Part shown: positions 1-64,000 of the stretch, piece after piece | Numbering within the stretch: position 1 is the stretch's first letter | Layout: each line of letters starts with the position of its first letter | Notes under the pieces: model-generated | The model's database searches: none | What the model was told of the DNA's origin: nothing | What the model saw: the letters and a program-made list of their open reading frames with translations, nothing else | Assembly: GCA_018267625.1 (NCBI GenBank) | Contig: JAFDYC010000012.1 | Location: forward strand, 1-64,000 | Direction: 5' to 3' | Source of the DNA: Bacteroidota bacterium | GTDB lineage: Bacteria > Bacteroidota > Bacteroidia > Chitinophagales > Chitinophagaceae | DNA: 64,000 nucleotides | Position numbers and translations under genes: made by a program

Positions 1-8
1 TAAGGATT

Positions 9-1229
9 ATGCCCCTTTCTTCACAGCACGGCTTCGACACACTTTGCATCCATGGTGGCCATCAGGCGCCTTCGCAGCGCGCACATCTAACACCCCTCTT
101 TGCCACCAGCACCTACACCTTTGATTCTGCAGAGCAGGCAGAAACAGTTTTTCAGGGTCAGGAACCGGGCTATATCTATGGCCGTTTTGGCAGCCCTACA
201 ATCCGCGAGGCAGAAGAGAAAATTGCGTTGCTGGAAGGCTTTGGTCTAAACCTAAAATTGGATGCCCTGCTTCATGCTTCCGGCATGGCGGCAATCAGCA
301 CCCTACTACTGGCCAACTTGAAGGCAGGAGATAAAATCATCACCCACCGCAGCCTCTATGGGGGCACTCAAGAGATGCTGGACAAGGTGCTGCCTGGCCT
401 CGGCATCGAAGCCATCGTGACAGATTTCGGGAATATTCAAGCAGTAGAACGGCTCATAAAAAATGAGGCATCCATCCGCATGATGTACCTCGAGACACCC
501 GCCAATCCAACCTTACAATGCGTCTCCCTGGAAGCCTATTGTGCACTCGGAAAGCAGCAGGGGCTTTTGATTTGTGCGGACAACACTTTTGCTACACCCT
601 ACCTACAGCAGCCTTTCCGCTTTGGCCTTGACTTTGTCGTCCACAGCACTACCAAGTTTCTGAATGGGCATGGAACGGCAGTAGGAGGAGTACTCGTTTT
701 TCGGGAAGACCTGGAATCCGAACGCAAGCAAAAACTAATTAAAACCCATCGGCTGCTGGGGGGGAACAGCAATGCCTTTGATGCATTCTTACTAACCAAT
801 GGGCTGCGCACACTGGGCTTGCGTATGGAGCGGCATTGCACCAATGCACAGGCTGTAGCTGAATTTCTAGAACAGGAGGTCAACGTTGAACGGGTATATT
901 TCCCGGGCCTGACATCCCATCCACATCATGAACTGGCGCAGCAGCAAATGAAATACCCTGCACCCGTGTTGAGTTTTGAATTGAAAGGAGGCATCGAAGC
1001 AGGCCGGCGGTTTATGAATGCGCTGCGGCTGTGCAGCAATGCAGTCAGCTTAGGCACGACAGACACCATCCTCTCGCACCCGGCATCCACAACGCATGTA
1101 GGCGTACCCCGTGAAGCTCGCCTGGCTTCCGGCATCAGCGATGGCCTGATACGCATGAGTGTTGGGATGGAAAACATTGAAGACCTCCTCGCCGACCTGA
1201 GGCAGGCCCTGAAGCAGGCAACCGCATAA
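9..1229 (+). CDS. Trans-sulfuration family PLP enzyme (methionine gamma-lyase / cystathionine gamma-synthase / O-acetylhomoserine sulfhydrylase type)
   Basis: This 406-residue protein has the full length and motifs of the Cys/Met metabolism PLP-dependent family. Residues 57-63 (YGRFGSP) match the phosphate-binding YxRxxNP-type segment. The Schiff-base lysine is K216 in STTKFLNGHG, and the aspartate that holds the pyridine nitrogen lies in ICADNTFATP. Enzymes of this family act on cysteine, homocysteine, methionine or acyl-homoserine in the cytoplasm. The sequence alone does not separate lyase from sulfhydrylase or gamma-synthase. The next gene begins 3 bases after its stop, so the two are probably co-transcribed, although their functions look unrelated. 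Only 8 bases precede the start, so its promoter lies outside the window. Confidence 0.9.
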   Translation: MPLSSQHGFDTLCIHGGHQAPSQRAHLTPLFATSTYTFDSAEQAETVFQGQEPGYIYGRFGSPTIREAEEKIALLEGFGLNLKLDALLHASGMAAISTLLLANLKAGDKIITHRSLYGGTQEMLDKVLPGLGIEAIVTDFGNIQAVERLIKNEASIRMMYLETPANPTLQCVSLEAYCALGKQQGLLICADNTFATPYLQQPFRFGLDFVVHSTTKFLNGHGTAVGGVLVFREDLESERKQKLIKTHRLLGGNSNAFDAFLLTNGLRTLGLRMERHCTNAQAVAEFLEQEVNVERVYFPGLTSHPHHELAQQQMKYPAPVLSFELKGGIEAGRRFMNALRLCSNAVSLGTTDTILSHPASTTHVGVPREARLASGISDGLIRMSVGMENIEDLLADLRQALKQATA

Positions 1230-1232
1230 CCG

Positions 1233-2660
1233 ATGAATCGTTCGTCCAACTGGCCGAAGCCCCTGAATTTTCTACGCGCTCCCATGCCGGTAATCATCGT
1301 GCATTTGCTGTGCTTCGTCCTGATGATGCCCTTGGTGTATGCCGGGTTCTATGCACATCCTTCCGGCGCGGATGATTTTTCATATGCAACCTGGAGCCAT
1401 TTTCAATCCGGATTCACAAGGCTTTATCTCGGTTTTGGCGGGCGTTATTTCAGTACCCTGTTGGTATTGCTCGGCCCGCTGCATTGGCACAGCATCTTGG
1501 GCAACAGGCTGGCCTGCCTGCTCATCCTGATTGGATTTTTAGGAACCTATTATTCGTTTATAAAAAGCTTGCTCATCCGATTCACCACAATCGGGAATGC
1601 ATGGGCGGGATCCCTGGCGGCCATTACTGTACTGGTCATCCTGAACCACATGTCCTCTCCGGACGAAAGCTTCTTCTGGTACACCGCTGCCGTAACCTAC
1701 ACCGTGCCTGCCATCCTTTTTGCCTGGCTGATGATGCTGCTGATGCGTTTGGAAACAAGCCCTAAATCCGGGCTTCGCCTAACTGCATACCTCTTGGCTT
1801 TGGCAATCTGTGGCGGGAATGAGATGATATCGCTCCTATTGCTCTGCTTGTTATGGGCTCTTTGGCTTGGCTATAAAAAACAAGGCTTTGATTCGTTTGC
1901 ACGCTTCAACCGAAACCTGTTCTTGCTGAGTATTATGGGCCTGACCATATTTCTCATTTCACCAGGGAACTATGTACGGATAGGAACCCAGCGACATGAG
2001 TGGTTTATGGTTTTCCCCAACTGGATATATTTCACCCAACGCGAGTTGTTTCGTTGGATCAGCGACCCGGTTCTGATATTCTTTTCTGCTGCTGTACTCC
2101 TCTTTTTTAGCAGTCATCCGCTGCGCCGCCCGCATCTAAGTTTATGGGCAGCATTTCTATTACCCTTTGGGGTCACCTACCTCTTCGTATTGCCATGCCA
2201 GATAATGGTAGGCTCTCAGTTCTATCCCCGTGTGGCCAACACGGTTTTTATCTTTTTCCTCATGGCCTGGCTGATTTTTCTCTTACACCTGGCAACAGCG
2301 ATTCATGAAGTTTCAAAAGATGGCTTTGCAAAAGGGAAGCGGAGTTTCGTGCTCGTTGCTGCTGCAATATTCCTGGCCACGATTTCCGGGTTGAGCAGGA
2401 TTCCACGACCAGAGTATGGTGTCGTCATGACGATTCGGAGCCTGGCGATGCGGGTGCCCCAGCGATATGATGCAGAATTGAAAGCACGATACCAGATGAT
2501 TCGCGCCGGAGGCGACACCGTGCTGCTTCCTCCCCTCACAACGAAAGACGAAAACCCACTTTATTTTCTGGACATCACCACCGACCCTTCGAACCCACAG
2601 AATAAGTACTATGCTCAATGGTGGGGGAAAAAAGCAATTGCCTTGTCGCGGTTCCAGTAG
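1233..2660 (+). CDS. DUF6056-type multi-pass membrane protein
   Basis: This 475-residue integral membrane protein has about ten hydrophobic segments spread over its length. The N-terminal loop after the first segment carries GADDFSY, the acidic motif seen in DUF6056 and in GT39-like glycosyltransferase folds, where such residues sit in the extracytoplasmic loop. The role is unknown, and a lipid-linked sugar or other envelope-polymer transferase is a family-level guess. The C-terminal 100 or so residues are soluble. It starts 3 bases after the upstream PLP enzyme. The family call rests on my recognition of the motif and topology. Confidence 0.7.
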   Translation: MNRSSNWPKPLNFLRAPMPVIIVHLLCFVLMMPLVYAGFYAHPSGADDFSYATWSHFQSGFTRLYLGFGGRYFSTLLVLLGPLHWHSILGNRLACLLILIGFLGTYYSFIKSLLIRFTTIGNAWAGSLAAITVLVILNHMSSPDESFFWYTAAVTYTVPAILFAWLMMLLMRLETSPKSGLRLTAYLLALAICGGNEMISLLLLCLLWALWLGYKKQGFDSFARFNRNLFLLSIMGLTIFLISPGNYVRIGTQRHEWFMVFPNWIYFTQRELFRWISDPVLIFFSAAVLLFFSSHPLRRPHLSLWAAFLLPFGVTYLFVLPCQIMVGSQFYPRVANTVFIFFLMAWLIFLLHLATAIHEVSKDGFAKGKRSFVLVAAAIFLATISGLSRIPRPEYGVVMTIRSLAMRVPQRYDAELKARYQMIRAGGDTVLLPPLTTKDENPLYFLDITTDPSNPQNKYYAQWWGKKAIALSRFQ

Positions 2661-2800
2661 TACGGCAGGCGGTAGCAACAGCCCCATAACTTGATGGAAG
2701 TGCATCGCAAATCCAAATCAGGTGGATGACCCGTAGAATTCAGAGACGGGTTCATAAAAAGGTTCCATTCCGCAAGCAGGATTCCAGCTACCCAAATAAA

Positions 2801-2829
2801 TTGTCCGGCTGCAGGGCCGCCTACCTTTG
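2801..2829 (+). promoter_or_regulatory. Bacteroidota-type promoter of the thiolase gene, probably giving a leaderless transcript
   Basis: TTG (2801-2803), 18 bases, then TACCTTTG (2822-2829) matches the -33/-7 elements used by the Bacteroidota housekeeping sigma factor. The thiolase ATG starts only 6 bases after the last G. In this promoter class transcription begins a few bases past the -7 element, so the mRNA should start at or within about 2 bases of the ATG. Confidence 0.75.
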
Positions 2830-2834
2830 CGCCC

Positions 2835-4028
2835 ATGCAAACTGCTTACGTAATTGATGCTGTCCGTACGCCGATTGGCAAGTATGGCGGTGCATTGGCG
2901 ATGGTACGCCCCGACGACCTCCTGGCTCTGGTGATTCGTTCGCTCATCGAAAGAAACCCCGGTATTGACCCCTCAGAAATTGAAGATGTGATTGCGGGTG
3001 CAGCCAATCAGGCCGGTGAGGACAACCGGAATGTGGCACGTATGTCAGCCCTGCTGGCGGGCCTGCCACTGAGTGTAGCAGGCAGCACCGTCAACCGATT
3101 GTGCGCTTCGGGCCTGGAGGCCATACAGACAGCAGCACGGGCCATCATGTGCGGGGATGGGGATCTTTTTATTGCAGGTGGAGTGGAAAGCATGAGCCGT
3201 GCACCCTACGTGATAGGCAAGCCGGAAGCGGGTTTCAGCCGCGGGCAAAAAATGGAAGACACAACGATGGGCTGGCGCTTCATCAATAAAAAACTGAGTG
3301 CATTGCATCACCCTTTTGCGATGGGTGAAACGGCAGAAAATGTAGCAGAACGGTATCAGGTCAGCCGGGAAGCACAGGATGAATTTGCCCATCACACACA
3401 GGAGAAATATGCGGCTGCAGATGCATCAGGCCGTTTTAATGAAGAACTCATCGCTGTGGCAGTGCCAGGACCTAAAGGAACACAGAGCATAGTGTCGAAA
3501 GATGAGCATCCTCGCCGATCCAGCATAGAGCAGCTTGCAAAGTTGAAACCTGCATTCAAAGCAGGAGGCAGCGTGACAGCGGGCAACAGCAGCGGCATCA
3601 ATGATGGCGCCTCGGCCTTGCTGCTGGCTTCAGAACAAGCCGTAAAAAAATACGGCCTGAAACCTCTGGCAAAAGTGACCGCGATGGCTGTAGCGGGAGT
3701 AGAACCTTCACACATGGGCATGGGGCCCGTGCCTGCCACCCGGAAAGCCTTGATGCGTGCAGGCCTGAAAGCAACAGACCTAAGCCTGATCGAGCTGAAC
3801 GAAGCTTTTGCTGCGCAGGCAATCCCCTGCATGAGCGAACTGGAGCTGGATGCAACGAAGGTGAATGTGAATGGCGGCGCCATCGCACTGGGGCATCCTT
3901 TAGGTTGTAGTGGAGCTCGTATCGCCACGACCCTGCTGCATGAGCTGAAAAAACGAGGCGGTGGCTACGGACTGGCTACGATGTGTATCGGCGTAGGGCA
4001 AGGCTCCGCCATCATTTTTGAATCCTGA
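2835..4028 (+). CDS. pcaF: Thiolase, 3-oxoadipyl-CoA thiolase type
   Basis: This 397-residue protein is a complete thiolase. The nucleophile is C90 in NRLCASG, and the C-terminal catalytic pair is H354 in GGAIALGHPLG and C384 in CIGVGQG. The N-terminal RTPIGKYGGAL, the segment ANQAGEDNRNVARM and the DTTMGWRF region resemble PcaF/PaaJ more than fatty-acid thiolases. Those enzymes cleave 3-oxoadipyl-CoA to succinyl-CoA and acetyl-CoA at the end of aromatic degradation. An ACMSD-like decarboxylase follows within 100 bases and a pterin dehydratase converges on it, which fits an aromatic amino acid theme. Substrate preference is inferred from sequence resemblance only. Confidence 0.88.
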   Translation: MQTAYVIDAVRTPIGKYGGALAMVRPDDLLALVIRSLIERNPGIDPSEIEDVIAGAANQAGEDNRNVARMSALLAGLPLSVAGSTVNRLCASGLEAIQTAARAIMCGDGDLFIAGGVESMSRAPYVIGKPEAGFSRGQKMEDTTMGWRFINKKLSALHHPFAMGETAENVAERYQVSREAQDEFAHHTQEKYAAADASGRFNEELIAVAVPGPKGTQSIVSKDEHPRRSSIEQLAKLKPAFKAGGSVTAGNSSGINDGASALLLASEQAVKKYGLKPLAKVTAMAVAGVEPSHMGMGPVPATRKALMRAGLKATDLSLIELNEAFAAQAIPCMSELELDATKVNVNGGAIALGHPLGCSGARIATTLLHELKKRGGGYGLATMCIGVGQGSAIIFES

Positions 4029-4124
4029 AACAACGGCGGCTACTGATTACCCCTACGCAAGCAGGCGGTGCATTTTATTATTGCCTGGCGGCAAAAACAC
4101 TACGAAAACAATCCGGATTCACAC

Positions 4125-5120
4125 ATGAAATCATTAGACATCCACACCCATATCCTGCCGGAGCAGGTGCCCAACTGGATGAAGAAATTCGGTTATGGAG
4201 ACTTCATCCACCTGGAGCATCATAAGCCCTGTTGTGCCCGGATGATCAAAGGCGATAAATTTTTCCGAGAGATAGAAGAAAACTGCTGGGAACCCAAGGC
4301 TCGACTGAAGGACATGGACGAAACAGAAGTAGGCATGCAGGTAATTTCGACCATTCCCGTCTTGTTCAATTATTGGGCGAAACCGGAACACGGGCTGGAA
4401 ACATCACGCTATTTCAATGACCATATTGCGCAAAGTGCCGCCTTATATCCGGAACGGTTTATCGGCATCGGCACCGTACCCCTGCAGGATGTGGACCGGG
4501 CCATCCGCGAGATGGAGCGCTGCGTGAACGAGCTAAAGATGCCCGGCCTGGAAATTGGCTCCAATGTGAATAATAAGAACCTGAGTGATCCCGAATTCGA
4601 TTCCTTCTGGCAGGCTGCAGAGGAGCTGAACTGTGCGCTATTCATCCATCCCTGGGAGGTTATGGGGGCAGCGGATATGCAGCGCTATTGGCTGCCCTGG
4701 CTGGTGGGGATGCCCGGTGAGACTTCGCGGGCAATTTGCAGTCTGATTTTCGCCGGCGTGTTTGAGCGATTCCCGAAGCTGCGCATCGCCTTTGCACATG
4801 GCGGCGGTTCATTCCCCTTCACCATTGGCCGCATCCAGCATGGATTTGATGTGCGCCCGGACCTGTGCGCGATAGACAATGATGTTGCGCCTCGCAGCTA
4901 TGTGGGCAAGTTCTGGATTGATGCCTTGCTGCATGATGCCGATGCCCTGAATTATGCCCTGAAACTGATGGGTCAGGACAAGCTCTGCATGGGCTCAGAC
5001 TACCCATTCCCGCTGGGAGAACACAGGCCCGGCAACTTAATCCGGAGTATGGATTATCCTGATGCCCTAAAGCAACAATTGCTTTGGGATAATGGCATGC
5101 GCTGGCTGGGGCTGGCCTGA
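4125..5120 (+). CDS. Amidohydrolase-family decarboxylase, 2-amino-3-carboxymuconate-6-semialdehyde decarboxylase (ACMSD) type
   Basis: This is a 331-residue TIM-barrel metal hydrolase of the ACMSD subgroup. It has the N-terminal HTH metal motif (residues 7-9), a central FIHPWE histidine, AFAHGGG and the late GSDYPFPLG aspartate. ACMSD decarboxylates the ring-opened product of 3-hydroxyanthranilate in tryptophan (kynurenine) breakdown. The reading frame is open 57 bases further upstream to a GTG. I chose the ATG at 4125 because the protein then begins MKSLDIHTHILP, the usual family start. It follows the thiolase by 96 bases and could share its transcript. Confidence 0.88.
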   Translation: MKSLDIHTHILPEQVPNWMKKFGYGDFIHLEHHKPCCARMIKGDKFFREIEENCWEPKARLKDMDETEVGMQVISTIPVLFNYWAKPEHGLETSRYFNDHIAQSAALYPERFIGIGTVPLQDVDRAIREMERCVNELKMPGLEIGSNVNNKNLSDPEFDSFWQAAEELNCALFIHPWEVMGAADMQRYWLPWLVGMPGETSRAICSLIFAGVFERFPKLRIAFAHGGGSFPFTIGRIQHGFDVRPDLCAIDNDVAPRSYVGKFWIDALLHDADALNYALKLMGQDKLCMGSDYPFPLGEHRPGNLIRSMDYPDALKQQLLWDNGMRWLGLA

Positions 5121-5121
5121 G

Positions 5122-5400
5122 TCAGCAATAGCTTTCCAGGGCATGGGCCATCTTTAAATCTTTTTCCGTGACACCACCAGCATCGTGCGTGCTCAGCCGG
5201 ATGTGCACCTGATTGTAAACACCGCTCCATTCCGCATGGTGGTTCATTTTTTCGGAGTACAGAGCAATGCGGGAGAGAAAGGCAAACGCTTCATTGAAGT
5301 CGGCAAAGAGGAAGTCTTTCTGAATGGAGCTACCGTCCATACTCCAGCCCGGGAGCGTTTCTAAAGCGATGTGAATGGCGCCAGAATCCAGTGCTTGCAT
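5122..5400 (-). CDS. phhB: 4a-hydroxytetrahydrobiopterin dehydratase (pterin carbinolamine dehydratase)
   Basis: At 92 residues this is the normal length for a PCD/DCoH protein. The catalytic signature is clear: NHHAEW followed by YNQVHIRLSTHDAGGVTEKD. The enzyme dehydrates 4a-hydroxytetrahydropterin, which recycles the cofactor of phenylalanine and related aromatic hydroxylases. No such hydroxylase lies in the window. The gene converges on the ACMSD gene with 1 base between stop codons. A TATTTTTA element 15-25 bases upstream of the ATG resembles the phylum's -7 box with one mismatch. Confidence 0.92.
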   Translation of the reverse strand: MQALDSGAIHIALETLPGWSMDGSSIQKDFLFADFNEAFAFLSRIALYSEKMNHHAEWSGVYNQVHIRLSTHDAGGVTEKDLKMAHALESYC

Positions 5401-5478
5401 GATGATTTGTTTTTTCTAAAAATAGGTTCAGAATCTGCCCATAATTGCTGCCGATAAAACCGCGCCCATAGCCGGCCT

Positions 5479-5486
5479 TACCTTAG
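5479..5486 (+). promoter_or_regulatory. Probable -7 promoter element of bshC
   Basis: TACCTTAG differs from TAnnTTTG at one position and lies 9 bases before the bshC ATG at 5496. No convincing TTG sits at the expected upstream distance, so this is a weaker call than the thiolase promoter. Confidence 0.4.
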
Positions 5487-5495
5487 CCGGCAACT

Positions 5496-7091
5496 ATGCA
5501 AGCCCGCTTCCTGCCTTATGCCGAGACGCATCGTTTTTCGCGGCTGGCAACCGATTATCTGGCCGGAAATGATTCGCTACAAGGCCTCTATGCTTTTTCT
5601 CCGGATGCGGCCGGCATAACTCAGGCTATTACTTCCAGGCAAAAATTTCCGGTGCAACGTGCCCTACTGCATCAGGTGTTATGCGGACAATATGCAGGGC
5701 TGCCCCCCGAGCAGAAGCTTTCGGAAAACATAGCCCGGCTGACGCAGGAAAACACCTTTACAATCTGTACGGCCCATCAGCCCAACCTGGCCACGGGCTA
5801 TCTCTATTTCATTTACAAAATCGTCCATGCCATTCGTCTGACTCAGGATTTAGGAAAGGAAATGCCGGGGTTTCATTTCGTGCCCGTGTACTACATGGGC
5901 AGTGAAGATGCAGACCTGGAAGAGCTGGGCCGCTTTCGTTTTCGGGAGCGACAGTTTGTATGGGATGCAGCCGGTCAGCAAGGTGCCGTGGGCCGGATGA
6001 ACACAGAGTCGCTGGCCCCTTTGCTTCAGGAGTTGTTTGCCCTGATAGGCCCTCCCGGCCCCCATGCCGAGCGCTTAGAAACGATGTTGCGCGAGGCATA
6101 CCTGGGACAAAAAGATATCGCTGCCGCTACCCGTTGGCTCGTACATGCCTTGTTTGGGAAGTATGGCCTGGTGGTACTGGATGCGGATGATGCCCGGCTC
6201 AAGAAATCGTTTATTCCAGTGATGAAAGAAGAGCTGCTACAGCAAAGCGCCCGCCCGCTGGTGGAGGCAGCAAATGAGCAGCTTCAAGCTTCCGGCTATA
6301 CACCCCAAGCTTTCCCGCGCGACATCAATCTGTTTTACCTCAGGGATCATCTTCGGGGGCGAATCGAAAGGCAGGAGAATGGCTGGCAGGTGCATGGCAG
6401 CAACATCTCCTGGGGGCAGGAGGCCTTGCTTGCAGAACTGTATGATCACCCTGAGCGTTTTTCCCCAAACGTGATTTTACGACCGCTGTATCAGGAGTGT
6501 ATCCTGCCTGACATTTCGTTTATTGGTGGCGGTTCCGAACTAGCCTACTGGATGCAGTTAAAGGTTTTGTTTGCACATCATGGCCTCTTCTACCCTACCG
6601 TGTTGTTGCGCCAGTCGGTGATGTGGCTGAGCGAAAAGCAACAGCAGAGAATGCAGCGTCTTGGCCTCAGCGATGCAGCGATTTTTCTTCAGAAAGATGC
6701 AGCATTTAAATCCTGGATTCAGGAGCATGAACCATCCGATTGGAAACTGGATGATTTGCGTCAGCAGCGGAACATATTGCTGGCGGCACTCCGGGAGAAA
6801 GCAGCTTCTATTGACTCCACATTGGAGCGTAGTGCAGCATCTGTGTCGGCTCGCATGGAGCATCAGTTTTTAGCATTGGAAACGAAAATGCTGCGGAGCC
6901 TGAAACGCAAACACACAGATGCTTTGCAGCAAATAGAAGGCATACTGCAAGCATTGTTTCCGGGAGGAGGGTTGGCAGAAAGAAGCGAGAATTTCATGAC
7001 CTATTACCTGGAATATGGCGAAGCCTTTATAGAAACCTTGCTCCGCGAGATGCGGCCCTTACAGCAGCAGTTTATGATTCTGACACCCTAA
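5496..7091 (+). CDS. bshC: Bacillithiol biosynthesis cysteine-adding enzyme BshC
   Basis: The 531-residue protein matches BshC in length and layout. It has a nucleotidyltransferase-like core with TAHQPNLATGYLYFIYKI near residues 93-110, FVPVYYMGSEDADLEE, and a C-terminal coiled-coil region around residues 400-490. BshC joins cysteine to glucosaminyl-malate, the last step of bacillithiol synthesis, in the cytoplasm. The bshA and bshB genes are not in the window, which is usual because the pathway genes are scattered in Bacteroidota. The start ATG follows a TACCTTAG promoter-like element by 9 bases. Confidence 0.92.
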   Translation: MQARFLPYAETHRFSRLATDYLAGNDSLQGLYAFSPDAAGITQAITSRQKFPVQRALLHQVLCGQYAGLPPEQKLSENIARLTQENTFTICTAHQPNLATGYLYFIYKIVHAIRLTQDLGKEMPGFHFVPVYYMGSEDADLEELGRFRFRERQFVWDAAGQQGAVGRMNTESLAPLLQELFALIGPPGPHAERLETMLREAYLGQKDIAAATRWLVHALFGKYGLVVLDADDARLKKSFIPVMKEELLQQSARPLVEAANEQLQASGYTPQAFPRDINLFYLRDHLRGRIERQENGWQVHGSNISWGQEALLAELYDHPERFSPNVILRPLYQECILPDISFIGGGSELAYWMQLKVLFAHHGLFYPTVLLRQSVMWLSEKQQQRMQRLGLSDAAIFLQKDAAFKSWIQEHEPSDWKLDDLRQQRNILLAALREKAASIDSTLERSAASVSARMEHQFLALETKMLRSLKRKHTDALQQIEGILQALFPGGGLAERSENFMTYYLEYGEAFIETLLREMRPLQQQFMILTP

Positions 7092-7251
7092 TCCGGAGCA
7101 TTCTATTTCCAATTTTTTTGAGGGGGCCGAAAGCTAGAAAGCTGAAGCTTGTTAAATAAATCAGATTGTTCCTATAATAGCCTGGAAGATGATATTGGGC
7201 AGTTTTCGCAGGCAGGCAAGGGCAGACATTTGCGCGCCTGAGCCTTAGCAC

Positions 7252-9051
7252 ATGCACGATTCTGTCCACAGCTTTCATATCCCCGTGATGGGGATCTCCT
7301 TCACTATTGACACGCCCCTCAAGGTGGCACGTTTTGGTATTTCCTCTGTGGTCTCCATCGTGGACGACCAGTTACTGGAAGATATGCGGATGCATTATTG
7401 CAGACAGTTGGGCAAACCCTACGAACCCATCACCTCGCAGGCGAAAGACAGCAGGGCACGGCGCATCACCGCCAGCTTAGATTCCATGCAGGAACTGCTG
7501 ACGAAACAATTAGAAAAGCTAAAGCTGGAAGCCTTTGTACCCGGCGCTGATATCAGCAAGTATTTTGAATTGCTTCCAGCCTCGCCATTGAAGAAAGAAT
7601 ATCAAGCCATGTTGCGTTTGGTGCCCGGCTCACCAGAACGAATTGCAACCGAAGCCAAATTGCGCAGCACCTTGAAGTTTGGCTCGATCGATGTAAACAT
7701 TATGGCCAAGGTGGACAAGGACAATTATGCAAAGGATGGCAGCAAACTTCCTGCTGAATTTGCAGATGCGATGGCTGCCCTTCGTGGTTTTGCGCAAAGC
7801 AAATTGCATGCTTCACTGGTGCTTTCAGCCGGCTATAACCCGCGCCTGTACAGCTATCTTGAGCGTTTTGACTGTTTCTATCCGGATGCAGAAGGCTTAC
7901 TTTTCAAGCAAGTCATTCTTAAAGTCAGCGATTACCGCTCGGCACACGTTCAGGGGAAAATTTTAGCAAAAAAAGGAATCTGGGTTGCCGAATTCCGGAT
8001 CGAATCGGGCTTAAATTGTGGCGGTCATGCCTTCCCTACAGAAGGCATTTTGCAAGGGCCGATTTTGGAAGAATTCCGGGAAAAGCGTGCAGCATTGCGC
8101 CAAGAATTATTTGGCATTTGCAATGAAAGCTTGCGCCAGTCCGGACGTTCTGTTTTTTTAGAAATTCCAAAGCAGCGCATCACGGCACAAGGCGGCGTCG
8201 GCACTGCCGATGAACATAGCCTGCTGTTGGATTATTATGGGCTGGACAGTGTGGGTTGGGGCAGCCCTTTCTTGCTCGTACCGGAGGCTACCGGCGTTGA
8301 CGAGCATACTCGAGAACAGCTCGCTGTCGCTAAGCCAGAAGATTATTACCTGAGCCATGCCTCCCCACTGGGTGTCCCATTCAACAATTTCAGGCCCAGT
8401 ACTTCGGAAGCTCAGCGCAAGCGCCGCATTGAAAAGGACCGCCCGGGCAGCCCTTGCTATAAGAAATATCTTTCCGCCAACACCGAGTTTACGGAACAGC
8501 CCATCTGCACCTCATCACGCCAATACCAGCATTTAAAAATTAAACAGCTTGAGGCCAGCGGGCTGCCTGAAGATGAGTTAAAACAAGCAGTGGAAGCCGT
8601 AGTTGAGAAAGACTGTCTTTGCGAAGGTTTGAGCGTATCTGCCAGCCACAATAATGACCTTCCAATCCGGCATAACCTGACGGCAGTCACCATTTGCCCA
8701 GGCCCAAATCTGGCCTTTTTCTCTGGCACCTTCAGCCTGCGGGAAATGATTGACCATATCTACGGAAGAGGCTTTGTCGGCAACGCAATCCCCCGTCCCC
8801 ATGTGTTCGTCAATGAACTGCAACTCTACATCCGTTACTTCCGGAAAGAACTGAACAAAGGCAAGGCCAGCTTGACAGAAAAGCTATTGCGTAGCCGTGA
8901 AAATTTCCGGAAAAACCTGCTCCTCGGTATCGAATACTATCGGCAACATATGCCCTACATGGCTAGTGGTGATGCCGGTGCCCGAATGCTGTCGCAATTG
9001 AGCCTTGCGGAAGACCAGCTTATGGAAGATGCCCTGGTGTTACAGGCTTAA
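7252..9051 (+). CDS. Conserved protein of unknown function, 599 residues, with a C-terminal cysteine set
   Basis: I do not recognise a named family. The protein is soluble, with no signal peptide or membrane segment. Notable features are GLNCGGHAFPTEG around C256, and a C-terminal group of cysteines at C419, C455, C457 and C482 (KDCLCEGL, TICPGPN) followed by SGTFSLREMIDHIYGRG. The CxC plus two flanking cysteines could ligate a metal or an Fe-S cluster, which is inference. The composition is like its neighbours, with no sign of recent transfer. It converges on argH with 50 bases between them. A GACATTTG element at 7225-7232 is a possible -7 box. Confidence 0.8.
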   Translation: MHDSVHSFHIPVMGISFTIDTPLKVARFGISSVVSIVDDQLLEDMRMHYCRQLGKPYEPITSQAKDSRARRITASLDSMQELLTKQLEKLKLEAFVPGADISKYFELLPASPLKKEYQAMLRLVPGSPERIATEAKLRSTLKFGSIDVNIMAKVDKDNYAKDGSKLPAEFADAMAALRGFAQSKLHASLVLSAGYNPRLYSYLERFDCFYPDAEGLLFKQVILKVSDYRSAHVQGKILAKKGIWVAEFRIESGLNCGGHAFPTEGILQGPILEEFREKRAALRQELFGICNESLRQSGRSVFLEIPKQRITAQGGVGTADEHSLLLDYYGLDSVGWGSPFLLVPEATGVDEHTREQLAVAKPEDYYLSHASPLGVPFNNFRPSTSEAQRKRRIEKDRPGSPCYKKYLSANTEFTEQPICTSSRQYQHLKIKQLEASGLPEDELKQAVEAVVEKDCLCEGLSVSASHNNDLPIRHNLTAVTICPGPNLAFFSGTFSLREMIDHIYGRGFVGNAIPRPHVFVNELQLYIRYFRKELNKGKASLTEKLLRSRENFRKNLLLGIEYYRQHMPYMASGDAGARMLSQLSLAEDQLMEDALVLQA

Positions 9052-9101
9052 TTCTTGTGAGCTTGCCGCCTAAGCTACCCGGGTTACTTCGTTGTTCCCT
9101 T

Positions 9102-10403
9102 TCAAAACTTACGCATCACCTGTTCCCATTCATTGCGGATTTGCTCCAGGGCGAGGTTGCCCATGGCGCCTGTTAGTGTATGTGTTGCGGGATTAAAAGC
9201 TTTAGGTTGAAAGTTTCCGGATTCGATTTCCTGCCCAACAGTTTGGTACGCTTCGCGGAAAGGCAGCCCCTGAATCACCAATTCGTTTACCGCTTCAACA
9301 CTGAACAAGTATTGGTATTTGGGCGCCGCCAGGATGTCCGGATTCGGGCGAATCTGTGGCAGGGCATGGAGCAGCATATTCAGGCATTCTTTCAAGGATT
9401 GAATGCCCGGAAACAATATTTCTTTGGTCAGTTGCAGGTCGCGGTGATAACCTGAAGGGAGGTTGGCCAGCAGCAGGGATAGCTCATTAGGCAAAGCCTG
9501 GATACGGTTGCAGCGTGCCCGGATTAACTCGAAGATGTCCGGATTTTTTTTGTGCGGCATGATGCTGCTGCCTGTTGAAAGCACATCGGGAAATGAAAAG
9601 AATCCAAAATCCTGGCCGGCATAGAGGCATACATCCATGGACATTCTGCCTAGCGTAGAAGCTAAAGCAGCGAGGCTCATGGCTACAATTTTTTCGGTTC
9701 TTCCCCGGCTCATTTGTGCTGCGATGACGTTGTAATGCATGGAGTGGAAGCCGAGCAATTCGCTTGTTATTTTCCGGTCTAACGGAAATGAAGAGCCATA
9801 ACCTGCCGCACTACCCAGCGGGTTTTTGTTGCAGACCGAATAGGCGGCTGCCAGCAATTCCATATCGTCCACAAGGCATTCTGCCCAGGCAGCAAACCAC
9901 AGCCCGAAGGAAGAAGGCATAGCTATTTGAAGGTGTGTGTAGCCGGGCATCAGCACGTGTTTGTGCTGCTCACTCAGTGAAATCAGCAGGTCAAAAAACG
10001 CCCCGGAAAGACCCTTAATCTCCTGAAGTGCATCGCGCAGAAAAAGTTTGATGTCTAAGGCAACCTGGTCGTTCCTGCTTCGTCCTGTATGTACTCGCTT
10101 GCCAGCTTCTCCAAGTCTTTCTGTGAGCAACAATTCTATTTGGGAATGCACATCTTCTACTGACTCCTGAATCTGAAACCGGCCGTGCGCGATGTCTTGA
10201 GCAAGCTCATTCAATGCCTGACTGAGTGCATTGAAATCTGCCCCGCTCAGCAGGCCCACCTGATGCAGCATGGCTATATGTGCCTGAGTTCCCTGAACAT
10301 CATAAGGAGCAAGAAGCAAATCAAAATCACGGTCGGAACCTGTGGTGAACGATTCGACGAGTTTGTCTGCATGTGCTGCACCTGATTTTTCCCAAAGCTT
10401 CAT
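9102..10403 (-). CDS. argH: Argininosuccinate lyase
   Basis: The 433-residue protein is a fumarase/aspartase-superfamily member. The signature loop GSSIMPHKKNPD is near residues 275-286, and VHTGRSRNDQVALD binds argininosuccinate. It cleaves argininosuccinate to arginine and fumarate, the last step of the pathway. It is the final gene of the arginine operon. Its ATG overlaps the argE-like stop by 4 bases, which implies translational coupling. Confidence 0.96.
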   Translation of the reverse strand: MKLWEKSGAAHADKLVESFTTGSDRDFDLLLAPYDVQGTQAHIAMLHQVGLLSGADFNALSQALNELAQDIAHGRFQIQESVEDVHSQIELLLTERLGEAGKRVHTGRSRNDQVALDIKLFLRDALQEIKGLSGAFFDLLISLSEQHKHVLMPGYTHLQIAMPSSFGLWFAAWAECLVDDMELLAAAYSVCNKNPLGSAAGYGSSFPLDRKITSELLGFHSMHYNVIAAQMSRGRTEKIVAMSLAALASTLGRMSMDVCLYAGQDFGFFSFPDVLSTGSSIMPHKKNPDIFELIRARCNRIQALPNELSLLLANLPSGYHRDLQLTKEILFPGIQSLKECLNMLLHALPQIRPNPDILAAPKYQYLFSVEAVNELVIQGLPFREAYQTVGQEIESGNFQPKAFNPATHTLTGAMGNLALEQIRNEWEQVMRKF

Positions 10404-11494
10404 AGCAATTGTTTGAGCAGCGCGATATAATCGGCAATTCCCGATTCTATTTCGCTGAGGTAAATGAATTCGTCTGCTGCATGGCTGCGTTCAGAAAGAC
10501 CTGGCCCCATCTTCAAAGCAGGGAAAGGCATCAGGGCCTTGTCAGAAAGGGTGGCAGAGCCAAAACAGGGCTTCCCTAATCGGCTTCCTGCGATTACCAA
10601 AGGATGGGATTCGCTGATGCAGGTAGCATGCAGCTTCATGCTGCGCGGCTGTATGCTGCATGAAGTATGCTCGCGCACGATGGCCAATATCTCTTCGTGG
10701 CTGTAGCAGTCATTCAATCGGATGTCCACCGTGAACTGGCAAGCGGCGGGTATCATATTGTGCAGCTTGCCTGCCTGAATAACGGAGACGTTCATGCAGC
10801 ATGCACCCAATAGCGGAGAAATTTTTGGGAAGCGGTATGTGCGGAACCATTCGAGGTTCGGTAAGGCCTCGTAAATCGCATTCACACCTTCCGTTCGGGC
10901 CGCGTGGCCGGCTACCCCCGCCACCGTACAATCCAGCACCATCAGTCCCTTTTCGGCAAGGGCCATTTTCATGCCCGTAGGTTCTCCCACGATGGCACAG
11001 TCCACACTACCAAGCACAGGCAACAAGGAAGTAATCCCTCCTGTTCCGGATATTTCTTCTTCTGCACTAGCAGCAAAAATCAAATTATAGGCCAGCGATT
11101 CCTGATGATAGAAATACCGGAAAGCTGCGAGCAGGGATACCAGGCAACCACCCGCATCATTGCTCCCCAAGCCAAATAATTTTCCATCTTCAATGGCCGG
11201 AACGAAAGGCTCCCGTGTATATCCCTCATTGGGTCGAACGACATCATGATGGGAATTGAGCAAGAGCGTTGGTTTAGATGGATCAAAATGGCGGCATCTT
11301 GCCCAGACATTATTTCCATTTTGCTGGGGCTGCATGCCAAAACGGGACATGAACTGGCGCAATACCCGGGCACTAGCTTGCTCTTCACGGCTGAATGAAG
11401 GTGTAGCAATGAGCTGGCGCAACAGGCTTACTGCATCTGCATAGAGCCGGGCAACTGAAAGGCTGCTGTTTGAGTGAGTGCTCATAGAGCTCAT
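10400..11494 (-). CDS. argE: M20-family deacylase, acetylornithine / acetylcitrulline deacetylase type
   Basis: The 364-residue M20 metallopeptidase-fold protein carries the zinc ligands and catalytic acids NSHHDVV, GSNDAGG, SAEEEISG and GEPTG, with the C-terminal SHAADEF histidine. In operons with argF', this enzyme removes the acyl group after carbamoylation, giving citrulline for ArgG. It would therefore act on acetyl- or succinyl-citrulline rather than acetylornithine (inference from context). It overlaps argB by 4 bases upstream and argH by 4 bases downstream. Confidence 0.88.
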   Translation of the reverse strand: MSSMSTHSNSSLSVARLYADAVSLLRQLIATPSFSREEQASARVLRQFMSRFGMQPQQNGNNVWARCRHFDPSKPTLLLNSHHDVVRPNEGYTREPFVPAIEDGKLFGLGSNDAGGCLVSLLAAFRYFYHQESLAYNLIFAASAEEEISGTGGITSLLPVLGSVDCAIVGEPTGMKMALAEKGLMVLDCTVAGVAGHAARTEGVNAIYEALPNLEWFRTYRFPKISPLLGACCMNVSVIQAGKLHNMIPAACQFTVDIRLNDCYSHEEILAIVREHTSCSIQPRSMKLHATCISESHPLVIAGSRLGKPCFGSATLSDKALMPFPALKMGPGLSERSHAADEFIYLSEIESGIADYIALLKQLL

Positions 11495-12270
11495 AAGATT
11501 TGTGTGCCTTTGGTTCCTGCCACGAGTTGGGATAAAGCTTCTGCCTGGCCAATGACGACCGTACGGACACCGGCATCAAGAGCAGCGAAGGCATTGTTCA
11601 GTTTTGGAATCATGCCATCGGCAATAGCACCGGCAGCCATTAGTTCTCGGAAACCCGACGCATGGATATGGGGCATGACGGTGGTGTCTTGTTTCGGGTC
11701 GAGGAGCACACCTGCCTTTTCAAAACAGTAGATGATGCGTGTGGGCATTACCTGAGCCAATGCTGCTGCAACCACCTTTGTGATGCTGTCTGCATTGGTG
11801 TTGAGCAAACCGCCCTGGCCATCATGCGTGAGCGGAGCAATGACCGGAACCATTCCTCTTTGTAACAAGTCCCGCAGGAAGCTTACATGAATCCCTCGTT
11901 CATGAACATCGCCTACATAGCCGAAGTCAATTTCAGCAACCGCCCTTCGTGTAGCCCGAATGCTGTTTCCATCTGCTCCGGTAATCCCGAGGGCGTTGCA
12001 GCCCAAGGATTGTAGGGAAGCTGTCAGCCGCTTATTCAGCAAACCCGCATACACCATCGTTACTAATTCTAAAGTGGCTTCGTCCGTGATACGTCGTCCG
12101 GCAACATACTTCGATTCGATACCTAATCGGGCACCAATTGCCGTAGCCATTTTCCCACCGCCATGCACCAGGATTTTGGGGCCTACCAACTCTGCAAACG
12201 CATTTAAAAACGCTTGCAGCCGATGCGGAGCATCCAACACATGGCCACCAATTTTTACGACAGTAATCAT
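11491..12270 (-). CDS. argB: N-acetylglutamate kinase
   Basis: The 259-residue amino acid kinase has VVKIGGHVLD at the N-terminus, the VHGGGKMATAIGARLG substrate loop and LNTNADSITKVVA near the nucleotide site. It phosphorylates N-acetylglutamate (or the acyl equivalent used here), the second step of arginine synthesis. It lacks a long N-terminal helix of the type linked with arginine-inhibited hexameric enzymes. The ATG overlaps the argF' stop by 4 bases. Confidence 0.95.
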   Translation of the reverse strand: MITVVKIGGHVLDAPHRLQAFLNAFAELVGPKILVHGGGKMATAIGARLGIESKYVAGRRITDEATLELVTMVYAGLLNKRLTASLQSLGCNALGITGADGNSIRATRRAVAEIDFGYVGDVHERGIHVSFLRDLLQRGMVPVIAPLTHDGQGGLLNTNADSITKVVAAALAQVMPTRIIYCFEKAGVLLDPKQDTTVMPHIHASGFRELMAAGAIADGMIPKLNNAFAALDAGVRTVVIGQAEALSQLVAGTKGTQIL

Positions 12271-13232
12271 GATTTATGAGCGATGGATTTCAGAAGGTTT
12301 GCAAGTACCGCTTGAGCGGCCCATACCCGGTTGGCTGCTTGTGCTGTAACCAGACTTGACGCGCTGTTGAGTACCGAATCGCTCAATTCCACATTGCGGC
12401 GTACCGGCAGGCAGTGCATCACTTTTGCTTGATTCGTCTGCCGAAGTTTTGTTTCCGTCAGCATCCAGTCTCCAGGCACTTCTGGCGTACTGCCATAGGC
12501 TTCATAGGAGCTCCAATTCTTGACATAGACAAAGTCGGCCTTATGGAGCGCCTGCTCCTGGTCATAAATGATCTGTGCTCCCTGAGTGAATGAATCTTTA
12601 AGAGCATATCCTTCGGGATGGGTGATGGTAAAGTCGGCTGCGTCCCATTCAATCATCCATTGCGCAAAAGAATTTGCTACGCATTGAGGAAGTGGTTTCA
12701 CATGAGGCGCCCAGGTCAGCACCACTTTGGGGCGGCGATTTTCCTTCCATGCCTCACGGATGGTCAGTATATCGGATAAGCTTTGTAAGGGATGTAGCGT
12801 TGCGCTTTCCAAGCTGAGCAGGGGCACTCCGGAATGGGCTTTCAATTGCTGAAAAAGTACCTCGCTGTAATCCTGATGAGCATCTTGCAAGCTTGGGAAG
12901 CTGCGCACCGCGAGTATGTCGAAATAGCTGCCCAAGACAGGGGCTGCATCCCGGATGTGTTCGACACTGCTGCCATTCATCACAACACCATCTTCCAGCT
13001 CCAGCGCCCATCCCTCTTTCCCTACATCAAAAACGATGGCTTGCATCCCGAGCTGTGATGCGGCCACCTGGGTGCTGAGTCGGGTGCGTAAGGATGGGTT
13101 CAGAAACAACAGGCCCAGGCGTTTTCCTTTGCCAAGAGCAGCGTCTTTCAGTGGGGCCAGCTTGTAAGCAGCCGCCTGATCCAAAAGCGTGTCCACATTG
13201 TCTGCGTCTTCAACAGATAAAAAATGCTTCAT
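12267..13232 (-). CDS. argF': N-acyl-ornithine carbamoyltransferase (ArgF' type)
   Basis: The 321-residue transcarbamylase has NPSLRTRLSTQ (carbamoyl-phosphate binding), HPLQSLSD, KVVLTWAPH and MHCLPVRRNVELSD. The TWAPH segment and overall spacing match the Bacteroidota and xanthomonad enzymes acting on succinyl- or acetyl-ornithine rather than free ornithine. The open frame extends to 13331, inside argD. I chose the ATG at 13232 because it gives the family start MKHFLSVED and leaves a 28-base gap. The residue three before the conserved H of VEHIRDA is discussed as a finding. Confidence 0.93.
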   Translation of the reverse strand: MKHFLSVEDADNVDTLLDQAAAYKLAPLKDAALGKGKRLGLLFLNPSLRTRLSTQVAASQLGMQAIVFDVGKEGWALELEDGVVMNGSSVEHIRDAAPVLGSYFDILAVRSFPSLQDAHQDYSEVLFQQLKAHSGVPLLSLESATLHPLQSLSDILTIREAWKENRRPKVVLTWAPHVKPLPQCVANSFAQWMIEWDAADFTITHPEGYALKDSFTQGAQIIYDQEQALHKADFVYVKNWSSYEAYGSTPEVPGDWMLTETKLRQTNQAKVMHCLPVRRNVELSDSVLNSASSLVTAQAANRVWAAQAVLANLLKSIAHKS

Positions 13233-13260
13233 TGAATTGTAGTGTTTATTGATGTTCCAC

Positions 13261-14415
13261 TCAGTAAGCCTGTTCTGCTTGTTTTTGTAGCTGCAATTCC
13301 TGCCGGATCGCATCCAGAAAGAGCATCGCATCTTCTGGTTTCAGGTTGAGCGCCGGCAGCAGCCTAATGACTTGGGGCTTCGCAGCGCCCGTAAAAATTT
13401 TGTGTTTGTAGAGCAGGTTGTTTCGTAGAGAGGCATGTTCCGGAACATCAAAGCCGATCATCAATCCCCGGCCACGAACCTGTTCCAATGCTGGGAAAGA
13501 ACGGAGCTGTGCCTGGAGCCAGGAGCCTGTCTGCGCTGCCTGCTGCATCAGTTGTTCTTCCTGAATTACTTCCAACACTGCCAAGGCTGCTGCACAAGCC
13601 AGCGGATTACCGCCAAATGTGGTGCCGAGCATTCCATGCCAGGGCCTGATGTGAGGGGCAATTAAGATACCCGCAACCGGAAAGCCATTGCCCATGCCTT
13701 TTGCAACAGAGTAGATGTCAGCTTGCACTCCGGAATAATCATGCGAGAAAAACTGGCCCGTACGCCCGTAACCACACTGCACACTATCGGCAATAAACAC
13801 GGCTCCGGAAGCCAGGCAAAGCCTGCGAATCGCTTGTAGGAATGCATCTGTCGCCACACGGATACCGCCCACTCCCTGAATGCCTTCAACAAGGACTGCA
13901 GCCGTGTTACTACCCTCTTCAGCAAACCAGGATTCTAGTGCCTCCACATCATTAAAGGGCAGGAAATGCACCTGATTACTCTCATTTACGGGCGCTATGA
14001 TGCTGGAATTATCCGTAGCAGATACCGCCAGCGATGTGCGGCCATGAAAGGCGCCTGTGAAGGCAATTATTTTCTTCCTGCCTGTGTGAAAAGAAGCCAG
14101 CTTCATGGCGTTTTCATTGGCTTCCGCTCCCGAATTGCAGAGGAAAAGCTGAAACTCTTTTTTGCCCGATACTTCACCCAAAAGTTCTGCCAGCTCTTGC
14201 TGAATGGAAAGCTTTACCGAGTTGGAATAGAATCCGATTTTACCGAGTTGCCGGTTGAGTCGGGCTACATAATGAGGGTGAGTATGGCCAATAGAAATCA
14301 CGGCATGGCCGCCATATAAATCCAGATAGCGTTGCCCGTGTTCATCCCACACAAAGCTGCCTGCTGCTTGTGCGATCTGTACCTCTTGTAGCGGGTAGAC
14401 ATCGAATAATTTCAT
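13261..14415 (-). CDS. argD: Acetylornithine aminotransferase
   Basis: The 384-residue class III PLP aminotransferase contains NSGAEANENAMKLA, FHGRTSLAVSAT, the ADSVQCGYGRTG aspartate and SVAKGMGNGFPVAG with the Schiff-base lysine. It converts the acyl-glutamate semialdehyde to acyl-ornithine. It lies 13 bases after argC and 28 bases before argF', within the same operon. Confidence 0.95.
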   Translation of the reverse strand: MKLFDVYPLQEVQIAQAAGSFVWDEHGQRYLDLYGGHAVISIGHTHPHYVARLNRQLGKIGFYSNSVKLSIQQELAELLGEVSGKKEFQLFLCNSGAEANENAMKLASFHTGRKKIIAFTGAFHGRTSLAVSATDNSSIIAPVNESNQVHFLPFNDVEALESWFAEEGSNTAAVLVEGIQGVGGIRVATDAFLQAIRRLCLASGAVFIADSVQCGYGRTGQFFSHDYSGVQADIYSVAKGMGNGFPVAGILIAPHIRPWHGMLGTTFGGNPLACAAALAVLEVIQEEQLMQQAAQTGSWLQAQLRSFPALEQVRGRGLMIGFDVPEHASLRNNLLYKHKIFTGAAKPQVIRLLPALNLKPEDAMLFLDAIRQELQLQKQAEQAY

Positions 14416-14428
14416 CGTTGATTGAATA

Positions 14429-15418
14429 TTAAAAAGCGGAAGCTTTCAGCCTCAAGCCAGCATCTTCAGGCAAGTCAAAAAGAAGGTTCATGTTTTGCAA
14501 AGCCTGTCCGGAAGCGCCCTTAAGAAGGTTGTCCAGGGCCGAATGCACAGCAAGTTGATTCCCTGATTTTTCGAGTGAGATAATGCACTTGTTCGTGTTC
14601 AGCACACGTTTCATGTCAACAGGCTCTTTGGAGAAGTGCGTAAAGCAGGCATCCCGATAATAGTCCTGGTACAACCCGAAAATTTCTTCTTCCTGCCAGG
14701 CACAATCCACAACGGAGCTGACGAATATGCCGCGGGTAAAATCGCCGCGCCAGGGTACGAAATGAACTTCCGGTTCTTGTTGCCCGGATACGCTGCTGAG
14801 TGTCTGCTGCACTTCTGCCACATGCTGATGCTTCAGGGTTTTGTAGGCCTGGATGTTTCCTGCCCGCCAGCTAAAATGGGCACTCGCAGAAAACGATTGG
14901 CCGGCACCAGTGCTTCCGGTGATGCCTGTGGTGTGAACCGTTCCCAGCAAACCCTGAGCTGCCAGAGGCAGAAGCCCCAGTTGAATAGCGGTAGCAAAAC
15001 AACCCGGGTTAGCAATGTTGCCGGCTAGTTTTAGGGTATCCCGGTTCCATTCCGGAAGCCCATACACAAACCGCCTGGAGCCAATGACAGCTTGCTCATG
15101 CAGCCGAAAATCCTGAGACAGGTCAATGATTTTTAGTTCCTCCGGAAGCGGGTGTTCTGCGAGAAAAAGCCTTGCAGCTCCATGTCCTAGGCAGAGGAAC
15201 AGAACATCAACATCTGCATTAATTGCCTCACAGAATTGAAGTTCAGTATCGCCCAACAAGTCCTGGTGAATGCTGCAGATAGGTTTACCGGCACTACTCC
15301 GGCTTTGTGCGAAGACAAGTTCTGCCTGAGGATGCCTGAGCAAAAGACGAATCAGTTCTCCACCCGCATAACCTGCTGCCCCCACGACTCCTGCTCGGAT
15401 AGTTTTAGAGCTTTGCAT
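14429..15418 (-). CDS. argC: N-acetyl-gamma-glutamyl-phosphate reductase
   Basis: ArgC has the NADP-binding GVVGAAGYAGGELIRLL at its start and the catalytic cysteine in NIANPGCFATAIQLGLLPL. The frame stays open upstream to 15511 inside argG. Candidate ATGs lie at 15436, 15430 and 15418. I chose 15418 (MQSSKTIRAGVVG, 329 residues) because family members begin a few residues before the nucleotide-binding strand. That start overlaps the argG stop by 14 bases. The exact start is uncertain, the identity is not. Confidence 0.93.
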   Translation of the reverse strand: MQSSKTIRAGVVGAAGYAGGELIRLLLRHPQAELVFAQSRSSAGKPICSIHQDLLGDTELQFCEAINADVDVLFLCLGHGAARLFLAEHPLPEELKIIDLSQDFRLHEQAVIGSRRFVYGLPEWNRDTLKLAGNIANPGCFATAIQLGLLPLAAQGLLGTVHTTGITGSTGAGQSFSASAHFSWRAGNIQAYKTLKHQHVAEVQQTLSSVSGQQEPEVHFVPWRGDFTRGIFVSSVVDCAWQEEEIFGLYQDYYRDACFTHFSKEPVDMKRVLNTNKCIISLEKSGNQLAVHSALDNLLKGASGQALQNMNLLFDLPEDAGLRLKASAF

Positions 15419-16619
15419 TTTTGAGTTCATCGTCATTTTTGTGGTTGACACGGTGAAAAATGGAAACTCCATTCCCGAAGATTTTTGCAAAGCCCCGAAC
15501 ATCGTTACCATCCCAGGTGTTGTTCATTTCACCATAAGAGCCGAATTGCGGGTTCATCAAATCATGCTCCGATTCGATACCGGTAAGCGTGAAATGTTTT
15601 TGCTCTAAACGGATGAAAACTGTCCCGCAAACTGTATGCTGCGTGTCTTCCAGAAAGCATTCGATGTTCCGCATGGTGGGGTCGAGGAATTGCCCTTCAT
15701 GTAGCCAATGGCCATACCAGCCGGCGAGTTGTTCTTTCCAATAGAGTTGCCATTTGCTGAGCGTATGCTTCTCGAGCAGGTGGTGCGCCTTGATGATGAT
15801 GATAGGTGCCGCCGCTTCAAAACCTACACGCCCCTTGATGCCGATAATCGTGTCGCCCACATGGATGTCTCGGCCAATGCCGTAGGGTTGTGCTAAGGCC
15901 TGCAGTTGCTGAATCAGTGTAACCGGATCTCCTACTACGCCATTGAGCGCGTAGAGTTCTCCTTTTTCAAAACGAAGACTCAACGCTGTGGCGGTGGTTG
16001 CTGTGCATGGTGTGGGCCAGGCCGCTTCGGGTAAATATTCTTTGCTGCCGAGCGTCTCCTTTCCGCCTACAGATGTGCCCCAAAGACCTTTGTTGATGCT
16101 GTATTGCGCCTTACTGAAATCCAGGTCGAAGCCCTGTTTGCTGAGCCATTCAATCTCTGCTTCTCGGCTCAGGCGCAGGTCGCGAATCGGCGTGATGATG
16201 TCTATGCCTGGCAGCAGGCCATGAAAAGCCATGTCGAAGCGAATCTGGTCATTACCGGCACCGGTGGATCCATGAGAGATGGCATCGGCGCCGATTTCTT
16301 TTGCATACTGAGCAATGCTGATGGCTTGCAACATTCGCTCGGCACTCACACTGAGCGGATAGCTGGAATTTTTCAGGACGTTTCCGAAAATCAAGAAGCG
16401 AATGCAGCGTTCGTAATACTGCTGTGTGAGGTCCAGAATTTTAAAAGAAGCTACCTGAAGCGCCTGCGCCCGCACGGAAATAGCTTGTAAATCTTCCGGG
16501 CTGAAACCACCGGTCTGAACGGTTACGGCATGCACCTGGTAGCCACATTGCCGCTGCAGATAGGCGGCGCAAAAGCTGGTGTCTAATCCGCCGCTGAAGG
16601 CGAGTACAATATTTTTCAT
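15405..16619 (-). CDS. argG: Argininosuccinate synthase
   Basis: The 404-residue protein starts with the PP-loop motif AFSGGLDTSFC and contains SHGSTGAGNDQIRFD, both diagnostic for ArgG. It joins citrulline and aspartate using ATP. It is the second gene of the operon, and its ATG overlaps the stop of the GNAT gene by 4 bases. It belongs to the group found in Bacteroidota arginine operons, with LWGTSVGGKETLGS before the C-terminal domain. Confidence 0.95.
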   Translation of the reverse strand: MKNIVLAFSGGLDTSFCAAYLQRQCGYQVHAVTVQTGGFSPEDLQAISVRAQALQVASFKILDLTQQYYERCIRFLIFGNVLKNSSYPLSVSAERMLQAISIAQYAKEIGADAISHGSTGAGNDQIRFDMAFHGLLPGIDIITPIRDLRLSREAEIEWLSKQGFDLDFSKAQYSINKGLWGTSVGGKETLGSKEYLPEAAWPTPCTATTATALSLRFEKGELYALNGVVGDPVTLIQQLQALAQPYGIGRDIHVGDTIIGIKGRVGFEAAAPIIIIKAHHLLEKHTLSKWQLYWKEQLAGWYGHWLHEGQFLDPTMRNIECFLEDTQHTVCGTVFIRLEQKHFTLTGIESEHDLMNPQFGSYGEMNNTWDGNDVRGFAKIFGNGVSIFHRVNHKNDDELKNAKL

Positions 16620-17287
16620 AAGTCAGAATGAAGTGCAGTTTCGGGTGAAAGAGTTATTATTTTTTGGTGCTTCCGCTTGCGAAACAGGCGCAATCTTTTG
16701 GTCAGGATGAAGCGCAGGGAAGACTCTTGCTTCGGCGATATTTTCCGGACTGCTGCCGGGTCAAAGAGCATGGCTGTGCAGAGGCAGTTCTTGCGGCCTT
16801 TGTCCATCAGGGTTTGAAAATTCACGCAGCTCTTGCAGCCATCCCAGAAGGCATCGTCCTGCGTCAGTTCCGAATACGTGACCGGTTCATAGCCCAGCTC
16901 ACTATTGATTTTCATGACCGCCAGCCCGGTGGTGAGTCCGAAGATTTTTGCTTCCGGATACTTTGTACGACTCAGCCTGAAAATCTTTTGTTTGATTTCT
17001 CGTGCCAGCCCACTCTTACGAAATCTGGGATGCACAATCAGCCCTGAATTGGCAACATACGCGCCGTGGCTCCAGGTTTCGATATAGCAAAAGCCAGCCC
17101 ATTCGCCATCCTGATTCAGCGCAATGACGGCTTTCCCTTCTTCCATTTTTTGCCGTAGGTATTCTGGGCTACGCCTAGCGATACCCGTGCCCCTGGCTTT
17201 AGCTGAGGCTGCCATTTCATCACAAATAGCGTCCGCAAATCGGGTATGGCAGCGCTTCGCTACCATCACCCTAAAGGTGTGGTTCAT
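16616..17287 (-). CDS. GNAT-family N-acetyltransferase, candidate N-acylglutamate synthase of the arginine operon
   Basis: The 223-residue protein has a GNAT core with GLIVHPRFRKSGLAREIKQKIF as the acetyl-CoA pyrophosphate loop. A following cysteine-containing tail has CKSCVNFQTLMDKGRKNCLCTAMLF spaced as several cysteines. It is the first gene of an operon that otherwise lacks an acyl-donor step, so it probably makes N-acetyl- or N-succinyl-glutamate (inference; it is not a classical ArgA or ArgJ). The ATG at 17287 gives MNHTFRVMVAKR. An upstream ATG at 17311 is less likely. Confidence 0.8.
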   Translation of the reverse strand: MNHTFRVMVAKRCHTRFADAICDEMAASAKARGTGIARRSPEYLRQKMEEGKAVIALNQDGEWAGFCYIETWSHGAYVANSGLIVHPRFRKSGLAREIKQKIFRLSRTKYPEAKIFGLTTGLAVMKINSELGYEPVTYSELTQDDAFWDGCKSCVNFQTLMDKGRKNCLCTAMLFDPAAVRKISPKQESSLRFILTKRLRLFRKRKHQKIITLSPETALHSDL

Positions 17288-17409
17288 GATTCCCTTTTTT
17301 GGGATGAACAAGAATGATTGAATAGAAAGGGTGCTGCCACGCGGGGTACAGCAGCGAGCGGCTTCAGGCCGGCTTCAGGAAGAAGGCGGCGTTCAGCTTA
17401 CGAATATTG

Positions 17410-17425
17410 CCGGCAAACCTGCCGG
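17410..17425 (-). repeat. GC-rich inverted repeat in the arginine operon leader
   Basis: On the minus strand CCGGCAGGTTTGCCGG folds as CCGGCA-GGTT-TGCCGG, a perfect 6-bp stem with a 4-base loop. It lies just after the leader ORF and about 120 bases before the GNAT start. It has no U-tract, so it is not a plain intrinsic terminator. Confidence 0.55.
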
Positions 17426-17427
17426 TA

Positions 17428-17562
17428 TCAACGTCGGATGGGGCTCAGCAAAGGAGCATGGAAAAAAGCCGCAGCCATAATCGGTTCGGCGAAAAAACCA
17501 GCGCCGGCACGCAAGGCTGCAACATGGGCAGCCATAACCGGAGGCAGAAAGGTTTTTTTCAT
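17428..17562 (-). CDS. Possible leader peptide of the arginine operon
   Basis: A 44-codon ORF starts with ATG AAA AAA, ends with the codons CGA CGT (Arg-Arg) and then TGA, and sits about 140 bases before the first arg gene. The peptide is rich in Ala, Pro, Phe and His and repeats the pattern P-V/I-MAA. An inverted repeat, CCGGCAGGTTTGCCGG, begins 2 bases past the stop. The layout resembles an attenuation leader in which ribosome progress over Arg codons affects downstream structure. No experimental or family evidence supports it, and chance remains possible. Confidence 0.3.
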   Translation of the reverse strand: MKKTFLPPVMAAHVAALRAGAGFFAEPIMAAAFFHAPLLSPIRR

Positions 17563-17621
17563 TGTAGTAACAACGCAAAATGAGTTTTGCAGAAAAACCG
17601 CTTTTAAAAAATCGGCGGGCG

Positions 17622-17629
17622 CAAAGGAA
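17622..17629 (-). promoter_or_regulatory. Probable -7 element of the arginine operon promoter
   Basis: On the minus strand TTCCTTTG, followed by CGCCCGCC, differs from TAnnTTTG at one position. It would give a leader of about 330 nt before the GNAT gene. The surrounding 17630-17665 stretch is AT-rich. No clean TTG is found at the usual distance. Confidence 0.35.
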
Positions 17630-17767
17630 TGAAATTTCAACTTCCTGTTTCGCAAATTTTTTTTTGTTCTCTGGCTTCCGTTCGCTACCAACCTCCGGTT
17701 ACTAAAGCTGACAAACAAAAAAGCCGAATGTGCAATAATCGGATGAAACACGCTCCCACCAAGGCTT
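17630..17767. other. Intergenic region upstream of the arginine operon
   Basis: Together with the leader this makes a gap of about 480 bases between the first arg gene and the small membrane protein gene. It is AT-rich, with a run of nine T at 17657-17665 or so on the plus strand. I see no further gene. The ORFs open across 17318-17823 in other frames have unlikely compositions and no family features. Confidence 0.5.
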
Positions 17768-18070
17768 TCATGACTTTTTAGCCTGCTGTCGCCTTTCCAA
17801 AATGAAGCGCACGAACAACACACCGCCGATGCCCATCAGGAACATGAGCAGGGCTGTAAGGGGCTGCTTCATCACCCAGGCCGTGACGGCTTCTTCCGTC
17901 ATTGCACCCTTGTACACGAGGGCGAAATAAGAGCCGCCGATAAAGAAGTAAGCCACAAAAAAGCCGAGGATGCTGAGCAGGCCCCAGAGTACCGGGCTAT
18001 GTCCTTTTCTTCGCGCCAATAAGGCATTGGGCAGGGCCAGCAGCAGTAATATCAGGAGGAAGAGCAGCAT
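17768..18070 (-). CDS. Small three-helix membrane protein
   Basis: The 100-residue protein has a hydrophobic N-terminal segment (residues 1-18), a second at about 27-50, and a third at about 72-92, with a basic tail (RRQQAKKS). The RRKGHSPVLWGLLSILGFFVAYF segment resembles small Bacteroidota membrane proteins of unknown role. It starts 2 bases after the stop of the DegT-family gene, so the two are almost certainly co-transcribed. I cannot assign a function. Confidence 0.75.
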   Translation of the reverse strand: MLLFLLILLLLALPNALLARRKGHSPVLWGLLSILGFFVAYFFIGGSYFALVYKGAMTEEAVTAWVMKQPLTALLMFLMGIGGVLFVRFILERRQQAKKS

Positions 18071-18072
18071 GA

Positions 18073-19278
18073 TTAGTATCGCTTCATGAACGTGCTCACG
18101 CTCTCCATTACGTGGGCAATTTGCGCCGCGCTGAGCCCATGATGGCAGGCCAGCAACATGCCGCCGCGCATCACTTTATCGGCCTCGGGATAGCCTTCCG
18201 GGGCAGCCTTGTGCGGGATGTTTTTAAAGCCCGGCTGACGCAGGATATTGCCTGTAAAGACGGTTCGGGTCTGGATGTTTCGTTTCTCTAAAAAAATTTG
18301 CAGGTCGCGGCGGATGAAGGGGGCATTTTCGCGAATGGTAACCGCAAAGGCGAGCCAGCCCGTGCGGCTATCCGGCAGTTGATTGGGCAGGATGAAGAAC
18401 TCTTCCCACTGGCTGAAAAATGCCCTCATACGGCGGAAGTTCTCGCTGCGGGTGTCAATGTTCCAGTCTAAGTTGTCGAGCTGCACCAGGCCGAAGGCGG
18501 CGCCCAGTTCGGCAGGTTCGATGTTGAAACCAGGCTCTTCGAAAACGAATTTGGCATCATAGGGAATGCCATCCACCTCCACATTGAACCGATTTTCAAT
18601 GGCCTCACTTTCTACAAAGAGTGAAGAGCTGCGCCCCCAACTGCGCAACAGCCTGCCGCGATTGTAGAAAGCTTCTCCGTTTACACAAATCATCCCGCCA
18701 TTACCCGCGCAGTTGATGATGTGGGAGCCATAGAATGAAGTAGTGCTCATGTCTGTGTAGCGACCAGAAGAAGCACCGCCAATTTGAGCGCCGAGGGTAT
18801 CAGCACTGTCTTCCAGCACAAAGAGCTGGTGCCTGTCGGCGATTTCACGCAACCGTTGCCAATCAGGCAAATTGCCAATCAGGTTGGGTATGATGAGGGC
18901 TTTGGTCTTTGGGGAAATGAGTGCTTCCACCTTGCGCCAGTCGGTGTTGTAGGTGCCTTCTTCCACATCCACATAAGCGGGCACCCAGCCTTTCTTGACG
19001 AAGGGGGCAACGGTGGTGGAGAAGGTCAGGGCGGGCGTAATGAATTCATCGCCAGGCTGAAGGTTCAGCAGTTCGGCGGCGAGGTATAGCGCAGAGGAAC
19101 CGGAATTGACCATGATGCCAAATTCCTTGGCATAGAGGCCGGCTACGCGGGCTTCCATGTCGCGCACGTGGCGGCCCATCTGGGTGGAACTGCGCAACAC
19201 GCGGTTGACGGCTTCGATTTCGGCATCGCCATACACTGCTTTGCCGTATGGCACATGGATATAGTCTGTTTGAACCAT
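18073..19278 (-). CDS. DegT/DnrJ/EryC1-fold enzyme with His at the PLP-lysine position (ColD/RfbH-like sugar 3-dehydratase type)
   Basis: The 401-residue protein has the DegT fold: NSGSSALYLA for cofactor phosphate, EDSADTLG as the pyridine-nitrogen acid loop, and TSFYGSH in the strand that normally carries the lysine. Aligned with SFHATK of aminotransferases and SFYPAH of ColD and RfbH, residue 186 is His. That substitution marks the PMP-dependent 3-dehydratases. The cysteines that hold the 2Fe-2S cluster in RfbH are absent, as in ColD. No sugar-nucleotide genes are next to it, so the substrate is unknown. A small membrane protein follows 2 bases on. Confidence 0.85.
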   Translation of the reverse strand: MVQTDYIHVPYGKAVYGDAEIEAVNRVLRSSTQMGRHVRDMEARVAGLYAKEFGIMVNSGSSALYLAAELLNLQPGDEFITPALTFSTTVAPFVKKGWVPAYVDVEEGTYNTDWRKVEALISPKTKALIIPNLIGNLPDWQRLREIADRHQLFVLEDSADTLGAQIGGASSGRYTDMSTTSFYGSHIINCAGNGGMICVNGEAFYNRGRLLRSWGRSSSLFVESEAIENRFNVEVDGIPYDAKFVFEEPGFNIEPAELGAAFGLVQLDNLDWNIDTRSENFRRMRAFFSQWEEFFILPNQLPDSRTGWLAFAVTIRENAPFIRRDLQIFLEKRNIQTRTVFTGNILRQPGFKNIPHKAAPEGYPEADKVMRGGMLLACHHGLSAAQIAHVMESVSTFMKRY

Positions 19279-19386
19279 GCCGCGAAGGTATCGGGTTTGG
19301 GTATCGGCCCTGAAGCTTTTGGCGCCCCGGGAAAAGCTTCACAAGGCCTTCGCAATTTTATATCGAAGCAGGAAGGGAACGGGTGT

Positions 19387-19668
19387 TTAGTGTTTCAGCA
19401 CATCGGCATATTCGGAGCCGCGTTCCAGCACCTTTTTGGCATAGCTGCACACCGGAACGATGCGTATGTGATGGGCCCGGGCATAATCCACAGCAGCGTT
19501 GACCAATTGCTTTCCTACACCCTGCCCGGCCAGGGAAGCATCTACTTCGGTGTGTTCAATAACCATCAGTTCCTGCTTCCAGACATAAATCATTTCGGCC
19601 AGCGTCTTTCCATCTTTTTCTAAAAAAAACCGGCCTCTTTCTGAGTTGTTTTCTTGTTGAATCGTCAT
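19387..19668 (-). CDS. Small GNAT-like acetyltransferase (YjdJ/NATD1 type)
   Basis: The 93-residue protein is a minimal GNAT domain of the Gcn5-related short family. It contains GRFFLEKDGKTLAEMIY, then HTEVDASLAGQGVGKQLVNAAVDYAR as the acetyl-CoA loop, then IVPVCSYAKKVLER near the end. These proteins are single-domain and of unknown substrate. The open frame extends to 19722, but the ATG at 19668 gives the usual short N-terminus. It is 108 bases upstream of the DegT-family gene on the same strand. Confidence 0.85.
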   Translation of the reverse strand: MTIQQENNSERGRFFLEKDGKTLAEMIYVWKQELMVIEHTEVDASLAGQGVGKQLVNAAVDYARAHHIRIVPVCSYAKKVLERGSEYADVLKH

Positions 19669-19782
19669 TGAAATCAAAAATTTCCGGGCAAGGTAGCCAG
19701 GCTTGGGAGCGCATCGAGTCAATACCTGAATTTGCCGTGTCTATAAAAAGTCAGAAGCTCTGTTGGCACGGTTGTAATGCAT

Positions 19783-19810
19783 TTGGCCAACCTCTGCTTT
19801 GGTACATTTA
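19783..19810 (+). promoter_or_regulatory. Probable promoter of the OB-fold/cytochrome/YceI/DUF5777 operon
   Basis: TTG (19783-19785), 17 bases, then TACATTTA (19803-19810), one mismatch from TAnnTTTG. The first gene's ATG is at 19837, leaving an untranslated leader of about 20 nt. Confidence 0.5.
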
Positions 19811-19836
19811 CCAACAGAATCAATTGATTTAAGACA

Positions 19837-20247
19837 ATGAAAAAAATGTACTGGGTGATGCTCGCCGTCGTATTGGTGGTGACTATTGTGGGTGGCTCTG
19901 TTATGTATCACATAGCCTCTCCGGGAGTTAACATTGAAGAAGCCGATGCACTGCCTATCAAGGCTGAAACACTGGCAGCAGCGTTCAATCAAAATGAATC
20001 GACAGCAAGTGGCAGCTATATGAACAAGGCTTTAGCGGTCACTGGTATGGTCGAAAAAGTAGGTACTAATCAGGATGGGTTCCCCACCGTCCTGATGTCC
20101 GGCACAGACCCGCTGAGTGGCGTATTTTTTACGCTGCGCGATAAAGGCCAAACGGTACCGCAAGGCGCTATAGCAACCATCAAAGGTTTTTGCACCGGCA
20201 AGACTACGGATGTCGTCCTTAACCAATGCATCGTAGTTCGTAACTAA
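19837..20247 (+). CDS. Membrane-anchored OB-fold protein (tRNA_anti-like family)
   Basis: The 136-residue protein has an N-terminal membrane anchor or signal (residues 4-26), a short linker, then an OB-fold domain. The pattern YMNKALAVTGMVEKVGTNQDGFPTVLM followed by VFFTLRD and GAIATIKGFCTGKTTDVVLNQCIVV is typical of the tRNA_anti-like family in Bacteroidota. It probably faces the periplasm. It is the first of four tightly packed genes, and its stop is directly followed by the ATG of the next gene. The role is unknown. Confidence 0.78.
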   Translation: MKKMYWVMLAVVLVVTIVGGSVMYHIASPGVNIEEADALPIKAETLAAAFNQNESTASGSYMNKALAVTGMVEKVGTNQDGFPTVLMSGTDPLSGVFFTLRDKGQTVPQGAIATIKGFCTGKTTDVVLNQCIVVRN

Positions 20248-20631
20248 ATGGGCAGACTCCTGACGCTCCTTTGCGGACTGGTTTTCCTCGTCATAGTTTG
20301 CGGACTAAATGCCTGCTACTACGATAACGAGCGGGACCTTTACCTACAGCCCGCCTGCGATACGACTGATGTCACCTGGACAAAGGTGGTGCAACCCATC
20401 ATCAGCGAACACTGTGCTTATGTAGGTTGCCACGGGGGCGGTACCGCTTCCGGCGGCCACGATTTCACAAACTATACCGGCGTAAAAGAAGCAGTCTCAA
20501 GCGGGGCCTTACTCGGCGCCATCAGCCACAATGGGAATTATACGCCCATGCCTTATCAGGGTGCACAGTTGCCCCAATGCCTGATAGACCAAATCCGGAT
20601 TTGGATTGGAAACGGAGCACCTCAGAACTAA
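20248..20631 (+). CDS. Lipoprotein with a cytochrome c-like CxxxxCH motif
   Basis: The 127-residue protein has a lipoprotein signal ending GLNAC (lipidated Cys at about 23). The mature part has VVQPIISEHCAYVGCHGG, where CAYVGCH is a heme-type CxxxxCH rather than the standard CxxCH. A distal MP-Y-G segment (YTPMPYQGAQLP) could supply the Met ligand, and it ends QIRIWIGNGAPQN as in periplasmic c-type cytochromes. It could bind heme in the periplasm for electron transfer, but the non-standard spacing makes that uncertain. It sits directly after the OB-fold gene and 46 bases before the YceI gene. Confidence 0.75.
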   Translation: MGRLLTLLCGLVFLVIVCGLNACYYDNERDLYLQPACDTTDVTWTKVVQPIISEHCAYVGCHGGGTASGGHDFTNYTGVKEAVSSGALLGAISHNGNYTPMPYQGAQLPQCLIDQIRIWIGNGAPQN

Positions 20632-20677
20632 TCCGGCATAGGGTTTGAACCGCTATTCAGCCAGAATTAAACCGAAC

Positions 20678-21223
20678 ATGAGAAAAGCCATTCTATGCCT
20701 TGCATGCGCCCTGTTTGCGGTGCCGGCATTTGCCCAACAATACATTACACGCTCCGCCCGCGTGCATTTCTTTTCAGAAACCCCTTTTGAAAATATTGAA
20801 GCCACCAACAATGAAGCAGCGGCAGTTCTGGACCTGGCCAGCGGCCTGTTTCAGGTGATTGTCCCCATCAAAAGCTTTCAGTTTGAAAAGGCACTGATGC
20901 AGCGTCATTTCAATGAAAACTATCTAGAGAGCGACCGCTATCCGAATGCGGATTTCAAAGGAACGATTGAGAATATCAAATCCATCAATTTCCGGAAGGA
21001 TGGTAGGTATCCGGTGGTGGCCCGTGGCAAGCTGAGCATCCATGGTGTGAGCCGGGATGTGAGGGCCCCAGGCATCCTGATCGTAAAATCCGGTGCCCCT
21101 ACCGCTGAAGCCAGCTTCATGGTGCGCTGTGCCGATTATCAGGTGAAAATTCCTTCGGTCGTGTCGCAGAAAATTGCTGAAGTCATCAAGGTCAGTTTGT
21201 CCGCACCCATGTCGCCCCGCTAA
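20678..21223 (+). CDS. YceI-family lipocalin-like secreted protein
   Basis: The 181-residue protein has a signal peptide (MRKAILCLACALFAVPAFAQ) and a YceI beta-barrel domain. Typical elements are VIVPIKSFQFEKALMQRHFNENYLESDRYPNADFKG, then GKLSIHGVSRDV. YceI proteins bind isoprenoid or other lipophilic ligands in the periplasm. The frame extends to a TTG at 20645, but the ATG at 20678 gives the correct signal peptide. It is the third gene of the operon, 18 bases before the DUF5777 gene. Confidence 0.9.
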   Translation: MRKAILCLACALFAVPAFAQQYITRSARVHFFSETPFENIEATNNEAAAVLDLASGLFQVIVPIKSFQFEKALMQRHFNENYLESDRYPNADFKGTIENIKSINFRKDGRYPVVARGKLSIHGVSRDVRAPGILIVKSGAPTAEASFMVRCADYQVKIPSVVSQKIAEVIKVSLSAPMSPR

Positions 21224-21241
21224 AGAACCTCCTGCCTGCTT

Positions 21242-22195
21242 ATGCGCCCTTTGCTCTACTTTTTTTCTGCCTCATTATTATGCTGCTGCCTGAATCTGGA
21301 ATCACAGGCACAGGCCGGCGATAACAACATCCCACCCATCCAAAAGCGGAAGACACCCGCCCAGGACCTCATCACCTGGCTGCATCCCACCGGCCCGGGG
21401 CATGAAGCAGTGGAATTTACCTTTAAAAGCAGCCGGGTACTCAACGGGCAGAGCGTGGAAAACCTGGAAGCAGGCAAGCTGGATTTCATCATCCTGCACC
21501 GTTTCGGCGCGGTCAACCAGGGCCTAAGAAATTTCTTCGGTTTGGACAATGCCGTCACGCGCATCGGCTTCGAATACGGGCTCACAAATTGGATTGCACT
21601 GGGCATCGGACGCAGCACTTACCAAAAGGAATTTGATGGCTATACCCGCATCAAAATTTTGCAGCAGACTACCGACAACCATATGCCCATCACGCTGAGC
21701 TATGCCGGCACCCTCATGCTGCGCAGCGATGACATATCCTCACCGGACACCAGCACGCCGTATTTCTTCAGCAACCGGATGAGCTTTTGCAATCAACTGC
21801 TCATCGCCCGCAAGTTTGGCGATCGTTTTTCACTACAACTTTCCCCCACGCAGGTGCATTATAACCTGGTGCGAGACCCTGAAGATGCCAATGACCTGTT
21901 TGCCCTCGGCATTGGTGGACGGCTGAAACTGAATGAGCTGTTTGCCCTCACGGCTGAATATTTCTACACCCTCCCGGGTGCTAACCTGAAGGGCTACCAA
22001 AACTCCGCCAGTATTGGCATAGACATCACCACCGGAGGCCACGTGTTCCAACTTCAGTTTTCCAACTCAACGGGTCTGAGCGAGCGCAGCTTCATCGGCC
22101 AGACTACCGATAGCTGGAGCGATGGGGGCATTCATTTCGGATTCAATCTCCACCGGGTTTTTACGGTTGTAAAGCCTAAGGAATTCCAGGGCTGA
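21242..22195 (+). CDS. DUF5777-family outer-membrane beta-barrel protein
   Basis: The 317-residue protein has a signal peptide with a cysteine-rich end (LLCCCLNLESQAQA). The mature protein shows alternating beta strands with the DUF5777 features EFTFKSSRVLNGQSVENL, DFIILHRFGAVNQGLRNFFGLDNA and RIGFEYGLTNWIALGIGRS. It is predicted to be an outer-membrane barrel. It ends the operon with the OB-fold, CxxxxCH and YceI genes, an association I recall from other Bacteroidota, so they probably act together in the envelope. Confidence 0.85.
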   Translation: MRPLLYFFSASLLCCCLNLESQAQAGDNNIPPIQKRKTPAQDLITWLHPTGPGHEAVEFTFKSSRVLNGQSVENLEAGKLDFIILHRFGAVNQGLRNFFGLDNAVTRIGFEYGLTNWIALGIGRSTYQKEFDGYTRIKILQQTTDNHMPITLSYAGTLMLRSDDISSPDTSTPYFFSNRMSFCNQLLIARKFGDRFSLQLSPTQVHYNLVRDPEDANDLFALGIGGRLKLNELFALTAEYFYTLPGANLKGYQNSASIGIDITTGGHVFQLQFSNSTGLSERSFIGQTTDSWSDGGIHFGFNLHRVFTVVKPKEFQG

Positions 22196-22219
22196 AGCCG
22201 GAGGGATGCAGCAGAGCAA

Positions 22220-24556
22220 TCAGGGGCGAATCATCAACTTGGCGTAGTTCAGGACGATCTTTTTCAGGCCATGCTCTGCTCCAAAATCAATGGTGGCAAT
22301 CCGGTTTGCGGCATTCCCGTCAATGGCTTTAATGGTACCGAAACCGAACTTGGCATGCTCCACCTGCATACCCACCTGCATGGCCTCCGGGTTGTCGGGT
22401 TTAAAATCGGCAGAGGCGGCATGTTGCGTGGCTGCGGCCCGCTTGTTTTGCTCCAGCTTATCCGCCAATTTTTTTAAAGAGGGCATCCGTTCAAAACCCT
22501 GATTGAGGGGATTGCCCGAAAAGCCGGAGGGGCCCGGCGCCCGGTGTGCTGCTCCGGTGAAGCTGCGGTCTAAATAAGGTTCGGGTATTTCATCAATGAA
22601 CCGGCTGGGGTCGTTTTGCACTAAGCTGCCAAAGCGATAGCGGCTGTTGGCATAGGTCACCCAGAGATGCAGCTTGGCGCGGGTAACCGCCACATAAAAC
22701 AGTCTGCGCTCTTCCTCCAGGTCGTCCCGGTCATACATGCTCATGGAGGAAGGAAATAGGTTTTCTTCCAGCCCAACGGCAAACACACAGGGAAACTCCA
22801 GGCCCTTAGCGGCGTGGATGGTCATCAGGCGCACGGCATCGGCATCCTTGTTTTTATCATCGGCATCTGTGAGCAGGGTGATTTGCTGGAGGTAGGCCCC
22901 CAGGCTCTTATCGCCTAATTCCCCTTCTTCGTCCGGCGTTTCCGTAAACTCTTTGATGGAATTGAGCAGTTCCTGCACGTTCTCATATCGGGCCAGCCCT
23001 TCCACACTCTTATCGTTGTATAAATCGGCAACCAGACCTGTCTGCTTGCCCACAGCGAAGGCCATTTCGTAGGCATTCTGCCCCTGCCCGGATGCAGGAG
23101 CAATCATGGTCTGAAAGGCCTTAATCATGATGACGAACTGCTCAATGGACGTGACACCTGACCCGCGAATCCCATGCATATCCGGGAACTGAAGCACTTC
23201 CCAAAAGCTCTTCCCGCTCTGGCCGGAAGCAAGCTGGATCTTATCAATGCTGGTCTTGCCAATACCCCGTGCCGGATAGTTGATAATACGCTTCAGCATC
23301 TCTTCATCCTGCGGATTGAGTACCACTCGCAGGTAGGCCAGGAAGTCTTTCACTTCTTTGCGCTGGTAGAATGACACCCCACCAATAAGCCGGTAGGGGA
23401 TGTTCATCCGCCGCAGGCTTTCTTCAAAAGATCGGCTCTGTGCATTGGTACGGTAGAGCACCACAAAATCCTTATTCGGAAAGTGGTTGCGGAGCTTCAT
23501 CTCCGTGATGGCATCGGCCACAAAACGGCCTTCGTCATTATCGGTGAGGGTGCGTACCAGCTTGATTTTTTCACCTGTCCCGTTCTCTGTCCAAAGGTTT
23601 TTCGGGATTTGATTTTTATTGTTGCCTATAATCTGGTTCGCCACATTGAGGATGCTCTGCGTCGAGCGGTAGTTCTGTTCCAGCTTCACGATTTTCACAT
23701 CCTCGTAGTCGTCCTGAAACTGAAGAATATTCTGCACCGTAGCCCCACGAAATGAATAGATACTCTGGGCATCATCGCCTACCACGCAGATATTTTCGTG
23801 CACGGCACCCAGCATCTTGATGATGACATACTGCGCCGTGTTGGTGTCCTGATACTCGTCTATGAGGATGTACCGAAAGCGGTGCTGGTACTTGGCCAGC
23901 ACTTCCGGGAAGGCCGTCAGAAGCTGATACATTTTGAAAAGCAGGTCATCAAAATCCATCGCACCATTCCGCAGGCAACGGTTGGCATAGCGCTCATAGA
24001 TTGCCCCGATCATCGGGCGGCTGCTGCGCACATCTTCGGCCTGAATCTCGGGATGCATCTTGTAGGACAGTGGGTCCACGAGGCTGTTTTTCGCAGCCGA
24101 AATCCGGTTATACACATACGAGGGCTTGTAGTGCTTATCATCCAGGTTCAGCTCCTTCACAATGTCTTTAATCACGCTCTTGGCATCATCGGTGTCGTAG
24201 ATCGTAAAATTGCTGGGGTAGCCCAGCCGCTGCGCTTCGGCACGCAACAGGCGGGCAAACACAGAGTGGAAGGTGCCGATATACAGGTTACGGGCCTCGC
24301 GCCCGCCCGGGCTGCCGCTCAGCTCACTGAGGATATGCTCCACCCGGTCCTTCATCTCGCCCGCTGCCTTATTGGTGAAGGTGAGTGCCAGGATATGAAA
24401 GGCATCTACCCCCAGGTGAATCAGGTGTGCAATGCGCATCGTGAGCACCTTGGTCTTCCCCGAGCCTGCACCCGCCACAATCATCAAAGGCCCGTCAATA
24501 TGTTCTACAGCCTCCCGCTGCTGCGCGTTCAGCCCGGCTAAATAATCTTGCATCAC
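22220..24556 (-). CDS. pcrA: UvrD/PcrA-type superfamily 1 DNA helicase
   Basis: The 778-residue protein has all SF1A helicase motifs: Q-motif LNAQQREAV, Walker A GAGSGKT (about residues 30-36), TFTNKAAGEMK, IDEYQDTN, GDDAQSIYSFRGA, QNYRSTQSIL and VAVTRAKLHLWV. UvrD/PcrA unwinds DNA 3' to 5' in nucleotide excision repair, mismatch repair and clearing of replication blocks. The C-terminal 40 residues (MQVEHAKFGFGTIKAIDG) form the Tudor-like domain that binds RNA polymerase in PcrA. It diverges from a Y-family polymerase gene 365 bases away. Confidence 0.94.
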   Translation of the reverse strand: MMQDYLAGLNAQQREAVEHIDGPLMIVAGAGSGKTKVLTMRIAHLIHLGVDAFHILALTFTNKAAGEMKDRVEHILSELSGSPGGREARNLYIGTFHSVFARLLRAEAQRLGYPSNFTIYDTDDAKSVIKDIVKELNLDDKHYKPSYVYNRISAAKNSLVDPLSYKMHPEIQAEDVRSSRPMIGAIYERYANRCLRNGAMDFDDLLFKMYQLLTAFPEVLAKYQHRFRYILIDEYQDTNTAQYVIIKMLGAVHENICVVGDDAQSIYSFRGATVQNILQFQDDYEDVKIVKLEQNYRSTQSILNVANQIIGNNKNQIPKNLWTENGTGEKIKLVRTLTDNDEGRFVADAITEMKLRNHFPNKDFVVLYRTNAQSRSFEESLRRMNIPYRLIGGVSFYQRKEVKDFLAYLRVVLNPQDEEMLKRIINYPARGIGKTSIDKIQLASGQSGKSFWEVLQFPDMHGIRGSGVTSIEQFVIMIKAFQTMIAPASGQGQNAYEMAFAVGKQTGLVADLYNDKSVEGLARYENVQELLNSIKEFTETPDEEGELGDKSLGAYLQQITLLTDADDKNKDADAVRLMTIHAAKGLEFPCVFAVGLEENLFPSSMSMYDRDDLEEERRLFYVAVTRAKLHLWVTYANSRYRFGSLVQNDPSRFIDEIPEPYLDRSFTGAAHRAPGPSGFSGNPLNQGFERMPSLKKLADKLEQNKRAAATQHAASADFKPDNPEAMQVGMQVEHAKFGFGTIKAIDGNAANRIATIDFGAEHGLKKIVLNYAKLMIRP

Positions 24557-24677
24557 GGCAAATTTCGTGGAAAGAAAAGCGGGAATACCCAGGACTTATT
24601 CAGACCCTCCCAGGCAAGGATCATCAGGCCCGAATACAGGTTATTATCGGTTTTTTTGTTACCGTCCGGAGAGCACG

Positions 24678-24738
24678 GATGCAGCCTCGTTGCAGCTTGT
24701 CCTGAACTTGTTTCAGGGTCGTACGTTTCGGGGCCTGG
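24678..24738 (+). repeat. Palindromic interspersed repeat, copy A
   Basis: Contains GATGCAGCcTCGTTGCAGC, then the hairpin core CCTGAACTTGTTTCAGG, then TCGTAC and GGGGCCTG. Copies B and C share this order. The stem CCTGAA/TTCAGG can fold in either strand. Confidence 0.75.
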
Positions 24739-24885
24739 TGGATATTAAGCTTCTCTCAGAACCTGTTGACGGCGGTCCGGGCGCTGCCGGACCGCGAAAT
24801 CCCGATGACTCAATAATGGTTTCTATACTGATTGCTATTGCCGGGAACAAGGAGGGGCCTTACGGCAGAAAATTTGTTAGTATTG

Positions 24886-24903
24886 GAGCCTTCATATTGG
24901 CTC
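24886..24903 (+). promoter_or_regulatory. Inverted repeat upstream of the Y-family polymerase gene
   Basis: GAGCC, 8 bases, GGCTC lies 18 bases before the polymerase ATG. It overlaps a direct repeat of TATTGG (24881-24886 and 24895-24900). It could be an operator, but no known LexA or other box fits. Confidence 0.3.
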
Positions 24904-24921
24904 TATTAGTAACATACGGCA

Positions 24922-26232
24922 ATGCGCTACTCTGCGAATTCTATCAAACCTAACCCGGAAGCTGTGGTGATGTATGTGGACATGAACAGCTTCTTTGCCT
25001 CCTGCGAGCAGCAGAAAAACCCGATGCTCCGCGACCGCCCGATTGGTGTCACGGCCGGTGATTATGCCTTTGCCTGCATCATTGCCCCTTCCATACAGGC
25101 AAAGCGCTTTGGGGTAAAAACGGGGATGCGGCTTCACGAAGCCCGGCAGCTTTGCCCGCAGCTTATCGGCGTGCAGGCCCAGCCGGTCTTGTATCGGGAG
25201 GTCCATATCCGCCTGATGGAGGTCTTGCGGAACTATTGCATGGAGGTCATCCCAAAGAGTATTGATGAGGCAGCCATGAACCTGACGAGCTACCGGCTGG
25301 TATATCCAGACCGAAAGACGCTGGCACTGCGGATTAAAGCTGATTTCCGGCGGGTGCTGGGGCCCTGTATTACCTGCTCCATCGGCATTGCACCCAATAG
25401 TTTTTTGGCCAAGCTGGCTACCGACCTGCAGAAGCCGGACGGCCTGGTAGAGATCACTCCGGAAAATATAGATGAACACCTGGCGCAGCTATCGCTGACG
25501 GATTTGCCGGGCATAGCCAGCCGCAATGCCCGGCGCCTGCAATTGATTGGCATCACCACACCCCTGCAGTTGCGGCATAGCTCCGAATCGCTGCTGCGGA
25601 AGGCTTTTGGCGGTGTGGGTGGGCATTACTGGCATAGCCGGCTCCATTTTGGCGAGGTGGACCTTTATACAAATGATGGATACCGAAGCATGAGCGCCAC
25701 ACGCTCCATAGCACCGGACAACCGCCGGACGGAGCAGCTGGATGCCCTGCTCGTATCGCTCTGTACGAAGCTGGAACAGCGGTTGGTCACCGCACACAAG
25801 TTCTGCCGGCAGGCTGCCTTTTTTATCCGCTATAAAAATGGTACGGGCTGGGAGACAGCGGTACGCTTCAACGATGCCGTGCAGGATGGCTTGGAAATCC
25901 GGCACTATATCCTGCAGCGCATGCAGGCTTTTGAAGGGGGGCGGCAGGGTATCTTATTCCATGAGGGGGTGCGGCAGATGGGCGTGGTGCTGTCTGATTT
26001 TGTGCCGGAAGGGATGTTGCAATACAGCCTCTTCGACACGCGCATGAAGCAGGACCTGCTGCGCAGGGTGCTCTACGAAATCAAGGGTAAATGGGGAAAA
26101 TACAGCGTCCGCAAGGCCACCGAACTGGTGGAGCAGAGCAAGATGAAGGATGCCATTGGTTTCGGCTCGGTGAAGGACTTAAATGAAAGCGGCAGCCTGA
26201 ATCACTACTTACTGGAGGCCACGGATGAATAA
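24922..26232 (+). CDS. Y-family translesion DNA polymerase (DinB/UmuC type)
   Basis: The 436-residue protein has the Y-family palm motifs VMYVDMNSFFASCEQ (catalytic Asp in YVDMNSFF) and KSIDEAAMNL (catalytic SIDEA pair). These are followed by the thumb helix-hairpin-helix (DLPGIASRNARRLQLIGITTPLQL) and a little-finger domain with SMSATRSIAPDNRRT. It copies over DNA lesions. The finger segment (DYAFACIIAPSIQAKRFGVKTG) departs from the usual VVAAASYEAR pattern, so it is not a typical DinB and I leave the symbol blank. It diverges from the helicase gene. Confidence 0.88.
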   Translation: MRYSANSIKPNPEAVVMYVDMNSFFASCEQQKNPMLRDRPIGVTAGDYAFACIIAPSIQAKRFGVKTGMRLHEARQLCPQLIGVQAQPVLYREVHIRLMEVLRNYCMEVIPKSIDEAAMNLTSYRLVYPDRKTLALRIKADFRRVLGPCITCSIGIAPNSFLAKLATDLQKPDGLVEITPENIDEHLAQLSLTDLPGIASRNARRLQLIGITTPLQLRHSSESLLRKAFGGVGGHYWHSRLHFGEVDLYTNDGYRSMSATRSIAPDNRRTEQLDALLVSLCTKLEQRLVTAHKFCRQAAFFIRYKNGTGWETAVRFNDAVQDGLEIRHYILQRMQAFEGGRQGILFHEGVRQMGVVLSDFVPEGMLQYSLFDTRMKQDLLRRVLYEIKGKWGKYSVRKATELVEQSKMKDAIGFGSVKDLNESGSLNHYLLEATDE

Positions 26233-26339
26233 GGGGAAAATGTACCCCTCCCAGGGGGCTTCCGGGCAAAACCGGACAGTGAAATCCTGCTGACTACAAA
26301 AGGAATTTCGCAACAAGTGCCCCTGAGCTGGCGCCTTGC

Positions 26340-27086
26340 CTACCGGTCGTGCAGCCGCATCACGATGCCCAGCGAGGCGAAGGAATAAGCATCAAATTTT
26401 CCGGAACCGACAGAATTGCTGAATCCATCAATCCGGTCGTCCAGGCCCTGGTGGTAGCCCAGTTCGGCAAAGGCAGCCAGGTGCTTGTTTAGGCGTTGCC
26501 GGATGCCCAGACCCACAGGCAGTACGAAGGCCACATGCTTTGGGTCTTTGGTAAAGTCTGCCTGATAGCCGGCAATGGCCTGGTCATTTGCCGGGAAGTA
26601 GGCGGAATCCATATTGTTGAAATTGCGCTGTGGATCTGTGTAGCAGATGCCCACGCCGGCAAACAGGTAGAGGTCGAAGCCACTGCCTTGTTCCAAACGA
26701 CGCTGCCGCATCAGGTCATATTCAAACATCAGCGAAGCCTCCAGAAGTACCGAGTTGAAATTAAAATTGCGGTGCTTGCGCCAGGCCGGGTCGTCATACC
26801 AGCCATCGTTACCTTCCAACTTACCCACAAAAAAATTACCCCTAAGGGCTGCATGCGTGCTCAGGAAAGCACGAAGGAAAACACCCGCATGGGGTGTAGT
26901 CTCTTTCAGATAATTGCGCTTGCTAGCCGCCAGGTCGCCGTAGTATAGCGAGCCTCCGGCCAGTACGCCAAACTCCGTAGCGCGCACCCGCTCACCTTCA
27001 TCGCTTACATATTGTGCCCGCAGTGCTTCTGTTTGCACCAGGACGATACCCAGCGCAAGAACAAATCCGATTAAGCCTTTTTTCAT
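26340..27086 (-). CDS. DUF6089-family outer-membrane protein (PorG-like)
   Basis: The 248-residue protein has a signal peptide (MKKGLIGFVLALGIVLVQTEALRAQ). It then shows a beta-barrel pattern starting EFGVLAGGSLYYGDLAASKR, the entry seen in DUF6089 and PorG-like proteins. Further features are FLRAFLSTHAALRGNFFVGKLEGND and a C-terminal SFASLGIVMRLHDR ending in an outer-membrane-type strand. PorG takes part in the type IX secretion complex, but DUF6089 members are broader and I do not claim that role. It lies 81 bases downstream of the cyanophycin synthetase gene on the same strand. Confidence 0.8.
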   Translation of the reverse strand: MKKGLIGFVLALGIVLVQTEALRAQYVSDEGERVRATEFGVLAGGSLYYGDLAASKRNYLKETTPHAGVFLRAFLSTHAALRGNFFVGKLEGNDGWYDDPAWRKHRNFNFNSVLLEASLMFEYDLMRQRRLEQGSGFDLYLFAGVGICYTDPQRNFNNMDSAYFPANDQAIAGYQADFTKDPKHVAFVLPVGLGIRQRLNKHLAAFAELGYHQGLDDRIDGFSNSVGSGKFDAYSFASLGIVMRLHDR

Positions 27087-27167
27087 TAGGCCTCAAAAGT
27101 CTTAAAAACGACAGACAGTAGGGAAAAAGCCCCTGTGATTAGCAAGGCCGTAAGAAATTTCTCAGCC

Positions 27168-29804
27168 CTACAGCACGGCCACGCCTGCTGCATCTTCTTC
27201 TGCCTTGTGTTGCCGCACTTGCTCCAGCGCATCGGGTATCACATCGGAAATGATAACGATAAAGGAGCCCTTTTGGGCATTCTTTAATGCATGGTCAATG
27301 GCTTCCCGTTCCTTGTGGATGGTAAGCACTTTCATCTCTGGCTTTACCTGCCGGATGCCTTTCATGATCCAATCTATGATGTCGTCTGCGGTGCGGCCAC
27401 GGGTGTTTTTGTCCTGGCGGATGATGATTTCATCAAAAATCTTTGCACTCTCTTCGCCCAGGCTCATCAGGTCTTCATCCCGGCGGTCGCCCACACCGGC
27501 AATGATGCCCACGCGGCAGGTAGCATCCACATGTGTGATCATTTTGCCCAGTGCATGAATGCCATGGGTATTGTGTGCATAGTCGAGCATCACGGTGTAG
27601 TTCTTGAAGTGGAACACGTTCATGCGGCCCGGTGTGAGCGCAGCACCTGGCACGAAGGTTTGCAGCGCCAGCTTGATGTCTTCTATTTTAAAATCGCGGA
27701 CATACACGGCTAATACAGCAGCCATCGTGTTGGCCACATTGAATTCTGCGATGCCGCCGAAGGTGATGGGGATATTCTTCACATGTTCCACCCGAATCCG
27801 CCATCCGCCTTTGATGATGGTGATGTATCCGGCTTCATACACGGCGGCAAGGCCACCTTTAGCGGTATGTTCCCGGATGCGTTTATTCGTTGGGTCCAGG
27901 GCATATAAAGCCACTTTACAATCCAGCTCTTCCCGCATTTTAAACACCAGGTCATCTTCGGCATTCAGGATGGCATAGCCTTCATGCTGCACAGTCATGG
28001 GAACGGTGCTTTTGAGCCGGGCCAGCTTTTCGATGGTGTCAATGCCGCCTAAGCCCAGATGGTCTTCTGCAACGTTGGTGACTACCGCCACATCGCAGCT
28101 ATGAAAGCCCAGGCCGGCACGCAACATGCCGCCTCGTGCGGTTTCCAGCACAGCAAAATCTACCGTGGGGTCTTTCAGCACAAATTCGGCGGATACCGGT
28201 CCTGTGCAGTCGCCTTTTACCATCAATTGATTCTGGATGTAAACCCCGTCGGTAGTGGTGTAACCCACTTTATGGCCCATTTGTTTGACGATATGGGCTA
28301 TTAGGCGGGTCGTTGTTGTCTTACCGTTGGTTCCCGTGACGGCGATGATGGGAATCCGGGCTGAAGCTCCGGCCGGGTATAGCATATCAATGACCGGCTC
28401 GGCTACATTTCGGGGCAGGCCTTCGGTAGGTTCTAAGTGCATCCGGAAACCCGGTGCGGCATTTACTTCCAGAATAGCACCTCCGTTTTCCTGAATAGGC
28501 ACGGAGAGATCGGGTGCCATGATGTCAATGCCGCAGATGTCTAGGCCGATGATTCGGGCAATACGCTCACAGAGGAAGACATTGCTGGGGTGGACGATAT
28601 CGGTTACATCAGTGGCTGTGCCGCCGGTAGAGAGGTTGGCCGTAGGCTTCAGCCACAGTTCTTCGCCTTGGGGTAAGATGGTATCGAGGGTGTATTGCTT
28701 CTTCGCCAGGATGTCTTCTGTGAATGCGTCCACCTTGATGGAGGTGAGCACCTTTTCATGGCCATATCCGCGCCTCGGGTCTGCGTTGACGGCATCTATC
28801 AATTGCCGGATGCTGCTTTTTCCATCGCCGGTTACGGCTGCCGGTGTGCGCAGGGCCGCCGCTACAAATTTGTAGTTGATCACTAAGCAGCGGAAGTCGC
28901 GGCCTACAATAAACTTTTCGCAGATGACGGAGCGCCCATATTGCTGGGCCGCATCGAGGGCCACTACGGCATCTTCCCAAGTCTTCACATTCGTGGTCGC
29001 TCCTTTTCCGTGGTTCCCGTTTACCGGCTTGAGGACTATGGGATAGCCGATCCGGTCAATGGCCTCTTTCAGCCCTTCCTGCGAGCGCACGATACGGCCC
29101 CTAGGCACTGGGATTTCTGCAGCTTCCAGCAAACCCTTGGTTTCTTCTTTATCGCAAGCCAGCTCCACGGCAATGGAAGATGTGGTGCTGGCAATGGTGG
29201 CCCGGATTCGCTTCTGATTACAGCCATAACCCAACTGCACCAGCGAAGTATTGTTCAGGCGGATATACGGAATCTTGCGCCGGGCCGCTTCTTCTACAAT
29301 ACTGCCCGTGGAGGGCCCCAGCCGCTCATCTTCCCGGATCTCGCGCAGGTTCTGTATGTCTTCCTCCAGGTTGTATGCCGCTCCATCTACCAAAGCCTGA
29401 GCAATGCGCACCGCCGCTTTGGCCGTGTACTGGCCCGCTTTGGCCTCGAGGTACGAAAAGACCACATGATATACACCCTTGGGATAGCCGCCGGCCTCCC
29501 GAGTACGGCCAAAGCCGGTATCCATTCCTGCAAGGGTCTGCAACTCCAGAGCAATATGCTCCACAACATGCCCCATCCAGGTGCCTTCATCCACACGCAT
29601 ATAAAAACCTCCCGGGCAACCCTCCGAACAGCGATGTTCATACAAAGAGGGCATCAGAGCATGCAGCCGCTCCCGAAATCCCGGAATCAGGTTCGTGGGC
29701 CTTTGCTCCAGCTCTTCGAGGTCCAGCAACATGACGATGAGCTTATGCCGCCTTACTGACCAATAATTAGGGCCATTCATGGTGCGGATGTCGAGTATGT
29801 TCAT
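27168..29804 (-). CDS. cphA: Cyanophycin synthetase
   Basis: The 878-residue protein has the full CphA layout. There is an N-terminal domain (about 1-160), an ATP-grasp domain that adds Asp (about 200-480, with PIVLKPVNGNHGKGATTNV), and a Mur-ligase-like domain that adds Arg (P-loop VTGTNGKTT at 489-497). The Mur domain continues with DYAHNTHG and GVGDRRDED near the C-terminus. It makes multi-L-arginyl-poly-L-aspartate, a nitrogen store, from ATP, Asp and Arg. Cyanophycinase and isoaspartyl peptidase genes, often its neighbours, are not seen in the window. The arginine operon is about 10 kb away. Confidence 0.95.
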   Translation of the reverse strand: MNILDIRTMNGPNYWSVRRHKLIVMLLDLEELEQRPTNLIPGFRERLHALMPSLYEHRCSEGCPGGFYMRVDEGTWMGHVVEHIALELQTLAGMDTGFGRTREAGGYPKGVYHVVFSYLEAKAGQYTAKAAVRIAQALVDGAAYNLEEDIQNLREIREDERLGPSTGSIVEEAARRKIPYIRLNNTSLVQLGYGCNQKRIRATIASTTSSIAVELACDKEETKGLLEAAEIPVPRGRIVRSQEGLKEAIDRIGYPIVLKPVNGNHGKGATTNVKTWEDAVVALDAAQQYGRSVICEKFIVGRDFRCLVINYKFVAAALRTPAAVTGDGKSSIRQLIDAVNADPRRGYGHEKVLTSIKVDAFTEDILAKKQYTLDTILPQGEELWLKPTANLSTGGTATDVTDIVHPSNVFLCERIARIIGLDICGIDIMAPDLSVPIQENGGAILEVNAAPGFRMHLEPTEGLPRNVAEPVIDMLYPAGASARIPIIAVTGTNGKTTTTRLIAHIVKQMGHKVGYTTTDGVYIQNQLMVKGDCTGPVSAEFVLKDPTVDFAVLETARGGMLRAGLGFHSCDVAVVTNVAEDHLGLGGIDTIEKLARLKSTVPMTVQHEGYAILNAEDDLVFKMREELDCKVALYALDPTNKRIREHTAKGGLAAVYEAGYITIIKGGWRIRVEHVKNIPITFGGIAEFNVANTMAAVLAVYVRDFKIEDIKLALQTFVPGAALTPGRMNVFHFKNYTVMLDYAHNTHGIHALGKMITHVDATCRVGIIAGVGDRRDEDLMSLGEESAKIFDEIIIRQDKNTRGRTADDIIDWIMKGIRQVKPEMKVLTIHKEREAIDHALKNAQKGSFIVIISDVIPDALEQVRQHKAEEDAAGVAVL

Positions 29805-29972
29805 ACAGGGCTATTTTTTTGAACTGCGCAAAAGCTACGCAGAAAATTTACAGAAGGAACTATTTACGGGCATCGGGAGCCCAACACTACTCAGCCGTAC
29901 AGGCCCGTTCCCGGAAACTCAAGCAGGTGCTTTCGGGTACCCTTATTTTTTTGTGTCAGCCTGAGGGCTCCT

Positions 29973-30032
29973 GATGCAGCTTCGTTGCAGCCGGTTCTGA
30001 ACTTGTTTCAGAATCGCACACGGAGGGGCCTG
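29973..30032 (+). repeat. Palindromic interspersed repeat, copy B
   Basis: GATGCAGCTTCGTTGCAGC, then the hairpin core TTCTGAACTTGTTTCAGAA, then TCGCAC and GGGGCCTG, in the same order as copy A. Stem changes are compensated: the CCTGAA/TTCAGG pair of copy A becomes TTCTGAA/TTTCAGAA here. That points to selection for the structure. It lies between the cyanophycin synthetase start and the ketosynthase stop. Confidence 0.72.
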
Positions 30033-30093
30033 TGCTGCTGTCCGGCTATTTCGCAGGCCAACGGTTGGTGCCGCAGGGCCTATCTGGAAAAGT

Positions 30094-31215
30094 TCAGGCT
30101 TTTGCAAATACTGCAGCAGCATTACAGCCTCCAAATCCAGAAGCTGTTTTCAGCGCATAACGGATATCCGTTTGCTCCGAAGTGGTGCTTACCGTTACTG
30201 GCTGCGACACGCCCAGGTGTTCGTAACCGGCAGAAGGAATCGTCATTCCACGGCGCAGGCTTTCAATCAGCAATGCGGATTCGACCATGCCCGCAGCACC
30301 CAGAGTGTGTCCCAGATACCCCTTGATGCTGTGTAGCGGAGCATGCAACAAACCCGTTAAGGCAAAGGCTTTGCTCTCCATTTCATCATTGTATAGGGTA
30401 GCCGTTCCATGTGCCGAAATCGCCCCAATCCGGTCGCTTTGGATCCCACTTTCATTCAGTGCCATCCGGATGGCCAATGCCAGTTCTTCTCCGTTGCGCG
30501 AGGGGCCAGAAATATGGTTGGCATCATTGCTGCTTGCACCTCCGGTCATCAGGGCCAGAGGCATGGCGCCTGCCTTCCGCGACAGGACAATCGTAGCGGC
30601 AGCTTCGCCCAGGTTGATGCCATCGCGCAGCACATCAAAGGGTTTGCAGGGGCCCTGAGCCAATGCCTGAAAAGAAGAAAAGCCGGCCAAAACAAACGGT
30701 GTGAGCCGGTCGGCACCACAAATGATGGCCGTGTCATAGGCACCTTGTTGCAGGCGCCTGAATGCATAAATCAGCGCCGCAACCCCAGAGATGCAGGCTT
30801 GCGAAATGACGGCGTGCACCTTGGGCAATCCACAGGCTTGTGCAATCAGGCTAGCACTGCTACTAAGGCGCAGCCGCTCGTCGGGCACTGCATCCAGCCA
30901 TTCGATATTCCCTTTGGTGCTGGATAAGATGAACAGGCATCGACCCGCCTCCAGTCCTTCACAGCGGCTCATCGCCTCCCGGATGGAGAAGACGCACAAC
31001 TTTTCAAAAGCGGAAAGGTGCTTGTCCAAATCTTCTTCTATTGCCGGCCATTGAGCTTCCTGAAATGCAGATGCTGTGATGGGCCGTGGGAACAGGAATT
31101 CATCCTCGATTTGCCGCAGGCCTGTTTTGCCTTGTTGCAGATGGCTCCACACTTCGTGCGTGCTTAGGCCCATAGGCGAGCATATGTTGCTGGCAATGCA
31201 AAAGACAGGAGCCAT
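30094..31215 (-). CDS. Beta-ketoacyl synthase, aryl-polyene/flexirubin type
   Basis: The 373-residue condensing enzyme has the triad C141 (SQACISG), H269 (SAHGTATLYND) and H303 (KGYLGHTLGAAG, with K298), the FabF-like Cys-His-His set. The missing long N-terminal extension and the neighbours (ACP, LpxL-like acyltransferase, FabZ-like dehydratase, 4HBT thioesterase) point to a polyene-type secondary pathway rather than housekeeping fatty acid synthesis. It is the last gene of the set, 15 bases after the thioesterase. Confidence 0.88.
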   Translation of the reverse strand: MAPVFCIASNICSPMGLSTHEVWSHLQQGKTGLRQIEDEFLFPRPITASAFQEAQWPAIEEDLDKHLSAFEKLCVFSIREAMSRCEGLEAGRCLFILSSTKGNIEWLDAVPDERLRLSSSASLIAQACGLPKVHAVISQACISGVAALIYAFRRLQQGAYDTAIICGADRLTPFVLAGFSSFQALAQGPCKPFDVLRDGINLGEAAATIVLSRKAGAMPLALMTGGASSNDANHISGPSRNGEELALAIRMALNESGIQSDRIGAISAHGTATLYNDEMESKAFALTGLLHAPLHSIKGYLGHTLGAAGMVESALLIESLRRGMTIPSAGYEHLGVSQPVTVSTTSEQTDIRYALKTASGFGGCNAAAVFAKA

Positions 31216-31230
31216 GAATGCGGAATTGTA

Positions 31231-31716
31231 TCAGGAGTCAGCCAACCATTTGTTTTTCCAGTCTTCCATGAACGGGGGCAGGTTCAGCATCAGGTCTAAA
31301 GAGTTTCGATGCAGAAATACCTGAACGGAGTTTCCGGAGGCGATATGTTCCTGGGTAGCCAGGTCGGTAATGGTGTAGTTGAACAAGAGTTTGGCTGCGG
31401 GGGTGTCTATGAAGGTTGTCTCCAGGCGGATGGAATGCCCGTAGCGTAAGATCCTCCGGTAGTCGCACTCGATATGCACGACCGGCACCACAATATCATT
31501 ACGGAACAGGTCGAGATAACGGAGGCCATAGGCGGCACCAAAGGCTTCGCGGCCATCTTCGAAATAGCGGATGAAATGCCCATGCCAAACGATACCCAGA
31601 GGATCGGCTTCGCTGAATTTCACGTCTATCTCAGCAGAATGGGTCAGGCTCTTTTTCAAGGCAGCACTCAGATATCGTCTGCTTTTTTCAGCAGGTTTAA
31701 AAATGCCTTTGCCCAA
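31231..31716 (-). CDS. 4HBT-family acyl-CoA/ACP thioesterase
   Basis: The 161-residue hotdog protein has the 4-hydroxybenzoyl-CoA thioesterase signature VKFSEADPLGIVWHGHFIRYFEDGREAFG, with D39-type aspartate and HGHF. Such enzymes release the acyl product in flexirubin and aryl-polyene clusters. The ATG at 31716 overlaps the preceding secreted-protein gene by 49 bases. A TTG at 31659 would give a shorter N-terminus closer to the family and no overlap, so the start is uncertain. Confidence 0.83.
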   Translation of the reverse strand: MGKGIFKPAEKSRRYLSAALKKSLTHSAEIDVKFSEADPLGIVWHGHFIRYFEDGREAFGAAYGLRYLDLFRNDIVVPVVHIECDYRRILRYGHSIRLETTFIDTPAAKLLFNYTITDLATQEHIASGNSVQVFLHRNSLDLMLNLPPFMEDWKNKWLADS

Positions 31717-32285
31717 TAATTACGGAATCCAAAGCCGCCGGCATCACCGGTCACACGGCCCGTTTGCAGGATTTGTTTTTTGCCCATGTCCACAAAGGCA
31801 ATCCAGCCACTGGCTTCTTCTTTCCCTTTGCTCATGCCTTCGATGAAGATGATCATGCCGATACCCTTATTTCCTTTGAAGTCATAATTCCGGACCGCCT
31901 TTTCAATATCGGTTCGGCTCAATCGGCTGTAGTTGGAGGGGTCGTTGCTGAATACATCTTTCCCCGATTTATCGTTTGCCTGATCCGTCACATTGGTCGC
32001 ATAGTTCACCGAGCTGCGGTGCACATACTTGGCTACATCGTATTTCTTCTGTTCATTGATGAAAAGCTGGTTCCAGGACGGGTAATATTTATCGCGCATT
32101 TCATTGGGTGTAATCTCACCGGCATCTTTAAACTGGTGGGCATCGCCGATAAACCGGCACATGGTAAAGTCCAGACCGAGCCAGGTTATAGGCTCATCCG
32201 AGCGGACGACATCGGTATTTTTCTGAGCGAACAGCGTGCCGGCGCACAGGCAGAATAAAAGCAGAAAGCCAAGGGTGTGTTTCAT
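31668..32285 (-). CDS. Secreted protein of unknown function in the polyene-type cluster
   Basis: The 205-residue protein has a signal peptide (MKHTLGFLLLFCLCAGTLFAQ) and then a soluble domain with WLGLDFTMCRFIGDAHQFKDAG, a central NDPSNYSRLSRTDIEKAVRNYDF and GIGMIIFIEGMSKGKEEASGWIAFVDMGKK. I do not recognise a named family. The open frame extends to 32372, but 32285 is the start that gives the signal peptide. It lies between dehydratase and thioesterase genes, so it may serve the export or assembly of the cluster's product. Confidence 0.8.
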   Translation of the reverse strand: MKHTLGFLLLFCLCAGTLFAQKNTDVVRSDEPITWLGLDFTMCRFIGDAHQFKDAGEITPNEMRDKYYPSWNQLFINEQKKYDVAKYVHRSSVNYATNVTDQANDKSGKDVFSNDPSNYSRLSRTDIEKAVRNYDFKGNKGIGMIIFIEGMSKGKEEASGWIAFVDMGKKQILQTGRVTGDAGGFGFRNYWAKAFLNLLKKADDI

Positions 32286-32298
32286 AAAAAAAAGGGGA

Positions 32299-32703
32299 TT
32301 AATTGGGTTGTAAAAATATTTTGAGTTCGCAGCTTGCGATGAGTTCCCCGGAAGGGTCTTGAACCTCAGCATGTGCCAGGTGTACGTTCAAAACCTGATT
32401 GAGGTAGCTGATTTTGGTTAGAATCTGTGTGCCGACACCGGGCAGCTTGTGAATGGCGAGTTCTTTTATCGCCCCAATGTAACCCACAGAGGGGGCGCTC
32501 CCATCTTCCGGCCGGGGCATTCCGGCACCGGCAGCCTGAGCCATATTTTCGATTAAGCCGGATTCGCTAAACAAGCCATCTCGAACCAATACATTGTCTT
32601 CAGAAATGGTAAAGCCTGCACTGGCTCCACCAGTATATGTCGTGATGGAATCCACCATCACAAAGGGTGGGCGATGCGGCAGCAGTTGGAGAATATCTTC
32701 CAT
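32299..32703 (-). CDS. 3-hydroxyacyl-ACP dehydratase-like hotdog protein (FabZ/ApeP type)
   Basis: The 134-residue protein begins MEDILQLLPHRPPFVMVD, with the FabZ-type catalytic His in LLPHRPPF, and contains ENMAQAAGAG as the second active-site helix. It would dehydrate 3-hydroxyacyl-ACP during chain building. It lies 6 bases after the acyltransferase gene and 13 before the secreted-protein gene. Confidence 0.85.
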   Translation of the reverse strand: MEDILQLLPHRPPFVMVDSITTYTGGASAGFTISEDNVLVRDGLFSESGLIENMAQAAGAGMPRPEDGSAPSVGYIGAIKELAIHKLPGVGTQILTKISYLNQVLNVHLAHAEVQDPSGELIASCELKIFLQPN

Positions 32704-32709
32704 AAGCTC

Positions 32710-33621
32710 TCAAGGTTTTGCCTGCCAGAAGTCGTAGTAGTTAAACCACTGATCCGGGGCGCTGTGCAACTCTTGTTCCAGAAGCCTTACGAAGTCATCC
32801 AGCATACATCTGGCACCGATATCGCCACGGCCTTCATAAGTCTTCGCTGCCCAGCTTTTATAGTGATAGTGGAAATTAGTTTCTTTTAGTGCAAATACAA
32901 AGCAGACGGGCGCCCGGAGCTTGGAAGCAAGCAGGAAAGGTCCTGCCGGGAAATGAGCATCCTCCCCTAAAAACGGATGTATGAATGTCCGGTTGCCGGG
33001 CCGGAACCGGTCTGCGTGGAGGCAAATTAATTCACCTCGCCGGAGCGCTGCGGCCATTTCATAAACATGGCTGAGGTCCTCGCGGAGGTAGATGATGTTG
33101 AACGACCGCTGCTGGTCATACCGGGTCATGAGGGCTTTCAGTTGTTCTGCTTCCCCGTCATACATCAGCACATGAATTCGGGCATTCACCCGCTTGAGCA
33201 TATGCCCGGCAATCTCCCAGTTGCCGAGATGGGCCGATACCACCAGCCCGCCGGTGCCGCTGGCAGCCAGTTGCTCCAGATGGTGTACACCTTCGTGGGT
33301 GAAGCTCAGCTTTCCTGCCGCCCCTGTCAACACGGCGATTTTGTCTATCAGGGTCTGGCCGAAGAAGTAGATATTCCTGCGGATGAGCCTTTGGCTTTTT
33401 GCTTTGGGAAAACCCAGGCGTTGCTCATAGAGGTAACGCAAGGGGGCCGTAGCCGACTTTGCAAACACCCGGTAGTACAAGCCTACGGGGCGGAGGAGGG
33501 CATAAGCGGCGCGGAGCCCTGCTCTACGCAATAATTCAATAAAGATGCGATAGCCGATGCTCGTCCCCCGCGAACGTCCGGCCCATGCTTCCGTGGAGTC
33601 TTGCTGTTCATCTGTTAGCAT
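32710..33621 (-). CDS. LpxL/HtrB-family acyltransferase
   Basis: The 303-residue protein has the HX4E catalytic pair of the lysophospholipid/lipid A acyltransferase family, H131 and E136 in SAHLGNWEIAG. Further motifs are LHADRFRPGNRTF and FPAGPFLLASKLRAPV. Instead of lipid A synthesis, members in flexirubin or aryl-polyene clusters attach the polyene acid to a lipid head group (inference from neighbours). It begins 188 bases downstream of the ACP gene. Confidence 0.87.
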   Translation of the reverse strand: MLTDEQQDSTEAWAGRSRGTSIGYRIFIELLRRAGLRAAYALLRPVGLYYRVFAKSATAPLRYLYEQRLGFPKAKSQRLIRRNIYFFGQTLIDKIAVLTGAAGKLSFTHEGVHHLEQLAASGTGGLVVSAHLGNWEIAGHMLKRVNARIHVLMYDGEAEQLKALMTRYDQQRSFNIIYLREDLSHVYEMAAALRRGELICLHADRFRPGNRTFIHPFLGEDAHFPAGPFLLASKLRAPVCFVFALKETNFHYHYKSWAAKTYEGRGDIGARCMLDDFVRLLEQELHSAPDQWFNYYDFWQAKP

Positions 33622-33809
33622 AGCGGTGCAGATTGAGCTGCTGTTTTCCGGTTTTATTTAAGGGCAGACATCTTCCGATTTTCCGCTTTAGGGGCCCTGG
33701 GGATTTTGGCCTGTAAATCAGAAAAAGGCAGCATTCGATGTATGAAGGCGCGTTCTTAATCTATTCCGTTCCGAAATGGGACAACATGCCCACAGCCCGA
33801 AAAAAAGGC

Positions 33810-34049
33810 TCAGGCGCGGGCCTCAACGTAGCTATAGAAATCGTTCAGGGTATGCATCGTTTGAAAATCTTCGGGCTTCACTTTAAAGCCAAAGTGATGC
33901 TCAATAGCTACGACCAGGTCTATATAGTCGAGCGAGTCTAAATCGAGTGCTTCTTTCAGTGCTGCTTCTGGTTGCAGTCCTTTCGGGTCTGCTTCAAAGT
34001 CTTCTTCTAAAAAAGTGTTGATACGGGTGATAATTTCCTGTCGGTTCAT
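33810..34049 (-). CDS. Acyl carrier protein of the polyene-type cluster
   Basis: The 79-residue protein has the phosphopantetheine site S39 in LDLDSLDYIDLVVAIE, and is acidic with the usual four-helix pattern. I chose the ATG at 34049 (MNRQEIITRINTFL); a longer frame to 34076 has an unlikely N-terminus. It is first in the direction of transcription and probably heads the cluster, with a promoter element near 34127-34134. Confidence 0.88.
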   Translation of the reverse strand: MNRQEIITRINTFLEEDFEADPKGLQPEAALKEALDLDSLDYIDLVVAIEHHFGFKVKPEDFQTMHTLNDFYSYVEARA

Positions 34050-34126
34050 GGTGCTTTTTTTCGCCGCTTCTAGCATGTGAGTGTGTGTGTTAGCATTTTA
34101 TTGGCATTTCTACCGCAAAACTTTTG

Positions 34127-34134
34127 CAAAAATA
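34127..34134 (-). promoter_or_regulatory. Probable -7 promoter element of the ACP gene
   Basis: On the minus strand TATTTTTG matches TAnnTTTG. It lies 77 bases before the ACP ATG. No TTG was found at the expected distance upstream. Confidence 0.4.
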
Positions 34135-34430
34135 CGGCTTCCCTTTCGCTAAGCAGCATGGTGTGGGTTTGGAGGATAGACCCTAAGCAGCAAGGCGCTG
34201 GAAGTCACCCAAGCTTTCTCAGGGGAATGCCGCATTGCTAATTGGTCTCCTTCGTATTCCGGGAAGAGATGAGCTGTGAAATTTTGCTGAAGGGTGCGAC
34301 GCAACGGATGCCGGGCTGTGCACAGCAGCCGACTAAAAAAAGCTGCCCCGGATGATGGGGCAGCTTGGTTTAGAGGATCGGGCCTGACACCCGCAATCTG
34401 AGAAAGTAGGTTTGGATCGGGCTGACACCA
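34135..34430. other. Intergenic region between the ACP gene and the clpP pair
   Basis: The 381-base gap between the ACP start and the clpP2 stop holds the ACP promoter element (34127-34134) and the clpP terminator (34334-34366). The rest shows no gene. Confidence 0.5.
34334..34366 (-). terminator. Intrinsic terminator downstream of the clpP genes
   Basis: On the minus strand AAGCTGCCCC, 7-base loop, GGGGCAGCTT forms a perfect 10-bp stem followed by TTTTT. It sits 65 bases past the clpP2 stop. Confidence 0.85.
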
Positions 34431-35141
34431 TCACTTTTTCTTCTTCTTCGGCTCCCAGAGTGCATCTACGATGCCGTATTCCAGGGCTTGTTTTGCATCC
34501 ATCCAGTAGTCGCGCTCGAGGTCGCGCAACACCCGGTCAAAGGTCTGTCCGGTGCCGTTGGCTATGATGTGGGCGCTGATTTCTTTGGTTTTGTGAATTT
34601 GAGCTGCATGAATCTCCAGGTCGGCACTCACGCCTTGCACATATCCTCCTATTAGGGGCTGGTGAATCATCACTTCGCCATGGGGGAAGATGTAGCGTTT
34701 GCCTTTTGCTCCTCCCACCAGCAAGATGGAGCCCATAGAGGCAGCCAGGCCCATGCAGATGGTGGACACGGGCGAGGCTATCATCTGCATCACATCGTAG
34801 ATGACCATGCCGCTGGTGACAACGCCGCCGGGTGAGTTGATGAAGAATTTGATTTCTTCGCCGGGCTTGTCGGCATCGAGCAGGAGCAACCTGTTGACTA
34901 CATCCTTGGCGGAGCGGTCGTCCACAGGCCCCCAGAGATAGACGGCGCGGTTGTTGAAAAACAGTTCATCGCTCTTACGGGCCCACATGCCAACGGGCGA
35001 GTGCTTGGTTACTTCATTTGGTTCGTCGTCTTCATCGGGTTCGTCCTCATTCTTGTGTGGGTTCAGCGGCCAGCCTTTTTTTGAAAAAGAAGCCGGTGTA
35101 GCGGGATATAGGTTTGCCTGAAAGGGCTCTTGAAAATTCAT
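34431..35141 (-). CDS. clpP: ATP-dependent Clp protease proteolytic subunit, second copy
   Basis: The 236-residue serine protease subunit has the ClpP triad S135 (GLAASMGSIL), H160 (VMIHQP) and D211 (ERDYWMD). It carries a longer N-terminus than usual, about 50 residues, with an acidic run at residues 32-42, and a poly-lysine tail. It could form a mixed or separate ring with the neighbouring ClpP, as in organisms with two clpP genes (inference). The start is the only ATG before the core, so the extension is likely real. It follows the first clpP by 51 bases. Confidence 0.9.
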   Translation of the reverse strand: MNFQEPFQANLYPATPASFSKKGWPLNPHKNEDEPDEDDEPNEVTKHSPVGMWARKSDELFFNNRAVYLWGPVDDRSAKDVVNRLLLLDADKPGEEIKFFINSPGGVVTSGMVIYDVMQMIASPVSTICMGLAASMGSILLVGGAKGKRYIFPHGEVMIHQPLIGGYVQGVSADLEIHAAQIHKTKEISAHIIANGTGQTFDRVLRDLERDYWMDAKQALEYGIVDALWEPKKKKK

Positions 35142-35192
35142 GATGCGGGATTCCTTTTTTTGAGTTTGCTGAATGAGAGGTGCTTGCCGGGT

Positions 35193-35903
35193 TTAGGAAT
35201 TAGGATGTTGCTTTTTGGGGTTCACCAGCAGCACTTCGTCCACCATACCATATTCTTTGGCTTCTTCTGCCAGCATCCAGTAGTCGCGGTCGCAGTCTTC
35301 CGCCACCCGTTCGATGTCCTTGCCGGTGTGTTCGGAGAGGATGGTGTAGAGGTTTTGCTTGATGCGGCGGATTTCTTTCACGGTGATTTCGATGTCGGTC
35401 GCCTGGCCACCGATGGCAGAAGAAGGTTGGTGCAGCATGATGCGGCTGTGGCGCAGGGCAGTACGTTTCCCCTTGGTGCCGGCACACATCAGCACGGCGG
35501 CCATGGAGGCGGCAATGCCGGTGCAGATGGTACTCACATCGGGGTTGATGATTTGCATGGTGTCGTACACGCCCAGGCCGGCATATACAGAGCCGCCGGG
35601 TGAGTTGATATACATCTGTACGTCGCGGGTACGGTCGGCACTTTCCAGAAACAAGAGTTGGGCGGTGACGATATTGGCTACCTGGTCGTCAATACCGGTG
35701 CCGAGGAAGATGATACGGTCCATCATCAGCCGGCTGAATACATCCATCTGCGCCACATTGAGCGGGCGTTCTTCGATGATGTAAGGTGTGAGGCCGGTAG
35801 GGTTGTGGATGCGTGCGTTGTTCTGGCGGATGTAGTCATCCATTGTATGGCCGCTCATGCCGAGATGGCCTACGGCATACTTGCGAAATTCGTTTTGATC
35901 CAT
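35193..35903 (-). CDS. clpP: ATP-dependent Clp protease proteolytic subunit, first copy
   Basis: The 236-residue ClpP has the triad S133 (GIAASMAAVL), H158 (RIMLHQPS) and D207 (CDRDYWM). An N-terminal extension of about 45 residues precedes the processed core, starting near EERPLNVAQMDVFSRLM. It forms the proteolytic chamber used by ClpX. No clpX gene is next to it. Together with the second copy 51 bases downstream it makes a two-gene unit ending in a strong terminator. Confidence 0.92.
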   Translation of the reverse strand: MDQNEFRKYAVGHLGMSGHTMDDYIRQNNARIHNPTGLTPYIIEERPLNVAQMDVFSRLMMDRIIFLGTGIDDQVANIVTAQLLFLESADRTRDVQMYINSPGGSVYAGLGVYDTMQIINPDVSTICTGIAASMAAVLMCAGTKGKRTALRHSRIMLHQPSSAIGGQATDIEITVKEIRRIKQNLYTILSEHTGKDIERVAEDCDRDYWMLAEEAKEYGMVDEVLLVNPKKQHPNS

Positions 35904-36134
35904 GGTGTCTCAGGCTTTAGGCCGGGAGTTTTGTTTATTAAAAGATGATGTGGACAGATGATCCTCAGGGCTTGCCACTGTGGGCATTGCCACCTTGAAG
36001 ACAAAAACCTGGCCGGGGGAAAAATAAAGTCATTCCGGCATAGTGCTGCCAATTGTGGCGATTTTTGGCTTTTATGCAGTGCTGATTTGCCAGCCCGGCT
36101 CCTGCTATTTTGGACCTCTCTTTTGTTATCGGTT

Positions 36135-37694
36135 ATGTCTGCAAGTCTTCCTCAGGTTCCTTCATCAAAAGGAACGTTCCAACAGGTGTTGAGGCAATGG
36201 GTATTGTTCCCTTTTTTATTCCCACTGTTTTTTGTCTTGCGCATTGCCCGGTACTATTTCGGTGCAGTCCCTGCCTGGGATGTAATATGGGTCGCTGCTC
36301 TTTGGACGATTCCTGCCCTGCTGCTTTATTTCCTGCTGCGTAAGGTTTTTCGAAATCGCCTGTCTGCTGCGGTAGCCACGCTGTTGTTGCTGGTCTTGTT
36401 GCTGGCCTGGCATCGGATATTAAACCCGCTTTATCGGTTGTTTCACTCGGGCGAGAACTATCGCTACCTGCCGTTCATTTTTCTGGGCTTCCTGTTGGTC
36501 ATCACATCCCTCTGTTTGTTGCTGCGCAAGCTGCGCCCTGTAGCGGCTTCGGCCTTATTGTATTATCTCAACACGTTATTTCTCGTGTTTGTGGTGGTAG
36601 AGCTGGGTTTGATAGGCTATTATTCTATTCAAAGAAGTCTTTCACCGGGGCTATTTTTTCATGCTACTTCAGAACAGGCCACGGACCGCTCTGCCCGCGC
36701 CGGCTCCAACATATACCTGCTGCTGTTTGATGAATATTCCTCCACGTCTGTGCTGAAGGAAAAATGGGATTACGACAATTCGACAATGGATTCTTTCCTG
36801 AAAGCAAAGGGCTTTTTTGTGAATGAAAACAGCCGCTCCAATTACTGCTGGACGGAATTTTCCATGGCTTCCCTGTTCAACCTGGACTATTTCAGGAATT
36901 TCAGTAAGGCCCACAACCTGGCCAGCGAACAAGACATGCAACGCAGCATCGTAGCCATGGAGCAACCAAGGCTGACGCAGGTCCTGAAACATGCCGGTTA
37001 CGCGATTCGCTGCCATTCTATTTTTCAGGTGGATACCGAGGCTCCGGAATACATTCCTGAATTGCGGCTCAATAAATGGAGGCTCCTTACCGTCAACTCG
37101 TTTTTTCATGCTCTCCGGGTCAATTATTGGCCTTACCTGAAACACCGAACTGCGATCAAAGAAGACCCAACGTACCGCTTCCTACCTTTCTATCGGATGG
37201 ACAACTACAATCAGGAAGGAGTACAATTTGTGTTTCGGGAAGCCCGGCTTAAAGAACAACAACCCCGATTTGTATATGCTCATTTTTTCATGCCGCACAA
37301 TACTTATTACTATGACCGTGACGACCGGCTAATGACTCAAGAACGCATTGAGGCAATCCAACCGGTGGATGAACCGAAGTATTACGGCTACAATGTGACG
37401 CACACGAATAAAAAGTTGCGTTTGATGATTGACAGCATTCAAGCACAAGACCCGAAGGCGTGTATCATCGTGCTGGGCGACCACGGCTACCGGCAACATT
37501 TATATGAAGATGACCGCCATTCAGAATACTTCCGAAACATGAGCGCTCTTTATTTCCCGGACAAAAACTACAGCAGCCTGCCGGATAGCTTTACGAATGT
37601 GAATGTGTTTCGCATTGTGCTGAATAAAATCTGCAGCACTCATTATCCTTTGTTGCCGAACCATAGTTACCCACTGACTTTGAAGCCTAACTAA
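36135..37694 (+). CDS. Membrane-bound sulfatase/alkaline-phosphatase superfamily protein (phosphoglycerol/phosphoethanolamine transferase-like)
   Basis: The 519-residue protein has about five membrane helices in the first 180 residues, then an extracytoplasmic domain. That domain has NIYLLLFDEYSS at its start (a metal-ligand aspartate in LLFDEY) and VLGDHGYRQ later (GDHG metal site). This is the layout of LTA-synthase and phosphoethanolamine-transferase-like enzymes. Substrate unknown. The open frame extends to 35958, but the N-terminal 59 residues look non-coding, so I chose the ATG at 36135. Confidence 0.82.
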   Translation: MSASLPQVPSSKGTFQQVLRQWVLFPFLFPLFFVLRIARYYFGAVPAWDVIWVAALWTIPALLLYFLLRKVFRNRLSAAVATLLLLVLLLAWHRILNPLYRLFHSGENYRYLPFIFLGFLLVITSLCLLLRKLRPVAASALLYYLNTLFLVFVVVELGLIGYYSIQRSLSPGLFFHATSEQATDRSARAGSNIYLLLFDEYSSTSVLKEKWDYDNSTMDSFLKAKGFFVNENSRSNYCWTEFSMASLFNLDYFRNFSKAHNLASEQDMQRSIVAMEQPRLTQVLKHAGYAIRCHSIFQVDTEAPEYIPELRLNKWRLLTVNSFFHALRVNYWPYLKHRTAIKEDPTYRFLPFYRMDNYNQEGVQFVFREARLKEQQPRFVYAHFFMPHNTYYYDRDDRLMTQERIEAIQPVDEPKYYGYNVTHTNKKLRLMIDSIQAQDPKACIIVLGDHGYRQHLYEDDRHSEYFRNMSALYFPDKNYSSLPDSFTNVNVFRIVLNKICSTHYPLLPNHSYPLTLKPN

Positions 37695-37954
37695 TTGCTT
37701 CCATAGCCCTGGATCATTCTGATAAAGAAATATCACTGAAAAGACGTCCTCTTCTTTTGGAACCCCCCAGAAACCAAAGGCACATGCTGATTATTTCGGC
37801 TACCTGAGAACCGGTAATTCCCCCGATTGAGAATAACCTTCTTTGCCCGGAAGCTGTACGAATGTGGATGTGCATCGTCTCCTGCAAGACAAGCTAAATA
37901 ACAGTCATTTCCTCATCCTCTCTCCAAGTAGCTACAAGAAGGATAAGGTTTGAA

Positions 37955-39331
37955 TTAATACCGCTTCATCAGGTACAACACCCGCTCCGAATGCGGCAAG
38001 AGCATTTTCTTTTCAATTTGAAAATGCTTTGCGAATGCAGCTTCAAAAGCCTCCAGGTTATAGTCCGGAAAAATGTCTTCCCGAGCCTGCAACAATAGTT
38101 GTGTTTTGGGGTCTTGCTTCGGGACAAACTCAATCAGCAGCCACTGTTGCGTCATGCCAAAAAACAACTCCGGGAGGTACGGCAGGGGCACATTGCTGCC
38201 TATTGCCAGATGATGTATCAGGGCCAGGGCCAGAACCAGATTGCCTTGCAATCGTTCCGGAAGGGAGCTTCGCTCAGCAAGAGCCCAGCCCAGAGCCGGC
38301 GTCGGGTTTGTCAAGCCAGCTACCAACACCTGTATGCGCTCCGATTTTGATAGGCGTAATTCCTGAAACAATAGATCTACCGAAGCTGCATCGGCATCGA
38401 AGGCAATCACCTCCTGAGCATACTCTGATGCCAGGAAGCTGAAGTTTCCGGTATTGCAACCTGCATCTACTACACGTTCTGGCTTGAGCTCGCTCAGGAT
38501 CTGCTCCACAGCCTGCCGTTTACTTTCCAGATAACCGGCACTCAGGATGCTTTCCTGATAATAATTGCTCCAAACAGCCTTTTGGCTGCGGGGCTTCAGG
38601 CTCTTGATAAAACCCTCAAGCTGTGCCACATTTTGCAGAATCTTTCCTTTGGAAATCCGAATCACTTTTTGTGATGTGCCCGTTTTTTTAGACAAGGCAG
38701 CAGCCAGGAATACATAGAGCTGATGATTCCAGCTCAGCCTGCATTTCCAGGGCAGCATTGATGCTGTGAGCCGGGCAGATATTCCATCCGGATAGGCCAT
38801 GAGGAAGGCAGGCGACAGTTCGGGGAACCTTTGGAACAACAGCAGTGGGTATAAAAAATGCTCGCAGAATTGCCGGAAAGCGAGCCAGGGCTTCCCGTCT
38901 TCATAACGCTCAAAGGAGAGGCTGTCAATCAGTATGGGTCTGCTTCCAAGAAACTGGATGTTGTTTGCGTTGGCATCCTTCAGCATCAAGCCAAACTCAA
39001 GGCCACTGCGCACCAGGCCAAGTGTGTGCAGGGCTGCAACTTGCAATTGATGAAAGCTCCATTCATAAGGATAGCTCCAGAAGGGTAGCTGCTGTGGCTT
39101 TAGGATTTGGGGTGCTCCTGGCATCAGCTCGTTTCCGCTCAGCGCTTCATGTCCAATAATCCGGCCCTGCTGATGTAGCTGTGCATACAGCCCGGACTGC
39201 ATAAGCAATTCATAACCTTCAAGCCCGGCAGGTAAGACCGCACGATAGATAATACCGGAATGGCGAAAGACAAATCCGCAGGGGTCCCGGTAGGAAGCCG
39301 GATGCCGCTTGCTGTCAGAGGCAACCATCAT
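37955..39331 (-). CDS. Class I SAM-dependent methyltransferase with a large N-terminal domain (NoeA-like)
   Basis: The 458-residue protein has a C-terminal Rossmann methyltransferase domain, motif I being VVDAGCNTGNFSFLA around residues 287-301. The N-terminal half of about 250 residues is specific, with LMLKDANANNIQFLGSRPILIDSLSFERY as its signature. Proteins with this layout are annotated as NoeA-related. Substrate unknown. Its ATG overlaps the stop of the 49-residue protein by 3 bases, so the two are translationally coupled. Confidence 0.82.
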   Translation of the reverse strand: MMVASDSKRHPASYRDPCGFVFRHSGIIYRAVLPAGLEGYELLMQSGLYAQLHQQGRIIGHEALSGNELMPGAPQILKPQQLPFWSYPYEWSFHQLQVAALHTLGLVRSGLEFGLMLKDANANNIQFLGSRPILIDSLSFERYEDGKPWLAFRQFCEHFLYPLLLFQRFPELSPAFLMAYPDGISARLTASMLPWKCRLSWNHQLYVFLAAALSKKTGTSQKVIRISKGKILQNVAQLEGFIKSLKPRSQKAVWSNYYQESILSAGYLESKRQAVEQILSELKPERVVDAGCNTGNFSFLASEYAQEVIAFDADAASVDLLFQELRLSKSERIQVLVAGLTNPTPALGWALAERSSLPERLQGNLVLALALIHHLAIGSNVPLPYLPELFFGMTQQWLLIEFVPKQDPKTQLLLQAREDIFPDYNLEAFEAAFAKHFQIEKKMLLPHSERVLYLMKRY

Positions 39332-39477
39332 TCCGATTCCTTCTTACGCCCGAACAACGAGCGGATTTTGTAGCGAATGGCTTTGAAAAACATAGAAACG
39401 CCGAGGGCTAAACCTATCAGAAACTGGAGCAGCAGGCTGCCGGTGCCGGGGTCTATGTAAAGCAGAAAGGCGTTCAT
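39328..39477 (-). CDS. 49-residue membrane protein with a YIDPGTGS motif
   Basis: This short gene encodes an N-terminal MNAFLLYIDPGTGSLLLQ, one hydrophobic helix, and a strongly basic tail (RYKIRSLFGRKKESE). The same motif and size recur in small Bacteroidota membrane proteins that I recall as uncharacterised. The stop overlaps the ATG of the methyltransferase, which argues for a real, translated gene. Function unknown; it may anchor or aid the methyltransferase. Confidence 0.78.
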   Translation of the reverse strand: MNAFLLYIDPGTGSLLLQFLIGLALGVSMFFKAIRYKIRSLFGRKKESE

Positions 39478-39549
39478 AAATGTGGCAGCAAAAATAATGT
39501 CTGAAGATTGTCCGGTCTTGTTGAGTGTATTGGCAGGGGAAAGAACCTG

Positions 39550-40632
39550 CTAAAACTGCGGCCAGATGTCGAAGCCGATTCTATGGAAACGGCTGGGCTT
39601 CAGGTTCGTGAACTCTTTTGGGTTCGGCACTTTGCCGTGCAGCACTACCCGATAATAATCTACGGCTTCGGGCATGGCCGGCTGCCGGCCGCGCAGGCTC
39701 AGGAAATTGCTGTGCCCACCCCCGCAGAGCAAATGAAAGTTGACATACTGGGCCCGCTTGCACAAAGGCGGCACAGGTCGCTCACCAAGGATGCCGTGAA
39801 AGCTGGCTAAACGTGCCCACTTCAAAGTAGCATCATGTGAATTGTAAAACACGTACAAGTGCTTCGCAAAAGCAATACGGCTCATCCACCGGGTGGCACC
39901 GCGTCGAGGCACACAGGGCGCATTCAAGATGAGATTATCAACCCACAACTTGTTGTTGATGCGTGATAGAGAAGCACTCTTCGCCAGCATACGTAAGGCC
40001 TGATTGCCTAAGCTGTGGTAGAATAATGTAAGTCTTCCTTCCCCGAGAATGCCCGCCTCACGAAACCGGAGCATGCTATCCAGCACCGGTAAAAAGTCCG
40101 AGCCGGCAAGCTGTGCATTTCGCCTGGCAAACTTGAAATTTTTGAGGCTGCTCAACCCTTTGTGGATGCTGGGATAGTCGAGCAGCAACACATTCAGGTC
40201 ATACTGCCGGGCCATGCTAAAAGCACGGTTGATATCGGATGTAAACAACTTCCCCATCCCTTCGGTATAGACTACCCAGTCCCGATTCCGACGATGAGGC
40301 TCACAGCGCATGAGCGTCACAGCCCGGCGTAAATCCGGCACCCCTGACAAATGCCATTGCCCTTGCTCCGTAGTAATAAAAAAGTAGTGAAGGCTATCCC
40401 CATCCCGGTCCTGGCTCATAAACCGTATTTGCCCGGGCTCCGGTTTACGATTGCTCACCACGACTACGGCAGGTGCTGTACGACAGTCTTCATGGGCGGC
40501 AAGGGTAGGCACCCGCACGAGGGCATTCCAAAAAGAATCTGTGTCGAAATAGGAGATGTATTGCGGTGTGTTTCGTTGGGCCGCACTGACCAGAGGAAAC
40601 AAGAACAGCAAGAGGAAAATTCGAAGCCGCAT
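39550..40632 (-). CDS. Secreted alpha/beta-hydrolase-like protein
   Basis: The 360-residue protein has a signal peptide (MRLRIFLLLFLFPLVSAAQ). The mature part contains RDWVVYTEGMGKLF, DLNVLLLDYPSIHKG, LFYHSLGNQALR (a nucleophile-elbow-like HSLGN) and FHLLCGGGHSNFLS near the end. The pattern is that of alpha/beta hydrolases of the DUF900 group. Substrate unknown. The frame extends to 40683, but the ATG at 40632 gives the signal peptide. It diverges from the S9 peptidase gene. Confidence 0.7.
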   Translation of the reverse strand: MRLRIFLLLFLFPLVSAAQRNTPQYISYFDTDSFWNALVRVPTLAAHEDCRTAPAVVVVSNRKPEPGQIRFMSQDRDGDSLHYFFITTEQGQWHLSGVPDLRRAVTLMRCEPHRRNRDWVVYTEGMGKLFTSDINRAFSMARQYDLNVLLLDYPSIHKGLSSLKNFKFARRNAQLAGSDFLPVLDSMLRFREAGILGEGRLTLFYHSLGNQALRMLAKSASLSRINNKLWVDNLILNAPCVPRRGATRWMSRIAFAKHLYVFYNSHDATLKWARLASFHGILGERPVPPLCKRAQYVNFHLLCGGGHSNFLSLRGRQPAMPEAVDYYRVVLHGKVPNPKEFTNLKPSRFHRIGFDIWPQF

Positions 40633-40761
40633 AGACGAAGATGAAAATAGGCTGTCGCAGTTTAGCACCTTTCGTAGAAGCACCTGATTCCAAAAAATCC
40701 TTTTTACCAGCCGCTACTGCCAGGCACCTTGCCTTTAAAAAACGAATGCCAGAGGCCGATT

Positions 40762-40769
40762 TACATTTG
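40762..40769 (+). promoter_or_regulatory. -7 promoter element of the S9 peptidase gene
   Basis: TACATTTG matches TAnnTTTG exactly, 31 bases before the chosen ATG at 40801. It lies downstream of the alternative ORF start at 40729, so it supports 40801. No TTG is seen at the expected distance. Confidence 0.5.
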
Positions 40770-40800
40770 CTGCTTTCAAAAAAATACTTCCCCGCGCCTT

Positions 40801-42921
40801 ATGAAACGATTGTTGTTATCCGCATTTGCTGCCTCTTTGTTTCTGTCGCCTGTATGCGCGCAACACCGGCAATACACCATGGCCGAAGCGACCAATGGGA
40901 TGGCCACCACGCTCGCACCGAAGAGCATCAAGGGGCAGGCATGGCGTCCGGGGACACACGAATTGTTTTTCCGCAACCCTGCTGGTACCGCAGAAATATT
41001 TAATGCCGACAACAAGCAACACGCCTCCGTGTATGGACAAGCCATATATGCTCAGAAGGGCTTTCAATGGCTGTCGCAGCATTCAGGTTATACCCTGAGC
41101 GGCGATACCCTGAAGTTCTTTGACGGAAATCTGAATGCCACAACAGCGGCAAGCAATGTGCAGGCGGTGCTGCAGAAAGGTTATGCAAACCTGGAGTTTG
41201 CCCCGGGCGGCCAGGCATACGCCTTTACCCTGGACAATAACCTATGGTTTGGGCGCAAGGGTGAAGCACCCCATGCCATCACCGCAGATAAAGACATCAA
41301 CATCATCAGCGGTCAAGCCGTGCACCGTAATGAATTTGGCATTGAAAAAGGGATATTCTTTTCCCCAAAGGGCAGGCTGCTTGCCTATTACCGGATGGAT
41401 CAGACGATGGTAGAAGATTATCCCATCATTGACTGGGCGCCGGTGCCTGCTAAAAACACCAATATCAAGTATCCCTTTGCGGGCCGTACATCCCACCAGG
41501 TGACCCTGCAAGTCTATGACCCGGCCAGCGGAACGACAACACCTATACAGACTGAAGGCCCCAAAGACCAATACCTCACCTGCGTCACCTGGAGCCCGGA
41601 TGAACGCTACATCTATATCGCCATCCTCAACCGCGATCAAAACCACCTTTGGCTAAACCAATATGATGCCCAAACAGGAAAGAAAGTAAAAACCCTGCTG
41701 CAAGAACAGGACGACAAATACGTGGAGCCACAGCATCCCTTAGCCTTCCTGCCGGGCAGCAACACAAAATTTATCTGGTGGAGCCAGCGTGACGGATACA
41801 TGCATCTATGGCTTTGCGACATGGAGCACAACCAAATGCGCTGCCTCACACCCGGCCCTTATGTCGTGAATGATTTACTAGGCTTCCACGCTTCACGGAA
41901 AGAAATAATCTTCACCTCCGCCAAAGAATCTCCATTGGAAAAACACGGCTATGCCGTGAATTGGGAAAATGGAAAACTCCGCCGCCTCGACTCCGGGCCA
42001 GGCACGCACAACTACCTGCTCAGTGAAGACGGGGCTTATGCGTTCGATGTTTTCAGCTCCGAGACCCTACCCAGAAAGGCAGTCATTCGTGCTACAGACG
42101 GGACTTCTTTGGAGCTACTGGCTGATGCACCCAATCCACTTGCGGATTTCGAAAGGCCCCGCATCATAGACACAACGCTGCTGGCTGCTGACGGCAAAAC
42201 TACCCTCTATGGCAAACTCATCCTGCCTACTCATTTCGACCCCAACAAAAAATATCCGGTCATCGTATATCTCTACAATGGGCCACATGTGCAACTCATC
42301 CGAAACAGTTTTCCGGCCAGCGGCAACCTGTGGTACGAATACCTCGCACAGCATGGCTATGTGGTCTGGACGATGGACGGTCGTGGCTCTTCCAACCGTG
42401 GGCTGCAATTTGAACAAGTCATCTTCCGGCATCTGGGCACCCACGAAATGGACGACCAACTCAGAGGCGTTGCCCTGCTGAAATCCATGCCGTTTGTGGA
42501 TTCTACACGCATGGGTGTGCATGGCTGGAGCTTTGGCGGTTTTATGACGACCAGTCTCATGCTGCGCCATCCCGGCGTTTTCAAAGTGGCTGTGGCCGGC
42601 GGCCCGGTGATGGACTGGAGCATGTATGAAGTGATGTATGGCGAACGCTACATGGACACCCCCGAACAAAACCCCGAAGGATACAAGGAGAGCGCTCTCT
42701 ACGACAAAGTCAAAAACTTAAAAGGCAAGCTGCTCGTCATCCATGGCACGCAGGATGCAACTGTAGTTTGGCAACACAGTATCCGGTTTGTAAAGGCCTG
42801 CGTGGATGCAGGAATACAGATGGATTACTTCGTGTATCCGGGATATGAACACAACGTCCGAGGCAAAGACAGAGTACACCTGATGCAGAAAATCACCAAC
42901 TACTTTGACCAGAACCTTTGA
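40801..42921 (+). CDS. S9 family (dipeptidyl peptidase IV-like) serine peptidase
   Basis: The 706-residue protein has a signal peptide (MKRLLLSAFAASLFLSPVCAQ), a beta-propeller domain (about residues 30-460) and a C-terminal alpha/beta hydrolase with the catalytic triad S577 (GWSFGGF), D652 (HGTQDATV) and H684 (GYEHNVRG). DPP IV-like enzymes remove X-Pro or X-Ala dipeptides from peptides in the periplasm. The acidic pair common to DPP IV for N-terminus binding is not checked here. It is transcribed divergently from the hydrolase-like gene. Confidence 0.92.
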   Translation: MKRLLLSAFAASLFLSPVCAQHRQYTMAEATNGMATTLAPKSIKGQAWRPGTHELFFRNPAGTAEIFNADNKQHASVYGQAIYAQKGFQWLSQHSGYTLSGDTLKFFDGNLNATTAASNVQAVLQKGYANLEFAPGGQAYAFTLDNNLWFGRKGEAPHAITADKDINIISGQAVHRNEFGIEKGIFFSPKGRLLAYYRMDQTMVEDYPIIDWAPVPAKNTNIKYPFAGRTSHQVTLQVYDPASGTTTPIQTEGPKDQYLTCVTWSPDERYIYIAILNRDQNHLWLNQYDAQTGKKVKTLLQEQDDKYVEPQHPLAFLPGSNTKFIWWSQRDGYMHLWLCDMEHNQMRCLTPGPYVVNDLLGFHASRKEIIFTSAKESPLEKHGYAVNWENGKLRRLDSGPGTHNYLLSEDGAYAFDVFSSETLPRKAVIRATDGTSLELLADAPNPLADFERPRIIDTTLLAADGKTTLYGKLILPTHFDPNKKYPVIVYLYNGPHVQLIRNSFPASGNLWYEYLAQHGYVVWTMDGRGSSNRGLQFEQVIFRHLGTHEMDDQLRGVALLKSMPFVDSTRMGVHGWSFGGFMTTSLMLRHPGVFKVAVAGGPVMDWSMYEVMYGERYMDTPEQNPEGYKESALYDKVKNLKGKLLVIHGTQDATVVWQHSIRFVKACVDAGIQMDYFVYPGYEHNVRGKDRVHLMQKITNYFDQNL

Positions 42922-42948
42922 ACGACTTCTTCCGGATTTGAATGCCGT

Positions 42949-43587
42949 TTAATTCAGTGCAATCATTGCCTGATGCAGGTTTTTCTTCCAATCAATGTAT
43001 TTGGGTAGTTGTGTGATTTGGATCATTCCTTCTTTGGCGGGCAAGGGAGGCAATGCGCCTAAATCCACATAGTGCAGGTCGAGGGCAAAGGTTTTTTCGC
43101 CTAGAATACAAGCCAGGATCTTGTACATCGCGGGGCGCAACCATTCGAGGTCTTTGAGTCGGTCGTAAAAGGTTGTACAGACTTTGATGGCTACAATCTC
43201 CGGGTGCGCACGGTCTTTCAAAGGCATAAACCAGATGTCATCCGCTTTTAGTGTGAAGTCTTCAAAGCCAAACTCAAATTGCGCACCCCGCGGGGGCACG
43301 AGTGCAATGAATTTCCAATTGCTCAGCCGGGGTGCTGCTTGAATGAGCGTATGCACTGTTTCGAAGAATTTGGAATCTCCTTCGGCTGTGATGATAAATT
43401 CTTTCTTGCCATGAAAGCTGCCTCCTATTTCAAAGCTCAAAGCCTCACAATAAGATTGTAGCCGACACAGCAATTCCCGGAGTAGCGATTCTTTGTCGGC
43501 TTCGGATTGTTCATCAAGCTCCAGGTAAGCGAGTTGGTTTTGTTTAAACCATTCCCAAAAAGCAAGTGCATCCGTTTTCATGGCCAT
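42949..43587 (-). CDS. Conserved hypothetical protein, 212 residues
   Basis: I do not recognise a family. The protein is soluble, with an amphipathic N-terminal region (residues 1-60) and a core containing FGFEDFTLKADDIWFMPL, VAIKVCTTFY and WLRPAMYKILACILGE, ending in a basic amphipathic segment. There is no signal peptide and no clear catalytic motif. It could start at M1 or M3 (43587 or 43581). It lies 110 bases downstream of dapB on the same strand. Confidence 0.72.
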   Translation of the reverse strand: MAMKTDALAFWEWFKQNQLAYLELDEQSEADKESLLRELLCRLQSYCEALSFEIGGSFHGKKEFIITAEGDSKFFETVHTLIQAAPRLSNWKFIALVPPRGAQFEFGFEDFTLKADDIWFMPLKDRAHPEIVAIKVCTTFYDRLKDLEWLRPAMYKILACILGEKTFALDLHYVDLGALPPLPAKEGMIQITQLPKYIDWKKNLHQAMIALN

Positions 43588-43697
43588 CCGGAAGGCCTTT
43601 TACTGAATCAGCTTCAGGAACCTTCCTTGCATTTGGAGAGAGAAAACGCCGTGCCGGAATGATTTGCATTTTTAAAGGAAAAGCAAAAAAACCTGCA

Positions 43698-44423
43698 TTA
43701 CACCCCGCTTCCAGCCAGCACATCCTTCATGTGGAATATGCCTGATTTCCCAATTAAAAATTCGGCTGCCAGCACCGCGCCTAATGCAAAGCCATCGCGG
43801 CTGTGTGCTGTATGGGTAATGTCTATCGTGTCCACCTCCGAAGCCCAGGAAACCTTGTGTGTGCCCGGCACGCCTTCTTCGCGCAATGCGGTGATGGGCA
43901 ATTGATGTGGCCCGGCCTGTTCGGCAAGTGCCCAGCCCTGAATGTTCGGATTCTCTTTTAGAATTTGTTCCGCAAGGCTGATGGCTGTGCCACTAGGCTT
44001 GTCTTTTTTCTGAAGGTGGTGAACCTCTTCCAGATGCACCTGATAGGAGGGCTGTCCCTGCATCAATTGCGCCAGCCGGCGATTGATTTCAAAGAAAATA
44101 TTGACTCCTATACTGAAATTGGAAGCTTGCAGGAATGCTGTGTTCCGTTCGTTTGCACGGGCATTTGCCAAGGGCAGCAATTCATTCCATCCGGTGGTGC
44201 CGCATACAACAGGCAAGTGGGCATCGAGGCATCGCAACACATTGGCCAGTGCAGCTTCTGGTCGGGTAAATTCGATGGCGACATCGGCAGTTCGAAGATT
44301 CTTTTCAAAAAAATCTTCCTGATTGGAAGAAGTGATTTTAAGTACTGTTTCATGCCCTCGGGAAGCCGCAATTCGCTCAATAGCATGGCCCATTTTGCCA
44401 TATCCAATCAAGGCAATTTTCAT
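43698..44423 (-). CDS. dapB: 4-hydroxy-tetrahydrodipicolinate reductase
   Basis: The 241-residue protein has the N-terminal nucleotide fold (MKIALIGYGKMGHAIERIA), the substrate loop VHHLQKKDKPSGTA with catalytic His and Lys, and a C-terminal GFALGAVLAAEFL. It reduces HTPA to tetrahydrodipicolinate in lysine and diaminopimelate synthesis. The stop of the upstream UbiA-family gene is 2 bases before its start, so the two form a unit. Confidence 0.94.
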   Translation of the reverse strand: MKIALIGYGKMGHAIERIAASRGHETVLKITSSNQEDFFEKNLRTADVAIEFTRPEAALANVLRCLDAHLPVVCGTTGWNELLPLANARANERNTAFLQASNFSIGVNIFFEINRRLAQLMQGQPSYQVHLEEVHHLQKKDKPSGTAISLAEQILKENPNIQGWALAEQAGPHQLPITALREEGVPGTHKVSWASEVDTIDITHTAHSRDGFALGAVLAAEFLIGKSGIFHMKDVLAGSGV

Positions 44424-44425
44424 AA

Positions 44426-45328
44426 CTAAAAAGAAAGTAGTAAAGCGGAAATAGTAAAGACGGCAAATAAGATTGATGCCAGTCCGTTGGTATTGGCAAA
44501 AGCCATGTTCACCCGACTTAGATCATGCGTTTTCACAATGAGGTGCTGGTAGAGCAGCAGGCCTGTGAAAATGCCGGCACCCAGCCAATACACGAAATGA
44601 AAGTCTCCATAAAAGCCAGCTATCAGCACCAGTGCTGCCGTGATGAGATGCAGCAGGGAAGAAGCTATCAGGGCACCCTTCAAGCCTAAGCGAGCCGGGA
44701 TGGAATGCAATTGCTGGCTGCGGTCGAACGCTACATCTTGCAAGGCGTAGATAATGTCGAAGCCGCCAACCCAGGTGAGCACCATTCCTGAAAACATCAA
44801 CGGCAATCCGCTAAACACCGGATGCAGGCAGAGGAAGGCGCCAATGGGAGCGAGCGAGAGGCCCAGGCCCAGAACCAGATGGCAGAGCGAGGTGAAGCGC
44901 TTGGTGTAGCTGTAAAAAAGGATGACGAAGAGTGCAACCGGCGACAGAAAAAACACGAGGCGGTTAATAGTTGCGGTCACTGCCATAAAGAGAAGGCAAC
45001 ACACCATCGTAAAGAGTAAGGCATGGCCCGGCTTGACAATACCGGCAGGTATTTCGCGGCTTGCCGTGCGGGGGTTTCGTGCATCATAATGCCTATCGAG
45101 CCAGCGGTTGAACGCCATAGCTGCGCTCCGGGCCAGCACCATGCAAAGCAACATTTTCAGAAAAATCACCCAGGGCCAGCCATGCCCGCGCTCCAGCATT
45201 CCCAGCACAAAGCCAATCAGGGCAAAGGGCAGTGCGAAAACTGTATGACTAAACTTAATCAGCGATAAATAATGCCCTATTTGCTGCAAGAGACTGGGCC
45301 TTTCTGATGGCTGGATGAGGGCGGACAA
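44426..45328 (-). CDS. UbiA-family prenyltransferase (MqnP/4-hydroxybenzoate prenyltransferase type)
   Basis: The 300-residue protein has about eight to nine membrane helices and the two Asp-rich motifs NRWLDRHYDARNPRTASREIPAG and YALQDVAFDRSQQLHSIPARLG. These bind the Mg-prenyl diphosphate. It attaches a prenyl chain to an aromatic ring in quinone synthesis. The first motif resembles the MqnP group linked to the futalosine menaquinone route, though other mqn genes are not in the window. It precedes dapB by 2 bases. Confidence 0.85.
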   Translation of the reverse strand: MSALIQPSERPSLLQQIGHYLSLIKFSHTVFALPFALIGFVLGMLERGHGWPWVIFLKMLLCMVLARSAAMAFNRWLDRHYDARNPRTASREIPAGIVKPGHALLFTMVCCLLFMAVTATINRLVFFLSPVALFVILFYSYTKRFTSLCHLVLGLGLSLAPIGAFLCLHPVFSGLPLMFSGMVLTWVGGFDIIYALQDVAFDRSQQLHSIPARLGLKGALIASSLLHLITAALVLIAGFYGDFHFVYWLGAGIFTGLLLYQHLIVKTHDLSRVNMAFANTNGLASILFAVFTISALLLSF

Positions 45329-45416
45329 GTTTCTGAATGGTTTTATTGGTGTTCTTTTTAGGGCATGAGCAATTGGGGAAAAAATTTGCCTTTACCTCAA
45401 TGCTGCCCCAGGTAGC

Positions 45417-45917
45417 CTACTCAACATCCGCGTCGAAACCTATACTCATTTTCTCGAGTTGGCCATTGCTCCAGATGATTACATTTTTCTGCTGATGCCC
45501 GTGCCGGTTGTGGCTGTTGAATTGCACCACGATTTCACCGCTGCCTCCGGGTGGGATGGGTTCTTTTGGGTAAGAAGGCACCGTGCAGCCGCAAGAAGCT
45601 TCAGCTCGGCTGATGAGCAGGGGCTCTTTGCCGTCATTACGGAATCGGTAGGCATATCGTACGATGTCGCCTTCTTTGATTTTTCCGAAAGAATGTTTCG
45701 TGTCTTCAAAAGAAATAATCGTCTTGGGCATGGCTTCAGCTTGCTGAACGCGTGGGTCCACAGCCGGTTCAGGCAGATGCTGATGGTTGCCGCCATTACC
45801 AATTCCATACTTATTAAACAAGGCTGTGCTGCTGACCCCGCTCAGTTCCACCAATGCGATGACGAACAGCGAAACGGAGGCTACTGTGAGGAGGATAGTT
45901 TTGAGTTGAGAATTCAT
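45417..45917 (-). CDS. DUF1573-domain protein with an N-terminal membrane anchor
   Basis: The 166-residue protein has an N-terminal hydrophobic segment (residues 8-28). It then has a DUF1573 immunoglobulin-like domain: FEDTKHSFGKIKEGDIVRYAYRFRNDGKEPLLI, AEASCGCTVPSYPKEPIPPGGSGEIVVQF. The SCGCT motif is diagnostic. The domain is periplasmic and of unknown role. It lies 88 bases before the UbiA-family gene and 42 bases after pepT on the same strand. Confidence 0.88.
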   Translation of the reverse strand: MNSQLKTILLTVASVSLFVIALVELSGVSSTALFNKYGIGNGGNHQHLPEPAVDPRVQQAEAMPKTIISFEDTKHSFGKIKEGDIVRYAYRFRNDGKEPLLISRAEASCGCTVPSYPKEPIPPGGSGEIVVQFNSHNRHGHQQKNVIIWSNGQLEKMSIGFDADVE

Positions 45918-45959
45918 GATTCCAATAAAAAATATGAACGACAGGAAGGCTATTCAGGA

Positions 45960-47207
45960 TTAATGTCCCGCCCAGACTTGTGCAAGCTGAACCAGAATTT
46001 CTACGGCCTTTTCCATGTCTTGCACACTTACATACTCCTGGCGGGAATGGATTCCCATTTCCCCTGTGAAAAGATTAGGGCAGGGTAAGCCCATGAAAGA
46101 AAGGCGGGAGCCATCGGTACCACCCCGGATGGAAATACGTTGTGCCTCAATGCCGGCCCTGCGATAAGCTTCCTCGGCATGTTTCATCACCTGTGGGTGC
46201 TTGTCCAGCACTTCACGCATGTTGCGGTACTGTTCTTTTACTTCAAACTTTGCTTGTGCTCCAGGGAATGCTTGTAATGCTTCGTCCACCAATCCGCGAA
46301 GACGATCCTCATATTGGGCCAGCATGGCGGTGTCGAAATCTCGGATGATAAATTCAACGGTTGCATTTTCCAGGCTGCCTTGTATGGAAGTAGGATGAAC
46401 AAAACCTTCACGTCCTTCGGTGCGTTCCGGCGCCCAAGAATCTTTGGGCAGCAGATCCACGAAATGAGCAGCCACCTTGATAGCGTTGACGAGCTTATCT
46501 TTTGCATAGCCTGGGTGCGCACTGACACCTTGAAAGGAGACGACAACCGCATCGGCAGAGAAAGACTCACCTTCCAGATGTCCTCGTTCACCGCCATCCA
46601 GAGTGTAGCCAAAATCGGCACCCAGCCGATTCATGTCCACCGCCTGTACCCCCCGGCCAATTTCTTCATCCGGAGTAAAGAGGATGCGGATTTTACCGTG
46701 TTTGATTTCGGGATGTGCCATCAGATAGGCAGCCAAATCCATGATGATGGCGACGCCAGCCTTGTCATCAGCCCCCAGCAGAGTTAGGCCAGAAGCTGTT
46801 ATAAGATCATCACCAATTCGTTCTTTGAGATAAGGATGTTGGCTCGCAGAGAGGATAATGGTCGGGTCATCGGGCAAGATGATGTCTTTACCATCGTATT
46901 GATGATGCAGTAAGGGCTTCACGTTCGTACCACTACAGTCTGGCGCGGTGTCCACATGTGCACAGAAACAAAGTACAGGAACCGGTTCCGGGACAGTAGC
47001 CGGGACGGTGGCATACACATAGCCATGCTCATCCAATGCCGCATCGGTAATGCCGATTTGATGCAATTCCTGCACCAATAATTGGCTTAGGTTCTTTTGC
47101 TTTCCCGTGGAAGGCTGGCTGGGAGAAGTGGGGTCGCTTTGTGTATCAATGGTCACGTATTTCATGAAGCGCGTAGCGGCGCTGTGCGGATATCCCTGTA
47201 TTGCCAT
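45960..47207 (-). CDS. pepT: Peptidase T (tripeptide aminopeptidase)
   Basis: The 415-residue M20 metallopeptidase has CAHVDTAPDCSG (zinc ligand H and D), GADDKAGVAIIM, TPDEEIGRGVQ and a C-terminal RGGTDGSRLSFMGLPCPNLFTGEMGIHSRQEYV. It removes the N-terminal residue of tripeptides. The open frame extends to 47249, but the promoter element TACATTTG at 47229-47236 lies inside that extension. I chose the ATG at 47207, which gives the RFMKYVTIDTQS start that matches the family. Confidence 0.92.
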   Translation of the reverse strand: MAIQGYPHSAATRFMKYVTIDTQSDPTSPSQPSTGKQKNLSQLLVQELHQIGITDAALDEHGYVYATVPATVPEPVPVLCFCAHVDTAPDCSGTNVKPLLHHQYDGKDIILPDDPTIILSASQHPYLKERIGDDLITASGLTLLGADDKAGVAIIMDLAAYLMAHPEIKHGKIRILFTPDEEIGRGVQAVDMNRLGADFGYTLDGGERGHLEGESFSADAVVVSFQGVSAHPGYAKDKLVNAIKVAAHFVDLLPKDSWAPERTEGREGFVHPTSIQGSLENATVEFIIRDFDTAMLAQYEDRLRGLVDEALQAFPGAQAKFEVKEQYRNMREVLDKHPQVMKHAEEAYRRAGIEAQRISIRGGTDGSRLSFMGLPCPNLFTGEMGIHSRQEYVSVQDMEKAVEILVQLAQVWAGH

Positions 47208-47228
47208 GAACCAGAAAAATTTAGGCCG

Positions 47229-47257
47229 CAAATGTACGGGATGGGGCAAGCAGGCAA
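47229..47257 (-). promoter_or_regulatory. Bacteroidota-type promoter of pepT
   Basis: On the minus strand TTG (47255-47257), 18 bases, then TACATTTG (47229-47236), an exact match to the -33/-7 pattern. The pepT ATG follows 21 bases later. It overlaps the rpsT terminator region. Confidence 0.72.
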
Positions 47258-47260
47258 ACG

Positions 47261-47284
47261 AAAAAAGGCCGCCAGGAGGCAGCC
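47261..47284 (-). terminator. Intrinsic terminator of rpsT
   Basis: On the minus strand GGCTGCC, 4-base loop, GGCGGCC (7-bp stem with one G-T pair) followed by TTTTTT. It lies 25 bases after the rpsT stop. Confidence 0.8.
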
Positions 47285-47308
47285 TCAGATATTTTTGATG
47301 TAGCAGGA

Positions 47309-47569
47309 TTAAGCCTGGGCGGGGGCGGAGAGCTTCTTAGTCAGAGCGCTCTTAAGGTTGGCTGCTTTGTTTTTATGAATGACATTGCGTTTGGCGAGTT
47401 TGTCAATCATTGAAATAACATTGGGCAGTTCCTGACCAGCAGCAGATGCATCTGTAGTAGCCAGCAGTTTGCGGATAGCATTGCGGGTAGTCTTGCCGTA
47501 ATAGCGGTTGCGCTCACGGCGTTTCTGGGCCTGACGTGCGTCTTTCTTGGTTGCTTTATGGTTAGCCAT
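47309..47569 (-). CDS. rpsT: 30S ribosomal protein S20
   Basis: The 86-residue basic protein has the S20 pattern: [36 protein letters not shown] at the start and [24 protein letters not shown] near the end. It binds 16S rRNA. It has its own promoter (-7 element at 47608-47615) and a terminator at 47261-47284, so it is a single-gene unit. Confidence 0.96.
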
Positions 47570-47607
47570 CGCTAAAGAGAAATCGTTCGGTTTAAATTTG
47601 CGGAGCG

Positions 47608-47615
47608 CAAAGGTA
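47608..47615 (-). promoter_or_regulatory. -7 promoter element of rpsT
   Basis: On the minus strand TACCTTTG, followed by CGC, matches TAnnTTTG exactly and lies 38 bases before the rpsT ATG. Confidence 0.55.
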
Positions 47616-47704
47616 GGGGACTCTTCTGAGATTCAGCACTAACTAAGCAGAAATTTTATCTGTAAGGGAGCTGAAGGGTTGCAATATGGATTCCCGAATC
47701 CATA

Positions 47705-48805
47705 TTACATGACTTGTGCAGAGTATATCTGCTGACTTTTCTTACTTAAGAAATCTTTTTCTGCTACGAACTTATCCAACTTGTCTTTGGGGATGCGCAG
47801 CCGGAAGAAATCTTCAGAGTAGGTATCTAATATGAACAGTTCATAGTCCGGATTCCATTTGTCAAAAAGGTTCTTATCAATTCCGAGTTCGCTGCAAAGC
47901 AAATCTTCATTCAGGGGTTCATGAATGCGGACGATGGCCATGTGCTCCAGCTCTTCCTGTGTGAATTGGGGTTTGGGTGGGGCCACTTTTACAATGGCTT
48001 GTCCGGGTTCTTCATTGCCGAATTTGAAATCATCCGGTAGGGAGCCTTGGGCAATGTAATCCTTCATCTTTTCGAAGATGGAAGCAGTGGCAACGAATGC
48101 TAATACGTGGCCTTGTGTTTCACGGGGTAAATACTTTTTGATATCCCAAAAGTTGTGGCTGCCTGTGCGGTCTATAGCTCTTAGAACGGGAGTAGGGCCA
48201 CTGTTATATGCTGCAACTACCAACAACCAGTCATTCAGTTGACCGTACAGAAAGTTGAGGTATTTCGCTGCTGCATGGGTGGATTTATACCAGTCTTTAC
48301 GTTCATCATGCTTACCGTTTACACGCAGCCCCATCAATTGAGCCGTACTGGCCATTAGTTGCCAGGGGCCTACAGCTCCCACCGGAGAAACAGCCTGATT
48401 ATTCAAAGCCGACTCAATGACAGCCAGATATTTCAATTCGGACGGAATATGATTACGCTCCAGGATATTCTCAATTAATGAGAATTTATTCCGGGCTCTT
48501 GTCTCAACGGTACTCAGGGTTCTGTTGTGTGTACCGAGATATTTCCGGACAAATCCGTTTACGTATTCAGTCTTATCACCAAAATAAGACTTCTGACCCG
48601 CTAGGGGAACTCCACGAAAGGGTTCAACCGTAGTCGCAGGCAGGATGCCGGCAATAGGCTTTCCATTCGTTCGGGCACCTGTGACTATGCTGTCATTTTT
48701 TATGACTCTTGCAGGTGCCTGAAAAGTGAGAGGCTTCGATGACTGAGCCATGGACAAGGAGCCCATGAGCATGAAAGCCGACACAAAAAATCCCTTCAAT
48801 TGCAT
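47705..48805 (-). CDS. Lytic transglycosylase (SLT/MltD-like)
   Basis: The 366-residue protein has a signal peptide (MQLKGFFVSAFMLMGSLSMAQ) and a transglycosylase domain with catalytic Glu in VIESALNNQAVSPVGAVGPWQLM, then AAYNSGPTPVLRAI, the family YNxG motif. A C-terminal extension after about residue 250 (IHEPLNEDLLCSELGIDKNLFDKWNP) is common in Bacteroidota members. It cleaves peptidoglycan in the periplasm. The frame extends to 48859, but 48805 gives the signal peptide. Confidence 0.88.
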   Translation of the reverse strand: MQLKGFFVSAFMLMGSLSMAQSSKPLTFQAPARVIKNDSIVTGARTNGKPIAGILPATTVEPFRGVPLAGQKSYFGDKTEYVNGFVRKYLGTHNRTLSTVETRARNKFSLIENILERNHIPSELKYLAVIESALNNQAVSPVGAVGPWQLMASTAQLMGLRVNGKHDERKDWYKSTHAAAKYLNFLYGQLNDWLLVVAAYNSGPTPVLRAIDRTGSHNFWDIKKYLPRETQGHVLAFVATASIFEKMKDYIAQGSLPDDFKFGNEEPGQAIVKVAPPKPQFTQEELEHMAIVRIHEPLNEDLLCSELGIDKNLFDKWNPDYELFILDTYSEDFFRLRIPKDKLDKFVAEKDFLSKKSQQIYSAQVM

Positions 48806-48952
48806 GTTAGTTGGTCGTCGTTTTTTGTGTTGAACAGCAAATGCTAGGCTGCTGTACAACGGCGGTCAAATCATGCAACCCTTCTGTTCAAGAAGAGGCC
48901 GCTAAAAACAAGTGGGCTATCAAACACGCCCGATAGAAACAGTGGGAAAGAA

Positions 48953-49192
48953 TTACGACTTAGTCGTATCGGCAGAGGCCGTGCGATCTTTCTCGGTTGC
49001 GCCGTTTTCGATTTCTTTTTTCACCCCGTCTTTAGCATCGTTGAATTCACGAATGCCTTTACCAATGCCACGGGCCAGTTCGGGAATCTTGCGACCACCG
49101 AAGAGGACTAATACTGCTAACAGCAGCCAAATCCATTCTCCACCACCCGGCATGGACAGAAGAAATTGCGGAACGACGTTGAGGGGTGCCAT
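48953..49192 (-). CDS. tatA: Sec-independent protein translocase TatA/E
   Basis: The 79-residue protein has the TatA layout: one membrane helix with GGGEWIWLLLAVLVLFGGRKIPELARGIGKGIREF, then an acidic and basic amphipathic tail. Tat exports folded proteins. tatC is not in the window, so the partner lies elsewhere. I chose the ATG at 49192; the frame stays open to 49264. Confidence 0.9.
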   Translation of the reverse strand: MAPLNVVPQFLLSMPGGGEWIWLLLAVLVLFGGRKIPELARGIGKGIREFNDAKDGVKKEIENGATEKDRTASADTTKS

Positions 49193-49354
49193 GTGTTTAC
49201 CTTTTTTAAAAACGATGCCGAACAAAGATACAGAAACACCAGATTGCTCTGTCTGTGTGTACACATATTAACACCCTTCTTAACGCCTCAATATTGATGA
49301 TTTTTACCTCAATGTCTTGAATTAATTCATTGAAGAACAAATAGATATAGCCAT

Positions 49355-50431
49355 TCATTCGGTTTTCAGCACCAGGCCTTTTGTATAGCTCCGCCAACGT
49401 TCAATAGCGGCCTCTATATCCTCAGGCAACTCCGACTTAAAGCACATCTTTTCACCTGTTTCCGGATGTACAAAACCCAGCTCTTTTGCATGTAGTGCCT
49501 GCCGGGGAATCAGGGCCAGGGTATTTTCTACAAACTGCTTGTATTTTGAAAAAACAGTGCCTTTCACGATTCGGTCGCCACCGTAAGTTCGGTCGCCAAA
49601 CAGTGGATGCCCGATGCTCTGCATATGTACCCGGATTTGGTGGGTTCGCCCTGTTTTGAGTTGTAATTCCACCAGGCTGACATAGCCAAACCGTTCCAGT
49701 ACCCGATAATCCGTGATGGCCTCTTTGCCATGCTCACCATCCGGGTATGCTGCAAATATTTTCCGGAAACGCTGGTGCCTGCCAATATGCGACTCAATAC
49801 GCCCTTCTTCCGCCTCCATATCTCCCCATACCAAGGCCACATAGCGCCTGTGCACCGTATGTGCCTTAAACTGAGCTGCCAGCTTCATCATCGCCTGCTC
49901 GGTCTTCGCGATGAGCAGCAAACCACTGGTGTCTTTGTCTATACGGTGTACAAGGCCTACCCGGGGCAGCGTTGCTTCCGGGCCTTCGTGCTGTTGCAAA
50001 TACCAGGCTAGCCCATTCACTAGCGTGCCGCGATAATTACCACATCCGGGATGCACCACCAGTCCGGCTGGCTTGTTGACAACAATGACGGCGTCATCCT
50101 CATACTTGATATTGAGTGGGAGTTGCTCGGGAATAATCTCACTCAGGTCCGGGCGGCGGGTTTCCAGCACGATGATCTCATCGCCCGGACGCACCTTATA
50201 ATTAGCTTTTACTGTTGTCCCGTTTACCGTGATGTTTCCTTCTTCCAGTGCCTGCTGCACCTTGTTGCGGGTCGCTCCTTCGATGCGCGTCATCAGGAAC
50301 TTATCTATGCGCAGCAGTTCCTGCCCTTTATCGGCACGGATGCGCATGCGCTCGGCCTGCTCAGTAGGAGCCTCTGGCTCTCCCGACTCGTCTTCCCAGT
50401 CTTCTGTTTCTTCAATAAATGCATCAGGCAT
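49355..50431 (-). CDS. rluD: RluD-type 23S rRNA pseudouridine synthase
   Basis: The 358-residue protein has an S4 RNA-binding domain (about 40-90: LLRIDKFLMTRIEGATRNKVQQALEEGNITVNG) and the catalytic domain with HRIDKDTSGLLLIAKTE, where the Asp is the nucleophile, then KTGRTHQIRVHMQSIGHPLFGD. It forms pseudouridines in 23S rRNA. The frame extends to 50611, but a -7 element (50437-50444) and the protein start favour the ATG at 50431. There is an acidic stretch at residues 3-25 or so. Confidence 0.93.
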   Translation of the reverse strand: MPDAFIEETEDWEDESGEPEAPTEQAERMRIRADKGQELLRIDKFLMTRIEGATRNKVQQALEEGNITVNGTTVKANYKVRPGDEIIVLETRRPDLSEIIPEQLPLNIKYEDDAVIVVNKPAGLVVHPGCGNYRGTLVNGLAWYLQQHEGPEATLPRVGLVHRIDKDTSGLLLIAKTEQAMMKLAAQFKAHTVHRRYVALVWGDMEAEEGRIESHIGRHQRFRKIFAAYPDGEHGKEAITDYRVLERFGYVSLVELQLKTGRTHQIRVHMQSIGHPLFGDRTYGGDRIVKGTVFSKYKQFVENTLALIPRQALHAKELGFVHPETGEKMCFKSELPEDIEAAIERWRSYTKGLVLKTE

Positions 50432-50436
50432 AAGCG

Positions 50437-50444
50437 CAAAATTA
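50437..50444 (-). promoter_or_regulatory. -7 promoter element of rluD, possibly leaderless
   Basis: On the minus strand TAATTTTG matches TAnnTTTG and is followed 6 bases later by the rluD ATG, the same spacing as for the thiolase gene. No TTG is seen at the expected upstream distance, so confidence is moderate. Confidence 0.5.
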
Positions 50445-50581
50445 GAAGGGCTTCTCAGCCGGCCCGAATCTGCTGATTGAATTGCTAAAGATGTACCGTA
50501 CACCCCTCTCACAAACGAAGGCATATTTTGAGTTCGGAGTTTATATTTTGTCAGCTTCAGAGCCCTGATGCACGTCCCTTT

Positions 50582-50610
50582 CAGCCTGTCCTGAGCTGAC
50601 TCAATCATCA
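50582..50610 (+). repeat. Decayed copy D of the palindromic repeat
   Basis: CAGCCTGTCCTGAGCTGACTCAATCA shares CAGCCTGTCCTGA with copy C. The rest has diverged, though TGAG-CTGA-CTCA still pairs. It lies in the gap upstream of the small secreted-protein gene. Confidence 0.4.
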
Positions 50611-50680
50611 ATACATTTTGCCGGACCTGCTCATGGGAATGTCGGGCGCTTTCGATTGAGCCGGATGTTGTTTGCAGCTT

Positions 50681-50700
50681 AACAAGGTTTTGGCCTTGTT
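50681..50700 (+). repeat. Hairpin upstream of the small secreted-protein gene
   Basis: AACAAGG, 6-base loop TTTTGG, CCTTGTT forms a perfect 7-bp stem about 60 bases before the ATG at 50761. It could be a regulatory structure or the end of an upstream transcript. No T-run follows. Confidence 0.4.
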
Positions 50701-50760
50701 TAGTCAGGCGCTGCTAAACCTTCTACTTTTTCCTGTGTCAATTCCCCATAACCCACTAAA

Positions 50761-51087
50761 ATGAAACCAATCATGAAAAAGTTTCTGATTGCCCTGCTCA
50801 GCCTTTCCTTTCTGACCACGGGCTTTGCGCAAGCGCATAACCAAAGCATCCGCCAGCGCCAGCAACAGCAGCAACGCCGGATTGCTCAGGGAATCAATAA
50901 TGGATCGCTGACTCCCCGCGAAGCGGAACATCTCGAAAACCAACAGGCCCGGATTCAAAGCAATAAACGAATGGCGCGTGCTGATGGGAAAATCACCCGG
51001 ATAGAACGGGTACAACTGAATCGCGAACAAGCTCATGCCAGCCGCAATATCTACGCATTGAAACACAACAATCGCAGAGTCCGCTAA
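50761..51087 (+). CDS. Small secreted basic protein of unknown function
   Basis: The 108-residue protein has a signal peptide (MKKFLIALLSLSFLTTGFAQ, starting at M1 or M5). The mature part is basic and rich in Gln, with LTPREAEHLENQQARIQ and RMARADGKITRIERVQLNREQAHASRNIYALKHNNR. The same pattern occurs in secreted proteins of several phyla without known function; a calcium or nucleic-acid role would be a guess. A strong terminator follows at 51117-51143. Confidence 0.78.
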   Translation: MKPIMKKFLIALLSLSFLTTGFAQAHNQSIRQRQQQQQRRIAQGINNGSLTPREAEHLENQQARIQSNKRMARADGKITRIERVQLNREQAHASRNIYALKHNNRRVR

Positions 51088-51116
51088 AGCCTGCCCCTAA
51101 CCCAGATCACTACATG

Positions 51117-51143
51117 GAGGCTGCCGTTCAGGCGGCCTCTTTT
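51117..51143 (+). terminator. Intrinsic terminator of the small secreted-protein gene
   Basis: GAGGCTGCC, 5-base loop, GGCGGCCTC (9-bp stem with one T-G pair), then TTTT. It starts 29 bases after the stop codon. Confidence 0.82.
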
Positions 51144-51416
51144 GTCATTGGGCATTCATCAAAAAAATAAATTTGAATCAGGCTCCAACGTTTCCCCCAA
51201 TTTTAGCGTCTTCTTTATTTCAATGGAATCATAAGGCAGGGAACGCTCTTCGGATAACTCTTTAAAAACCGTTGAATTCTGCATTCCTACCCTATCATTG
51301 CAAGCCTTTCTGAAAAGAAAAACCTAAAAAGCTGCTTATAGCATCTATACTTCTACGCTAACACATTGCCGGAACTCTTTACTCCTGTGGGAGTCCGGTA
51401 AAGTCAACCAAGAAGT
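51144..51416 (+). other. Upstream region of the ECF sigma factor gene
   Basis: These 273 bases hold no gene. The last 50 bases carry an inverted repeat with ACTCC at 51381-51385 and GGAGT at 51390-51394, 18 bases before the start codon. The promoter was not identified. Confidence 0.45.
51369..51398 (+). repeat. Inverted repeat 18 bases before the ECF sigma factor start
   Basis: The inner stem ACTCC/GGAGT has a TGTG loop. It is flanked by CCGG at 51369-51372 and 51395-51398, which can also pair with a bulge. It lies in the leader next to the ATG at 51417 and could affect translation or bind a regulator. Confidence 0.45.
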
Positions 51417-52001
51417 ATGCAACACACCCAGCAGCTCAGCGATGCGGCCCTAATTTCCCAATATCAGGCCGGCAGCAACGAGGCCATCGAGACACTCATT
51501 GCCCGCAACAAAGACCGTATGTACACCTCTATTTACATGCTCGTCAAAGACCACTATCTGGCAGAAGATATTTTTCAGGAAAGCTTTCTGAAAATCATCC
51601 GCACCATCCAGAGCGGCCAGTATTCTGAGCAGGGCAAATTCCTGCCCTGGGCCTTACGTGTGGCGCACAACCTCTGCATGGACCACTTTCGCCGTGTGCG
51701 GCAGCATACCCCTGTCACCACTGCTGATGGCCGGGAAATCCTAGAGTTGCTGCCCCTTGCCCACCAAAATGGAGCTGAACGAATGGAACAACGGCAGACT
51801 CATCAGAGCGTCCGTGCACTCATCGAACAATTGCCCGAAGAGCAGCGCGAAGTAGTGAGCCTACGCATCTATGCCGAGCTTTCATTCAAAGAAATAGCCG
51901 TTGTCACCCAGGTCAGCATCAATACAGCTTTGGGCCGTATGCGTTATGGCCTCATCAACCTTCGGAAAATGATTCAGGAACAAAAGTTGGTCTTACGGTA
52001 G
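51417..52001 (+). CDS. RNA polymerase ECF sigma factor
   Basis: The 194-residue protein has sigma region 2 (AEDIFQESFLKIIRTIQSGQY with DIFQESF, and PWALRVAHNLCMDHFRRVR) and region 4 (QLPEEQREVVSLRIYAELSFKEIAVVTQVSINTALGRMRYGL), as in ECF sigma factors. It would direct RNA polymerase to a small regulon. No anti-sigma gene is adjacent, since the next gene is alanine dehydrogenase on the other strand. The leader upstream carries an inverted repeat that may be regulatory. Confidence 0.92.
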   Translation: MQHTQQLSDAALISQYQAGSNEAIETLIARNKDRMYTSIYMLVKDHYLAEDIFQESFLKIIRTIQSGQYSEQGKFLPWALRVAHNLCMDHFRRVRQHTPVTTADGREILELLPLAHQNGAERMEQRQTHQSVRALIEQLPEEQREVVSLRIYAELSFKEIAVVTQVSINTALGRMRYGLINLRKMIQEQKLVLR

Positions 52002-52088
52002 CACTTGCACCGGTATTAGTTCCCTGCCTTTGTGCTCATTGTTTGTAAGGCTTCAGCAATACCAGGAGGCTTTCCTCGATTTGCTTCC

Positions 52089-53324
52089 TCAGGATTGGGA
52101 GGTGAGTAATAAGTCGAGGTCTGTGTATTTAATCCCGAAATGACGAGCAATGCTGGCGCTGGTCACACAGCCTTTATATAGATATACTCCATTGCGGATG
52201 CCAGGTTTCATCTGAATCAGGTTTTCGACGCCGCCACTGTCTGCCGTCTCCAGGAGAATAGGCATGAGCACATTGCTGATAGCCCGTGATGCTGTCCGCG
52301 AGACACCCGAAGCAATATTGGGCACGCAATAGTGAATCACATCATACTTCTTAAAGATGGGGTGTTCATGTGTGGTTGTCATAGAGGTCTCAAAGCAACC
52401 ACCCCGATCAATGCTCACGTCAACAATCACTGAACCAGCCTTCATGTTTTGCACCATCTCGTCGGTCACTATTACCGGTGCCATCCCACCCACAGGTTTT
52501 ACGGCACCCACGGCCACATCGGCAGTTGCCAGTTCATCGGCAAGAGTCTTGGGTTCGATCACGGAGGTGTAAAGCCGGTGGCCTACATTATTTTGAAGGC
52601 GCATCAGCCGGTATATTGAATTGTCGAACACGCGCACAACGGCTCCGAGGCCTAAGGCGGTGCGGGCTGCAAATTCGCCTACGACACCCGCGCCGATGAT
52701 GACCACCACTGCTGGCGGCACACCCGAAATTCCTCCGAGCAAGATGCCCTTCCCCTGGTGCACATTACTCAGGTATTGGGCTGCGGTAAGGATTGCTGAA
52801 GAGCCGGCAATCTCACTCATTGAACGGACAATCGGATAGTTGCCGGAATCATCTTTGATGCTCTCAAAGGAAATGGCTATGATTTTTTTGTGCATCAGGG
52901 CCTGTACCATTTCCGACTTCATCAGCGGGATATGAATTGGCGAAAAGACCACCTGGTTTGGCTGTAGCCAGGCTAATTCTTCCATTGAAACAGGCCCGCT
53001 CTTGATAATGGCATGGGCGCGATATACTTCCGCCTTTTCATACACGATTCGGGCGCCGGCGTTGCTGTAGTCAATGTCGAAATAAAACGAGCCTTCTCCT
53101 GCCCCATGCTCTACGCACACGTCATGTCCGTTGCTCACCAGCACCGATACCGATTCTGGTGTCAGGGCTACCCGTGCTTCCTGAAAGCCACTTTCTTTAG
53201 GGATACCTATGAAGATCTGTTTTTTCCTGGGTGGAATTTCCAGCGTCTCTTCTAAAGGTGAATACGATAATGATGGAGAAACGAAAGGTCGTTTCGCGGA
53301 ACCTCTTTCCACAAGAGCACACAA
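52089..53324 (-). CDS. ald: Alanine dehydrogenase
   Basis: The 411-residue protein has the AlaDH/PNT fold: GIPKESGFQEARVALTPESV (substrate and catalytic Lys/Arg region), VVVIIGAGVVGEFAARTALGLGA (NAD binding) and GSVIVDVSIDRGGCFETS. The N-terminus carries an extra 35 or so residues before the core, which is usual in Bacteroidota alanine dehydrogenases, so I kept 53324. It interconverts alanine and pyruvate. The homologous pntAA gene is 1.8 kb away. Confidence 0.88.
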   Translation of the reverse strand: MCALVERGSAKRPFVSPSLSYSPLEETLEIPPRKKQIFIGIPKESGFQEARVALTPESVSVLVSNGHDVCVEHGAGEGSFYFDIDYSNAGARIVYEKAEVYRAHAIIKSGPVSMEELAWLQPNQVVFSPIHIPLMKSEMVQALMHKKIIAISFESIKDDSGNYPIVRSMSEIAGSSAILTAAQYLSNVHQGKGILLGGISGVPPAVVVIIGAGVVGEFAARTALGLGAVVRVFDNSIYRLMRLQNNVGHRLYTSVIEPKTLADELATADVAVGAVKPVGGMAPVIVTDEMVQNMKAGSVIVDVSIDRGGCFETSMTTTHEHPIFKKYDVIHYCVPNIASGVSRTASRAISNVLMPILLETADSGGVENLIQMKPGIRNGVYLYKGCVTSASIARHFGIKYTDLDLLLTSQS

Positions 53325-53419
53325 TTTGGCTGAAAATACAAAGCCTTTCGCGAATCATCCCGAAATCTGAAACTCTTGCTAAGATGACCGTATCCCTAAA
53401 GCTGGAAAACCTGCGGCGC

Positions 53420-53427
53420 TACATTTG
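53420..53427 (+). promoter_or_regulatory. -7 promoter element of rpoN
   Basis: TACATTTG matches TAnnTTTG exactly and lies 47 bases before the rpoN ATG at 53475. No TTG is found at the expected distance upstream. Confidence 0.45.
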
Positions 53428-53474
53428 CCGCAAGGCACAAGCCTCTGACCACTTGCCCCCGAGACCCTTGAACC

Positions 53475-54971
53475 ATGCTCAAGCAATCGCAACAACAACG
53501 CCTGCTTCAAAGGCTTTCACCCCAGCAAATTCAAATCATGAAGTTGCTGCAGGTGCCTACTGCGCAGCTTGAAGAACGAATCAAAGAAGAACTGGAAGAC
53601 AACCCGGCTTTAGAGCAGGGAGAAGAAGCCTCTGAGGATGACGAGCTTTTTGGGCAAAACGAACTGGCAACCGATGAATACGACCCGGATGAAGGCCCCG
53701 ATGACGTTGAGCTCAGCGAAGACACGGCAGAAAAAATTGACCTTGATGATTACCTGCGCGGGGAAGACAGTGGCGACTACGGCGGAGGAGATGACTATAG
53801 CGGCAGCCGCGATGAAAATGAGCGCCAACAGGCCCCAATCCGCCTGGAGACTTCATTCCACGAATACCTCATCGGGCAACTCGGTATGTTGGACCTTGAT
53901 GAACACCAGCTTGCCATTGCCGAGCAGGTTGTCGGCTCCATAGATGATGACGGATATCTACGCCGTGAAGTACCGGCAATTGTGGACGATCTGGCCTTTG
54001 GGCGAAACATCATTACACAAACCCATGAAGTGGCCGGTATTCTGGAACGCATTCAACTCAATTTCGACCCACCTGGCGTGGGCGCCTGGACGCTGCAGGA
54101 ATGCCTGCTCCTCCAGCTCGGCAGGCTACCCCAGAACGAAGAAGTGAAAGCCGCTCAGGTAATACTCACCCGGCATTACAACGAGTTTATCAAAAAGCAC
54201 TACGAAAAAGTGCAGCGGCAACTCGGTGTTGAAGGGGAAGCTTTCAAACAAATCATCACAATCATCACGAAGCTGTCTCCCAAGCCAGGAGCTGCTTTTG
54301 GCACAGTCAACAAGGCGGAGAGCTATATCATTCCCGACTTCTTCGTCTATAACAACAGTGGCAAGCTGGAGCTGAGCCTGAACTCAAAAAATGCACCTGA
54401 GCTCCGTGTCTCTGAAGGCTACCGGGAGATGATGAGAGCATATGAACGGGGCAATAAATCAGATAAAAGGCAACGCGAAGCGGTCCAGTTTATCAAGCAA
54501 AAATTAGATGCTGCCAAGTGGTTTATTGATGCCATTAAGCAAAGGCAGCATACCCTGCTCCATACCATGCAGGCCATCATGGACCTTCAGCATGAGTTCT
54601 TCCTCAGCGGCGATGACACCAGCCTGCGCCCAATGATTCTGAAAGATGTAGCACAACGCACCAACCTCGATATCTCTACCGTCAGCCGGGTGGCCAACAG
54701 TAAATATGTGCAAACGGAATTCGGCACTTACAAGCTGAAATATTTCTTTTCAGAAGGCCTGCAAACAGACAGCGGCGAGGAAGTGAGCACCCGTGAAGTG
54801 AAGAGTATTCTGAATTCGCTGGTGGGGCAAGAAGACAAAAAACATCCCTATTCCGACGACCGGCTCACAGAGCTTTTACAGGAAAAAGGCTACAATATTG
54901 CCCGCCGCACCGTGGCGAAATACCGGGAACAACTGAACCTGCCGGTGGCTCGGCTGCGCAAAGAACTTTAG
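53475..54971 (+). CDS. rpoN: RNA polymerase sigma-54 factor
   Basis: The 498-residue protein has the Gln-rich region I (QQQRLLQRLSPQQIQIMKLL), an acidic region II (about residues 45-120), the core-binding domain, and the C-terminal DNA-binding domain ending with the RpoN box ARRTVAKYR at 476-484. Sigma-54 needs activator ATPases, none of which is in the window. It sits between alanine dehydrogenase (divergent) and the transhydrogenase genes. Confidence 0.95.
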   Translation: MLKQSQQQRLLQRLSPQQIQIMKLLQVPTAQLEERIKEELEDNPALEQGEEASEDDELFGQNELATDEYDPDEGPDDVELSEDTAEKIDLDDYLRGEDSGDYGGGDDYSGSRDENERQQAPIRLETSFHEYLIGQLGMLDLDEHQLAIAEQVVGSIDDDGYLRREVPAIVDDLAFGRNIITQTHEVAGILERIQLNFDPPGVGAWTLQECLLLQLGRLPQNEEVKAAQVILTRHYNEFIKKHYEKVQRQLGVEGEAFKQIITIITKLSPKPGAAFGTVNKAESYIIPDFFVYNNSGKLELSLNSKNAPELRVSEGYREMMRAYERGNKSDKRQREAVQFIKQKLDAAKWFIDAIKQRQHTLLHTMQAIMDLQHEFFLSGDDTSLRPMILKDVAQRTNLDISTVSRVANSKYVQTEFGTYKLKYFFSEGLQTDSGEEVSTREVKSILNSLVGQEDKKHPYSDDRLTELLQEKGYNIARRTVAKYREQLNLPVARLRKEL

Positions 54972-55099
54972 CCTCTTTTCACCTCATTTTTTTACAGTCA
55001 GGCATCCCAAAAGGCTGTCCGGTACACAAGAAATCCACAGGCATCTCTGGTGCTGACGCTGCATTCAGTACATTGCCCACTGGCAACCCAAATGCATCC

Positions 55100-56218
55100 A
55101 TGAACATAGGCGTACTTAAAGAAGCCGCTCCCGAGACCCGCGTATCCCTCAGCCCCGAAGTGGTCGCTGCGCTCGTCAAAATGAAAGTCAATGTCTGGGT
55201 AGAAAAAGGAGCCGGCTCTTCGGCTTTCCTGCCCGATGAAACTTATGAACAAGCCGGCGCAAAGCTGGTGGATAAGGCCACAATCGCCGAAGCCGATGTC
55301 ATACTTACCATTCACACAGAAAATGTGCCCGCTGTCCTGAAACAACAGGCCATCATCATGGGCGTATTTCAGCCCCTTTCTCACGGCCCGCAGATGCAGC
55401 AATGGGCACAAAAAGGACTCACCGTCTTTTCATTGGACACCATCCCCAGAACTACCCGTGCGCAAAGCATGGATGTGCTTTCTTCTCAAGCCAATATTGC
55501 CGGATATAAGGCCGTGCTCCTCGCCGCTTCATCCTACTGCCGCTACTTCCCTATGTTTATGACTGCTGCAGGAAGCATCCCCCCGGCGAAGGTGGTCGTA
55601 CTGGGTGCTGGCGTGGCTGGCCTGCAAGCCATCGCTACTGCAAAAAGGCTGGGCGCTGTGGTGGAAGTTTCGGATACCCGCCCTGCGGTAAAAGAGGAAG
55701 TGATGAGCCTCGGTGCCAAGTTTATAGAAGTGGAAGGCGCTGCGGATGCCAGCAAAGCAGGCGGTTACGCTGTAGAGCAAAGCGAAGATTTTAAACAAAG
55801 GCAGAAGGAAAGGCTGGCAGAAAGCATTCGTAAGAGTGACATCGTGATTTCTACTGCGCAGATTCCCGGTAAGAAAGCTCCTGTACTGCTGAGCACAGAA
55901 ATGATAGAAAGCATGAGGCCTGGTTCGGTGATCATTGATCTCGCTTCGGCTACGGGCGGCAATACCGAGCTGACCAAAGACAATGAAACGGTGCAACACA
56001 AGGGCGTTACCATCATAGGAAACAGTGCCCTGGCGGCCTGTGCACCGGCGGATGCCAGCAAGCTGTACGCCAAGAATGTGCTCAATTTCCTGAAACTGAT
56101 CATCAATCAGGAGGGGGAACTGCAGCTCAATTTCGAAGACGATATCGTGAAAGGAACCGTCATCACACACGCCGGACAAATAGTAAATGAACGAGTGGCC
56201 TCCCTGCTCCATAACTAA
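55100..56218 (+). CDS. pntAA: NAD(P) transhydrogenase subunit alpha, part 1
   Basis: The 372-residue protein has the N-terminal AlaDH/PNT domain and the NAD-binding fold: MNIGVLKEAAPETRVSLSPEVV, then KVVVLGAGVAGLQAIATAKRLGA, then RPGSVIIDLASATGGN. It is the soluble NAD(H)-binding part of the proton-translocating transhydrogenase. The subunit is split, with the membrane part in the next gene. The frame extends to a TTG at 55073, but the ATG at 55100 gives the family start. Confidence 0.94.
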   Translation: MNIGVLKEAAPETRVSLSPEVVAALVKMKVNVWVEKGAGSSAFLPDETYEQAGAKLVDKATIAEADVILTIHTENVPAVLKQQAIIMGVFQPLSHGPQMQQWAQKGLTVFSLDTIPRTTRAQSMDVLSSQANIAGYKAVLLAASSYCRYFPMFMTAAGSIPPAKVVVLGAGVAGLQAIATAKRLGAVVEVSDTRPAVKEEVMSLGAKFIEVEGAADASKAGGYAVEQSEDFKQRQKERLAESIRKSDIVISTAQIPGKKAPVLLSTEMIESMRPGSVIIDLASATGGNTELTKDNETVQHKGVTIIGNSALAACAPADASKLYAKNVLNFLKLIINQEGELQLNFEDDIVKGTVITHAGQIVNERVASLLHN

Positions 56219-56295
56219 GCTTCCCGGCAACGTTTCCGGTTCAAAACACCCCCACCGAAAACCGATTTTTTTTAAGCAATAATCCATCATAGGTC

Positions 56296-56619
56296 ATGTC
56301 CGATCTGTATCTCTTTTTCCTGAAACACTACCAGCTCATCACCATCGTGGTGCTTTCCATCTTCCTCGGTATTGAAGTGATTTCAAGAGTCCCCAGTGTG
56401 CTGCACACGCCACTCATGAGTGGGGCCAATGCTATTCACGGCGTCGTCATCATTGGTGCCATCATCGTGATGGGCACAGCCGAAGCGGATGATTATCTCG
56501 CGCTCAGCCTGGGCTTCCTGGCCGTCGTGCTGGGCACGCTGAATGTCGTGGGCGGCTTTGTTGTCACCGACCGAATGCTGGAAATGTTTGGCAAGAAAAA
56601 ACCTCAGAAGAAAAAATAA
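56296..56619 (+). CDS. pntAB: NAD(P) transhydrogenase subunit alpha, part 2 (membrane part)
   Basis: The 107-residue protein has three membrane helices and the motif EVISRVPSVLHTPLMSGANAIHGVVIIGAI, diagnostic for the transhydrogenase alpha membrane segment. It forms part of the proton channel. It lies 77 bases after pntAA and 88 bases before pntB. Confidence 0.95.
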   Translation: MSDLYLFFLKHYQLITIVVLSIFLGIEVISRVPSVLHTPLMSGANAIHGVVIIGAIIVMGTAEADDYLALSLGFLAVVLGTLNVVGGFVVTDRMLEMFGKKKPQKKK

Positions 56620-56707
56620 TATCGCAGCAGAGCAGACCTGTTGAAAGCTCCCCCAAACCTCTCTTTCTATCCGGCCCTTTCCTGCCACCGACATTCACAA
56701 CTAAGAC

Positions 56708-58129
56708 ATGAACGAATTAATAAATCAATTCTTAGCCGGGCAATCGCTGTTGTTGCTTTGTTACCTCATCGGTTCCGTCACGTTTATCATCGGCCTGAAG
56801 ATGCTGTCGCATCCCGAGACCGCCCGCAAAGGCAACCTGGTCGCGGCAGCAGGTATGACCATCGCGATTGTCGGCACTATCTTCCTTTACCGGGATGAAA
56901 ACCTCTCCAGGCTCCACAATTACCTCTGGATTTTCGCCGGCCTGGCCATTGGCGGTTTTGTAGGGACGCTGGTGGCTAAGAAAGTCCAGATGACAGCCAT
57001 GCCCGAAATGGTGAGCATGTTCAACGGGATGGGCGGTGCCTGTGCCATGCTGATTTCAGTGGTCGAATACCATCACCTCAAAGAAGTATCCGGTGGCGAA
57101 TTAGTCATTATCATGCTCGGCATGATCATCGGTACGGTCTCCTTTGCGGGCTCGATGATTGCCTGGGGCAAGCTCGCTGGCAGCATCAAAGACAAGACCA
57201 TTCCCGGTGCTCAATTCATCAATTTTGCCCTCTTCGCAGGCATCCTCTTGCTGGCCATACTGCTCATCTGTGGTTTTTCTGAATCACACCTGATGTTCTA
57301 TGCTGTACTGACTATGGCTGCCGCCTACGGTGTGCTGTTTGTCATGCCGATTGGCGGAGCTGACATGCCGGTAGTCATATCCCTACTCAATTCATTTACG
57401 GGCGTAGCTGCAGCCTTTGGCGGGTTTCTCTACAGCAATCCGGTCATGCTGACGGGTGGTATCCTCGTTGGCTCCGCAGGCACCATCCTCACGATCCTGA
57501 TGTGCAAGGCCATGAATCGTTCGCTCAAGAATGTGCTCCTGGGCTCCTTCGGCGGAGCAAAGCATGTTGCCTCCGGCACGGCCCAGACAAGCGGCGGCTC
57601 ATACAAGGAAATCTCACTCAACGACACAGCCACACTCATGGCCTATGCCAACAAAGTGATCATCATCCCGGGCTATGGCCTGGCCGTGGCACAGGCACAA
57701 CACACCACCCATGAACTGGAAAAGGTGCTCGAAGAAAAAGGAGTGGAAGTCCTCTATGGCATTCACCCCGTGGCAGGTCGTATGCCGGGGCATATGAACG
57801 TACTGCTCGCCGAAGCCGATGTACCCTACGAAAAACTGTTGGAACTGGAAGATGCCAACGATCAGATGGCGGGCACTTCTGTAGTCTTAATCCTCGGCGC
57901 CAACGACGTAGTTAACCCCGCAGCCAAAGAAGACCCGGGCTCTCCCATATTCGGCATGCCTATTTTGGAAGTTGAAAAGGCAGACCACGTTATCGTCAAC
58001 AAACGCTCCATGAAACCCGGCTATGCAGGCATCGAAAACCCACTCTTCTTCCGCCCAAAAACATCCATGCTCTTCGGTGATGCCAAGAAAGTATTGCAGC
58101 AGCTCGTCACGGAATTAAAGGGGATGTAA
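56708..58129 (+). CDS. pntB: NAD(P) transhydrogenase subunit beta
   Basis: The 473-residue protein has about eight to nine membrane helices and a C-terminal NADP-binding domain with VIIIPGYGLAVAQAQHT, GIHPVAGRMPGHMNVLLAEADVPY and DVVNPAAKEDPGSPIFGMP. With PntAA and PntAB it couples hydride transfer between NADH and NADP+ to proton movement, supplying NADPH. It is the last gene of the unit. A tRNA operon follows after about 85 bases. Confidence 0.96.
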   Translation: MNELINQFLAGQSLLLLCYLIGSVTFIIGLKMLSHPETARKGNLVAAAGMTIAIVGTIFLYRDENLSRLHNYLWIFAGLAIGGFVGTLVAKKVQMTAMPEMVSMFNGMGGACAMLISVVEYHHLKEVSGGELVIIMLGMIIGTVSFAGSMIAWGKLAGSIKDKTIPGAQFINFALFAGILLLAILLICGFSESHLMFYAVLTMAAAYGVLFVMPIGGADMPVVISLLNSFTGVAAAFGGFLYSNPVMLTGGILVGSAGTILTILMCKAMNRSLKNVLLGSFGGAKHVASGTAQTSGGSYKEISLNDTATLMAYANKVIIIPGYGLAVAQAQHTTHELEKVLEEKGVEVLYGIHPVAGRMPGHMNVLLAEADVPYEKLLELEDANDQMAGTSVVLILGANDVVNPAAKEDPGSPIFGMPILEVEKADHVIVNKRSMKPGYAGIENPLFFRPKTSMLFGDAKKVLQQLVTELKGM

Positions 58130-58190
58130 TCAGAAAAAAGCCAGCCAGGAAGGTTATAAAAACGGGGCTTCAAAGAAGGCCAAATAAAAT

Positions 58191-58221
58191 TTGCCCGCAA
58201 TCAGGCACACCCTTACTTTTG
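58191..58221 (+). promoter_or_regulatory. Bacteroidota-type promoter of the tRNA operon
   Basis: TTG (58191-58193), 20 bases, then TACTTTTG (58214-58221) matches the -33/-7 pattern. The first tRNA starts 57 bases after it. Confidence 0.72.
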
Positions 58222-58278
58222 CCCTCCTTTCGAAAGAAAGGCTCAGAGGTTCTTCATTTACTGCGCATAAAATAGCAG

Positions 58279-58351
58279 GCCGCTTTAGCTCAGCTGGTAG
58301 AGCAACTGATTTGTAATCAGTAGGTCGCTGGTTCGATTCCGGCAAGCGGCT
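58279..58351 (+). tRNA. tRNA-Thr, anticodon TGT
   Basis: 73 nt with a 7-bp acceptor stem GCCGCTT/AAGCGGC, D arm AGCTCAGCTGGTAGAGC, anticodon loop TTTGTAA giving TGT, and the T loop GGTTCGATTCC. The CCA end is not encoded. First of four tRNA genes under one promoter. Confidence 0.93.
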
Positions 58352-58462
58352 CGTGATGAGACGGACAAATGAGCCGGGATGTTCGACAAACAAAACGGGA
58401 CTTCGTCCTCACACATCCCCTCCCTGCTTTTTTCTCCTTGTCTCCAATCTTTTTTCAAAATC

Positions 58463-58545
58463 GGGCAGTTTCCAGAGCGGCCAAATGGGGCGGACTGTAA
58501 ATCCGCTGTCTTTCGACTTCGGTGGTTCGAATCCACCACTGCCCA
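58463..58545 (+). tRNA. tRNA-Tyr, anticodon GTA
   Basis: 83 nt with a 7-bp acceptor stem GGGCAGT/ACTGCCC, a long variable arm as expected for bacterial tRNA-Tyr, anticodon stem-loop CGGACTGTAAATCCG giving GTA, and the T loop GGTTCGAATCC. CCA is not encoded. Confidence 0.93.
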
Positions 58546-58618
58546 CCGATTTTGTGTCGCTTCTGAAACCCGTACGGTATGTCATTCACCCCCTACCCTT
58601 CAGAACAACACATGAATT

Positions 58619-58691
58619 GCGGGAGTAGCTCAGTTGGTAGAGCGATAGCCTTCCAAGCTATAGGTCGCGGGTTCGAGCCTCGTCTCCCGCT
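58619..58691 (+). tRNA. tRNA-Gly, anticodon TCC
   Basis: 73 nt with a 7-bp acceptor stem GCGGGAG/CTCCCGC, D arm AGCTCAGTTGGTAGAGC, anticodon loop CTTCCAA giving TCC, and the T loop GGTTCGAGCC. Confidence 0.93.
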
Positions 58692-58778
58692 CGATTGATG
58701 CGAGAATTTTTGGTCTCAAAGATTTGAACTTGCCTGCATCTTCAAATCCACTTACCACCAGTTTTCAAATCAGGAATC

Positions 58779-58850
<72 letters not shown>

Positions 58851-58858
58851 CAAAAATG

Positions 58859-58881
58859 TCCCGCAATGCGGGATTTTTTTT
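58859..58881 (+). terminator. Intrinsic terminator of the tRNA operon
   Basis: TCCCGC, loop AAT, GCGGGA (6-bp stem), then eight T. It starts 9 bases after the last tRNA. Confidence 0.9.
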
Positions 58882-58946
58882 CTCTGTCTGTATCCCGCAC
58901 CTTCCCGATTATTCTTTTTTTAGTCGGCAATACTTCACCACCCGGC

Positions 58947-58983
58947 ATCCGTTGCAGCCTGTCCTGAACTTGTATTCAGGATC
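58947..58983 (+). repeat. Palindromic interspersed repeat, copy C
   Basis: CCGTTGCAGCCTGT followed by the hairpin CCTGAACTTGTATTCAGG (58963-58980) and ATC. It shares the GTTGCAGC plus hairpin core with copies A and B. It lies between the tRNA operon and comEC. Confidence 0.7.
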
Positions 58984-59125
58984 ATTCCCCTTTATAGTTC
59001 GTCGCGCAACGTAGTCGCATTTTGGGCATCGACCACACACGCTCGTTTTGAATACATCTTCAGGAAGTGAATGCCTGTCTTGGAAGCATCATCCAAATTC
59101 ATTTCATTAGGGCTTCCTATCCTAT

Positions 59126-61198
59126 ATGCCCTCCTGGTCTCCAAATGAAAATTACTTCTGGCGACAAGCGCCCCTCTTCCGCCCACTCCTCTTCCTGATG
59201 CTGGGCATCTTCGCCTGCGACTACAACTGGCTCGGTACACAGCCCCTTCCCGGGCTATTGATCTTACTGATTTTTTCTGGCATCCTCCTCTGTGTATTGG
59301 CATTCTATCGGGGATACTCCTCTTGGTTGCAGGCCCTGTTTTTCCCCCTGGCCGCGCTCTTTTTCTTTTGTGCCGGAGCCAGCCTGTATGCTACCAGCAG
59401 TGCTTTCAAGACTCCTTTCAGTTCGGCTCAAACCACTTCGTCCGAGTCCGCATCCCTTGTAAGGGTTGTTTCAAAGCCACAGCCCCGCCCCCGCAGCACA
59501 AGGCTCCAAGTTGAGCGCTGGGCAGAATTAAAAGAAGGCCAACTAAGCCCGGCCCAGGGAGAAGCCTTGCTCTATGTGTATAACAAGGTCTCTGCACCCG
59601 ATTTCGCCACAGGCGACAGCCTCATGCTCCCCAACAACTGGCAACCCATCCACAACCAGGGCAACCCCTTCGAAATGGACTTTGCCCGTTTTCAAAAACG
59701 CCGGGGCATCCGGATGCAGCAATTCCTGAGCCCGGAGCAAATTCAAATCATCGGCAGGCAAAGCGATGCCCAGCAAGGCTGGCTCCAAGGGGCTCATCAA
59801 AGGTTCGAGCGACAGCTACGAACCTACATCCGGGACCCACAGGCATTTGGGTTGCTGCAAGCCATGCTCCTTGGAGATGAAAGCAACTTTGATACGGATT
59901 TGAGGCAAGCCTATGCGCAAACAGGAGTCATCCACATAGTGTCTATTTCAGGCTCTCATGTTGCGGCACTCTATCTGATAGTGCTGGCTCTTTTCTTTTG
60001 GGCCAGGGGCCAGAGGGGGCTTTGGTTGAAAGTGGTGTCCGGTATCCTACTCGTCTGGCTCTATGTGCTCATCGCCGGCGCTCCTCCTTCTGCACTTCGT
60101 TCTGCGCTCATGTTTACCGTGCTCAGCCTCGGATTACTGGGCAGCAGAGAGACAAACCCTTTGAACACCTTGGCTGCCGCAGCCCTGGCCCTTCTTGCCT
60201 TCCAGCCTGCCTGGATGTTTTCCGTAGGCTTTCAATTATCCTTCGCCGCCGTGCTCAGCATGATGCTCCTTTACGCACCCATCCTCCGGCTTTGGGCCTG
60301 GCCCCATGCCTATCGGCTGACACGTATGCTCTGGCAGACTCTGGCGGCTTCTCTGTCTGCTGAAATCCTCACGGCACCCTTAGTCATTTACTATTTCCAC
60401 AATTTCCCTTTGCTCTTTTTGCCGGCTAATATCCTGGCGATGGTGCTGGTCGGCTTTTGTGCGCTGGCGGGTGGCTTGATGGTGATTGCGCTTGCCTGGT
60501 GGCCCTGGGCTGCAGGATGGGTGGGTAAAATGGTCTCCGCCTTGATTCATCTGTTCAATGATGGAATCATCTGGATGCAGAGTTTGAATTTTGAAGCCTT
60601 ACAACACCTCAGAATTAGCTCTTTCGATCTCCTGTTGCTCTATTTACTGCTTGCTGCAATTGCTGCATGGTGGCTCAGGAATTGGCAGAGGGGCCTCATT
60701 TCGTCATTGGCTCTTAGTTGCGCACTGATGGCTTCGCTATGCTGGCAACAATTCAGCACTCAACAGCAGGAAAAGATTGTGGTGTTCAGCGCAGGAAAGA
60801 AGGCCTCCGTTGAATGGATAGAAGGCAACAAGCACCACGCCTTAAGTCCGACACTCGATACGTATGCAACCACAAATGCCAACATCGGGTTCGGTGCCTG
60901 GCGAAAAGGAGATGAAGAAAACAGAAACTGTTTTGTATTGCGGGGAAAGAAGGTGCTCTACCTGCGCGACAGCAGCCTGAAACCAGGATTACCGCCATTT
61001 CCTATTGATGTGCTCATTATCGAGAACCCCGTGTGGGCCTTAAAAGCAGAATCTCTGACTCAGGTTTTTTCACCCAGCACCGTTGTATTGGCTGGCCGGC
61101 CAGGCCCAAAGACAAGGGCGCATTGGCTGCATCATTGCCGGGAACATAAAATAGCCTTGCATGATGCGGCCACTCAGGGTGCCTGGGTGCTCGAATGA
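59126..61198 (+). CDS. comEC: ComEC/Rec2-family DNA uptake channel
   Basis: The 690-residue membrane protein has an N-terminal DUF4131-type segment (about 1-190, two helices then an OB-like domain) and the competence domain. The latter contains HIVSISGSHVAALYLIVLALFFW and AGAPPSALRSALMFTVLSL, the ComEC core motifs. The C-terminal metallo-beta-lactamase-like domain is not evident: the last 150 residues lack the HxHxDH motif. This shorter form is common in Bacteroidota. It transports single-stranded DNA across the inner membrane during transformation. Confidence 0.88.
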   Translation: MPSWSPNENYFWRQAPLFRPLLFLMLGIFACDYNWLGTQPLPGLLILLIFSGILLCVLAFYRGYSSWLQALFFPLAALFFFCAGASLYATSSAFKTPFSSAQTTSSESASLVRVVSKPQPRPRSTRLQVERWAELKEGQLSPAQGEALLYVYNKVSAPDFATGDSLMLPNNWQPIHNQGNPFEMDFARFQKRRGIRMQQFLSPEQIQIIGRQSDAQQGWLQGAHQRFERQLRTYIRDPQAFGLLQAMLLGDESNFDTDLRQAYAQTGVIHIVSISGSHVAALYLIVLALFFWARGQRGLWLKVVSGILLVWLYVLIAGAPPSALRSALMFTVLSLGLLGSRETNPLNTLAAAALALLAFQPAWMFSVGFQLSFAAVLSMMLLYAPILRLWAWPHAYRLTRMLWQTLAASLSAEILTAPLVIYYFHNFPLLFLPANILAMVLVGFCALAGGLMVIALAWWPWAAGWVGKMVSALIHLFNDGIIWMQSLNFEALQHLRISSFDLLLLYLLLAAIAAWWLRNWQRGLISSLALSCALMASLCWQQFSTQQQEKIVVFSAGKKASVEWIEGNKHHALSPTLDTYATTNANIGFGAWRKGDEENRNCFVLRGKKVLYLRDSSLKPGLPPFPIDVLIIENPVWALKAESLTQVFSPSTVVLAGRPGPKTRAHWLHHCREHKIALHDAATQGAWVLE

Positions 61199-61250
61199 GG
61201 CTTGTGGCATGTCCTATCTTCGCGGCGTTTTTTCAAAAAAACATTCAACA

Positions 61251-62771
61251 ATGCCTGGACAACGCCCCATCCAATCTGCTCTCATTTCTGTGTTTTACAA
61301 AGACGGCCTCGAGCCTTTAGTAAGGCGGCTGCATGACCTGGGTGTTTCACTATATTCTACCGGCGGCACTCAGGAATTTATTGAAAAACTTGGCCTGCCC
61401 TGCATCGCTGTTGAGCGCGTCACCGGCTATCCTTCCATTCTGGGCGGGCGGGTAAAAACCCTGCACCCTAACGTCTTTGGCGGCATCCTCGCCCGGCGAA
61501 ATTTTAAAAGCGATGAAGCCGACATAGCCCAATATGACATCCCTCTATTCGACCTCGTCATTGTGGATTTATATCCCTTTGAAGAGACTGTCAGCAGCGG
61601 CAAAGACGAAGCTTCTATCATTGAAAAAATTGACATCGGCGGTGTGTCGCTCATCCGTGCAGCCGCAAAAAATTTCAATGATGTAGCCATCATTTCTTCA
61701 CGAGCACGATATGCACACATGCTCCGCCTACTGGAGCATGGCGCCGCTACCGGCCTCGATACCCGTAGGCAACTGGCTGCCGATGCCTTTGCTGACTGCC
61801 TGCATTATGATGCCGCTATTGCTGCCTATTTCAACACCGATATGCCCTCCGATTCCAGCTTGGGAACAGGGCCTTCTACCCCCCTTCGTTATGGCGAAAA
61901 CCCGCATCAGGCGGCCCGTTTTCAGGGCGATATTGACGCCATTTTTGAAAAGCTGAATGGCAAGGAACTTTCCTTCAACAACCTGGTGGACACCGACGCT
62001 GCCTGCCAGCTCATCGCAGAATGGGAACCTTCCAAACCGGTCTTTGCGGTCATCAAACACACCAATGTTTGTGGCATTGCACAGCGCGACAGCCTTGAAG
62101 CTGCCTGGGATGCAGCGCTGGCCGGCGACCGGGAAAGTGCCTTTGGCGGCGTGCTCGTCACGAACCAGGCGATCAGCCTGAAGGCGGCTCAGAAAATCAA
62201 CGAAATATTTTTTGAAATCCTGATTGCACCTGCCTTCGAAGAGGAGGCATTAAAACTGCTCCGCTCGAAAAAGAATCGGATTCTGCTGCGCCAGAAACAG
62301 CCTTTAATGGTGCAAAATGAATTTAAGCGCGTCCTCAACGGCACCCTGACTCAGGAAGCAGACCGCAGCAATTTCGCCGAATGGCGCGAAGAAGGTGCTC
62401 GCCCTTGCAGCGACACAGAAGCCGCCAATCTGAAGTTTGCCAACTTAGTGTGCAAGCATCTTAAGAGCAATGCGATTGCTCTGGTAAAAGACCTGCAACT
62501 GATTGGCAAGGGCTGCGGACAAACCAGCCGGATTGATGCCTTGCGCCAAAGCCTCGACAAAGCCCGTCAGTTTGGATTTTCAACTCAGGGCGCTGTCCTG
62601 GCTTCGGATGCCTTCTTTCCTTTCGATGATTGTGTGCGCTTGGCCCATGAAGCCGGCATTACGGCGGTGATTGAACCGGGCGGTTCCATTCGCGATGCCG
62701 ACTCCATACAATTTTGTAAGGTGAACGACATGGCTCTCGTGCTGACGGGCAACCGGCATTTCAGACATTAA
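61251..62771 (+). CDS. purH: Bifunctional AICAR transformylase / IMP cyclohydrolase
   Basis: The 506-residue protein has the N-terminal IMP cyclohydrolase domain (about 1-190: GGRVKTLHPNVFGGILARR, KNFNDVAIISS) and the AICAR formyltransferase domain with RYGENPHQAARF, FAVIKHTNVCGIA, and a C-terminal EPGGSIRDADSIQFCKVNDMALVLTGNRHF. It makes the last two steps of IMP synthesis. The frame extends to 61161 inside comEC, but the ATG at 61251 gives the family start. Confidence 0.95.
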   Translation: MPGQRPIQSALISVFYKDGLEPLVRRLHDLGVSLYSTGGTQEFIEKLGLPCIAVERVTGYPSILGGRVKTLHPNVFGGILARRNFKSDEADIAQYDIPLFDLVIVDLYPFEETVSSGKDEASIIEKIDIGGVSLIRAAAKNFNDVAIISSRARYAHMLRLLEHGAATGLDTRRQLAADAFADCLHYDAAIAAYFNTDMPSDSSLGTGPSTPLRYGENPHQAARFQGDIDAIFEKLNGKELSFNNLVDTDAACQLIAEWEPSKPVFAVIKHTNVCGIAQRDSLEAAWDAALAGDRESAFGGVLVTNQAISLKAAQKINEIFFEILIAPAFEEEALKLLRSKKNRILLRQKQPLMVQNEFKRVLNGTLTQEADRSNFAEWREEGARPCSDTEAANLKFANLVCKHLKSNAIALVKDLQLIGKGCGQTSRIDALRQSLDKARQFGFSTQGAVLASDAFFPFDDCVRLAHEAGITAVIEPGGSIRDADSIQFCKVNDMALVLTGNRHFRH

Positions 62772-62854
62772 TGCCGGAAAGCAACGGGCGGCTGGAAGAA
62801 ACACTCCGGCAATTTTTCTGCCTGTAACTTGGAATCTTCATCGCCAGGCTACTC

Positions 62855-63421
62855 TTGACTTCTATCCTCATTGACGACGACCTGTTGTTGCGCAGCTATA
62901 AGCTTGAAGATGCTGCCGATTTGTTTCACTGCGTGGACCTTTCGCGAGCGCATTTACGCCCCTTCCTGAACTGGGTGGACCATACTACGCAGGTTGCGCA
63001 TTCGCTACAATTCATTCAAAGCTCGCTGGCCCAGCAAAACGCCGGTGAGGCATTATCGTTGGGCATCTTTTTACAACAGGAACACTGCCTGATTGGCGGC
63101 ATTGGCTTGCATCATTGGCATCAGGATGAAAAGAGAGCCCAAATTGGTTACTGGGTTGCCAAAGAATTTGAAGGACGAGGCTTTATGACCCGCAGTGCAA
63201 GCAGGCTGGTAGATTTTGCTTTTCAAAAACTGGGCTTGAATAAAGTAGAAATACATTGCCTGTCGCGTAATTCCCGCAGCCTCGCTTTGGCTCATCGGCT
63301 GGGTTTTCAGACTGAAGGCTGCATTCGACAGAGCTATCGTTCGGTGGCGGGGGCACTGGAAGATGTGGTGGTGTCGGGCATGTTGCGCGACGAGTGGAAA
63401 ACTATTTCAGAAGGCGCCTGA
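62855..63421 (+). CDS. RimJ/RimL-type GNAT acetyltransferase
   Basis: The 188-residue protein has a GNAT domain with IGGIGLHHWHQDEKRAQIGYWVAKEFEGRGFMTRSASRLVDFAFQKLGLNKVEIHCLSRNSRSLALAHRLGF. The acetyl-CoA loop is EGRGFM, and the tail is typical of RimL-like enzymes. Substrate unknown; family members acetylate ribosomal protein or other N-termini. The start is TTG: no ATG lies in frame nearby, and the family N-terminus (ILIDDDLLLRSY) begins right after it. A TAACTTGG element is just upstream. Confidence 0.88.
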   Translation: MTSILIDDDLLLRSYKLEDAADLFHCVDLSRAHLRPFLNWVDHTTQVAHSLQFIQSSLAQQNAGEALSLGIFLQQEHCLIGGIGLHHWHQDEKRAQIGYWVAKEFEGRGFMTRSASRLVDFAFQKLGLNKVEIHCLSRNSRSLALAHRLGFQTEGCIRQSYRSVAGALEDVVVSGMLRDEWKTISEGA

Positions 63422-63628
63422 ATACTTTTTTGTATAGTCTTAATTCAGCAGGCAGGCTGCTCTCAGGTTGAGGGTTTGCGAATGTTGGTAGAATAAGGCT
63501 GAGCGCGAGACTCATCACATCAGGATAATAAATTCCCGTTCCCTTCGGCAGCATCCAGCCTATTGCCACATTATATTCGCATTTCAAATACGTCGATATA
63601 GTTTAATCCATATTAAAAGCAGATAACA
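63422..63628. other. Intergenic region before the last gene
   Basis: About 207 bases, more AT-rich towards the right end. I see no gene or clear promoter. Confidence 0.45.
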
Positions 63629-64000
63629 ATGAAAAAGCAATTTCTGGTAATCCTACTCATACTGACAAGTCTGATTACCACCGCCCAAACAACTGAGGAC
63701 TCCGTATTTGACCAATTCGGAAATACTTATCCGATATCAAGTCTGGCTGTTCCAACTACAGGGGTTTCCGCAATACCAGGCGCTCAGCCATTGCTGGTAT
63801 CAAGCTGTTCGTCGGGGTACTTCCAGCTATACTTTGACACAAATAGCGGCATGGACGGTAGCTCCTCAATTGAACAAGAGAAGAGGGATGTATTATGCCA
63901 ACTTTTCTCTGACCTCTCCAACTTCATTATTTCCCCGCTCTCCAATGCGGGAAATACACAGAAGGTGAATATATTGATAGCAGATCCGGCAAAATTTTCC
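63629..64000 (+). CDS. Secreted protein, N-terminal part only (cut by the window edge)
   Basis: The open reading frame starts with MKKQFLVILLILTSLITTAQ, a signal peptide, and stays open to the window end, giving 124 residues. The mature part contains VPTTGVSAIPGAQP, CSSGYFQLYFDTNSGMDGSS and RDVLCQLFSDLSNFIISPLSNAGNTQKVNILIADP. The CSSGYFxLYFDxxSGM...RxxVCQxFxDLSxFIxSPL pattern is one I recall at the start of large type IX-secreted Bacteroidota proteins. The C-terminal sorting domain would lie beyond the window. Confidence 0.78.
   Translation, partial: MKKQFLVILLILTSLITTAQTTEDSVFDQFGNTYPISSLAVPTTGVSAIPGAQPLLVSSCSSGYFQLYFDTNSGMDGSSSIEQEKRDVLCQLFSDLSNFIISPLSNAGNTQKVNILIADPAKFS

Follow-up and report, generated by a model that had tools for sequence, protein, structure and literature searches.

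An intact gene of an unnamed family

The window, by which we mean the whole stretch of 64,000 nucleotides analysed here (from a member of the Chitinophagaceae, Bacteroidota), carries at 7252-9051 on its forward strand an intact gene of 599 codons plus stop, complete by its translation and its homologues, with the stop codon included in the range and no internal stop. The initial annotation had called it a full-length, well-formed gene for a protein that could not be placed in a family, and both statements were borne out: at E≤1 the protein is matched by no model of Pfam, NCBIfam or PADLOC, these including the Pfam NMO model (PF03060) and the NCBIfam models of FabK (TIGR03151) and PfaD (TIGR02814), and it is not among the PF03060 matches in its own genome. 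Its single PHROG match is at chance level (E 0.34) and a PDB sequence search returned just helix-rich chance matches. Scans of the family member by member turned up weak and scattered hits, for the most part on helical families (as judged from the first 25 of 52 Pfam families), and one unnamed model, NF001645, matches 21 of 54 members (best E 2.3e-4). The protein belongs to an unnamed family that is widespread in Bacteroidota, with full-length homologues of about 46-60% identity, far beyond chance, in many genera; no description of this family was found among open-licence PMC papers.

Of 395 genomes sampled evenly across the phylum, 142 carry the family, as do 75 of the 171 genera sampled. Homologues were found in 14 of 59 relatives (one being a fragment at a contig edge) and in one of the three other genomes of the same genus. 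A scan of contigs gave 63 loci, a lower bound as the exact peptide patterns used came from one sequence and miss others, and these loci include Chitinophaga, Runella, Dyadobacter, Arenibacter, Maribacter, Tenacibaculum and MAGs labelled Ignavibacteria and Calditrichales. Plasmid or phage cargo was rejected as an explanation, since no record in the plasmid and phage collections matches the family. A tree of 48 proteins departs from taxonomy: Runella (Spirosomataceae) falls among Chitinophagaceae, the same-genus protein lies (weakly) beside Parapedobacter and Dyadobacter, and the proteins of the Ignavibacteria and Calditrichales MAGs, whose labels may be wrong, lie among Flavobacteriaceae. No conserved partner gene was found, the most widespread neighbour cluster occurring at 11 of 62 loci (with representatives in Arenibacter), and a gene on the same strand lies within 100 bases upstream at one of 60 loci and downstream at nine of 60. 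Operon guilt by association was likewise rejected, as no neighbour is widely kept across the 62 loci, among which no linked fatty-acid gene was seen. As the tree is off the taxonomy and there is no conserved partner, the family gene looks like one for a self-contained enzyme transferred between lineages.

The gene lies downstream of what we take to be a bshC-like gene of bacillithiol synthesis (5496-7091) and is followed by a reverse-strand cluster (9102-16619), presumably for arginine synthesis, with an apparent acetylornithine-type carbamoyltransferase. In the same-genus locus (L007) the family gene does not have the bshC-like gene next to it, and for this reason a link with bacillithiol was dropped. 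At two MAG loci a gene that we take to be tryptophanase-like (L025:2489-3862 and L026:2930-4336) lies 7-45 bases downstream of the family gene, an arrangement seen at no other locus of the set. In addition to its full-length copy, one genome (G149) has two adjoining partial matches (C1:4371176-4372137), the second with two in-frame TGA codons, which read as a decayed second copy.

Predicted fold and homology of the barrel

The AlphaFold2 model of the protein (mean pLDDT 87.3, pTM 0.89, locally less confident at 256-258, which takes in C256, and around 401-410, which takes in C402) predicts an FMN-type TIM barrel followed by a cysteine subdomain. All of the parts lie on the forward strand. The barrel is placed at residues 1-344 (7252-8283) from the modelled secondary structure and the fold matches, the boundaries being our own reading. 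Between its strands 2 and 3 the model and alignment put an insertion of about 100 mostly helical residues (39-142; 7366-7677) that is absent from FabX, with predicted helices at 39-53, 67-92, 100-106, 112-121 and 128-139. The fold matches place the cysteine subdomain, a proposed [4Fe-4S] domain, at residues 345-506 (8284-8769), and beyond it the model has C-terminal helices at 518-598 (8803-9045), past the match to FabX, which ends at model residue 506.

Structure prediction with fold comparison had been suggested as a check on the initial annotation, and it returned as the closest solved fold FabX of Helicobacter pylori, an FMN/[4Fe-4S] acyl-ACP dehydrogenase/isomerase (PMC8626469). With the whole model Foldseek put FabX at the top (E 3.7e-10), followed by PfaD (E 8.8e-10), trans-AT enoyl reductases, FabK and nitronate monooxygenases. 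In VIA-align five FabX entries lead (Z 24.1-25.1 over 320-332 residues, rmsd 2.9-3.1), with FabK below them at Z 23.0 and less, PfaD and the trans-AT enoyl reductases at Z 17.9-20.1 (rmsd 4.4-6.4) and the nitronate and nitroalkane enzymes at Z 17-21, well below FabX. The match extends over the C-terminal cysteine subdomain: 331 residues of the FabX entry 9lt5 are aligned over chain 12-363 and the FabX barrel ends at 266 (PMC8626469), so that the FabX Fe-S subdomain, 97 residues long, must contribute at least 76 of the aligned positions. When the subdomain was predicted alone (residues 343-516, pLDDT 79.6), VIA-align again put the five FabX entries first among the 79 chains passed on by Foldseek, at low Z (3.5-3.8, 112-116 residues, rmsd 3.2-3.5, chain 241-363), above PfaD types (Z 2.9-3.4, rmsd 7.4-7.5) and FabK (Z 2.2-2.8). 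In this comparison of models it is the ranking and not Z that carries the information. Foldseek with the subdomain alone gave PfaD-type reductases at the top, all with E≥0.25.

These lists bear on two other explanations. The protein might be an enoyl reductase like FabK or PfaD in which the cysteines hold zinc or serve the structure and there is no Fe-S cluster. The whole-model matches to FabK, PfaD and trans-AT enoyl reductases (Z 17.9-23.0) and the PfaD types at the top of the subdomain Foldseek list (all E≥0.25) speak for this, FabK (5gvj, 4iql; Z up to 23.0) sharing the barrel fold and the GGH motif and the PfaD and trans-AT enzymes (6lkc, 4z9r, 4yx6, 4cw5, 4z38) coming second in the whole-model Foldseek search. 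We consider it quite unlikely, however, because FabX ranks higher in both VIA-align lists, PfaD having the larger rmsd and lower Z in a comparison made by fold and family model, and because five invariant cysteines lie in the subdomain equivalent to the one that holds the FabX cluster. FabK has an NAD(P)H-binding region in place of the Fe-S subdomain (PMC8626469). No PfaD gene scoring over the cut-off was found in 198 Bacteroidota genomes. A nitronate monooxygenase detoxifying nitro compounds would share the superfamily fold (Z 17-21), and a stand-alone, horizontally spread gene would suit such a role, but PF03060 misses the gene in its own genome, enzymes of this kind rank well below FabX in the fold match, and the [4Fe-4S] cluster is, as stated in PMC8626469, absent from all characterised NMO-family members other than FabX; this explanation we regard as highly improbable.

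Homology was computed through bridging relatives from Bacteroidota, collected by a search with the NMO model and with a profile of one group. They fall into F2 (seven Bacteroidales proteins), F3 (five) and a FabX type (five), the last giving a profile that matches FabX over its length (E 1.2e-93). With the joint profile of these 17 proteins every one of the 75 family members is retrieved (best E 1.9e-9, median 3.7e-6), whereas the best of 798 neighbour decoys reaches E 0.0067 and no reversed sequence does better than 8.8. Seventy of the 75 members beat the best decoy, the start of which resembles, in our reading, an alpha/beta hydrolase, and five score worse. A profile restricted to the barrel retrieves 121 of 121 (best E 6.8e-8, median 1.9e-4), against 0.15 for the best of 363 shuffles and 0.34 for the best of 121 reversed sequences. 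Profiles of single groups are weak (F3 finds six of 75, best E 0.5) and hhalign probabilities are 4-21%. By these profile scores the homology of the barrel to the NMO/FabK/FabX superfamily is beyond chance. The part after SPxG, taken alone, is similar to the bridging groups at chance level (best E 0.052, shuffles 0.056), and the case for the subdomain is therefore built on its position, its cysteines and its fold.

Two of the bridging groups share features with the family. F2 (FabX-like proteins of Bacteroidales, P0002-P0004 at L113, L116 and L117, 418-446 residues as read) shares with the family a K-x-C-L-C-x-G-L/M motif and two preceding cysteines and has FabX as its best PDB sequence match (E 6.6e-28), but it lacks an insertion of the family's size, has an extra CWTC pair and is clearly recognised by PF03060. 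Its 83 genomes, out of 395 from Bacteroidota, fall under two family codes, 81 under one and two under the other. F3 (L151-L155, from other Bacteroidota, 483-524 residues by open frame, the 752-residue frame of L152 being unusually long) has the C...C...CLC pattern, an insertion after the second strand and a post-barrel S-P-T-G, but retains the GGMG loop, and its direct similarity to the family is weak (hhalign E 0.0092). It is perhaps another unnamed Fe-S flavoenzyme family. L151, the one member of F3 tested, has a single NCBIfam match, which is to the FabK model and falls far short of the cut-off. A further NMO-like protein (L161) has, in our reading, a twin-arginine signal-like, lipoprotein-like leader (SRRDFLKK...LSSC) and so is possibly exported.

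Conserved residues and the comparison with FabX

Invariance was counted in two sets, the first being 75 full-length homologues (77 loci less L014, at a contig edge, and L077, a fragment) and the second 125 rows (121 distinct) that include 20 loci from the low-scoring end of the match list, one of these (L188) repeating L013. The choice of reading frame for this wider set demanded the strings CGGH and GPN, by which 0 of 50 were lost. The family alignment A1 holds 54 sequences (the window protein and 53 of 62 full-length loci) and A5 holds 52 of those 54, while the joint alignment with F2, F3 and the FabX type took in 14 of the 54. The protein has nine cysteines. Three of them (50, 208 and 290) vary, whereas 256, 402, 419, 455, 457 and 482 are conserved without exception in both sets (75 of 75 homologues, 125 of 125 rows). 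The initial annotation had listed cysteines 419, 455, 457 and 482 and the motifs KDCLCEGL, TICPGPN and NCGGHAF, all of which are where it put them, and had asked for the conservation of the four; all are invariant in both sets, but the invariant C402 and C256 (the latter inside NCGGHAF) were absent from its list. Within the family the spacing is C402-x16-C419-x35-C455-x-C457, plus C482.

According to PMC8626469, FabX contacts its flavin through N99, E175, G180, G220, G221, Q240, T243, S179, F339, T340 and G341, has H182 as catalytic residue with S273 as a partner hydrogen-bonded to it, and holds its cluster on C300, C304, C308 and C320 in the C-terminal subdomain. In the joint alignment N149, GGH259, GG314-315, S371 and G374 agree across all groups, whether or not the cysteines are masked. 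N149 (7696-7698; 125 of 125 rows), the equivalent of N99, is asparagine throughout the four groups. GG314-315, in ITAQGGVG (310-317; 8179-8202), stands by alignment and conservation for G220-G221, and SPLG (371-374; 8362-8373) corresponds to S273-G276, with S371, present in 125 of 125 rows, at S273. ESGLNCGGHAF (251-261; 8002-8034), with E251, C256 and GGH259, is from alignment and conservation a predicted flavin and catalytic loop, although local confidence in the model is low at 256-258. Both E251 and GGH259 occur in 125 of 125 rows, and the latter aligns with the GGH of F2, F3 and the FabX types (TIM barrel and GGH loop being common to the family and FabX, as seen in 7e1q, 9lt5 and other entries). 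NCGGHAF, which had been taken for a separate motif, would thus by alignment with FabX be the catalytic GGH loop of the barrel. The family loop is one residue longer than that of FabX between E and GGH, and because E251 is one residue farther from GGH than E175 is, the alignment programs pair it with V. CPGPN (482-486; 8695-8709), invariant, is a proposed flavin-contact loop near the end of the match, where FabX has F339-T-G-A-N343; in the localpair alignment (FX group F5) C482 falls on F339, while genafpair leaves it unaligned.

The proposed cluster ligands are C402 (8455-8457), C419 (8506-8508) and the pair C455 and C457 in KDCLCEGL (453-460; 8608-8631), the motif shared with F2. With the cysteines unmasked, all four coincide with cysteines that are invariant in F2 and F3, and one of two programs also places C402, C419 and C457 on cysteines of the FabX type. 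With masking, C402 and C419 were recovered in none of three runs and C455 and C457 match F2 in part, and because the masked alignment fails to recover it the ligand set is a motif-based proposal.

The protein also differs from FabX in several respects. It has 599 residues against 363, the family has the insertion at 39-142 and the tail at 518-598, and the cysteine spacing is C-x16-C-x35-C-x-C against C-x3-C-x3-C-x11-C in FabX. The family lacks the N-terminal GGMG flavin loop of the superfamily, having V-M-G-I in its place, and has G335 at FabX Q240 and C256 at the position of S179. Its own proposed cluster spacing, the insertion, the tail and the two cysteines predicted on the flavin side are new relative to FabX. 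As the cysteine spacing and the GGMG loop differ, we do not call the protein FabX or file it under PF03060.

Proposed function

Taking the model together with these comparisons, we consider it reasonably likely that the protein is a flavoenzyme of the NMO/FabK/FabX superfamily with a FabX-like [4Fe-4S] subdomain after the barrel. The catalytic motif would most likely be GGH259 and the ligands most likely C402, C419, C455 and C457, with C256 and C482 probably lining the flavin pocket. The initial annotation had proposed an enzyme, rather than a structural protein, with an Fe-S or zinc site on cysteines 419, 455, 457 and 482. From the invariant cysteines and the FabX fold the enzyme and the cysteine metal site appear sound, with Fe-S the most likely, and 419, 455 and 457 are likely ligands, but C482, lying on the FMN contact F339, is probably none and C402 had been missed. 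In the mechanism that we infer, which extends to the binding of FMN and cluster, the direction of electron flow, the acceptor and the substrate, FMN would be held in the barrel by N149, E251 and GG314-315; by analogy with FabX, H259 of the GGH loop would abstract a proton at C2 of the substrate and FMN would accept the hydride. The cluster would then store electrons or pass them on one at a time, and, again as in FabX, an electron would leave it to an acceptor, which in FabX is O2 (PMC8626469). Tentatively, the substrate may be an acyl thioester, either acyl-ACP or acyl-CoA, that would undergo oxidation or reduction at C2-C3; this type is favoured because it is the commonest among the top fold matches (FabK, FabX, PfaD and fatty-acid synthase domains).

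A narrower alternative is that the protein is the true counterpart of FabX, which would dehydrogenate medium-chain acyl-ACP, isomerise the product to cis-3-enoyl-ACP and make unsaturated fatty acids. FabX is the closest fold, and basic residues R229 (125 of 125 rows) and K241 (120 of 125) fall on K152 and R164 of the FabX docking helix, with I237 on R160, if by our count the extra residue precedes GGH. Also in its favour, among the matches listed the 142 genomes with the family include none of the 83 with F2, none of the five with the FabX type and none of five sampled for F3, a non-overlap that is confounded by lineage and mostly explained by it. Against it, carriers have desaturase genes no less often than non-carriers (32 of 43 versus 37 of 75), so that complementarity with fatty-acid desaturases was not seen in these genomes, and the tree is off the species tree and the gene is missing in most close relatives, unlike an essential lipid gene. 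On balance we think this unlikely. The oxidase model PF00115, of a family that takes in more than aerobic oxidases, has a match in every one of the 43 carriers and in 68 of the 75 non-carriers, a difference again confounded by lineage.

The two cysteines predicted on the flavin side raise the more speculative idea of a three-centre redox enzyme new to the superfamily, with FMN, [4Fe-4S] and a redox-active or substrate-binding C256/C482 pair, which we hold to be distinctly unlikely. If it were true, the pair could form a disulfide reduced by the flavin, or a thiol could bind substrate or flavin, and the chemistry would be of a thiol/disulfide or adduct type with no fatty-acid desaturation. If instead the favoured reading, that of a superfamily flavoenzyme with a FabX-like [4Fe-4S] subdomain, is right, the whole unnamed family would share this architecture, with a different cluster spacing and two extra cysteines on the flavin side. 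It would then offer a clear test of the role of the cluster in an NMO-type fold, and an enzyme type could be assigned in many genomes where the databases give none.
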